Below are positions 1-32,657 of a stretch of 32,657 nt of DNA, one piece after another (the first letter of the stretch is position 1; the number at the start of each line of letters is the position of its first letter). The stretch comes from Kiritimatiellales bacterium (GTDB lineage: Bacteria > Verrucomicrobiota > Kiritimatiellia > Kiritimatiellales > Pontiellaceae). Location of the stretch: positions 1-32,657 of the forward strand of contig QKAU01000080.1 in assembly GCA_003246265.1 (NCBI GenBank), given 5' to 3'. A model generated the notes under the pieces. It worked only from the letters and a program-made list of their open reading frames with translations. It had not been told where the DNA came from and searched no databases. The position numbers and the translations under genes were made by a program.

Positions 1-432
1 CGCGGCGTCGCATGTTCACACTTTCGTGCATTGACAATGATTCTCGACTGCAGCCTCCCGTAGGAGTCTGGGCAGTGTCTCAGTCCCAGTGTTGCTGATC
101 GTCCTCTCAGACCAACTACCCGTAAGCCTTGGTGAGCCGTTACCCCACCAACTAGCTGATAGGATATGGGCTTATCCCTAAGCGACAGGATCCGAAGATT
201 CCCCGCCTTTAAAGAGGCCTCCATGCGGAGGCTGATCACATCCGGCATTAATCACCGTTTCCGGTGGCTATTCCGAACTTAGGGGCAAATTACCCATATA
301 TTACTAACCCGTTCGCCGCTCTCATGCCGTGGTTCTCTCCCGAAAGATTGAACCAAGGCAATCCCGCTCGACTTGCATGCCTAATCCACGCCGCCAACGT
401 TCGTTCTGAGCCAGGATCAAACTCTCCATCAA
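1..432 (-). rRNA. rrs: 16S ribosomal RNA, 5' part (runs off the left edge)
   Basis: The reverse complement carries the universal 16S 5' signature AGAGTTTGATCCTGGCTCAG starting at 425 and reading leftwards, then GGCGGCGTGGATTAGGCATG and the ACTCCTACGGGAGGC block near 53-67. By alignment to E. coli position 8 the mature 5' end should lie near 432, give or take a few bases. Only about the first 430 nucleotides are inside the window. The EUB338 probe site (50-67) has one change from the usual bacterial form: the RNA reads GGAGGCTGC where most bacteria have GGAGGCAGC. Planctomycete-type sequences share this change, which supports a PVC-superphylum host. Transcription comes from the promoter array at 670-1110. 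Confidence 0.97.
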
Positions 433-491
433 AAATTAATTAAAATGGTGTTTAAATCCTGATATTTCGTTCGCTGTTTAAAACCTAATCG

Positions 492-511
492 CAACCGGCT
501 CGCGCCGGTTG
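492..511 (-). other. short perfect hairpin in the 16S leader
   Basis: CAACCGGC and GCCGGTTG form a perfect 8-bp stem with a four-base loop, about 60 bases before mature 16S. No U-run follows on the minus strand, so it is not a terminator. It may be a leader fold used in pre-rRNA maturation; that role is an inference. Confidence 0.55.
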
Positions 512-601
512 GATCGACGGTTTCAAAGCATTGGCTTTAACAAACCGCACCACTTCTGATTCGAAGCGATGCTTGCTGTCATTTCCTATGAGTCATTCTG
601 A

Positions 602-613
602 TTTCAAAGAACA
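602..613 (-). promoter_or_regulatory. boxA-like antitermination signal in the 16S leader
   Basis: The minus strand reads TGTTCTTTGAAA, close to the bacterial boxA consensus TGCTCTTTGAAA. It lies between the last rrn promoter and 16S, where boxA is expected to recruit NusB-S10. The identification rests on sequence similarity and position only. Confidence 0.6.
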
Positions 614-669
614 AAAAGGCTTCAACATTCACAGCCACGTTCAGCGGCTTTCCCGTTGAAGCGGCGGAT

Positions 670-697
670 AAACTACCAAACATGTTGGTTGAGTCAA
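670..697 (-). promoter_or_regulatory. rrn promoter 1, nearest the 16S gene
   Basis: On the minus strand there is TTGACT (692-697), a 16-base spacer, and TAGTTT (670-675), followed by ATCCGCCGC. The run upstream is A/T-rich (AAAAATTTTTCG then CAAAAAAGCGG). The -35 box is the best match to TTGACA of the four, and the -10 box is weaker. The start site would lie about 230 bases before mature 16S rRNA. Confidence 0.7.
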
Positions 698-784
698 CCG
701 CTTTTTTGACGAAAAATTTTTGAAGAACACCTGCCCGCTCTGGTCAACCCCGGAGGGCCTCCCATGGTTCGGGCAAGGCGGGCT

Positions 785-812
785 ATAGTAGCGATCGGCA
801 CTCGCCGATCAA
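785..812 (-). promoter_or_regulatory. rrn promoter 2
   Basis: On the minus strand there is TTGATC (807-812), a 16-base spacer, and TACTAT (785-790), followed by AGCCCGCC. The spacer and -35 box contain a perfect 7-bp inverted repeat (793-799 with 804-810, 4-base loop). An A/T-rich segment ending in CTTTCGGG lies upstream of the -35 box. It is a clear near-copy of promoter 3. Confidence 0.75.
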
Positions 813-932
813 CCCGAAAGTTCAACAATTTTTCAACTGGTCAAAGATCATGTTCACCGCCCGGGGGCGGCCCCTTGCCGAGGCCGGATCCGCATGTTGC
901 AGCGGCCGGCTCCTTGCTGGACAAGGCGGGTC

Positions 933-960
933 ATAGTAGCGATCGGCTTCCGTCGATCAA
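933..960 (-). promoter_or_regulatory. rrn promoter 3
   Basis: On the minus strand there is TTGATC (955-960), a 16-base spacer, and TACTAT (933-938), followed by GACCCGCC. A very A+T-rich stretch (about 963-995) ending in TTTTCGGG lies immediately upstream, as expected for an UP element bound by the RNA polymerase alpha C-terminal domain. It is nearly identical to promoter 2, including the CCGATCGC spacer half. Confidence 0.75.
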
Positions 961-1082
961 CCCGAAAATCAATTTATTTTTACTTTCGTAAAAAAGAACA
1001 AATTCATTGTTGCCCTTTCGGCAACCCGCCGTTCATCGCAATCGCCTCGAATGCGGCAGATGTTTCGTGAACAGGGGGACGG

Positions 1083-1110
1083 ATAGTAGCCAGATTCGGC
1101 TTAGCCGCAA
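1083..1110 (-). promoter_or_regulatory. rrn promoter 4, the most distal
   Basis: On the minus strand there is TTGCGG (1105-1110), a 16-base spacer, and TACTAT (1083-1088). An A-rich stretch ending in AAAAAACGG sits directly upstream of the -35 box and resembles an UP element. The bases after the -10 box are C-rich, as in rRNA promoters under growth-rate control. Spacing and architecture match the three promoters downstream. Confidence 0.65.
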
Positions 1111-1208
1111 CCGTTTTTTCCACTTATTTTCACGGCCTTCCACAACTCGCTAGCAGGATGCCTATTGCGAAAGGAAAAATAGGGGTTTCAATCCAGGCAA
1201 TCGGCCGG

Positions 1209-1237
1209 AAAAAGCAGGGAAACGGCCCATGCCCTGC
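1209..1237 (-). terminator. candidate intrinsic terminator of the ftsK-pgsA operon
   Basis: On the minus strand GCAGGG (1232-1237) pairs with CCCTGC (1214-1219) across a 12-base loop and is followed by five T (1209-1213). It lies about 125 bases after the stop codon of the zinc-binding protein gene and just before the rrn promoters, a sensible place to insulate the two units. The stem is short, so strength is uncertain. Confidence 0.5.
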
Positions 1238-1364
1238 AATCCACCACCCATGCTTGCCCATGCGCCCGCGCACCACCTGAGCAAAAAAAATATTGTTCCA
1301 TCATGGCAAGCGCCGCCGAATGAGCGGAAGGGAAGAAATGTCCGCTCTGAACGGTGTTCCGAAG

Positions 1365-1913
1365 CTATGGCTGATCGCCGACAGGAACGTCTTGCGCCGC
1401 CCCGTCATTGCGGGGCTTTCCACCCAGCAAAACCACTACTGCTTCCTGGACCTGCTCCAACTCGGTTAGCTTGAGCTCGGGATCGACGACCACAAGGCTT
1501 TCGTTCGTCTTCCGATGTTCGTAGACGCGCAGCTTTCGCCCATCCTCGGCGGTCTGCACATCACGCTCCACCAGGATCTTCTTGCGCTCGAGCATCACGG
1601 CGAGGATGAACACTGCATTGAGGTCCGCTTCGTCCTCCTTCGCAATCAGCCTGCGCAGGAGCGACTCGGCGTTTTCCTTCTTCACGGCCTCCTCGGCAGG
1701 AGGTGGCGGCACAATGAAAATCGTCTTCCACGAGCTCAATCCCGGACCCGCCTTATCCCAGCAGGACAGGCAGAAATCCTGGCGCATGTACTCCCCTTCG
1801 TTGAACGACAGCTTCGAATAGAGGCCCTCCTGGTCGGCAAACGCCTTGCCGCAGGCGCAACAGGCGTCGGAACACTTCCGCACGCTCCAGTTCTCAACAT
1901 TCTCCCTGCCCAT
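1365..1913 (-). CDS. conserved-looking small protein with a paired-CxxC zinc site, function unknown
   Basis: I do not recognise this 182-residue protein. It has CxxC at residues 18-21 and again at 48-51, a spacing typical of a zinc ribbon or treble-clef knuckle. The middle is charged and predicted helical (about 70-115, rich in Glu and Lys), and the acidic segment about 140-165 contains LKLTELEQVQEAVVVLLGG. No signal peptide or membrane segment is visible, so it is probably cytoplasmic. The start at 1913 is chosen because AAAGGA lies five bases upstream of the ATG; an in-frame ATG at 1937 lacks such a site. It follows pgsA by 33 bases on the same strand and is probably cotranscribed with ftsK, rodZ and pgsA. 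Confidence 0.8.
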   Translation of the reverse strand: MGRENVENWSVRKCSDACCACGKAFADQEGLYSKLSFNEGEYMRQDFCLSCWDKAGPGLSSWKTIFIVPPPPAEEAVKKENAESLLRRLIAKEDEADLNAVFILAVMLERKKILVERDVQTAEDGRKLRVYEHRKTNESLVVVDPELKLTELEQVQEAVVVLLGGKPRNDGAAQDVPVGDQP

Positions 1914-1946
1914 GCGAATCCTTTGAATCGCGGCCACGCCCCGAGG

Positions 1947-2513
1947 CTATGTAGCCGACTGCTTGTCCCAAATAAGATGGCGCTGCTGCCAGAAATAGAC
2001 GACACCGCTCCAGGCCGTCAACAATGCCGACCCCAACCCCAGCCACCATGCGAATGCGCTGCCGGGCACGGGTAGCCAGTCCGACTCCAGGACCAGACCC
2101 ATGAAGTAGAGGCAGATCGTTGCCATCTGGACCGTCGTCTTCACCTTGCCCCACATGCCGGCCGGCATCACGATCCCTTTTTCGATCATCAGCAGCCGCA
2201 TTCCCGTCACCATGAATTCGCGCGCGATGATCATCACCACCATCCATGCCGACAGGCTGCCGAGCTCCACAAACCCGATGAACGCCGCGCAGACCAGGAC
2301 CTTGTCGGCCAGCGGATCCATCAGCTTGCCGAACGACGTTACGCCAAAGAAGTTGCGGGCAAGATACCCGTCCAGCGCATCGGTAACGCTCGCAAGGGCG
2401 AAGATCGCCAAGGCAATGATGCGGGCGTAGGGAAAATCGATCGACATGCAGACCATCATGACCGCGGTCATCCAGAACCGGCTGACGGTTAGATGGTTGG
2501 GAAGGCTTTTCAC
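1947..2513 (-). CDS. pgsA: CDP-alcohol phosphatidyltransferase, likely CDP-diacylglycerol-glycerol-3-phosphate 3-phosphatidyltransferase
   Basis: This integral membrane enzyme of about 188 residues should make phosphatidylglycerol phosphate from CDP-diacylglycerol and glycerol-3-phosphate, the committed step to phosphatidylglycerol. The family motif D-x2-D-G-x2-A-R-x8-G-x3-D-x3-D is complete at residues 45-70 (D45, D48, G49, A52, R53, G62, D66, D70). Several hydrophobic helices follow. The start is GTG at 2513, overlapping the TGA of the upstream rodZ-like gene as GTGA, which suggests translational coupling. The protein begins NHLTVSRF after Met-Lys-Ser-Leu-Pro, typical of PgsA N-termini. Other CDP-alcohol transferases (such as cardiolipin synthase of this family) are possible but less likely. 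Confidence 0.88.
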   Translation of the reverse strand: MKSLPNHLTVSRFWMTAVMMVCMSIDFPYARIIALAIFALASVTDALDGYLARNFFGVTSFGKLMDPLADKVLVCAAFIGFVELGSLSAWMVVMIIAREFMVTGMRLLMIEKGIVMPAGMWGKVKTTVQMATICLYFMGLVLESDWLPVPGSAFAWWLGLGSALLTAWSGVVYFWQQRHLIWDKQSAT

Positions 2514-3148
2514 GGAGTGCCCCTCTTCTCCACCGCTACCTCGCCGGGCCGGGCGAGGTAGGCATCCGGCACGCCCTCGGCAATAACCCCCTGCGATACG
2601 GAAGCGGCACCTCCAGCAGGGGCGGGAGAGCCCTCCTTGTCCTCCGAACACTGCGTGGCGCTGAGCACCACGATACCGATCAAGAGGATGCCGCCGGCAA
2701 CGGCCGCCACCAGTTTGGGCGAAAGACTGGCCACCGAAATCTTCGCGATCGCCTTGTTGACATCGCCGAAGATATGGCCCGCCACCTTGCCTACAGGCTT
2801 TGGCGTAGGCTTGATCACCGGCTCCGCCGCCGTGCCATCCGTCTTGGCCAGGTTCTGGCGCACTTCGTCGGAAAGATGGTTCTTGCCCTTGGGTGCATGC
2901 TGGGCGTCGTATTCCTCGACCAGCTGCCGCGCATCCAGCCCCAGATACTGCGCATACATCTTGATGAAGCTCTTGGCGTAGACCGGGGCCGACAGGACGC
3001 CGAAATCGTCGGCCTCCATGGCCTCGATGAACTTGGCCAGGATCTTGGTTGCCCGCCCCGCCTCGGAGACGGTCACCCCCTTGGCCTGGCGCGCCGCCTC
3101 GAGCCGCTGCCCGATCGTGCCGATATTCAATCTAGTCTGTTCCATCAT
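2510..3148 (-). CDS. RodZ-like helix-turn-helix membrane protein
   Basis: The 212-residue protein has an N-terminal Cro/RodZ-type helix-turn-helix (about residues 8-75, with GQRLEAARQAKGVTVSEA). A Lys/Pro-rich linker (about 110-135), one membrane helix (about 146-164) and a short Ala/Pro/Gly-rich exterior tail follow. This is the RodZ layout, in which the cytoplasmic domain binds MreB and supports rod shape, but the tail is too short for the usual periplasmic beta domain. A strong GGGAGG lies five bases before the ATG at 3148, or eight before the adjacent in-frame ATG at 3145. The gene overlaps the end of ftsK by 17 bases and the start of pgsA by 4, so the three are tightly coupled. The RodZ role is inferred from domain order. 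Confidence 0.8.
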   Translation of the reverse strand: MMEQTRLNIGTIGQRLEAARQAKGVTVSEAGRATKILAKFIEAMEADDFGVLSAPVYAKSFIKMYAQYLGLDARQLVEEYDAQHAPKGKNHLSDEVRQNLAKTDGTAAEPVIKPTPKPVGKVAGHIFGDVNKAIAKISVASLSPKLVAAVAGGILLIGIVVLSATQCSEDKEGSPAPAGGAASVSQGVIAEGVPDAYLARPGEVAVEKRGTP

Positions 3149-5492
3149 CTTCGCCTCCCGTGTTCTTGGGAATCTCACCATCCAGGTCGATCAGGATCTC
3201 GCGCGGCCCTGCGCCGTCCGGCGGGCCCACGATGCCGCGCTCCTCTAGCAGGTCCATCACCCTCGCCGCGCGGGTGTAGCCGATGCGCAACCGCCGCTGC
3301 AGCGACGAGGTGGATGCCCGCTTCGTCTGGCGGATCACTTCGATCGCCTGCTCGACGACTTCGTCGTCCTCGCCACTGTCCATGTCGGGCAGGTCGGCCG
3401 ACGGTTTTTCGATCTTGTCGTGGATTTCGCTGATGAATTCCGGCTGGCTCTGACCCTTCCAGAACTGGGTGATGCGGTCGATCTCCGCATCGCTGGTAAA
3501 GGCGCCCTGCGCGCGGATCAGCTTGTCCGAACCTGGAGGAAGCACCAGCATGTCCCCGCGCCCCAGAAGCGTGTCGGCCCCCATGCGGTCGAGGATGGTA
3601 CGGCTGTCCACCTTCTGCGCCACCTTGAACGCAATGCGCACCGGGAAGTTGGCCTTGATGGTCCCGGTGATCACCTTCACGTCGGGCCGCTGCGTGGCGA
3701 GGATCATATGGATGCCGGCCGCGCGCGACTTGGCGGCGAGCCGGGCAATGCCCGCCTCGATCTCGGCCTGGGCGACCGCCATCAGGTCGGCCAGCTCGTC
3801 GATCACGATCACGATGTAGGGCAACTTGTCGGGAATCTGCTCCCGTTTCCGGTCCGGATCCTCCACCTCCTCATCGCCGAAGAGCTCCGCCTGCTTCTGG
3901 ATCACGCGCGCATTGAATCCGGGCAGATCCCTCACCCCGGATTGGCGGAACCACTTGAAGCGGCGCTCCATCTCGTCGATTGCCCAGCGCAGGCCCAGCG
4001 CCACCTTCTTGGCATTGGTGATCACCGGCACTACGAGGTGCGGCAGGTTGTTGTACTGGTGGAATTCGACCGTCTTCGGGTCGACCAGGATCAGGCGCAT
4101 TTCGTCGGGCGTGTGCTTCATCAGCAGGCCGGCCAGGATCGCATTCATGCAGACCGACTTGCCTGCGCCGGTTGCGCCCGCAATCAGCAGGTGCGGCATC
4201 TTGGTGAGATCGTAGATCATGCTCTTGCCGCTCACATCCTTGCCCAGCACCAGCGGAAGGGCGTGGCGCCCCCGCTGGAAATCGCCGCTCTCGACCAGGT
4301 CGCGGAAGAAGACGGCTGCACGGGCCGAGTTCGGCACCTCGACACCGCACACCCCCTTGCCGGGGATCGGCGCCTGGATGCGGATGCTTTCGGCGTGCAT
4401 CTTCAGCGCGATGTTGTCCTGGAGCGCCTTGATCTTTTCGACGCGCACCCCGGCGGCGGGCAGGATTTCGTAGCAGGTGACCACCGGTCCCTGCTGGACC
4501 CCGGTCACCTTGGCCTCGACGCCAAACTCTTCGAGCGTGCTCTGGAGGATCTCCGCCGTCTCGGCGATTTCGTCCGAACTCATGCCCTTGCCCTGGGGCA
4601 CGGGCGGATCGAGCAGCGTCAGCGGCGGCAGGTTGTAGACGGCGTGCGGTTCGCGCTCCGTGAAGGCTGCGAAATCGCCCTCGTCGACCTCGGCCTTGGC
4701 CTTGGCCTCCTTCTTGGGCTTTGGCTTTTCGGCAACTGCGGGCTCCGGCTCGGACTTCTTCTTCTCCTCTTCCCGCCGCTGGTCTTCGACCATCTGCCGG
4801 ATATCCACCTCCGGTGCCGCCGCAATTTCGGCCATTTCGGCCGCAGGGGCCATTTTGCGCTCGCGCCGCGGCCTCTTCGGCTTGGTCTCCCCGCTGGGCG
4901 CCTCGGCGGTCGGCTCCTCCACCTTCAGGCGCTTGATCCAGCCCCATAGCTGCTTGGCGAGGTCCACCAGATGCAGGTCAAGCATGCGGACCACGGATAC
5001 AACCAGCAATACCGTCAGTACGATGCCTGCACCGGCCATCCCGATCCAGTGGCCAAGGGTGCGCTGCGCGAGCACTTCGCCCAGCAAGCCGCCCGCGCTC
5101 CCGACATTGAGCCTGTCGACCAGCCCCAACCAGACCTGCTCGTTCATGTCTACTAGACCCGCCAGGCAGGGCAGCCCCAGCAGGAACCAGAGGAAGCGGG
5201 GATAGAGCTTCTGCCCGGAACGCATGACGGTCATGACGCCGATCCACAGGACGCAGAATGGAACCACGAAGCCCGCAACGCCGAAATACATGTACGCCAC
5301 ATAGGCCATGCGCGCCCCGAACAGGCCGATCCAGTTGCTTTCCCAGTCCGGCTGGTTGGAAAAGGTCGCAATCTGCTCCGGTCGGTAGGAAAGAATGCCC
5401 AGCAGGAGCATCAGTCCAACGGTGCAGGTAAGGATGCCTTCGATCTCGCGCCAGCCCGAGCGGACCGGCTCCTCTGCCTGTGTTTTCGCCAT
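3132..5492 (-). CDS. ftsK: DNA translocase FtsK/SpoIIIE
   Basis: The 786-residue protein has the full FtsK architecture. About four N-terminal membrane helices (residues 20-185) anchor it at the division septum. A low-complexity Lys/Glu/Pro/Ala linker (about 200-300) follows, then the alpha/beta motor with Walker A GATGAGKS (near residue 440) and Walker B IVIVIDELADLM (near 565). A C-terminal winged-helix gamma domain (about 720-775) reads directional chromosome sequences. It pumps the chromosome termini through the closing septum so dimers can be resolved. The ATG at 5492 is chosen because the membrane domain begins soon after it; upstream frame is hydrophilic and unlike the family. No clear ribosome binding site precedes it, and a candidate promoter would place the transcript start at the ATG. 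It heads a coupled set with rodZ-like and pgsA. Confidence 0.97.
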   Translation of the reverse strand: MAKTQAEEPVRSGWREIEGILTCTVGLMLLLGILSYRPEQIATFSNQPDWESNWIGLFGARMAYVAYMYFGVAGFVVPFCVLWIGVMTVMRSGQKLYPRFLWFLLGLPCLAGLVDMNEQVWLGLVDRLNVGSAGGLLGEVLAQRTLGHWIGMAGAGIVLTVLLVVSVVRMLDLHLVDLAKQLWGWIKRLKVEEPTAEAPSGETKPKRPRRERKMAPAAEMAEIAAAPEVDIRQMVEDQRREEEKKKSEPEPAVAEKPKPKKEAKAKAEVDEGDFAAFTEREPHAVYNLPPLTLLDPPVPQGKGMSSDEIAETAEILQSTLEEFGVEAKVTGVQQGPVVTCYEILPAAGVRVEKIKALQDNIALKMHAESIRIQAPIPGKGVCGVEVPNSARAAVFFRDLVESGDFQRGRHALPLVLGKDVSGKSMIYDLTKMPHLLIAGATGAGKSVCMNAILAGLLMKHTPDEMRLILVDPKTVEFHQYNNLPHLVVPVITNAKKVALGLRWAIDEMERRFKWFRQSGVRDLPGFNARVIQKQAELFGDEEVEDPDRKREQIPDKLPYIVIVIDELADLMAVAQAEIEAGIARLAAKSRAAGIHMILATQRPDVKVITGTIKANFPVRIAFKVAQKVDSRTILDRMGADTLLGRGDMLVLPPGSDKLIRAQGAFTSDAEIDRITQFWKGQSQPEFISEIHDKIEKPSADLPDMDSGEDDEVVEQAIEVIRQTKRASTSSLQRRLRIGYTRAARVMDLLEERGIVGPPDGAGPREILIDLDGEIPKNTGGEDDGTD

Positions 5493-5498
5493 TGCGGG

Positions 5499-5528
5499 AA
5501 TATAGGCGAATCCCTTCCGGCAAATCAA
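5499..5528 (-). promoter_or_regulatory. candidate ftsK promoter
   Basis: On the minus strand there is TTGATT (5523-5528), an 18-base spacer, and TATATT (5499-5504). The -10 box ends six bases before the ftsK ATG, so the mRNA would be leaderless or nearly so, in keeping with the lack of a ribosome binding site. The spacer is long, so the call is tentative. Confidence 0.35.
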
Positions 5529-5645
5529 AGTGAATTCCAAGGTTTGGGATCGGACTGGCCGTATTTGGAATGATTCCGACAAGCCCTTCGCTACGACTGC
5601 CCCCCCGAGGAAGCATGGCGGCAATCCCCCACCAGACAGGGGAAG

Positions 5646-6272
5646 CTACCCCGCCCTGGCGCAGCCCAACCGGGTCCGGTAGAAAGACAGCTCGGCCATG
5701 GAGGCCTTGATATCGAACAGTGCGTCATGGGCACTGACCCCGCCCACCGCGCCGCATGGACAATGTGCGTCGAGCAAGGCAGCATCCGTCTTGTCGAACG
5801 GCTCTCCGCCACATGCATCCACCCACTGGATCTTCAAGGACGATACGTCCATCAGGCGATAATGCAATCGGCTGGACATCATGGGAAGGAATCTGCGCAT
5901 GAGGAACCAATCGTTGTGCACGCTGTTGCCTGCAAGAATGGGCCGTCCGGACATCTCCTTGCAGGGCGTTCCACAATACTGGTCGAGCATAGCGACAATG
6001 CGCCGGTCCGCTTCCTCCACCACCACGGCTTCGTCCGAACGGCACCGCGCCACAAGCCCGGCGAGGTTTTCCTCGACCCAGGGGCTAATGCCATCCCCCT
6101 CCCCCAGCCTGATGCAGAGCTCGAGATCGGCGGAAGCCGGATGCATGCGGTTCAGCGCGGAATCGGTTACGATGACGGCTACCTGCAGGAGTCGGGCGCT
6201 GTCCAGGTCCAGCGAGGTAAACTCGGCATCGAACCAGACGTAGGCGGCGCTTCTTTTTGCGGCTTCGGACAT
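5646..6272 (-). CDS. orn: oligoribonuclease (DEDDh 3'-5' exoribonuclease)
   Basis: The 208-residue protein matches oligoribonuclease, which degrades 2-5 nucleotide RNAs, including pGpG from cyclic di-GMP breakdown, to mononucleotides. Motif I is YVWFDAEFTSLD (catalytic D15 and E17). Motif II is GNSVHNDWFLMRRF, and LMDVSSLK follows. Motif III is HDALFDIKASMAELSFYR (the His and the Asp five residues later). It is longer than E. coli Orn (181) because of inserts such as that around CPCGAVGG. The start at 6272 is preferred because family members begin a few residues before YVWFDAE, and the upstream alternative at 6323 lies in the loop of a terminator-like hairpin. Neither has a good ribosome binding site. 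It follows ackA by 76 bases. Confidence 0.88.
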   Translation of the reverse strand: MSEAAKRSAAYVWFDAEFTSLDLDSARLLQVAVIVTDSALNRMHPASADLELCIRLGEGDGISPWVEENLAGLVARCRSDEAVVVEEADRRIVAMLDQYCGTPCKEMSGRPILAGNSVHNDWFLMRRFLPMMSSRLHYRLMDVSSLKIQWVDACGGEPFDKTDAALLDAHCPCGAVGGVSAHDALFDIKASMAELSFYRTRLGCARAG

Positions 6273-6288
6273 GGACGGATTGAACCAG

Positions 6289-6340
6289 AAACGAAAACGG
6301 ATGGACACGGTTTTATTCCGCATTCATCCGTTATCCATCC
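6289..6340 (-). terminator. candidate terminator between ackA and orn
   Basis: On the minus strand GGATGGA (6334-6340) pairs with TCCATCC (6299-6305), and an inner ACGG/CCGT helix (6328-6331 with 6307-6310) extends the stem. The T-rich tail is GTTTTCGTTTC. The tail is interrupted, so it may only attenuate. It would set pta-ackA apart from orn. Confidence 0.4.
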
Positions 6341-6348
6341 TCACCGAA

Positions 6349-7551
6349 CTAGGCGTTGATCAGGTTGTAGGTATCGAGGGCAATGACCAGTTCCTCGTTG
6401 GTGTGGATCTTGAGCGCGGCAACCTTAGAATCTCCCGTCGAGAGAATCGTTTCATTGGCGTTGTTCCGCGCCTCGTCGACCTTGAGCCCCAGGAAGGAGA
6501 AGTTTTCCAGGATCTTCGCCCGCAGCATCGGGTTGTTTTCCCCGACCCCCGCAGTGAAGACGATGCCGTCCACGCCGTTCATGGCGGCCACGTAGGAACC
6601 GATGTACTTCTGGATGCTGTAGCAGAACATCTCGATGGCGTCGATGCACGCCTGGTCACCTTCCCCCGCCGACTTGACGATGTCGCGCATGTCGGACTTG
6701 CCGGAGATCGCCAGCAGTCCGCCCTGCTTGTTCATCATGGTGCTGACCTGGGCCGGCGTGAGCTCCTGCGACTCCATGATATGGAGCGGGATGTAGGGAT
6801 CGAGCGCACCGGACCGCGTGCCCATGATGATGCCGTCGAGCGGCGTGAATCCCATGGAGGTGTCCACCGACTTCCCGTCCATGAACGCAGCCAGCGATCC
6901 TCCGTTCCCGAGGTGGCAGGTGATCAGCTTCAGCGCCTCCAGCGGCCTGCCAAGCGCTTCGGCGGCCTTCTTCGCCACATAGCCGTGGGATGTGCCGTGG
7001 AAGCCGTATTTGCGGATCTTGTAGTTCGTGTACTGGATGCGTGGAAGCGCGTAGAGATAGGCCTTCTTGGGCATCGACTGGTGGATGGCCGTATCGAAAA
7101 CCGCCACCTGCGGCGTCGTCGGCAGCAGGGACTGCATCGCCTTGATGCCCATGAGGTTCGGCGGATTGTGCAGCGGTGCAAGCATCGAGTTGCGCTCGAT
7201 CGCCTTCACCACCTCGCGGTCGATCAGGACCGAGCCCGTGAAATCCTCGCCACCATGCACCACGCGATGCCCCACCCCACTGAGCTCATCGAGGCTGGAT
7301 AATACGCCGCGATCGCTGGCCACCAGCAATTTAAGGATTTCGTCGATCGCCGTCTTGTGGGTCGGCAGCTCGATATACTGCTTGTCCTTCTCCTCGCACC
7401 CGGCGCATTGGCGGGTGATGGTCGACCCGGCAATGCCGATGCGGTCGGCCTGTCCCTCGCACATGGCCGAAAAATAACGGGTCTGGTCGTCCACCTTGTA
7501 GAGCTTGAACTTGATCGAGGAGGAACCGGAATTGAGTACAAGGATCTTCAT
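6349..7551 (-). CDS. ackA: acetate kinase
   Basis: The 400-residue cytoplasmic enzyme converts acetyl phosphate and ADP to acetate and ATP, the energy-yielding last step of acetate fermentation (reversible for acetate uptake). Family signatures are the N-terminal phosphate loop LNSGSSSIKFKLY (residues 5-17), GVGHRVVHGGE, the signature KYGFHGTSHGYV around residue 180, LGNGGSLAAF, DTSMGFTPLDG and the C-terminal FTAGVGENN. Length is that of typical acetate kinases (about 400), and the ATG at 7551 gives the canonical MKILVLNSGS start. It lies 16 bases after pta on the same strand, forming the classical Pta-AckA pathway and suggesting a fermentative or acetate-overflow lifestyle. Confidence 0.98.
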   Translation of the reverse strand: MKILVLNSGSSSIKFKLYKVDDQTRYFSAMCEGQADRIGIAGSTITRQCAGCEEKDKQYIELPTHKTAIDEILKLLVASDRGVLSSLDELSGVGHRVVHGGEDFTGSVLIDREVVKAIERNSMLAPLHNPPNLMGIKAMQSLLPTTPQVAVFDTAIHQSMPKKAYLYALPRIQYTNYKIRKYGFHGTSHGYVAKKAAEALGRPLEALKLITCHLGNGGSLAAFMDGKSVDTSMGFTPLDGIIMGTRSGALDPYIPLHIMESQELTPAQVSTMMNKQGGLLAISGKSDMRDIVKSAGEGDQACIDAIEMFCYSIQKYIGSYVAAMNGVDGIVFTAGVGENNPMLRAKILENFSFLGLKVDEARNNANETILSTGDSKVAALKIHTNEELVIALDTYNLINA

Positions 7552-7567
7552 GGCGCGGGCTCCGGGG

Positions 7568-8569
7568 CTAGTTGTTGGCTTGCAGGGCAGTCAGCGCAAC
7601 GGTTCCGACGATGTCCTCGACGTAGCAGCCACGGGAGAGGTCGTTGACCGGCTTGTTCAGCCCCTGCAGCACCGGGCCATAGGCTCCGGCACCGGCTAGC
7701 CGCTGGACCAGCTTGTAGCCGATGTTGGCCGCATTGAGGTCGGGGAAAACCAGGACGCGCGCTTCGCCGCCCACCGGACTGCCGGGCGCCTTCTTCCTGG
7801 CGACACCCGGTACGATCGCCGCATCGGCCTGCAGTTCTCCATCGATCACGATGCCCTTCCCTGCATGCTCCGACTCCACCTTCCGGCGGGCCAGTTCGAC
7901 GGCCTTGACCACCTTGTCGACCATCTCGCTCTTGCCGGAGCCGTAGGTTGAATAGGACAGCAGCGCCACTTTGGGCGGAATATCGTAGTTCATGGCCGAA
8001 ACGGCGCTGTCTACCGCGATATCGGCCAGCTGCTCGGCCGTCGGGTTCTCCACCAGTGCGCAATCGGAGAAAACGTAGGTCTTGCCGGCAACATCCATGA
8101 TGAAGAAGCTCGAAACCGTGGCCCCCTTCTTCGCCGCCTTGATGATTTGCAGCGCGGGCCGGACCGTATCGGCGGTCGAATGGGCCGCCCCGGAGACCAG
8201 GCCATCGGCCTCCCCGGCATGCATGATCATCATGCCGAAATAGTTGACCTGCCTGACGGTCTCCCGCGCCTGATCGGCCGTCACACCCTTGGATTTGCGC
8301 AGTTCATAGAAGGCGGCGGCATATTCCTCCAGCTTGTCGGAGGTGTTGGGATCGATTACCCTGATCCCGTCCAGGCTCCATCCCTTGCCCGCGAAATATG
8401 CGGCAATATCCTCTGCGCATCCCAGCAGGGTGATCTTGGCGATCTGCTCGCTATTCAGAATGTGCGCCGCTTCCAGCACCCGTTCGTCGCCTCCTTCGGG
8501 CAACACGATGCTGCGCCGCTTAACCTTTGCCGCATCAATGATTTGCTGAATAAACGAACTACGTTCCAT
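7568..8569 (-). CDS. pta: phosphate acetyltransferase
   Basis: The 333-residue enzyme exchanges CoA for phosphate on acetyl-CoA to give acetyl phosphate, the substrate of the adjacent acetate kinase. It is the short single-domain type (about 330 residues) without the N-terminal regulatory domain of E. coli Pta. Visible signatures are RSIVLPEGGDERVLEAA near the N-terminus, GLVSGAAHSTADTVRPALQI, and near the C-terminus VLVFPDLNAANIGYKL and GPVLQGLNKPVNDLSRG. The ATG at 8569 is chosen because the preceding in-frame sequence is unlike the family; a purine-rich GGGGAAA lies upstream. It leads the pta-ackA pair. A TTGCGG-N16-TAGCTT promoter and a 12-bp palindrome precede it. Confidence 0.96.
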   Translation of the reverse strand: MERSSFIQQIIDAAKVKRRSIVLPEGGDERVLEAAHILNSEQIAKITLLGCAEDIAAYFAGKGWSLDGIRVIDPNTSDKLEEYAAAFYELRKSKGVTADQARETVRQVNYFGMMIMHAGEADGLVSGAAHSTADTVRPALQIIKAAKKGATVSSFFIMDVAGKTYVFSDCALVENPTAEQLADIAVDSAVSAMNYDIPPKVALLSYSTYGSGKSEMVDKVVKAVELARRKVESEHAGKGIVIDGELQADAAIVPGVARKKAPGSPVGGEARVLVFPDLNAANIGYKLVQRLAGAGAYGPVLQGLNKPVNDLSRGCYVEDIVGTVALTALQANN

Positions 8570-8608
8570 TGGCTTGTTTCCCCGTTTTGGCTGTTGCAGC
8601 CGGCCCCG

Positions 8609-8656
8609 TTTTTGCAAAAATCCACGCAAAGCTAACACCTCGGGAATTTTCCGCAA
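8609..8656 (-). promoter_or_regulatory. candidate pta promoter with adjoining palindrome
   Basis: On the minus strand there is TTGCGG (8651-8656), a 16-base spacer, and TAGCTT (8629-8634). About ten bases further on is the perfect 12-bp palindrome TTTTTGCAAAAA (8609-8620), close to the expected start site, where a repressor could bind. The -35 hexamer is the same as in rrn promoter 4 and the rpsL promoter. A small GGCTG/CAGCC hairpin (8589-8601) follows in the leader. Confidence 0.45.
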
Positions 8657-8761
8657 CCCAATTCCTCGCCAATTATCCGGTGTTTCCACCTTTCAAGCCA
8701 CGCGGTCCTGCACGAAAACCCCGAATCGCCCTCCCGACCGGAAAAACGCGCCGGACGAACC

Positions 8762-8797
8762 AAAAAAAACCCGCCGCCATCGCTGGCCGCGGGTTTT
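8762..8797 (-). terminator. intrinsic terminator of the ribosomal-protein operon
   Basis: Twenty-one bases after the rplQ stop, the minus strand has a strong stem: AAAACCCGC pairs with GCGGGTTTT. A single G-G mismatch and an inner GCCA/TGGC helix follow, capped by a GCGA tetraloop of the stable GNRA class. An eight-base T run (8762-8769) ends it. This is a textbook rho-independent terminator closing the block from rpsL to rplQ. Confidence 0.9.
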
Positions 8798-8818
8798 CGA
8801 CAGGTGCCTGATCGTGCG

Positions 8819-9223
8819 CTACTCGGCGGCAGCCTCGACCACTTCGACTTCCACTTTGGGGGCGGTGATGGCGTCCACCCACTCGAGCAGCACCATTTCC
8901 GAACCGTCGGAAATGCGGCGCCCGAGCTTCAGGATGCGGGTATAGCCGCCGGCCCGTGCCGCAAAAGCGGGGGCAACGGCATCGAAAAGCGTCTTCACGG
9001 ACTTCTCGTTCTTGAGGGTGGCGACCGCCTGGCGGCGGGCCGCCAAAGTCCCCTTCTTGCCCAGCGTGACCATCTTGTCGGCCAGGCTGCGGGCCGCCTT
9101 CGCCTTGGGAAGCGTGGTCTGGATGCGCTTGTTGTCGATCAAGGCGCAGACCAGGTTGGCAAGCAGTTCATTGCGATGCGCGCTGGTGCGACCCAGTTTT
9201 ACGGTTTTCTTACGATGTCTCAT
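8819..9223 (-). CDS. rplQ: 50S ribosomal protein L17
   Basis: The 134-residue protein begins MRHRKKTVKLGRTSAHRNEL, the L17 signature, and contains NKRIQTTLPKAKAARSLADK and LGRRISDGSEMVLLEWV. L17 binds 23S rRNA near the peptide exit side of the large subunit. An acidic, Val/Glu/Ala-rich tail of about 15 residues extends past the usual end. It is the last gene of the operon, 27 bases after rpoA, as in most bacteria, and is followed by the strong terminator at 8762-8797. Confidence 0.98.
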   Translation of the reverse strand: MRHRKKTVKLGRTSAHRNELLANLVCALIDNKRIQTTLPKAKAARSLADKMVTLGKKGTLAARRQAVATLKNEKSVKTLFDAVAPAFAARAGGYTRILKLGRRISDGSEMVLLEWVDAITAPKVEVEVVEAAAE

Positions 9224-9250
9224 GGTTCCGACCTCTGGATGGTTTCAAGG

Positions 9251-10255
9251 TTAGTCGTCGATGATGGAGCCCTTCAGCAGGTCCGGATCGAAGGTCATGC
9301 CCAGCGAAAGGCCCATCTCCTGGATCTTCGCCTTGATTTCGTTGAGCGACTTCTTGCCGAAATTGCGATACTTGAGCATTTCGGCCTCGGTCTTCTGCGC
9401 CAGCTCGCCAACGGTGGTGATGTTGGCGTTGTTGAGGCAATTGGCGGCGCGCACGCTCAGCTCGATCTCGTTCACGCTGATGTTGAGCTTCTTGCGCAGC
9501 TCTTCCTTCTCCATATCGATCTGCTTTTCGCTCTCCTCGAACTCGATCAGATCCTTGTCGTAGGAGACGAACACGTCGAGATGGTGGCGCAGGATCGCCG
9601 CGGACATCGTCAGCGCATCGTCGGGATTGACGCGGCCGTCGGTCCAGATTTCAATGATCAGCTTGTCGTAGTCCGTGCGGCGGCCGACGCGGGTGTTCTC
9701 CACCTCGTACTTTACGCGGCGGACCGGCGAGAAGAGGCAGTCGACCGGAATGACGCCGATCGCCTGGTCTTCCTCCTTGTTCTGCTCGGCGGGGCAGTAG
9801 CCGCGGCCGATGCGCACTTCGAGCTCGGCGTCGAAGATGGCGCCTTCGGAAAGGGTGCAAATGACGAAATCGGGATTGAGCACCTCGATGGTGTCGGGGG
9901 CCACGATGTCGGCGGCGGTCACTTCGCCCGGGCCTTCCACCTTGATCCGCACCGTCTGCGCATCGCGGGTATAGCTCTTGAAAAGCAACTGCTTGATGTT
10001 GAGGATGATGTCCGTCACGTCCTCCGTCACGCCCTTCAGGCTGCAGAATTCGTGCGGCGCCCCCTTGATCTTGATCGACGACACCGCCGCCCCTTCCAGC
10101 GAGGAGAGCAGAACGCGGCGCAGCGAGTTGCCCATGGTGCGGCCGTAGCCGGCTTCGAAGGGCTCTGCGTAGAACTTTCCGTAGTTTTCGGTTGAAGCGG
10201 CGTCGTCCTTGACGACCTGCTTCGGCATTTCGAAACGACCGAGTCGTGTGGCCAT
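9251..10255 (-). CDS. rpoA: DNA-directed RNA polymerase subunit alpha
   Basis: The 334-residue subunit nucleates RNA polymerase assembly. The N-terminal dimerisation domain includes FEAGYGRTMGNSLRRVLLSS. The C-terminal domain (about 255-330) keeps the residues that contact UP-element DNA: VRAANCL has the equivalent of E. coli Arg265 and FGKKSLNEIK that of Lys298. This fits the A/T-rich tracts upstream of the rrn promoters in this window. GGAGGT lies seven bases before the ATG at 10255. It follows rpsK by 72 bases, the place where rpsD usually sits; no S4 frame is present there. Confidence 0.99.
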   Translation of the reverse strand: MATRLGRFEMPKQVVKDDAASTENYGKFYAEPFEAGYGRTMGNSLRRVLLSSLEGAAVSSIKIKGAPHEFCSLKGVTEDVTDIILNIKQLLFKSYTRDAQTVRIKVEGPGEVTAADIVAPDTIEVLNPDFVICTLSEGAIFDAELEVRIGRGYCPAEQNKEEDQAIGVIPVDCLFSPVRRVKYEVENTRVGRRTDYDKLIIEIWTDGRVNPDDALTMSAAILRHHLDVFVSYDKDLIEFEESEKQIDMEKEELRKKLNISVNEIELSVRAANCLNNANITTVGELAQKTEAEMLKYRNFGKKSLNEIKAKIQEMGLSLGMTFDPDLLKGSIIDD

Positions 10256-10327
10256 GGTATGTACCTCCCAGAACCGGGCGTTAACCGGCTCGTATGGTTT
10301 GAATACTTGCTGTCGGTGAAACTGGTG

Positions 10328-10831
10328 CTAGACGCGGCGGCGCTTGGGCGGGCGGCATCCGTTGTGCGGGATCGGCGTGGTATCCTTGATCGCCGTGACC
10401 GAAAGGCCGGCGGACTGGATGGCGCGGACGGCGGATTCGCGGCCGGCGCCCGGGCCCTGTACGCGGACTTCGACCTCGGTCATGCCGTGGCCGATCGCCG
10501 TACGGGCGGCATCCTGCGCGACCGTCGTTGCCGCAAAGGCCGTGCTCTTGCGCGAGCCCTTGAAGTTGCAGCGGCCGGCGCTGCTCCAGGAGACCACGTT
10601 GCCACGCATGTCGGTAATCGATACGATGGTGTTGTTGAAGGTGGTCTTGACGAACGCGATCCCGAACGGGACGTTCTTCGACCCCTTCTTGCGCTTGATG
10701 GGCTCGACCACCTCGTCCGCCAGCAGGTCGGCTGCGGTAGGCAGGCGCGACTTCTTCTCATCTGCGGGGGCTTCCGCGGGGGCGGCGGCCACGGGGGCCT
10801 TGACTTCTACTTCTTTGGTTTCTTCTGCCAT
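10328..10831 (-). CDS. rpsK: 30S ribosomal protein S11, with N-terminal extension
   Basis: The conserved part (about residues 50-167) has [20 protein letters not shown], the [16 protein letters not shown] segment and the C-terminal [12 protein letters not shown], which binds 16S rRNA in the platform next to the E site. At 167 residues it is about 38 longer than E. coli S11. The extra N-terminus is Ala/Pro/Glu/Val-rich and low-complexity, probably disordered. The first ATG (10831) is used, and no internal ATG precedes the conserved core. It lies 27 bases after rpsM. Confidence 0.97.
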
Positions 10832-10858
10832 GGGAAAGATCCTCGATGATTCAGCGGG

Positions 10859-11263
10859 TTACTTCGTTGCGGCCTTGGCGGCGGAACGCGCTTCCTTGCC
10901 GCGGATGACGCCGACGGTGCGCTTGGCGCCCTTGCGGGTACGCGCATTGGTCTTGGTCCGCTGTCCGCGCACCGGCAGGCCGCGGCGATGCCGCATCCCG
11001 CGATAGGAGCCGATCGAAATCAGGCGGCGGATGTTGGAGGCCACCTCGCGGCGCAGGTCGCCTTCGATCCGGTAGTCGCTCTGGAGCACCGCGACCAGAT
11101 GCTGGATGTCCTCGTCGGTGAGGGCGTCGGCCTTCTTGGCCGGGTCGAGGTTGGCCTTGGCGCACACCTCCTTGGCGGTGGTGGGGCCGATGCCGTAGAT
11201 GTAGCGGAGCGAATACTCCAGCTTCTTCCTTCCGGGAATGTCAATTCCGAGTACGCGTGGCAT
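10859..11263 (-). CDS. rpsM: 30S ribosomal protein S13
   Basis: This is a 134-residue head protein of the small subunit that contacts the P-site tRNA and forms an intersubunit bridge. It starts MPRVLGIDIPGRKKLEYSL and contains the helix-turn motif YIYGIGPTTAKEV and the basic tail GMRHRRGLPVRGQRTKTNAR. The end is an Ala/Lys-rich extension of about ten residues. It follows rpmJ by 15 bases, the usual alpha-operon order. Confidence 0.98.
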   Translation of the reverse strand: MPRVLGIDIPGRKKLEYSLRYIYGIGPTTAKEVCAKANLDPAKKADALTDEDIQHLVAVLQSDYRIEGDLRREVASNIRRLISIGSYRGMRHRRGLPVRGQRTKTNARTRKGAKRTVGVIRGKEARSAAKAATK

Positions 11264-11278
11264 AGTTAAACTCCTTGG

Positions 11279-11392
11279 TTACCCTTGGCGCTGCTTGTGG
11301 CGCGGGTTCGTGCAGACCACCCGGATCACGCCCTTGCGCCGGATCACCTTGCATTGTTCACATATTCTCTTTACTGAAGTCCGTACTTTCAT
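11279..11392 (-). CDS. rpmJ: 50S ribosomal protein L36
   Basis: This is a 37-residue gene. The protein starts [15 protein letters not shown] and ends NPRHKQRQG. It has the L36 zinc site Cys11, Cys14, Cys27 and His32, so it is the zinc-binding (C+) form. GGAG lies seven bases before the ATG at 11392. Its first 35 bases overlap the 3' end of infA in a different frame, so the start lies inside infA. It is followed by rpsM after 15 bases. Confidence 0.97.
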
Positions 11393-11615
11393 CGTCCTGC
11401 TCCTGGTCGATCACCAGACGCCCCTTCGACATGTCGTAGGGCGACATTTCAACCCTCACGCGCGCACCGGGTTGCGGCATCCGGCGACCCAAGTCGCCGC
11501 GCCCCGCAAACGCCGTGAAACGGTGCCCGTTCGGGAGTTCCGCGTCAAAAGCGTGTTTGTCTATCACGGATATCAAACAGGCGTCTAGTAAAATAGTTTC
11601 ATTTTTCTCGCTCAC
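11358..11615 (-). CDS. infA: translation initiation factor IF-1
   Basis: The 85-residue OB-fold protein occupies the A site during initiation. The family core is seen as [18 protein letters not shown] and [17 protein letters not shown], the latter being the characteristic VELSPYD-GRI block. It is more diverged than usual and has an acidic tail ([15 protein letters not shown]) beyond the normal end near 72 residues. The start is GTG at 11615, overlapping the map stop codon as GTGA. The tail-coding bases double as the start of rpmJ, giving a 35-base out-of-frame overlap. Confidence 0.93.
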
Positions 11616-12370
11616 GGCCCCTCTTCCGGAACGGTCAGGATCTCGGCCCGGCCCTGGCCGACGGCGACGGTGTGCTCGAAGTGGGCCGAGGGCTGGCGGT
11701 CCTGGGTGACCACCGTCCACCCGTCCTGAAGGGTTTCGGTCCGGTGGACCCCGAGATTGATCATCGGCTCGATCGCGAAGGTCATTCCGGCCTTGAGCAC
11801 GGGCCCCCGGCCGGGCGGGCCGAAGTTCGGAATCTGCGGATCCTCGTGCAGCTCGCGCCCGATCCCGTGGCCGACGAACTCGCGTACCACCGAAAAGCCC
11901 GCCCCTTCGGCCACCACCTGGACCGCGTTGGAGATGTCGGAGAGCCGGTTTCCCTCCACCGCCTTGGCGATGGCGGCATCCAGGCACTCCTGCGTCACGT
12001 CGAGCAGGCGTCGCCACGCAGGATCGACCTCGCCCACCGCCACCGTCGTGGCCGTGTCGCCCACGAAGCCGTTGTAGACCAGGCCAAAGTCGATGCTCAC
12101 CACATCGCCATTCCGGATGACGCGGCGGCCCGGTATGCCGTGGACCACTTCCTCGTTGATCGACGCGCAGATGTGGCCCGAGAACCCGTGGTAGCCGTAG
12201 AAGGCGCAGCGTCCACCCTCCTTGAGCGCCAGCTCGGCGGCATAGTCGTCGAGTTCCCGGGTGGTGACCCCCGGCGCGACCATCGCGGCCACCTTCTTCA
12301 GGATGGTCGCCGTCTTGCGCGCGCTGACGCGCATGGCTTCCAGTTCGGCTGGCTTCTTGACGATGATCAC
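11612..12370 (-). CDS. map: methionine aminopeptidase, type I
   Basis: The 252-residue cytoplasmic metalloenzyme removes the initiator methionine from nascent proteins. The five metal ligands of the pita-bread fold are present: Asp94 and Asp105 (SIDFGLVYNGFVGDTATTV), His168 (GHGIGRELHE), Glu201 (FAIEPM) and Glu232 (FEHTVAV). The substrate-binding His78 is in VVHGIP. The start is GTG at 12370 because the recognisable N-terminus (IIVKKPAELEAMRVSA) begins there; ribosome binding is weak. It sits between adk and infA, the common spc-operon position, 44 bases after adk and overlapping infA by 4. Confidence 0.97.
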   Translation of the reverse strand: MIIVKKPAELEAMRVSARKTATILKKVAAMVAPGVTTRELDDYAAELALKEGGRCAFYGYHGFSGHICASINEEVVHGIPGRRVIRNGDVVSIDFGLVYNGFVGDTATTVAVGEVDPAWRRLLDVTQECLDAAIAKAVEGNRLSDISNAVQVVAEGAGFSVVREFVGHGIGRELHEDPQIPNFGPPGRGPVLKAGMTFAIEPMINLGVHRTETLQDGWTVVTQDRQPSAHFEHTVAVGQGRAEILTVPEEGP

Positions 12371-12414
12371 GGGGAAGGGATCCTGTTTCGGCGCGGAACG
12401 CGGAAGCGGTCCGG

Positions 12415-13058
12415 CTAGGCGTTGAGAATTTCCAGGGCGGAGGCGCAGGTCGTAGCGGGATCGACCGAGGCATCGACATCGCGCAGCAGGCCATGCTTCC
12501 GGTAGTACTCGATCAGCGGGGCCGTTTGCCGTTCGTAGACGGCCAGCCGGTTCAGGACGGTCTCCTCGCTGTCGTCGGGACGCTGGTAGAGGGCGGCGCC
12601 GTCATGGTCGCAGATACCCGCGGCTTTCGGCGGGACGTTGACCACATGGTAGACCGCGCCGCAGGTCTTGCAGGTGCGGCGGCCCGAAAGCCGCTCGACC
12701 AGGGTGGAGACGGGAACGGCCATGTTGATGACGTGCGAAAGGGAACCACCGATCTCCGCCAACAGGCGGTCGAGCCCTTCGGCCTGCTCCAGGGTGCGGG
12801 GAAACCCGTCGAACAGGAACCGGGCGGCAGGAGCCTCCCCGTCGATCCGTTCGCGGATGATTTCCAGGATCACGCCATCGGGAACCAGCTCGCCCTTGTC
12901 CATGAACCCCTTGGCCCGGAGGCCGACGGGGGTCCGGGCATGGATCGCAGCCCGCAGCATGTCGCCGGTGGAAACGTGGAGGTAGTCGGTCTTATCCTTC
13001 AGGGACTCGGCGAGCGTGCCTTTACCGGCACCGGGCGGGCCCAGCAGGATGATTGCGT

Positions 13059-13062
<4 letters not shown>
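12415..13062 (-). CDS. adk: adenylate kinase
   Basis: The 215-residue enzyme interconverts ATP plus AMP with two ADP. The P-loop GPPGAGKGT is at residues 8-16, the AMP-binding region has STGDMLRAAI, and DGFPRT is at 85-90. It is the long form with a LID domain carrying a zinc site: Cys131, Cys134, Cys151 and Asp154, the Cys-Cys-Cys-Asp variant. The ATG at 13062 overlaps the secY stop codon as ATGA, implying coupling, and secY-adk-map is the usual order. Confidence 0.98.
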
Positions 13063-14399
<1,337 letters not shown>

Positions 14400-14421
14400 G
14401 GCGGGGCGCCCCTTTCGTGGG

Positions 14422-14862
14422 TTAGACGATTTCGCAGGTGCCGCCGGCGGCCTCGATCTTCTGCTTGGCCGTGGCGGAGAAGGCGTTGGCCTTGACGGTC
14501 AGCTTCTTCTCCACGGCGCCGTTACCGAGGATCTTGACGCCGTCGAACCGCCCGTTGGCCAGGCCCTTCTCCCGCAGCAGCGCAATCGTCACTTCGGTCC
14601 CGTCTTCGAAGGTGTTCAGCGCCGCGAGGTTGATCGGCAGGATCTCCTTGGCGTTGTAGTTCTTGAATCCGCGCTTGGGCAGCTTGCGGACCAGCGGCAT
14701 CTGTCCGCCTTCGAACAGCGGCTTGTGCTTGTGGCCTGTGCGCGCATACTGGCCCTTGTGGCCCCGGCCGGCGGTCTTGCCCTTGCCCGACGCGCGGCCG
14801 CGCCCGACGCGGATCTTGCGGTGGCTGGAACCCTCCGCTCCCTTTAGTGAATGCAAATCCAT
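14422..14862 (-). CDS. rplO: 50S ribosomal protein L15
   Basis: The 146-residue large-subunit protein is involved in late assembly. It begins [20 protein letters not shown] and has the L15 Gly/Arg-rich [18 protein letters not shown] segment, [17 protein letters not shown], and a C-terminal alpha/beta part ending [11 protein letters not shown]. It follows rpsE by 21 bases. L30 (rpmD) normally lies between these two genes but is absent. Confidence 0.98.
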
Positions 14863-14883
14863 GGTTGGAATCCCCTTCTGCGG

Positions 14884-15432
14884 CTAGCCCTTGCGGAGGG
14901 CCAGGGCCGACTCCTTGGAGCGGAGCTGCCCCAACGCCTTGAGCGTTGCCTTGGTTACGTTGAGATGGTTGTTGGAACCGAGCGATTTCGCCAGCACGTC
15001 GCGGACCCCGGCCAGCTCGAGCACGGCGCGGCACGGGCCGCCCGCAATGATGCCGGTACCTTCCGACGCGGGGCGGATCAGGACCTGCGCACCGCTGAAC
15101 TTGCCGAGGGCGTCATGCGGAAGCGTCGTTCCGCGCATGGTGACGGTTTCCAGGTTGCGCTTGGCAACGTCGCCGGCCTTGCGGATCGCTTCCGAGACTT
15201 CGGCCGCCTTGCCGAGGCCGTAGCCGACGCGGCCCTTGCGGTCGCCAACCACGACGAGCGCGCCGAAGCTGAAGCGACGGCCACCCTTGACCACCTTCGA
15301 GTTGCGGCTGATGTGGACCACGCGTTCCTCGAACTCCGGCTTTTCGCGGACCTCCGACTGCTGGTCGTCGCGCTGCCTGCGCCCACGGCCCCCATCGCGG
15401 CGGCCCCTGCGTTCTGTACGTTCTTCTGCCAT
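14884..15432 (-). CDS. rpsE: 30S ribosomal protein S5
   Basis: The 182-residue protein is important for decoding fidelity at the mRNA entry site. The dsRNA-binding-like N-domain has [20 protein letters not shown] and [18 protein letters not shown]. The C-domain has [19 protein letters not shown] and [17 protein letters not shown]. The first 30 residues are an Arg/Gly/Asp/Glu-rich low-complexity extension. It lies 16 bases after rplR. Confidence 0.98.
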
Positions 15433-15448
15433 GTGGGAAGCTCCTTGC

Positions 15449-15784
15449 CTAGAATTTGAGTCCCGCTGCGCGGGCGCTGTCCGCGAGCGACTTGAGGTTG
15501 CTGCCGAAGGTGAAGCCGCCGCGGTCGAAGACCACGGTCTCGATCCCCTTGCCCTTGGCGAGTTCGGCGGCCTTGGTGCCGAGCGCCTTCGCGGCCTCGG
15601 CGTTCTTGCCCTCCGAGGCGACCCCGCAAAGCGTCACGCGGGCTTCGTCGTCGATGAACTGCACCTCGAGGCGCTTGTTGGAGCGGAACACCGCCATGCG
15701 CGGGCGCGCGGCCGTTCCGCTGACCTTGTTGCGTACGCGGTAATGGCGACGCGTCCTTAGATCCTTCTTGCTCTGCATGCTCAT
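15449..15784 (-). CDS. rplR: 50S ribosomal protein L18
   Basis: The 111-residue 5S rRNA-binding protein is part of the central protuberance. It contains [36 protein letters not shown], and the C-terminal [19 protein letters not shown]. The ATG at 15784, two bases after the rplF stop, is used; a second in-frame ATG two codons later (15778) is also possible. It is followed by rpsE after 16 bases. Confidence 0.97.
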
Positions 15785-15786
15785 GG

Positions 15787-16323
15787 TTATGCCACCGCCT
15801 TGCCTTCCTTGCGGCGCACACGCTCGTTGGAGTAGCGGACGCCCTTGCCCTTGTACGGTTCCGCCGGCGCGTAGTCGCGGATGCGTGCCGCCACTTCGCC
15901 GACCAGCTGCTTGTCGATCCCTTCGACGGAGACGTTGGTGCCGCCCTGGACATCGACCTTGATCCCCTCGGGGATCGCATAGTTGATGTCGTGCGAATAG
16001 CCCAGGGTAAGGACGATCGCGTTGCCCTTCATCTGCGCCTTGTAGCCGACGCCTTCGATCACCAGGTCCTTGCGGTAGCCCTGCGTCACGCCGAGGATCA
16101 TGTTGTTGACCAGGCTGCGGACCGTGCCGAACATGGCCTTGCCGAACTTCGACGCGTCCTTGCGGGACACGACGACGGCACCGTCCTCGACGGCCACGCC
16201 GATGCACGCGGGCGCGGTGTACTTGCTCTCGCCCTTGGCGCCCTTGACGGCGACGGTCTGGCCCTTCACCTCAACGGTGACGCCGGCGGGAACTGCGATG
16301 GGTTGCTTGCCTATTCTTGACAT
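15787..16323 (-). CDS. rplF: 50S ribosomal protein L6
   Basis: The 178-residue protein sits at the base of the L7/L12 stalk near the sarcin-ricin loop. It begins MSRIGKQPIAVPAGVTVEVK, has YRKDLVIEGVGYKAQMKGN and DINYAIPEGIKVDVQGGT, and ends with the L6 signature PAEPYKGKGVRYSNERVRRK. The first ATG is 18 bases after rpsH. Confidence 0.98.
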   Translation of the reverse strand: MSRIGKQPIAVPAGVTVEVKGQTVAVKGAKGESKYTAPACIGVAVEDGAVVVSRKDASKFGKAMFGTVRSLVNNMILGVTQGYRKDLVIEGVGYKAQMKGNAIVLTLGYSHDINYAIPEGIKVDVQGGTNVSVEGIDKQLVGEVAARIRDYAPAEPYKGKGVRYSNERVRRKEGKAVA

Positions 16324-16341
16324 ACCTAAACTCCAGCCTTC

Positions 16342-16740
16342 CTACCAGATGTAGCAGAGGACTTCGCCCCCCACCTTTTTTTGCCTGGCTTCGTTGTCGG
16401 TCATGATGCCTGACGACGTGCTCACGATGGCCAGGCCGATCCCGCCGAGCACGCGCGGCAGTTCGCCGGCGTTCACATACTTGCGGCAGCTTGGCTTGCT
16501 GATGCGGCGCAGCCCCTGGATGACCGGTTCGCGCTCGACCGTGTACTTCAGGAAGACATTGAGCACGCTCTTGCCCCCGTCGTTCTCCACGGTGTAATCC
16601 TTGATGAAACCTTCGGCCTTCAGGATGCGGGCGATCTCGTTCTTCATCTTCGAGTGCGGCATCCGGACGACCTTCTTCTCCGCCTGGTTCGCATTGCGAA
16701 TGCGGGTCAACATGTCGGCGATCGGATCTGATAAAACCAT
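16342..16740 (-). CDS. rpsH: 30S ribosomal protein S8
   Basis: The 132-residue primary 16S rRNA-binding protein contains SDPIADMLTRIRNANQAEKK, the FIKDYTV segment, RRISKPSCRKYV, and the C-terminal signature GLAIVSTSSGIMTDNEARQK followed by GGEVLCYIW. In E. coli S8 is also the spc-operon translational repressor; I cannot tell whether that holds here. It starts 13 bases after rplE; S14 (rpsN), usually located between the two, is absent. Confidence 0.98.
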   Translation of the reverse strand: MVLSDPIADMLTRIRNANQAEKKVVRMPHSKMKNEIARILKAEGFIKDYTVENDGGKSVLNVFLKYTVEREPVIQGLRRISKPSCRKYVNAGELPRVLGGIGLAIVSTSSGIMTDNEARQKKVGGEVLCYIW

Positions 16741-16753
16741 TGTACCCTACTTC

Positions 16754-17299
16754 CTATTTAGCGGTTGCGAACGGCATGCCCATCATGGAGAGCAGCTCCT
16801 TGGCCTCGCCGTCGTTCTTGGCGGAGGTCACGAAGGTGATGTCCATCCCGTGCGTCTTCTTCACCTTGTCCGGATCGATTTCCGGGAAGACGGTCTGTTC
16901 GCGCAGGCCCATCGTGTAGTTGCCCTGCCCGTCGAACGACTGGCCGGGGATGCCGCGGAAGTCGCGGATGCGCGGCAGCGCCACGTTGACCAGGCGGTCC
17001 ATGAATTCGTACATCCGGTCATTGCGCAGCGTAATGCGCGCGCCGATCGGCATTCCTTCACGCAACTTGAAGTTCGATACGCTCTTCTTCGCCTTGGTGA
17101 TCACGGCCTTCTGGCCGGTGATCTTGCCGAGGTCGTCGGCCAGCGCCGTCAGGGTGTCGCGGTCATGGTTGAGCGACACGCAGATGTTGAGCACGATCTT
17201 CTTGAGTGCGGGAACCTGCATTTTATTGGCGTAGCCCTGGCTCTTCATGAGCTGGGGGACCACGACGTCCTTGTACTTCTTCTTCAGTGTTGGGGCCAT
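16754..17299 (-). CDS. rplE: 50S ribosomal protein L5
   Basis: The 181-residue 5S rRNA-binding protein is in the central protuberance and contacts S13 and P-site tRNA. It contains KIVLNICVSLNHDRDTLTAL, GQKAVITKAKKSVSNFKLRE, GMPIGARITLRNDRMYEF and, near the end, THGMDITFVTSAKNDGEAKE. The ATG at 17299 is chosen because GGAGG sits at good distance upstream; an in-frame GTG at 17305 would abut that site. The 44-base gap to rplX holds a small inverted repeat (17324-17341). Confidence 0.97.
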   Translation of the reverse strand: MAPTLKKKYKDVVVPQLMKSQGYANKMQVPALKKIVLNICVSLNHDRDTLTALADDLGKITGQKAVITKAKKSVSNFKLREGMPIGARITLRNDRMYEFMDRLVNVALPRIRDFRGIPGQSFDGQGNYTMGLREQTVFPEIDPDKVKKTHGMDITFVTSAKNDGEAKELLSMMGMPFATAK

Positions 17300-17323
17300 A
17301 TGCACCCTCCTCCAAAAATTACG

Positions 17324-17341
17324 GTTCCAATGGGCTGGAAC
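17324..17341 (-). other. short inverted repeat between rplX and rplE
   Basis: GTTCCA and TGGAAC pair across a six-base loop between the rplX stop and the rplE ribosome binding site, followed on the minus strand by CGTAATTTTT. The core matches the arms of the larger hairpin upstream of fusA. It may be a weak attenuator or a dispersed element; six base pairs could also arise by chance. Confidence 0.35.
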
Positions 17342-17343
17342 GT

Positions 17344-17577
17344 TTAACGGGAAACCTTCACGTTGGAAATCGCGACGGTTGCTTCCCGCTCCACGATCCC
17401 GCCCTGCGGATTGTCCTGCGACTTCCGCATGTGCTTCTTGACCAAATTAACGCCTTCGACCAGGACGCGCCCCGACGCCGGGTCCACCTGGAGGACCTTG
17501 CCGGACTTGCCCTTGTCGTCGCCGGCGATCACCTCTACGGTATCGCCCTTCTTGATGCGGCATTTCAGCTTGCTCAT
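17344..17577 (-). CDS. rplX: 50S ribosomal protein L24
   Basis: The 77-residue protein initiates large-subunit assembly and lies near the exit tunnel. The KOW motif is [20 protein letters not shown], followed by [20 protein letters not shown], a family signature. It is shorter than the common 100-105 residues, lacking the usual C-terminal region after VAISNVKV. No frameshift is evident, so this looks like a natural short form. It follows rplN by 21 bases. Confidence 0.95.
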
Positions 17578-17598
17578 TCCTTCAAACTCCTTCCCGCC

Positions 17599-17964
17599 CT
17601 AGAGCACTTCCGGGGCGAGCGACACGACCTTCATGAAGTCGTTGTCGCGCAGCTCGCGGGCCACCGGCCCGAAGATGCGCGTGCCGCGCGGGTTCTTGTT
17701 GTCGTCGATTATCACGGCCGCGTTCCCATCGAAACGCAGGCAGGAGCCGTCGGCCCGGCGGATGGTGCTCTTGGTGCGCACCACCACGGCCTTGACCACC
17801 TCGCCCTTCTTCACAACCCCGTTGGGCTGCGCTTCCTTGACGCTGACGCGGATGATATCCCCGACGCGCGCCACCTTGCTCTTGGTGCCGAGCACGCGGA
17901 TGCACATGACGCTGCGTGCGCCCGAATTGTCCGCCACCTTTAAACGTGTCTGTTCCCGAATCAT
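17599..17964 (-). CDS. rplN: 50S ribosomal protein L14
   Basis: The 121-residue protein is at the subunit interface and binds 23S rRNA, L19 and RsfS. It begins [20 protein letters not shown] and has [40 protein letters not shown], and the end [12 protein letters not shown]. The first ATG is nine bases after rpsQ. Confidence 0.98.
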
Positions 17965-17973
17965 CGTTGCACC

Positions 17974-18237
17974 TTATTTCACTGCTTCCGAAACGACATC
18001 GACCAGGCGCCAGCGCTTCAGCTTGCTCAGCGGGCGGGTCTCCATCACGCGGACGACGTCGCCAACCTTCGCGCGGTTCTCCTCGTCGTGCGCATGGACC
18101 TTCTTCGATACGCGGATTTCCTTGCCGTAGAGCGGGTGGCGAACGCGGCGCTCGACGAGGACCACGATGGTCTTGTCGGCACGGTCGCTGATCACGCGCC
18201 CTTCGCGCACCTTCCTCAAATGCCTTTTCTCTTCCAT
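17974..18237 (-). CDS. rpsQ: 30S ribosomal protein S17
   Basis: The 87-residue OB-fold primary-binding protein of the 16S 5' domain contains [40 protein letters not shown] and [20 protein letters not shown]. It starts five bases after rpmC and is followed by rplN after nine, the standard S10-operon order. Confidence 0.98.
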
Positions 18238-18242
18238 GCGCC

Positions 18243-18437
18243 CTACCCTTCAACTTTCTTGCTGTTCTGGATGGTCCTGATGCGCGCAACGGTCCGGCGC
18301 AGCTCCTTGATGCGCGCCGGGTTCTCCAGCTGCCCGGACACCTGCTGGAGCTTCAGGTTGAACTGCTCCTTCTTGATGTCAACGAGCTGCTGGCCGAGCT
18401 CTTCCATCGTCATTTCTTTCAAGTCCTTGACCTTCAT
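18243..18437 (-). CDS. rpmC: 50S ribosomal protein L29
   Basis: The 64-residue helical hairpin protein lies at the tunnel exit, where trigger factor and signal recognition particle dock. It contains [39 protein letters not shown] and the family end [14 protein letters not shown]. It lies between rplP and rpsQ with gaps of 15 and 5 bases. Confidence 0.97.
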
Positions 18438-18452
18438 CTTGCACCTTGTCCT

Positions 18453-18872
18453 TTAGTCGTGGGCGTGCCGCTGCACGAAACGCGCGCGGACCGGCAGCTT
18501 GGTGGCCGCCAGGCGCATGCACTCCTTGGCCAGCGCCTCGGTTACACCGTCCATTTCGAAGAGCATGGTTCCGGGCTTCACGACGGACACCCAGGTGTCC
18601 ACGGCGCCCTTGCCCTTGCCCATGCGCACTTCCAGCGGCTTCTTGGTGATCGGCTTGCAGGGGAAGATGCGGATCCAGAGCTTCCCTTTGCGCTTCATCG
18701 CGCGGTTGGCGGCCACGCGGCACGCCTCGATCTGGATATTGGTCACCCAGCCGCGTTCCAGCGCCTGGAGGCCGTATTCGCCGTAGGCAAGCTTGTTGCC
18801 CGCCTGGGCGAGGCCGCGGCGCGATCCGCGCTGGACCTTCCTGTACTTCACTCGTTTCGGCATCAATGGCAT
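18453..18872 (-). CDS. rplP: 50S ribosomal protein L16
   Basis: The 139-residue protein is needed for A-site tRNA binding and late assembly. It has [76 protein letters not shown] and the [19 protein letters not shown] end. AGGAG lies eight bases before the ATG at 18872; the in-frame ATG three codons later is nearer the canonical N-terminus. It follows rpsC by 11 bases. Confidence 0.98.
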
Positions 18873-18883
18873 GGCTCAAACTC

Positions 18884-19516
<633 letters not shown>

Positions 19517-19535
19517 AGCGGTCTCCTTTCGCCAA

Positions 19536-19871
19536 CTAGGCGTTGTCCGACAATACGATGGTTACGTGGCTGGTCTTCTTCTGGATCGGACTGGCCATGC
19601 CCCGGGCGCGCGGGCGGAACCGCCTCATCATCGGCCCGCCATCCACGATGGCGTTCTTCACGAAAAGGCTGTCGGCCGACAGCCCTTCGTTGTTTTCGGC
19701 ATTGGCAATCGCCGACTTGAGCGTCTTGCCGATGTGCAGCGCCGCCTTGCGGGCGTTGAACTCGGTGATGCGCAACGCCTCGGCGACGGGCAACCCCTTG
19801 ATGGCGTTGGCCAGGTCGCGCGCCTTGGTGGGCGACATCCTCACATACTTGGTTGTTGCTGACACTTCCAT
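19536..19871 (-). CDS. rplV: 50S ribosomal protein L22
   Basis: The 111-residue protein has a long beta-hairpin lining the exit tunnel. It has [39 protein letters not shown], and the hairpin stretch [19 protein letters not shown] followed by [10 protein letters not shown]. The 94-base gap before it is unusually long for this operon and may hold a secondary promoter. Confidence 0.98.
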
Positions 19872-19915
19872 GGTGTTTTTCTCTCGCAGTTAGTCCACGG
19901 GAACAAAGGGCGGAC

Positions 19916-19943
19916 AGTCTATGCAATTGCTTTTCAAAATCCA
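19916..19943 (-). promoter_or_regulatory. weak candidate internal promoter in the rpsS-rplV gap
   Basis: The 94-base gap is the second longest within the operon. On the minus strand it has TGGATT (19938-19943), 16 bases, and TAGACT (19916-19921), then GC-rich GTCCGCCC, resembling the other promoters in spacing but with a poor -35 box. A 7-bp AGTGCTT/AAGTACT stem with one G-T pair (about 19943-19967) lies just upstream, overlapping the rpsS stop. Confidence 0.25.
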
Positions 19944-19965
19944 GTACTTCCTCTCAAAAAAAGCA

Positions 19966-20238
19966 CTAGCCCTTGTCCGTCGCCATGCCGTGGGTTTTGA
20001 AGGCGCGCGTCGGTGAAAACTCGCCGAGCTTGTGGCCGACCATGTTTTCCGTCACGAAGACGGGGACGAACACCTTGCCGTTGTGCACGTTGAAGGTGTG
20101 GCCCACGAACTCGGGCACGATCACCGTGCCGCGCGCCCAGGTCTTGATCGGCGCCTTGCGGCCGGCCTCTTCCAGCTTGCGGACCTTCTTGATCAGCTTG
20201 CCGTCTACATAGGGTCCTTTTCTGAGTGAGCGTGCCAT
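19966..20238 (-). CDS. rpsS: 30S ribosomal protein S19
   Basis: The 90-residue head protein forms a complex with S13. It begins [19 protein letters not shown] and has [40 protein letters not shown] and [14 protein letters not shown]. The gene starts two bases after the rplB stop, the tightest non-overlapping junction, shared only with rplF-rplR. Confidence 0.98.
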
Positions 20239-20240
20239 GG

Positions 20241-21068
<828 letters not shown>

Positions 21069-21080
21069 TGCGGTTGCTCC

Positions 21081-21365
21081 TTAGATCAGGTTGATGCTCT
21101 CGCCCTCTTGCAAGGTGACCACCGCACGCTTCCAATCGGAGGTGGTCCCGAAATGAGCCGTGCGCTGACGCTTCTTCTTGCCTTTTCGGCACATCGTATT
21201 GACGGCCATAACACGGACACTGAAGAGCTCTTCCACGGCTCGCTTGATCTCCATCTTGTTGGCGTTCTTGGATACGCGGAACAAGTACTTGTTCTGGTCC
21301 TCGGCGAGGCGCGTGCCCTTTTCGGTCAACAAAACGCGTTTGACTACATCGGCTGAATTTTTCAT
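21081..21365 (-). CDS. rplW: 50S ribosomal protein L23
   Basis: The 94-residue protein at the tunnel exit is the docking site for trigger factor. It has VLLTEKGTRLAEDQNKYLFR, ANKMEIKRAVEELFSVRVMA and VNTMCRKGKKKRQ, the typical L23 sequence. It follows rplD by 14 bases. Confidence 0.97.
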   Translation of the reverse strand: MKNSADVVKRVLLTEKGTRLAEDQNKYLFRVSKNANKMEIKRAVEELFSVRVMAVNTMCRKGKKKRQRTAHFGTTSDWKRAVVTLQEGESINLI

Positions 21366-21379
21366 TGCATCGGCTCCTT

Positions 21380-22003
21380 TTAGGCCAGGCGCGCTTCAAG
21401 CGCCTGCATGCCCGCCTTGGTCGCTACCACGTTCTTGTGGCGCAGGATCTGGTAGGTATTGACCAGTTTCGCCGTCGCCAGCTCGACGCGCGGAAGGTTC
21501 CGCGATGCGAGCAGCAGGTTTTCGCTGGCCTCGTCCACGATGAAGAGGCCGCCCCGGTCGAGACCGAGGTTCTTCAGGATGGCCGCGAACTCCCGGGTCT
21601 TGGGGACGGCGAGGGCCAACTCGTCGATGACCGTCAGCTCGCCCTGGTCGACCTTGGCGCTGAAGGCGCGCTGGAAGGCGAGCTTGGCCACCTTCTTCGG
21701 CATCTTCTTCGCATAGCTGCGCGGATGCGGCCCATGGGCCACTGCGCCGCCGCGCCATACGGGCGACTGCTTGTAGCCGGCGCGGGCGCGGCCGAGGCCC
21801 TTCTGCTTCCAGGGCTTCTTGCCGCTGCCGTTGACGAACGACTTGCTCAGGGTGGAGGCGGTGCCGGCACGCTGGTTCGCGCCATAGGTCACGACCGCCT
21901 GGTGCACGGCGGGTCCGCCCTTGTCGAGTACGAGGAGGCTGTCCGCAACTTCGTAGTCGCCGACGCTGTCTCCCTTGCTGTTTTTCAAAGGTACTTTGCT
22001 CAT
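21380..22003 (-). CDS. rplD: 50S ribosomal protein L4
   Basis: The 207-residue protein has an extended loop that lines the exit tunnel opposite L22. It starts MSKVPLKNSKGDSVGDYEV and contains GTASTLSKSFVNGSGKKPWK, QKGLGRARAGYKQSPVWRGG and GPHPRSYAKKMPKKVAKLAF, the tunnel-loop region where macrolide-resistance changes occur in other species. The ATG at 22003 has AGGAG upstream and lies 11 bases after rplC. In E. coli L4 also represses its own operon; I see no way to test that here. Confidence 0.98.
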   Translation of the reverse strand: MSKVPLKNSKGDSVGDYEVADSLLVLDKGGPAVHQAVVTYGANQRAGTASTLSKSFVNGSGKKPWKQKGLGRARAGYKQSPVWRGGAVAHGPHPRSYAKKMPKKVAKLAFQRAFSAKVDQGELTVIDELALAVPKTREFAAILKNLGLDRGGLFIVDEASENLLLASRNLPRVELATAKLVNTYQILRHKNVVATKAGMQALEARLA

Positions 22004-22014
22004 GGTCTCCTCGC

Positions 22015-22644
22015 CTACCGCTTCTTGAGCGCTTCCTTGATGGTTACGATGTCGCCGTTCGCGCCCGGGATCGATCCCTTGACCAGGATCAGGTTCTCGT
22101 CGGCGCGGACCTGGATCACCTTCAGGTTCTGGGTGGTAACCCGGTTGCCGCCCATGTGGCCGGGCATCTTCTTGCCCTTGAACGTACGGCCCGGGTGCTC
22201 CTTCATGCCGATCGAGCCGGTACGGCGGACCCAGCCGCCGCCGTGCGATGCGCGGCCGCCGCCGAAATCGTAGCGCTTGACCACGCCCTGGAAGCCGCGA
22301 CCCTTGCCCTTGGAGACGACATCGACATAGCCGACGCCCTCGAAGGCGCTGGCGGTGAGCACATCGCCCACGGCAACCTCTTCGGACTCTTCGACGCGGA
22401 ATTCCTGCAGGACGCGCTTGGGTGCCACGCCGGCCTTCTTGTACTGGCCGAGGTCCGGCTTGTTCAGCCGCTGTTCCTTCTGGTCCTCGTAGCCGAGCTG
22501 CACGGCGGAGTAGCCCTCCTTGCCGTTGTTCTTGCGCTGGACCACCACGCACGGTCCCGCTTCGATCACCGTTACCGGGATCGCGGCACCGTCTTCCCCG
22601 TAGACGGAGGTCATGCCCAGTTTCTTTCCAATCAAACCTTTCAC
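22015..22644 (-). CDS. rplC: 50S ribosomal protein L3
   Basis: The 209-residue protein initiates 50S assembly. It begins MKGLIGKKLGMTSVYGEDGA and has the loop reaching the peptidyl transferase centre, GSIGMKEHPGRTFKGKKMPG followed by HMGGNRVTTQNLKV. The position of E. coli Gln150, methylated by PrmB (MAGQMG), is His here (MPGHMG), a natural variant that could not be modified that way. It follows rpsJ by 13 bases. Confidence 0.98.
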   Translation of the reverse strand: MKGLIGKKLGMTSVYGEDGAAIPVTVIEAGPCVVVQRKNNGKEGYSAVQLGYEDQKEQRLNKPDLGQYKKAGVAPKRVLQEFRVEESEEVAVGDVLTASAFEGVGYVDVVSKGKGRGFQGVVKRYDFGGGRASHGGGWVRRTGSIGMKEHPGRTFKGKKMPGHMGGNRVTTQNLKVIQVRADENLILVKGSIPGANGDIVTIKEALKKR

Positions 22645-22657
22645 GACGACCTCCCTC

Positions 22658-22966
22658 CTAGATCTTGATGGTGATGTCCACGCCCGCGGGCAGGTTGAGC
22701 TTCTTCAGTTCGTCGACCGTCTTGATGGTCGGGTCGATGATGTCCAGCAGGCGCTTGTGCGTGCGGATTTCGAACTGCTCCATCGATTTCTTGTTCACGT
22801 GCGGACTGCGGTTCACCGTGAAACGCTCGATGCGCGTCGGAAGCGGGATGGGCCCCGCCACGCGGGCGCCGGTGCGGCGCGCCGTCTCGACAATCTCCGT
22901 CGCCGAAACGTCGAGGACGCGATGGTCGAACGACTTCAGCCGGATTCTGATGCGTTGATTCGTCAT
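22658..22966 (-). CDS. rpsJ: 30S ribosomal protein S10 (NusE)
   Basis: The 102-residue head protein also acts with NusB in antitermination at boxA. It has [58 protein letters not shown] and the end [11 protein letters not shown]. The ATG at 22966 is chosen because GAGAG lies five bases upstream and it gives the normal length; another in-frame ATG at 22978 lies inside fusA. It begins eight bases after fusA, with no tuf gene between them. Confidence 0.97.
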
Positions 22967-22974
22967 TTTTTCTC

Positions 22975-25110
<2,136 letters not shown>

Positions 25111-25126
25111 TCTTCTTTCCGACAAG

Positions 25127-25155
25127 CGGAAGGTTCCAAACATTGGAACCTTCCG
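25127..25155 (-). other. perfect 13-bp stem-loop in front of fusA
   Basis: CGGAAGGTTCCAA (25143-25155 read on the minus strand) pairs perfectly with TTGGAACCTTCCG (25127-25139) across a three-base TGT loop. No T run follows, so it is not a terminator. It lies in the rpsG-fusA gap, 16 bases before the fusA ATG. The 5' arm contains GGAAGG, five bases before an in-frame ATG at the arm/loop junction (25143), so a formed stem would hide that alternative start. It may be a translational control element or a dispersed repeat. Confidence 0.8.
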
Positions 25156-25211
25156 ATCCATGGCGACCCCCATCCTATGGGGATTTCCTATATTCCGGCC
25201 GCGTGGCCGCC

Positions 25212-25685
25212 CTACCAGCGGTAGTGGGCGAAGGCCTTGTTGGCCTGGGCCATCTTGTGCGTATCGTCACGCTTCTTGATGGCGTTGCCCTGTCCCTTGA
25301 AGGCGTCGACCACCTCGATCGCCAGCGCACGGCGCATTGGAACGCCCTTGCGGTTTCCGGCGAACTGGATCAGCCAGCGCGTGGCCAGCGCGATCTGGCG
25401 CGCAGGCTTCACTTCCAGCGGAACCTGGTAGGTGGCGCCGCCGACGCGGCGGGACTTCACTTCGAGCCGCGGGGAGACGTTCTCGATCGCGGTGGTGAAC
25501 ACCTCAACCGGATCCTCGTCCTTCACCTGCTTCTGGATATCCTCGAGCGCGCCGTAGACGATCTTCGCGGCCACAGACTTCTTGCCGCGCTGCATGACGC
25601 AGTTGATCATGTACGCCACGAGCTCGTTGTTGTAGCGCGGATCGGGCGTCAGTTCGCGCTTATCTGCCCTATGTCTTCTTGCCAT
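25212..25685 (-). CDS. rpsG: 30S ribosomal protein S7
   Basis: The 157-residue primary binder of the 16S 3' domain contacts E-site tRNA. It has [59 protein letters not shown] and the end [20 protein letters not shown]. It starts 13 bases after rpsL. In E. coli S7 represses the str operon through its mRNA leader; whether the hairpin after this gene relates to that is unknown. Confidence 0.99.
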
Positions 25686-25698
25686 AGTTTAACGTTCC

Positions 25699-26073
25699 TT
25701 AGCTTTTCGGGCGCTTCGCGCCATACTTCGAACGACTACGCTTGCGCTTGTCCACGCCGAGGCAGTCGAGCGCCCCGCGCACGATGTGGTAGCGCACACC
25801 CGGAAGGTCCGGCACACGACCGCCGCGCACCAGCACCATGCTGTGCTCCTGCAGGTTGTGGCCTTCGCCCGGTATGTAGGCATTGACTTCGCGGCCGTTC
25901 GTCAGGCGAACGCGCGCCACCTTCCGGAGCGCCGAGTTCGGCTTCTTGGGCGTCTGCGTCTTCACGAGCAGGCAGACCCCGCGGCGCTGGGGGCAGGTCG
26001 ACAGCGCGGGCGACTTGCTTTTCTTCTTCGCCACCGAACGCGGTTTCCGCACCAATTGGTTGATTGTAGGCAT
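25699..26073 (-). CDS. rpsL: 30S ribosomal protein S12, with Pro at the Lys88 position
   Basis: The 124-residue decoding-centre protein contains [36 protein letters not shown] (Lys43, the main streptomycin-resistance site, is intact) and [17 protein letters not shown]. The next stretch is [11 protein letters not shown]: counting the initiator Met, residue 88 is Pro (codon CCG) where nearly all bacteria have Lys or Arg. Asp89, the methylthiolation site, is kept. Changes at residue 88 alter fidelity and streptomycin response in other species. AAGGGAT precedes the ATG at 26073; the upstream in-frame part is not S12-like. It is the first gene after the promoter at 26107-26135. Confidence 0.98.
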
Positions 26074-26106
26074 AAATATCCCTTCCGTAAAAAAGACAAG
26101 CGCAGG

Positions 26107-26135
26107 AATGTAGCCACCGACTCCCGCTTCCGCAA
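26107..26135 (-). promoter_or_regulatory. promoter of the ribosomal-protein operon
   Basis: On the minus strand there is TTGCGG (26130-26135), a 17-base spacer, and TACATT (26107-26112), followed by CCTGCGC. The transcript would start about 26100, giving a 27-base leader with AAGGGAT before the rpsL ATG. The -35 region is flanked by a GCTTGCGGAAGC inverted repeat. No terminator was seen between thiC and this promoter, so read-through from thiC is possible. Confidence 0.65.
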
Positions 26136-26214
26136 GCGAAAGATTCAACTTTATTCGGGTTTTTCCGGCCCGCCAAACGACCTGCCGGACGGCCCGGCCC
26201 CGGTGGAGGCGGGA

Positions 26215-28191
<1,977 letters not shown>

Positions 28192-28214
28192 CTATGTTTA
28201 TCATGTTTTACGGT

Positions 28215-28243
28215 TTGATCCCCTGCCGCCCAGCCGCTACGCT
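28215..28243 (+). promoter_or_regulatory. candidate bioB promoter
   Basis: On the plus strand there is TTGATC (28215-28220), a 17-base spacer, and TACGCT (28238-28243), divergent from the thiC promoter. The start would lie near 28250, and AGGAGAG precedes the bioB ATG. The -35 box equals that of rrn promoters 2 and 3. Confidence 0.5.
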
Positions 28244-28274
28244 CCGGGTCCTTTGATTTGCCAGGAGAGAAGCC

Positions 28275-29255
28275 ATGGATTGGAAAAAGTTGAGCGACCT
28301 CGTGCTGGAGGGCGGCAGGGTCATGCCGGAACAGGCGCTGGCCATCCTGGAGTCGCCCGACGCCCAGCTGCTGGAGGTGCTGCAGGGGGCCTACCGCATC
28401 CGCCGGAAATATTTCGGCAACTCCGTATCGCTCCATCTGCTGCGCAACGTGAAGAGCGGCAAATGCCCGGAAGACTGCGCCTTCTGCTCGCAGTCGACCT
28501 CGGCCATCAACGACGTGAAGCGCTACGACATGCAGACGGTGGAAAGCATCGTCGAAGGGGCGCAGGCGGCGGTCGACCGCAACGCCAAGCGCTACTGCGT
28601 CGTATCGAGCACCCGCGCCCCGAGCCCGAACGAGCTGGAGACCATTTGCGAAGCAGCCGTCCAGATCAAGCGGAAGCACCCGCAGCTCGAAATCTGCTCG
28701 TCGCTCGGCCTGCTGACGGAGGAGAAGGCCCTGAAGCTCAAGGCGGCGGGCGTCAACCGCTTCAACCACAACCTCGAGACCTCGGAGAACTACTTTCCCG
28801 CAGTGGTGACGACCCACGACTTCGAAGACCGGGTGAACACGGCGAAGATCGTCAAGAAGGTCGGCCTCGACCTCTGCTGCGGCGGATTGTTCGGCATGGG
28901 CGAGTCGCTGCAGGACCGCGTCGACCTCGCCTTTGCGCTGGCCGAGCTGGACGTCGATTCCGTGCCAGTAAACTTCCTCGACCCGCGTCCCGGCACGCCG
29001 TTCCACGGCAAGTCCAATCCGCTCACGCCCAACGACTGCCTTCGGGCGCTGGCGATGATCCGCTTCGTGATTCCCAGGACCGAAGTCCGCATCGCCGGCG
29101 GACGGGAAACCACCTTGCGCGCCATCCAGCCGCTAGCCCTCTACCCGGCCAATTCCATGTTTACCGCAGGCTACCTGACCACCGGCGGACAGGACTACGA
29201 AACCGACAAGCGCATGATCGAGGATGCAGGTTTCCAAATCGAAATACCGGCGTGA
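28275..29255 (+). CDS. bioB: biotin synthase
   Basis: The 326-residue radical-SAM enzyme inserts sulfur into dethiobiotin to make biotin. The SAM cluster motif is CPEDCAFC (Cys64, Cys68, Cys71) in SGKCPEDCAFCSQS. The second-cluster ligand regions are YCVVSS, EICSSLGLL and LCCGGLFGMGES, and VRIAGGRE holds the conserved Arg. FNHNLETSENYFPAVVTTH is the substrate segment. The ATG at 28275 has AGGAGAG upstream. No other bio gene is nearby; it is followed after 42 bases by a dihydrouridine synthase gene, probably cotranscribed. Confidence 0.97.
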   Translation: MDWKKLSDLVLEGGRVMPEQALAILESPDAQLLEVLQGAYRIRRKYFGNSVSLHLLRNVKSGKCPEDCAFCSQSTSAINDVKRYDMQTVESIVEGAQAAVDRNAKRYCVVSSTRAPSPNELETICEAAVQIKRKHPQLEICSSLGLLTEEKALKLKAAGVNRFNHNLETSENYFPAVVTTHDFEDRVNTAKIVKKVGLDLCCGGLFGMGESLQDRVDLAFALAELDVDSVPVNFLDPRPGTPFHGKSNPLTPNDCLRALAMIRFVIPRTEVRIAGGRETTLRAIQPLALYPANSMFTAGYLTTGGQDYETDKRMIEDAGFQIEIPA

Positions 29256-29297
29256 TCCTCGATTTCCAAGCATCTCGTTTCAATCGCCGATTTTCCC

Positions 29298-30278
29298 ATG
29301 GACTTCTGGAAAACCATTGACCGTCCCATCATCGCCCTGGCGCCGATGGAGGATGTGACCGATACCGTGCTGCGCACCCTGCTGCTGGGCCTGGCCGATC
29401 CGGAGAGCCTGCACGTCGTCATGACCGAGTTCGTCTCCACCGACGGGCTGCTCCACAAGAAGGGCCGCAGACGCGTCATTCATCGCCTCCACGTCACTAC
29501 AGAGGAACAGCGGCTATTGAGGGAGAAGCAGGTCCGCATCGTCGCCCAGATCTGGGGCAATGTACCGGAGAACTACGTGAAGGTGATCCGGGAAATCGCG
29601 GATAGCATGGAATTCGACGGTGTCGACATCAACATGGGCTGCCCGGTTCCCAAGGTGGTGCGGCGCGGCTGCTGTTCGGGCCTGATCGGCAATCCTTCGC
29701 TGGCCAAGGAGATCATCCAGGCCGCGAAGGAGGCTTCACCCCTCCCGGTATCGGTGAAGACGCGCATCGGACTGAAATCCATCGCCACCGAAGAGTGGAT
29801 CGGCCACCTGATGGAGGCCAGGCCGGCGGCGCTGACGATCCACGGCCGGACGCAGAGGCAGATGTCGGACGGCCGGGCGGACTGGAACGAGATCGCCAAA
29901 GCCGCGCGCCTGCGCGATGCGCTGGGTATCGATCTGCCGGTGCTGGGCAACGGCGACGTCCAATCAGTGGAGGAGGCGCGCGGAAAATGCGCCGAGTACG
30001 GCCTCGACGGTGCGATGATCGGACGGGGGATCTTCGAAAATCCGTGGCTGTTCGCGAAGGAGCAGCGCGAACGCTCCATCGAGGAGCGGCTCGCCCTGCT
30101 GTGGCAACATACCGAACTGTTCGACCGGGTCTGGGGCGGCACAAAGAATTTCCATCTCCTGCGGCGCTACTATTCGATCTACGCCAAGGGCTTCCCCGGC
30201 GCGGCCGACCTGCGTGCGCAACTCATGCAGACCGAATCCATCGCCGACGTGGGATCGCTGCTGGAGAAGTCGGGCTAG
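29298..30278 (+). CDS. tRNA-dihydrouridine synthase (Dus family)
   Basis: The 326-residue FMN enzyme reduces specific uridines in the tRNA D-loop. The TIM-barrel signatures are LAPMEDVTDTVLR (residues 14-26), VDINMGCPVPKVVRRG with catalytic Cys115, VSVKTRIGL with the FMN-binding Lys, LTIHGRTQRQMSDGRADW, LGNGDVQSVEEAR and GAMIGRGIFENPW, followed by the C-terminal helical RNA-binding domain. Which subfamily (A, B or C) cannot be settled by eye. It follows bioB by 42 bases. Its stop overlaps that of the convergent secreted-protein gene in the shared sequence CTAG. Confidence 0.93.
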   Translation: MDFWKTIDRPIIALAPMEDVTDTVLRTLLLGLADPESLHVVMTEFVSTDGLLHKKGRRRVIHRLHVTTEEQRLLREKQVRIVAQIWGNVPENYVKVIREIADSMEFDGVDINMGCPVPKVVRRGCCSGLIGNPSLAKEIIQAAKEASPLPVSVKTRIGLKSIATEEWIGHLMEARPAALTIHGRTQRQMSDGRADWNEIAKAARLRDALGIDLPVLGNGDVQSVEEARGKCAEYGLDGAMIGRGIFENPWLFAKEQRERSIEERLALLWQHTELFDRVWGGTKNFHLLRRYYSIYAKGFPGAADLRAQLMQTESIADVGSLLEKSG

Positions 30279-31054
30279 TCCTTCGACTTCTTTTTCCTGG
30301 CTGCCACAGGCGCGCTGCTCTTCGCCCAGGGATAGGACTTCATAACGCTGTCGGGCAAGGCTTCCTGGCGCAGCAGGACCCGCTCCTCGCCATTCTTGCC
30401 GTAGACCCGCAAGGCCATCCCGTGCACTTCGCCCTTGAGTACCCGCGCATTGGTGAATTCCGAGTTCTTCTCGTCCTTGAAGACGACGACCGGATCGGTC
30501 ATCAGCTCGAGCTTGCCGCGGGTCGCCAGCAGGGGGACCGGGAGCACGCCGTGCAGCACGCCCTGCTGGAGGCCTTCATCCTCCAATTCCTGCTCGTAGT
30601 AGATGCAGTACTCGACCTCCAGCCCCGACAGGTCGACATCGTTGTTGTTCCTCAGCTCCAGCCTGAAGCCGACCTTGTCATACGAGATTTTGCCCACCAC
30701 CTGGTTCTCCGCCGTCCCGCCACCTCGATAATTGATCGTTCCCAGCTGCTCTTCCGACCAGCTCTCCAGGCGGCGGCGGTCGATCGTGATGAGGAACTTG
30801 CTGGTGGAGCGCACGGCATCCAGCCCCCCCCAGGCGAGAATGTATTGGCGGTCCGCTTCGCTAAAGGCCCCGACGGGCACCGTGGCCTCCTGCCCGCCCT
30901 CGCGGCGGATCGTGACCAGGTTCTTGCGCCCGTCATAGCGGACGATGCTCCCGCTCACGACGCGTCCCTGCAGGTCGGTAAAATTCCGGATCTCCTGGGC
31001 ATGCCCGTTCAGCACGAACACCATCCCGGCGCAAACCGCAACCATCGCTTTCAT
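30275..31054 (-). CDS. secreted SHD1-domain protein, copy A, function unknown
   Basis: The 259-residue protein has a signal peptide (residues 1-20, cleavage likely after GHAQ). An SLA1-homology-1-like beta domain (about 22-75) contains NFTDLQGRVVSGSIVRYDGR and AFSEADRQYILAW. A second, unrecognised beta-rich domain has EYCIYYEQE and LKGEVHGMALRVYG, and a basic tail (RKKKSKD) ends it. SHD1-like domains are common in exported PVC proteins; their ligand is generally unknown. The ATG at 31054 is preferred over a GTG at 31060 because GGAGG is seven bases upstream. It is a clear paralogue of the protein at 31426-32181. The perfect palindrome GATCGTACGATC (31080-31091) lies just upstream. Confidence 0.85.
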   Translation of the reverse strand: MKAMVAVCAGMVFVLNGHAQEIRNFTDLQGRVVSGSIVRYDGRKNLVTIRREGGQEATVPVGAFSEADRQYILAWGGLDAVRSTSKFLITIDRRRLESWSEEQLGTINYRGGGTAENQVVGKISYDKVGFRLELRNNNDVDLSGLEVEYCIYYEQELEDEGLQQGVLHGVLPVPLLATRGKLELMTDPVVVFKDEKNSEFTNARVLKGEVHGMALRVYGKNGEERVLLRQEALPDSVMKSYPWAKSSAPVAARKKKSKD

Positions 31055-31079
31055 CCCCACCCCTCCAATCTCTCCGCCT

Positions 31080-31091
31080 GATCGTACGATC
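31080..31091. promoter_or_regulatory. 12-bp perfect palindrome, possible operator
   Basis: GATCGTACGATC lies 26 bases upstream of the SHD1 copy A start, between that gene and the thiE remnant. Its position suits a transcription-factor site, but no clear promoter was found next to it and it has no second copy before copy B. Confidence 0.3.
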
Positions 31092-31193
31092 GAGTCTGGT
31101 CCAGTTTTCCAGATCGACCGGCCGTCGTGAAGGAAAATGGGTTTTGAAATTTCCGCATTCCCCTCGCCCGCCGCATCGGACTATCCTGCCCCC

Positions 31194-31310
31194 ATGAAAG
31201 AACGGTTCGGCCTCTACCTGATTCTCACGGAGCCCCGGGCGGGCTATGAAACATGCGCCCGCGCGGCGGTCCAGTGCGGCGTGCGCACTCATGCGGACCG
31301 AAAGCATTAA
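31194..31310 (+). pseudogene. thiE remnant, N-terminal fragment only
   Basis: The frame of 38 codons starts MKERFGLYLILTEPRAGYET and stays alignable to the downstream thiE for 31 residues, 22 of them identical by eye (shared blocks FGLYLI, AGYE, ARAAV). After CGVR it diverges and meets TAA at 31310. All catalytic parts of ThiE (QLR-K, ND, HLGQ-D) are missing. The spacing to the minus-strand SHD1 gene resembles that of the intact copy. It is best read as the decayed half of a tandem duplication; the following 115 bases hold nothing recognisable. Confidence 0.75.
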
Positions 31311-31425
31311 CGACGTGAAGAACATCCTCGCGACCACGTAGCGATTCCTTCCAGGGAAAATCATCAGCGGGGAGAATCCATCGACACCCTGAAGGGCGTC
31401 CGCCAGCGCACAGGGAAATCCCCTT

Positions 31426-32181
31426 CTACTTATTTATCCCGACGTAAACGCTCTCCCCAGTCCACTTGAAGCAGTTGGGAAGCGATTCCGGAAGCGATAA
31501 TTCGCGCATGAGCTTTTCGCCTCCCGGCAACTCGAGGTAGGCGCGCACCCAGACGCCGTGCACCTCGCCGTGCTTAACGTTGTCCGATCCGGAGGTGTAG
31601 GACCACCCCGCATCCAGTTCCTCCCGGAAAACCTTAACCACTTGCGTTGCCAACATCTTGACGGAACGTGGCGTGAGCGATCCGGCATCGAGCGTCCCGC
31701 AGTAGACCCCTTGTTTGCAGACCACTTTACCCGCCGGTGAATCAAAGTCCTCCTGTTCATAGAATATGCAATAGGAAACCTTGACCTTTGAAAACTCCGT
31801 ATCTGAGCGATTGTCCAACGTTATTTCGTAGTGGACTTCCCTGACGGCCAGATCCTTGTTGAACCTGTGGCCACTCAAGGAGTCGTCCTCGTCACGATTG
31901 CGTTCGACCGAAATCTTGAACCGGCTTTTATTCATGAAGTCCTGGGCCCTGCTCCAGCTATCCACATACTCCTTGTCCGCGTCAGACAGCGTCGAAAGCG
32001 GAATCTTGCCCTGCCGTCCGTTTTCCATCTGCACCATGATGACCTGCTTGCGGGCATCGAAGGTCAGGATGCGCGCCGTGATCACCCGCCCCTCGGTATC
32101 CGTGAATATATGGTAGCTCTCCTCCGCCCAAGCGAACGCACAGCACATTCCGAGAATCGCGATAGCCAGTATTTTTTTCAT
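31426..32181 (-). CDS. secreted SHD1-domain protein, copy B, function unknown
   Basis: The 251-residue protein has a signal peptide (residues 1-19, MKKILAIAILGMCCAFAWA). An SHD1-like domain (about 22-76) has IFTDTEGRVITARILTFDAR and TLSDADKEYVDSW. A beta-rich C-terminal domain has SYCIFYEQED and KHGEVHGVWVRAYLELPGG. Shared blocks FTD-GRV, YCI-YEQE and GEVHG align along its whole length with the protein at 30275-31054. The ATG at 32181 is chosen because it opens the signal peptide and has GGGGAAG upstream; in-frame ATGs at 32193 and 32226 add hydrophilic residues and lack such a site. Export to the periplasm or outside is inferred. Confidence 0.85.
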   Translation of the reverse strand: MKKILAIAILGMCCAFAWAEESYHIFTDTEGRVITARILTFDARKQVIMVQMENGRQGKIPLSTLSDADKEYVDSWSRAQDFMNKSRFKISVERNRDEDDSLSGHRFNKDLAVREVHYEITLDNRSDTEFSKVKVSYCIFYEQEDFDSPAGKVVCKQGVYCGTLDAGSLTPRSVKMLATQVVKVFREELDAGWSYTSGSDNVKHGEVHGVWVRAYLELPGGEKLMRELSLPESLPNCFKWTGESVYVGINK

Positions 32182-32333
32182 ATTCTTCCCCATGGTTTTT
32201 CTCGAGCCGTAGAAGATTCCTCGCAAATCGCCTAGATGGCAAGTACTTTACAATTCATGTTTGATTTCGTAAAGATAACTTTTCATGGAAAACGCTCTCC
32301 CCTGCTGAAGCCTACCTGTACTAGGATGCCGGC

Positions 32334-32657
32334 ATGAAGGAACCTTTTGGACTCTATTTGATCGCGTCGGATCCGACGGCGGGCTACGAAGCGCTTGCCC
32401 GCGCGGCGGTGGAGTGCAAGGTCCGTTATCTACAACTGCGGATGAAGGGCTTACCGAGGGAACGGGTGCTGAAAACAGCCCGGATGTACCGGGAAATCAC
32501 GCGGAACAGCGATACCCGCTTTATCGTCAACGACGATCTCGAAACGGCGATGGCGTGCGGGGCGGACGGCCTCCATCTCGGCCAGCACGACCTTCCGCTG
32601 GCAGAGGCGCGGAGGAAATGGAACGTGCCGGGCAGGATCTTCGGCCTTTCCACCCAC
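32334..32657 (+). CDS. thiE: thiamine-phosphate synthase ThiE, N-terminal part (runs off the right edge)
   Basis: The first 108 residues are present. ThiE joins HMP diphosphate to the thiazole phosphate to make thiamine phosphate. Visible active-site blocks are YLQLRMK (32-38), FIVNDD (63-68) and GADGLHLGQHDLPLAEARR (77-94), then RIFGLSTH, matching the G-S-H loop. The ATG at 32334 has a weak AGGA upstream. It would use the pyrimidine product of ThiC, encoded 4 kb away on the other strand. The gene is divergent from SHD1 copy B with about 150 bases between. Confidence 0.92.
   Translation, partial: MKEPFGLYLIASDPTAGYEALARAAVECKVRYLQLRMKGLPRERVLKTARMYREITRNSDTRFIVNDDLETAMACGADGLHLGQHDLPLAEARRKWNVPGRIFGLSTH

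Follow-up and report, generated by a model that had tools for sequence, protein, structure and literature searches.

The right end of the window, the whole 32,657-nucleotide stretch of DNA analysed here, carries the locus dus–A–(thiE'|dus')–B–thiE, in which A and B are SHD1-type secreted proteins, thiE' is the head of a thiE and dus' is the tail of a second dus (Table 1). The window belongs to the genome of a marine bacterium of the genus Pontiella (Kiritimatiellota) that is available as a draft assembly of 81 contigs. The product of dus, the gene on the left flank, has a single orthologue apiece in 21 congeners, at 70-82% identity. The genes dus and A meet tail to tail, their stops sharing the four bases CTAG (30275-30278).

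The thiE frame that reaches the window edge continues on contig C8, whose end overlaps the window exactly over 144 bp, and the joined ThiE ORF contains no stop. Its match to ThiE (TMP-TENI, PF02581) is spread over the two contig parts, with 79.8 and 133.6 bits against a cut-off of 27 bits. On C8 thiE is followed by a tRNA-Leu(TAG), as it is in seven relatives, and this conserved neighbour supports the join. A second TMP-TENI gene lies away from the dus–SHD1–thiE locus in five congeners (G027:C10, G001:C180, G009:C235, G021:C2:815240 and G024:C1:2238752).

Table 1. Features of the dus–thiE locus, in window coordinates
Feature	Coordinates	Strand	State and evidence
dus	29298..30278	+	Intact, 326 aa; left flank of locus; Pfam Dus E=2.8e-52
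SHD1-type secreted protein A	30275..31060	-	ORF; hydrophobic N-terminal signal seen by inspection
thiE', 31-codon head of a thiE, severed at junction	31194..31286	+	Protein HMM E=3e-17
Junction	31280..31286	+	CGTGCGC fits thiE side and dus side; putative 7-nt microhomology
dus', end of a second dus (17 codons plus stop)	31288..31341	+	Shuffle test; protein HMM E=0.0025; nhmmer E=3e-5
Low-GC segment	31301..32362		GC 0.527 vs 0.624 overall; covers B and the B–thiE spacer
SHD1-type secreted protein B	31426..32193	-	ORF; predicted N-terminal domain matches Sla1 SHD1 (2hbp)
thiE, intact	32334..32657 (edge)	+	Continues on contig C8, total 208 aa; TMP-TENI E=1.7e-22 for window part

The thiE'|dus' junction

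The frame of thiE' ends at 31286, and dus', in another frame, encodes LMRTESINDVKNILATT followed by a stop, which is a Dus C-terminus; the resident dus ends in LMQTESIADVGSLLEKSG and a stop. At the nucleotide level the end of the resident dus reads ...CTGCGTGCGCAACTCATGCAGACC and the junction reads ...GGCGTGCGCACTCATGCGGACC. Compared with the Dus C-termini of the genus, the dus' piece scored 54, the maximum in 150 dinucleotide shuffles being 41, and the dus-tail DNA profile recognised it with nhmmer at the E-value listed in Table 1, the best reversed-sequence control reaching 0.3. A placement of dus' by its nearest Dus end was set aside, the piece being too short (nearest G027, 10 of 13 residues). 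The junction is real in the assembly. It joins the end of one unit (thiE') to the start of the next (dus') at 31280-31288, and the join lies at a putative microhomology that can be assigned to both sides, on reconstructed ancestral bases. The same junction is absent at this locus from all congeners examined.

A sequence-only reading of this DNA had described two SHD1-type genes on the minus strand, a thiE start and a second thiE intact to the window edge. All four pieces are present, in the order and orientation that it gave, and the rightward extension of the assembly that it proposed completes ThiE on C8. The 31-residue thiE start with 22 identical residues was recovered against the resident ThiE (22/31, tblastn E ~8e-9). 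The reading had this remnant break up by decay; instead, thiE' ends in a sharp cut at the junction, followed by the dus' tail. It had also taken an SHD1–thiE pair to be duplicated. A tandem repeat that contains an SHD1 gene and a thiE start is indeed there, but the repeated unit also includes a dus tail and is better written as dus tail–SHD1–thiE head.

The locus and its SHD1 genes across Pontiella

The arrangement dus–[0–3 SHD1]–thiE is the standard form of this locus among 27 congeners. Two SHD1 genes are found in G017, G023, G024 and G025, three in G005, G006 and G021, and none in G016, the remaining congeners having contig breaks at the locus. The single-unit arrangement that the sequence-only reading suggested looking for in relatives is common, being found in six genomes (G001, G004, G009, G019, G022 and G027). 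In relatives with a readable locus the SHD1 genes always point away from thiE and towards dus. Neither two thiE at this locus nor two close dus genes were found in any of the congeners. The Dus tree places G004 as the nearest species (94/93). In G016 (L193, G016:C23) dus and thiE adjoin directly, so that the locus is empty.

A and B are 30-32% identical. In the SHD1 tree A forms a clade with G006_2, G009 and G001, from three other species (support 98/99), with which it also shares an inserted segment in the alignment; B falls outside this clade, at a position that the tree does not resolve. Holding A and B as a clade cost 40 log-likelihood units (AU p=0.033, a moderately strong test). By these trees, A and B are not sisters and are of different ancestry, an outcome that the sequence-only reading had itself named as refuting a duplication of the pair. 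The changed roles that had been read from their divergence are not needed, since SHD1 copies evolve fast throughout the genus. The single SHD1 gene at the locus of G004 proved strongly incompatible with B (AU p=0.0002), its incompatibility with A being only borderline (p=0.052). Across the genus the copies form groups common to several species, often by position. A donor of the B unit was not found, the best relative of B being 41% identical. Two more SHD1-type genes lie side by side elsewhere in this genome (G000:C31:13412-14945, L204) and relatives hold up to 16 SHD1-type matches, which points to a large, fast-evolving family.

The SHD1 label itself holds at the level of family and fold, while A and B themselves lie below Pfam SHD1: among 18 family members the PF03983 profile matched five when E-values up to 10 were allowed (best E=1.9e-6), and it matched neither A nor B. 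A structure model of B, built from two sequences, has a mean pLDDT of 68.5, with block values of 73-92 over residues 21-90. Its SH3-like N-terminal domain matches the Sla1 SHD1 structure 2hbp (Z 8.4, rmsd 1.8, 57 residues), and residues 86-231 are modelled as an Ig-like beta-sandwich like those in GH2 enzymes and transglutaminases. A and B are probably exported binding proteins, as predicted with the hydrophobic N-terminal stretch seen by inspection. They resemble SLA1 homology domain 1 proteins (PF03983) in the predicted fold of the N-terminal domain of B and in the matching family members, but differ from them in being of a secreted type with a second, Ig-like beta-sandwich domain and in escaping detection by Pfam.

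Divergence, composition and origin of the two units

The divergence of thiE' is coding-like. It shares 26 of 31 residues with G006, G012 and G014, against the 22 shared with the resident thiE, and differs from its five nearest congeners at 6-9 sites at codon positions 1 and 2 and at 14-17 sites at position 3. On the thiE' branch, held sister to the resident thiE, 0.10 changes per site were estimated at positions 1 and 2 and 0.89 at position 3, and equal rates over codon positions were rejected (LRT 2dlnL 6.6, p=0.010). A copy that is no longer coding should change alike at all codon positions. The excess at third positions indicates that thiE' diverged from the resident gene while working and was cut recently; the pattern is strong evidence against an old copy of the resident thiE that had stopped coding, and recent self-copying appears an unlikely origin. 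It is compatible with two working thiE kept side by side for long. A placement of thiE' by tree was set aside: the best topology weakly pairs it with the resident thiE (58/75), on 93 sites, which are too few for resolution.

A break in composition lies at the junction. The low-GC segment, found as a maximal-scoring segment over 35 kb, begins 14 bp past the junction and scores 21-23 (p1 0.54-0.56), the next segments scoring 7-8. Only one segment (12-1822) scores above it, and this was set aside as a comparison case because it overlaps the 16S rRNA end of the contig, which explains at least part of its score. Positions 1-432 (-) of the window, at the left contig end, are the start of a 16S rRNA gene (Rfam RF00177); contig breaks are usual at rRNA operons. 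On a baseline of this contig and two further loci, GC3 is 0.72 in B and 0.86 in A, the latter being the norm for the contig (genes 0.75-0.92); B is only mildly unusual, as two other SHD1 genes of this genome have 0.76-0.77. Within thiE, GC3 is 0.67 in codons 1-48 and 0.83 in the rest (p=0.024 for the most favourable among many positions of the cut, which makes the step suggestive only). Taken together, the composition favours the B unit as the newcomer and a crossover inside thiE; the GC3 of the two other SHD1 genes weighs against this, as does the AT-richness of the B–thiE spacer, a frequent trait of promoters.

We hold, with modest confidence, that the locus is probably a recombination scar, the place where two dus–SHD1–thiE units with separate ancestries were fused end to end, one fragment coming from another Pontiella lineage. 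From that lineage would have come a fragment made up of dus tail, SHD1 gene and thiE head. One of its ends would have recombined by homology with the resident locus, and at the other a handful of shared bases would have linked codon 31 of one thiE to the tail of one dus. The product, dus–A–(thiE'|dus')–B–thiE, would retain a single complete thiE. Of the two directions, the likelier has a resident dus–A–thiE and an incoming dus'–B–thiE head, with a crossover in about the first 50 thiE codons; in that case thiE' would be all that is left of the original thiE at the junction, its severed head. The B unit is thus the likelier newcomer, the direction being unproven: Ala11 is common to the resident thiE and G004 and absent from thiE', which indicates the opposite direction of transfer. 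The joining of two diverged units explains the data better than decay after duplication in place, and the cross-lineage origin is the best-supported reading, not a proven one.

A donor would not be required if an ancestral dus–A–B–thiE had been duplicated in tandem between dus tail and thiE head, into dus–A–B–thiE'|dus'–A–B–thiE, with a later loss of B in the left unit and of A in the right one. The locus commonly holds two or three non-sister SHD1 genes, and the weak pairing in the best thiE tree also fits; nevertheless, we consider this history unlikely, since two precise losses are required, thiE' would have been non-coding since the duplication, which the codon-position test disfavours, and the GC break at the junction is left unexplained. 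An old duplication of the whole dus–SHD1–thiE locus, with both copies working for long before a recent deletion from the interior of the first thiE to the tail of the second dus, would account for the coding-like divergence of thiE' and for A and B having separate ancestries, and the GC3 of thiE' (0.81) is similar to that of this genome's genes. This history is distinctly improbable, as no congener shows the doubled thiE or the close pair of dus genes that it supposes and the GC difference between the units is not explained by it.

For the model of the sequence-only reading, in which one SHD1–thiE pair was duplicated within the lineage, one thiE decayed and the SHD1 genes diverged, the order and orientation of the pieces speak, but we regard it as very unlikely, because A and B are not sisters and thiE' is cut and fused to dus', with a coding-like substitution pattern, rather than decayed. 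An assembly chimera, in which the thiE'/dus' point, close to the end of the contig, would be where reads from a second Pontiella population had been attached, might be suspected from the draft state of the genome, the contig break inside thiE and the differing composition of the B unit. Assembler overlaps are much longer than about 7 bases, so that a join at ~7 shared bases is far below them; dus-tail scars of like kind occur in two other assemblies, and thiE and the tRNA-Leu continue correctly on C8. A chimera is hardly likely at all.

Homology-facilitated illegitimate recombination, for which PMC8116780 cites de Vries and Wackernagel (2002), reportedly anchors foreign DNA by homology on one side and joins it by microhomology on the other. 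The one-sided homology and microhomology join proposed for the Pontiella locus would be of this kind, but the event is read from a natural scar between two related loci and was not observed. Tandem duplications with short-repeat junctions in bacteria show the same order, unit–truncated end|truncated start–unit; in Pontiella, however, the units are not copies of each other, their SHD1 genes coming from different old lineages. The locus shows how what looks like a duplicated gene pair, one partner of which has decayed, can be a join of two diverged loci, and a scar such as thiE'|dus' helps to tell exchange between species from duplication in place.

The dusA-associated genomic islands insert at the 5' end of dusA and invariably contain an integrase (PMC4482086). 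The Pontiella locus is similar in that dus serves as the target and is repeated in part, but here it is the 3' end of dus that is repeated, and there is no integrase between the copies. An integrative island was rejected as an explanation on these grounds, the interval between dus and dus' containing only A and thiE'.

Dus tails in other species

Decayed dus tails in dus orientation were also found between SHD1 copies of G017 (L182:1859-1922, nhmmer E=5.8e-4) and G006 (L176:3306-3362, nhmmer 0.02, protein HMM 0.0037), and the three best non-genic matches of the dus-tail DNA profile are those in the window, G017 and G006. The other SHD1 gaps, besides those of this genome (G000), G006 and G017, gave no dus tail above background, and the gap scan found no thiE remnants between SHD1 copies of relatives. 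In other species, too, the locus seems to have gained SHD1 copies through similar events. As a tentative and rather doubtful generalization, the dus–thiE interval of Pontiella may be a recurrent landing place, where SHD1 genes would be exchanged between species without an integrase, as dus-tail–SHD1–thiE-head cassettes and by way of homology in the flanking genes, building arrays of unrelated SHD1 copies and leaving dus-tail scars. If the scars of G006 and G017 have the same origin, the locus would illustrate in nature how swapping between conserved flanking genes assembles arrays of secreted proteins that evolve fast. In each of the cases the tail precedes a different SHD1 group, so that the scars look like separate events.
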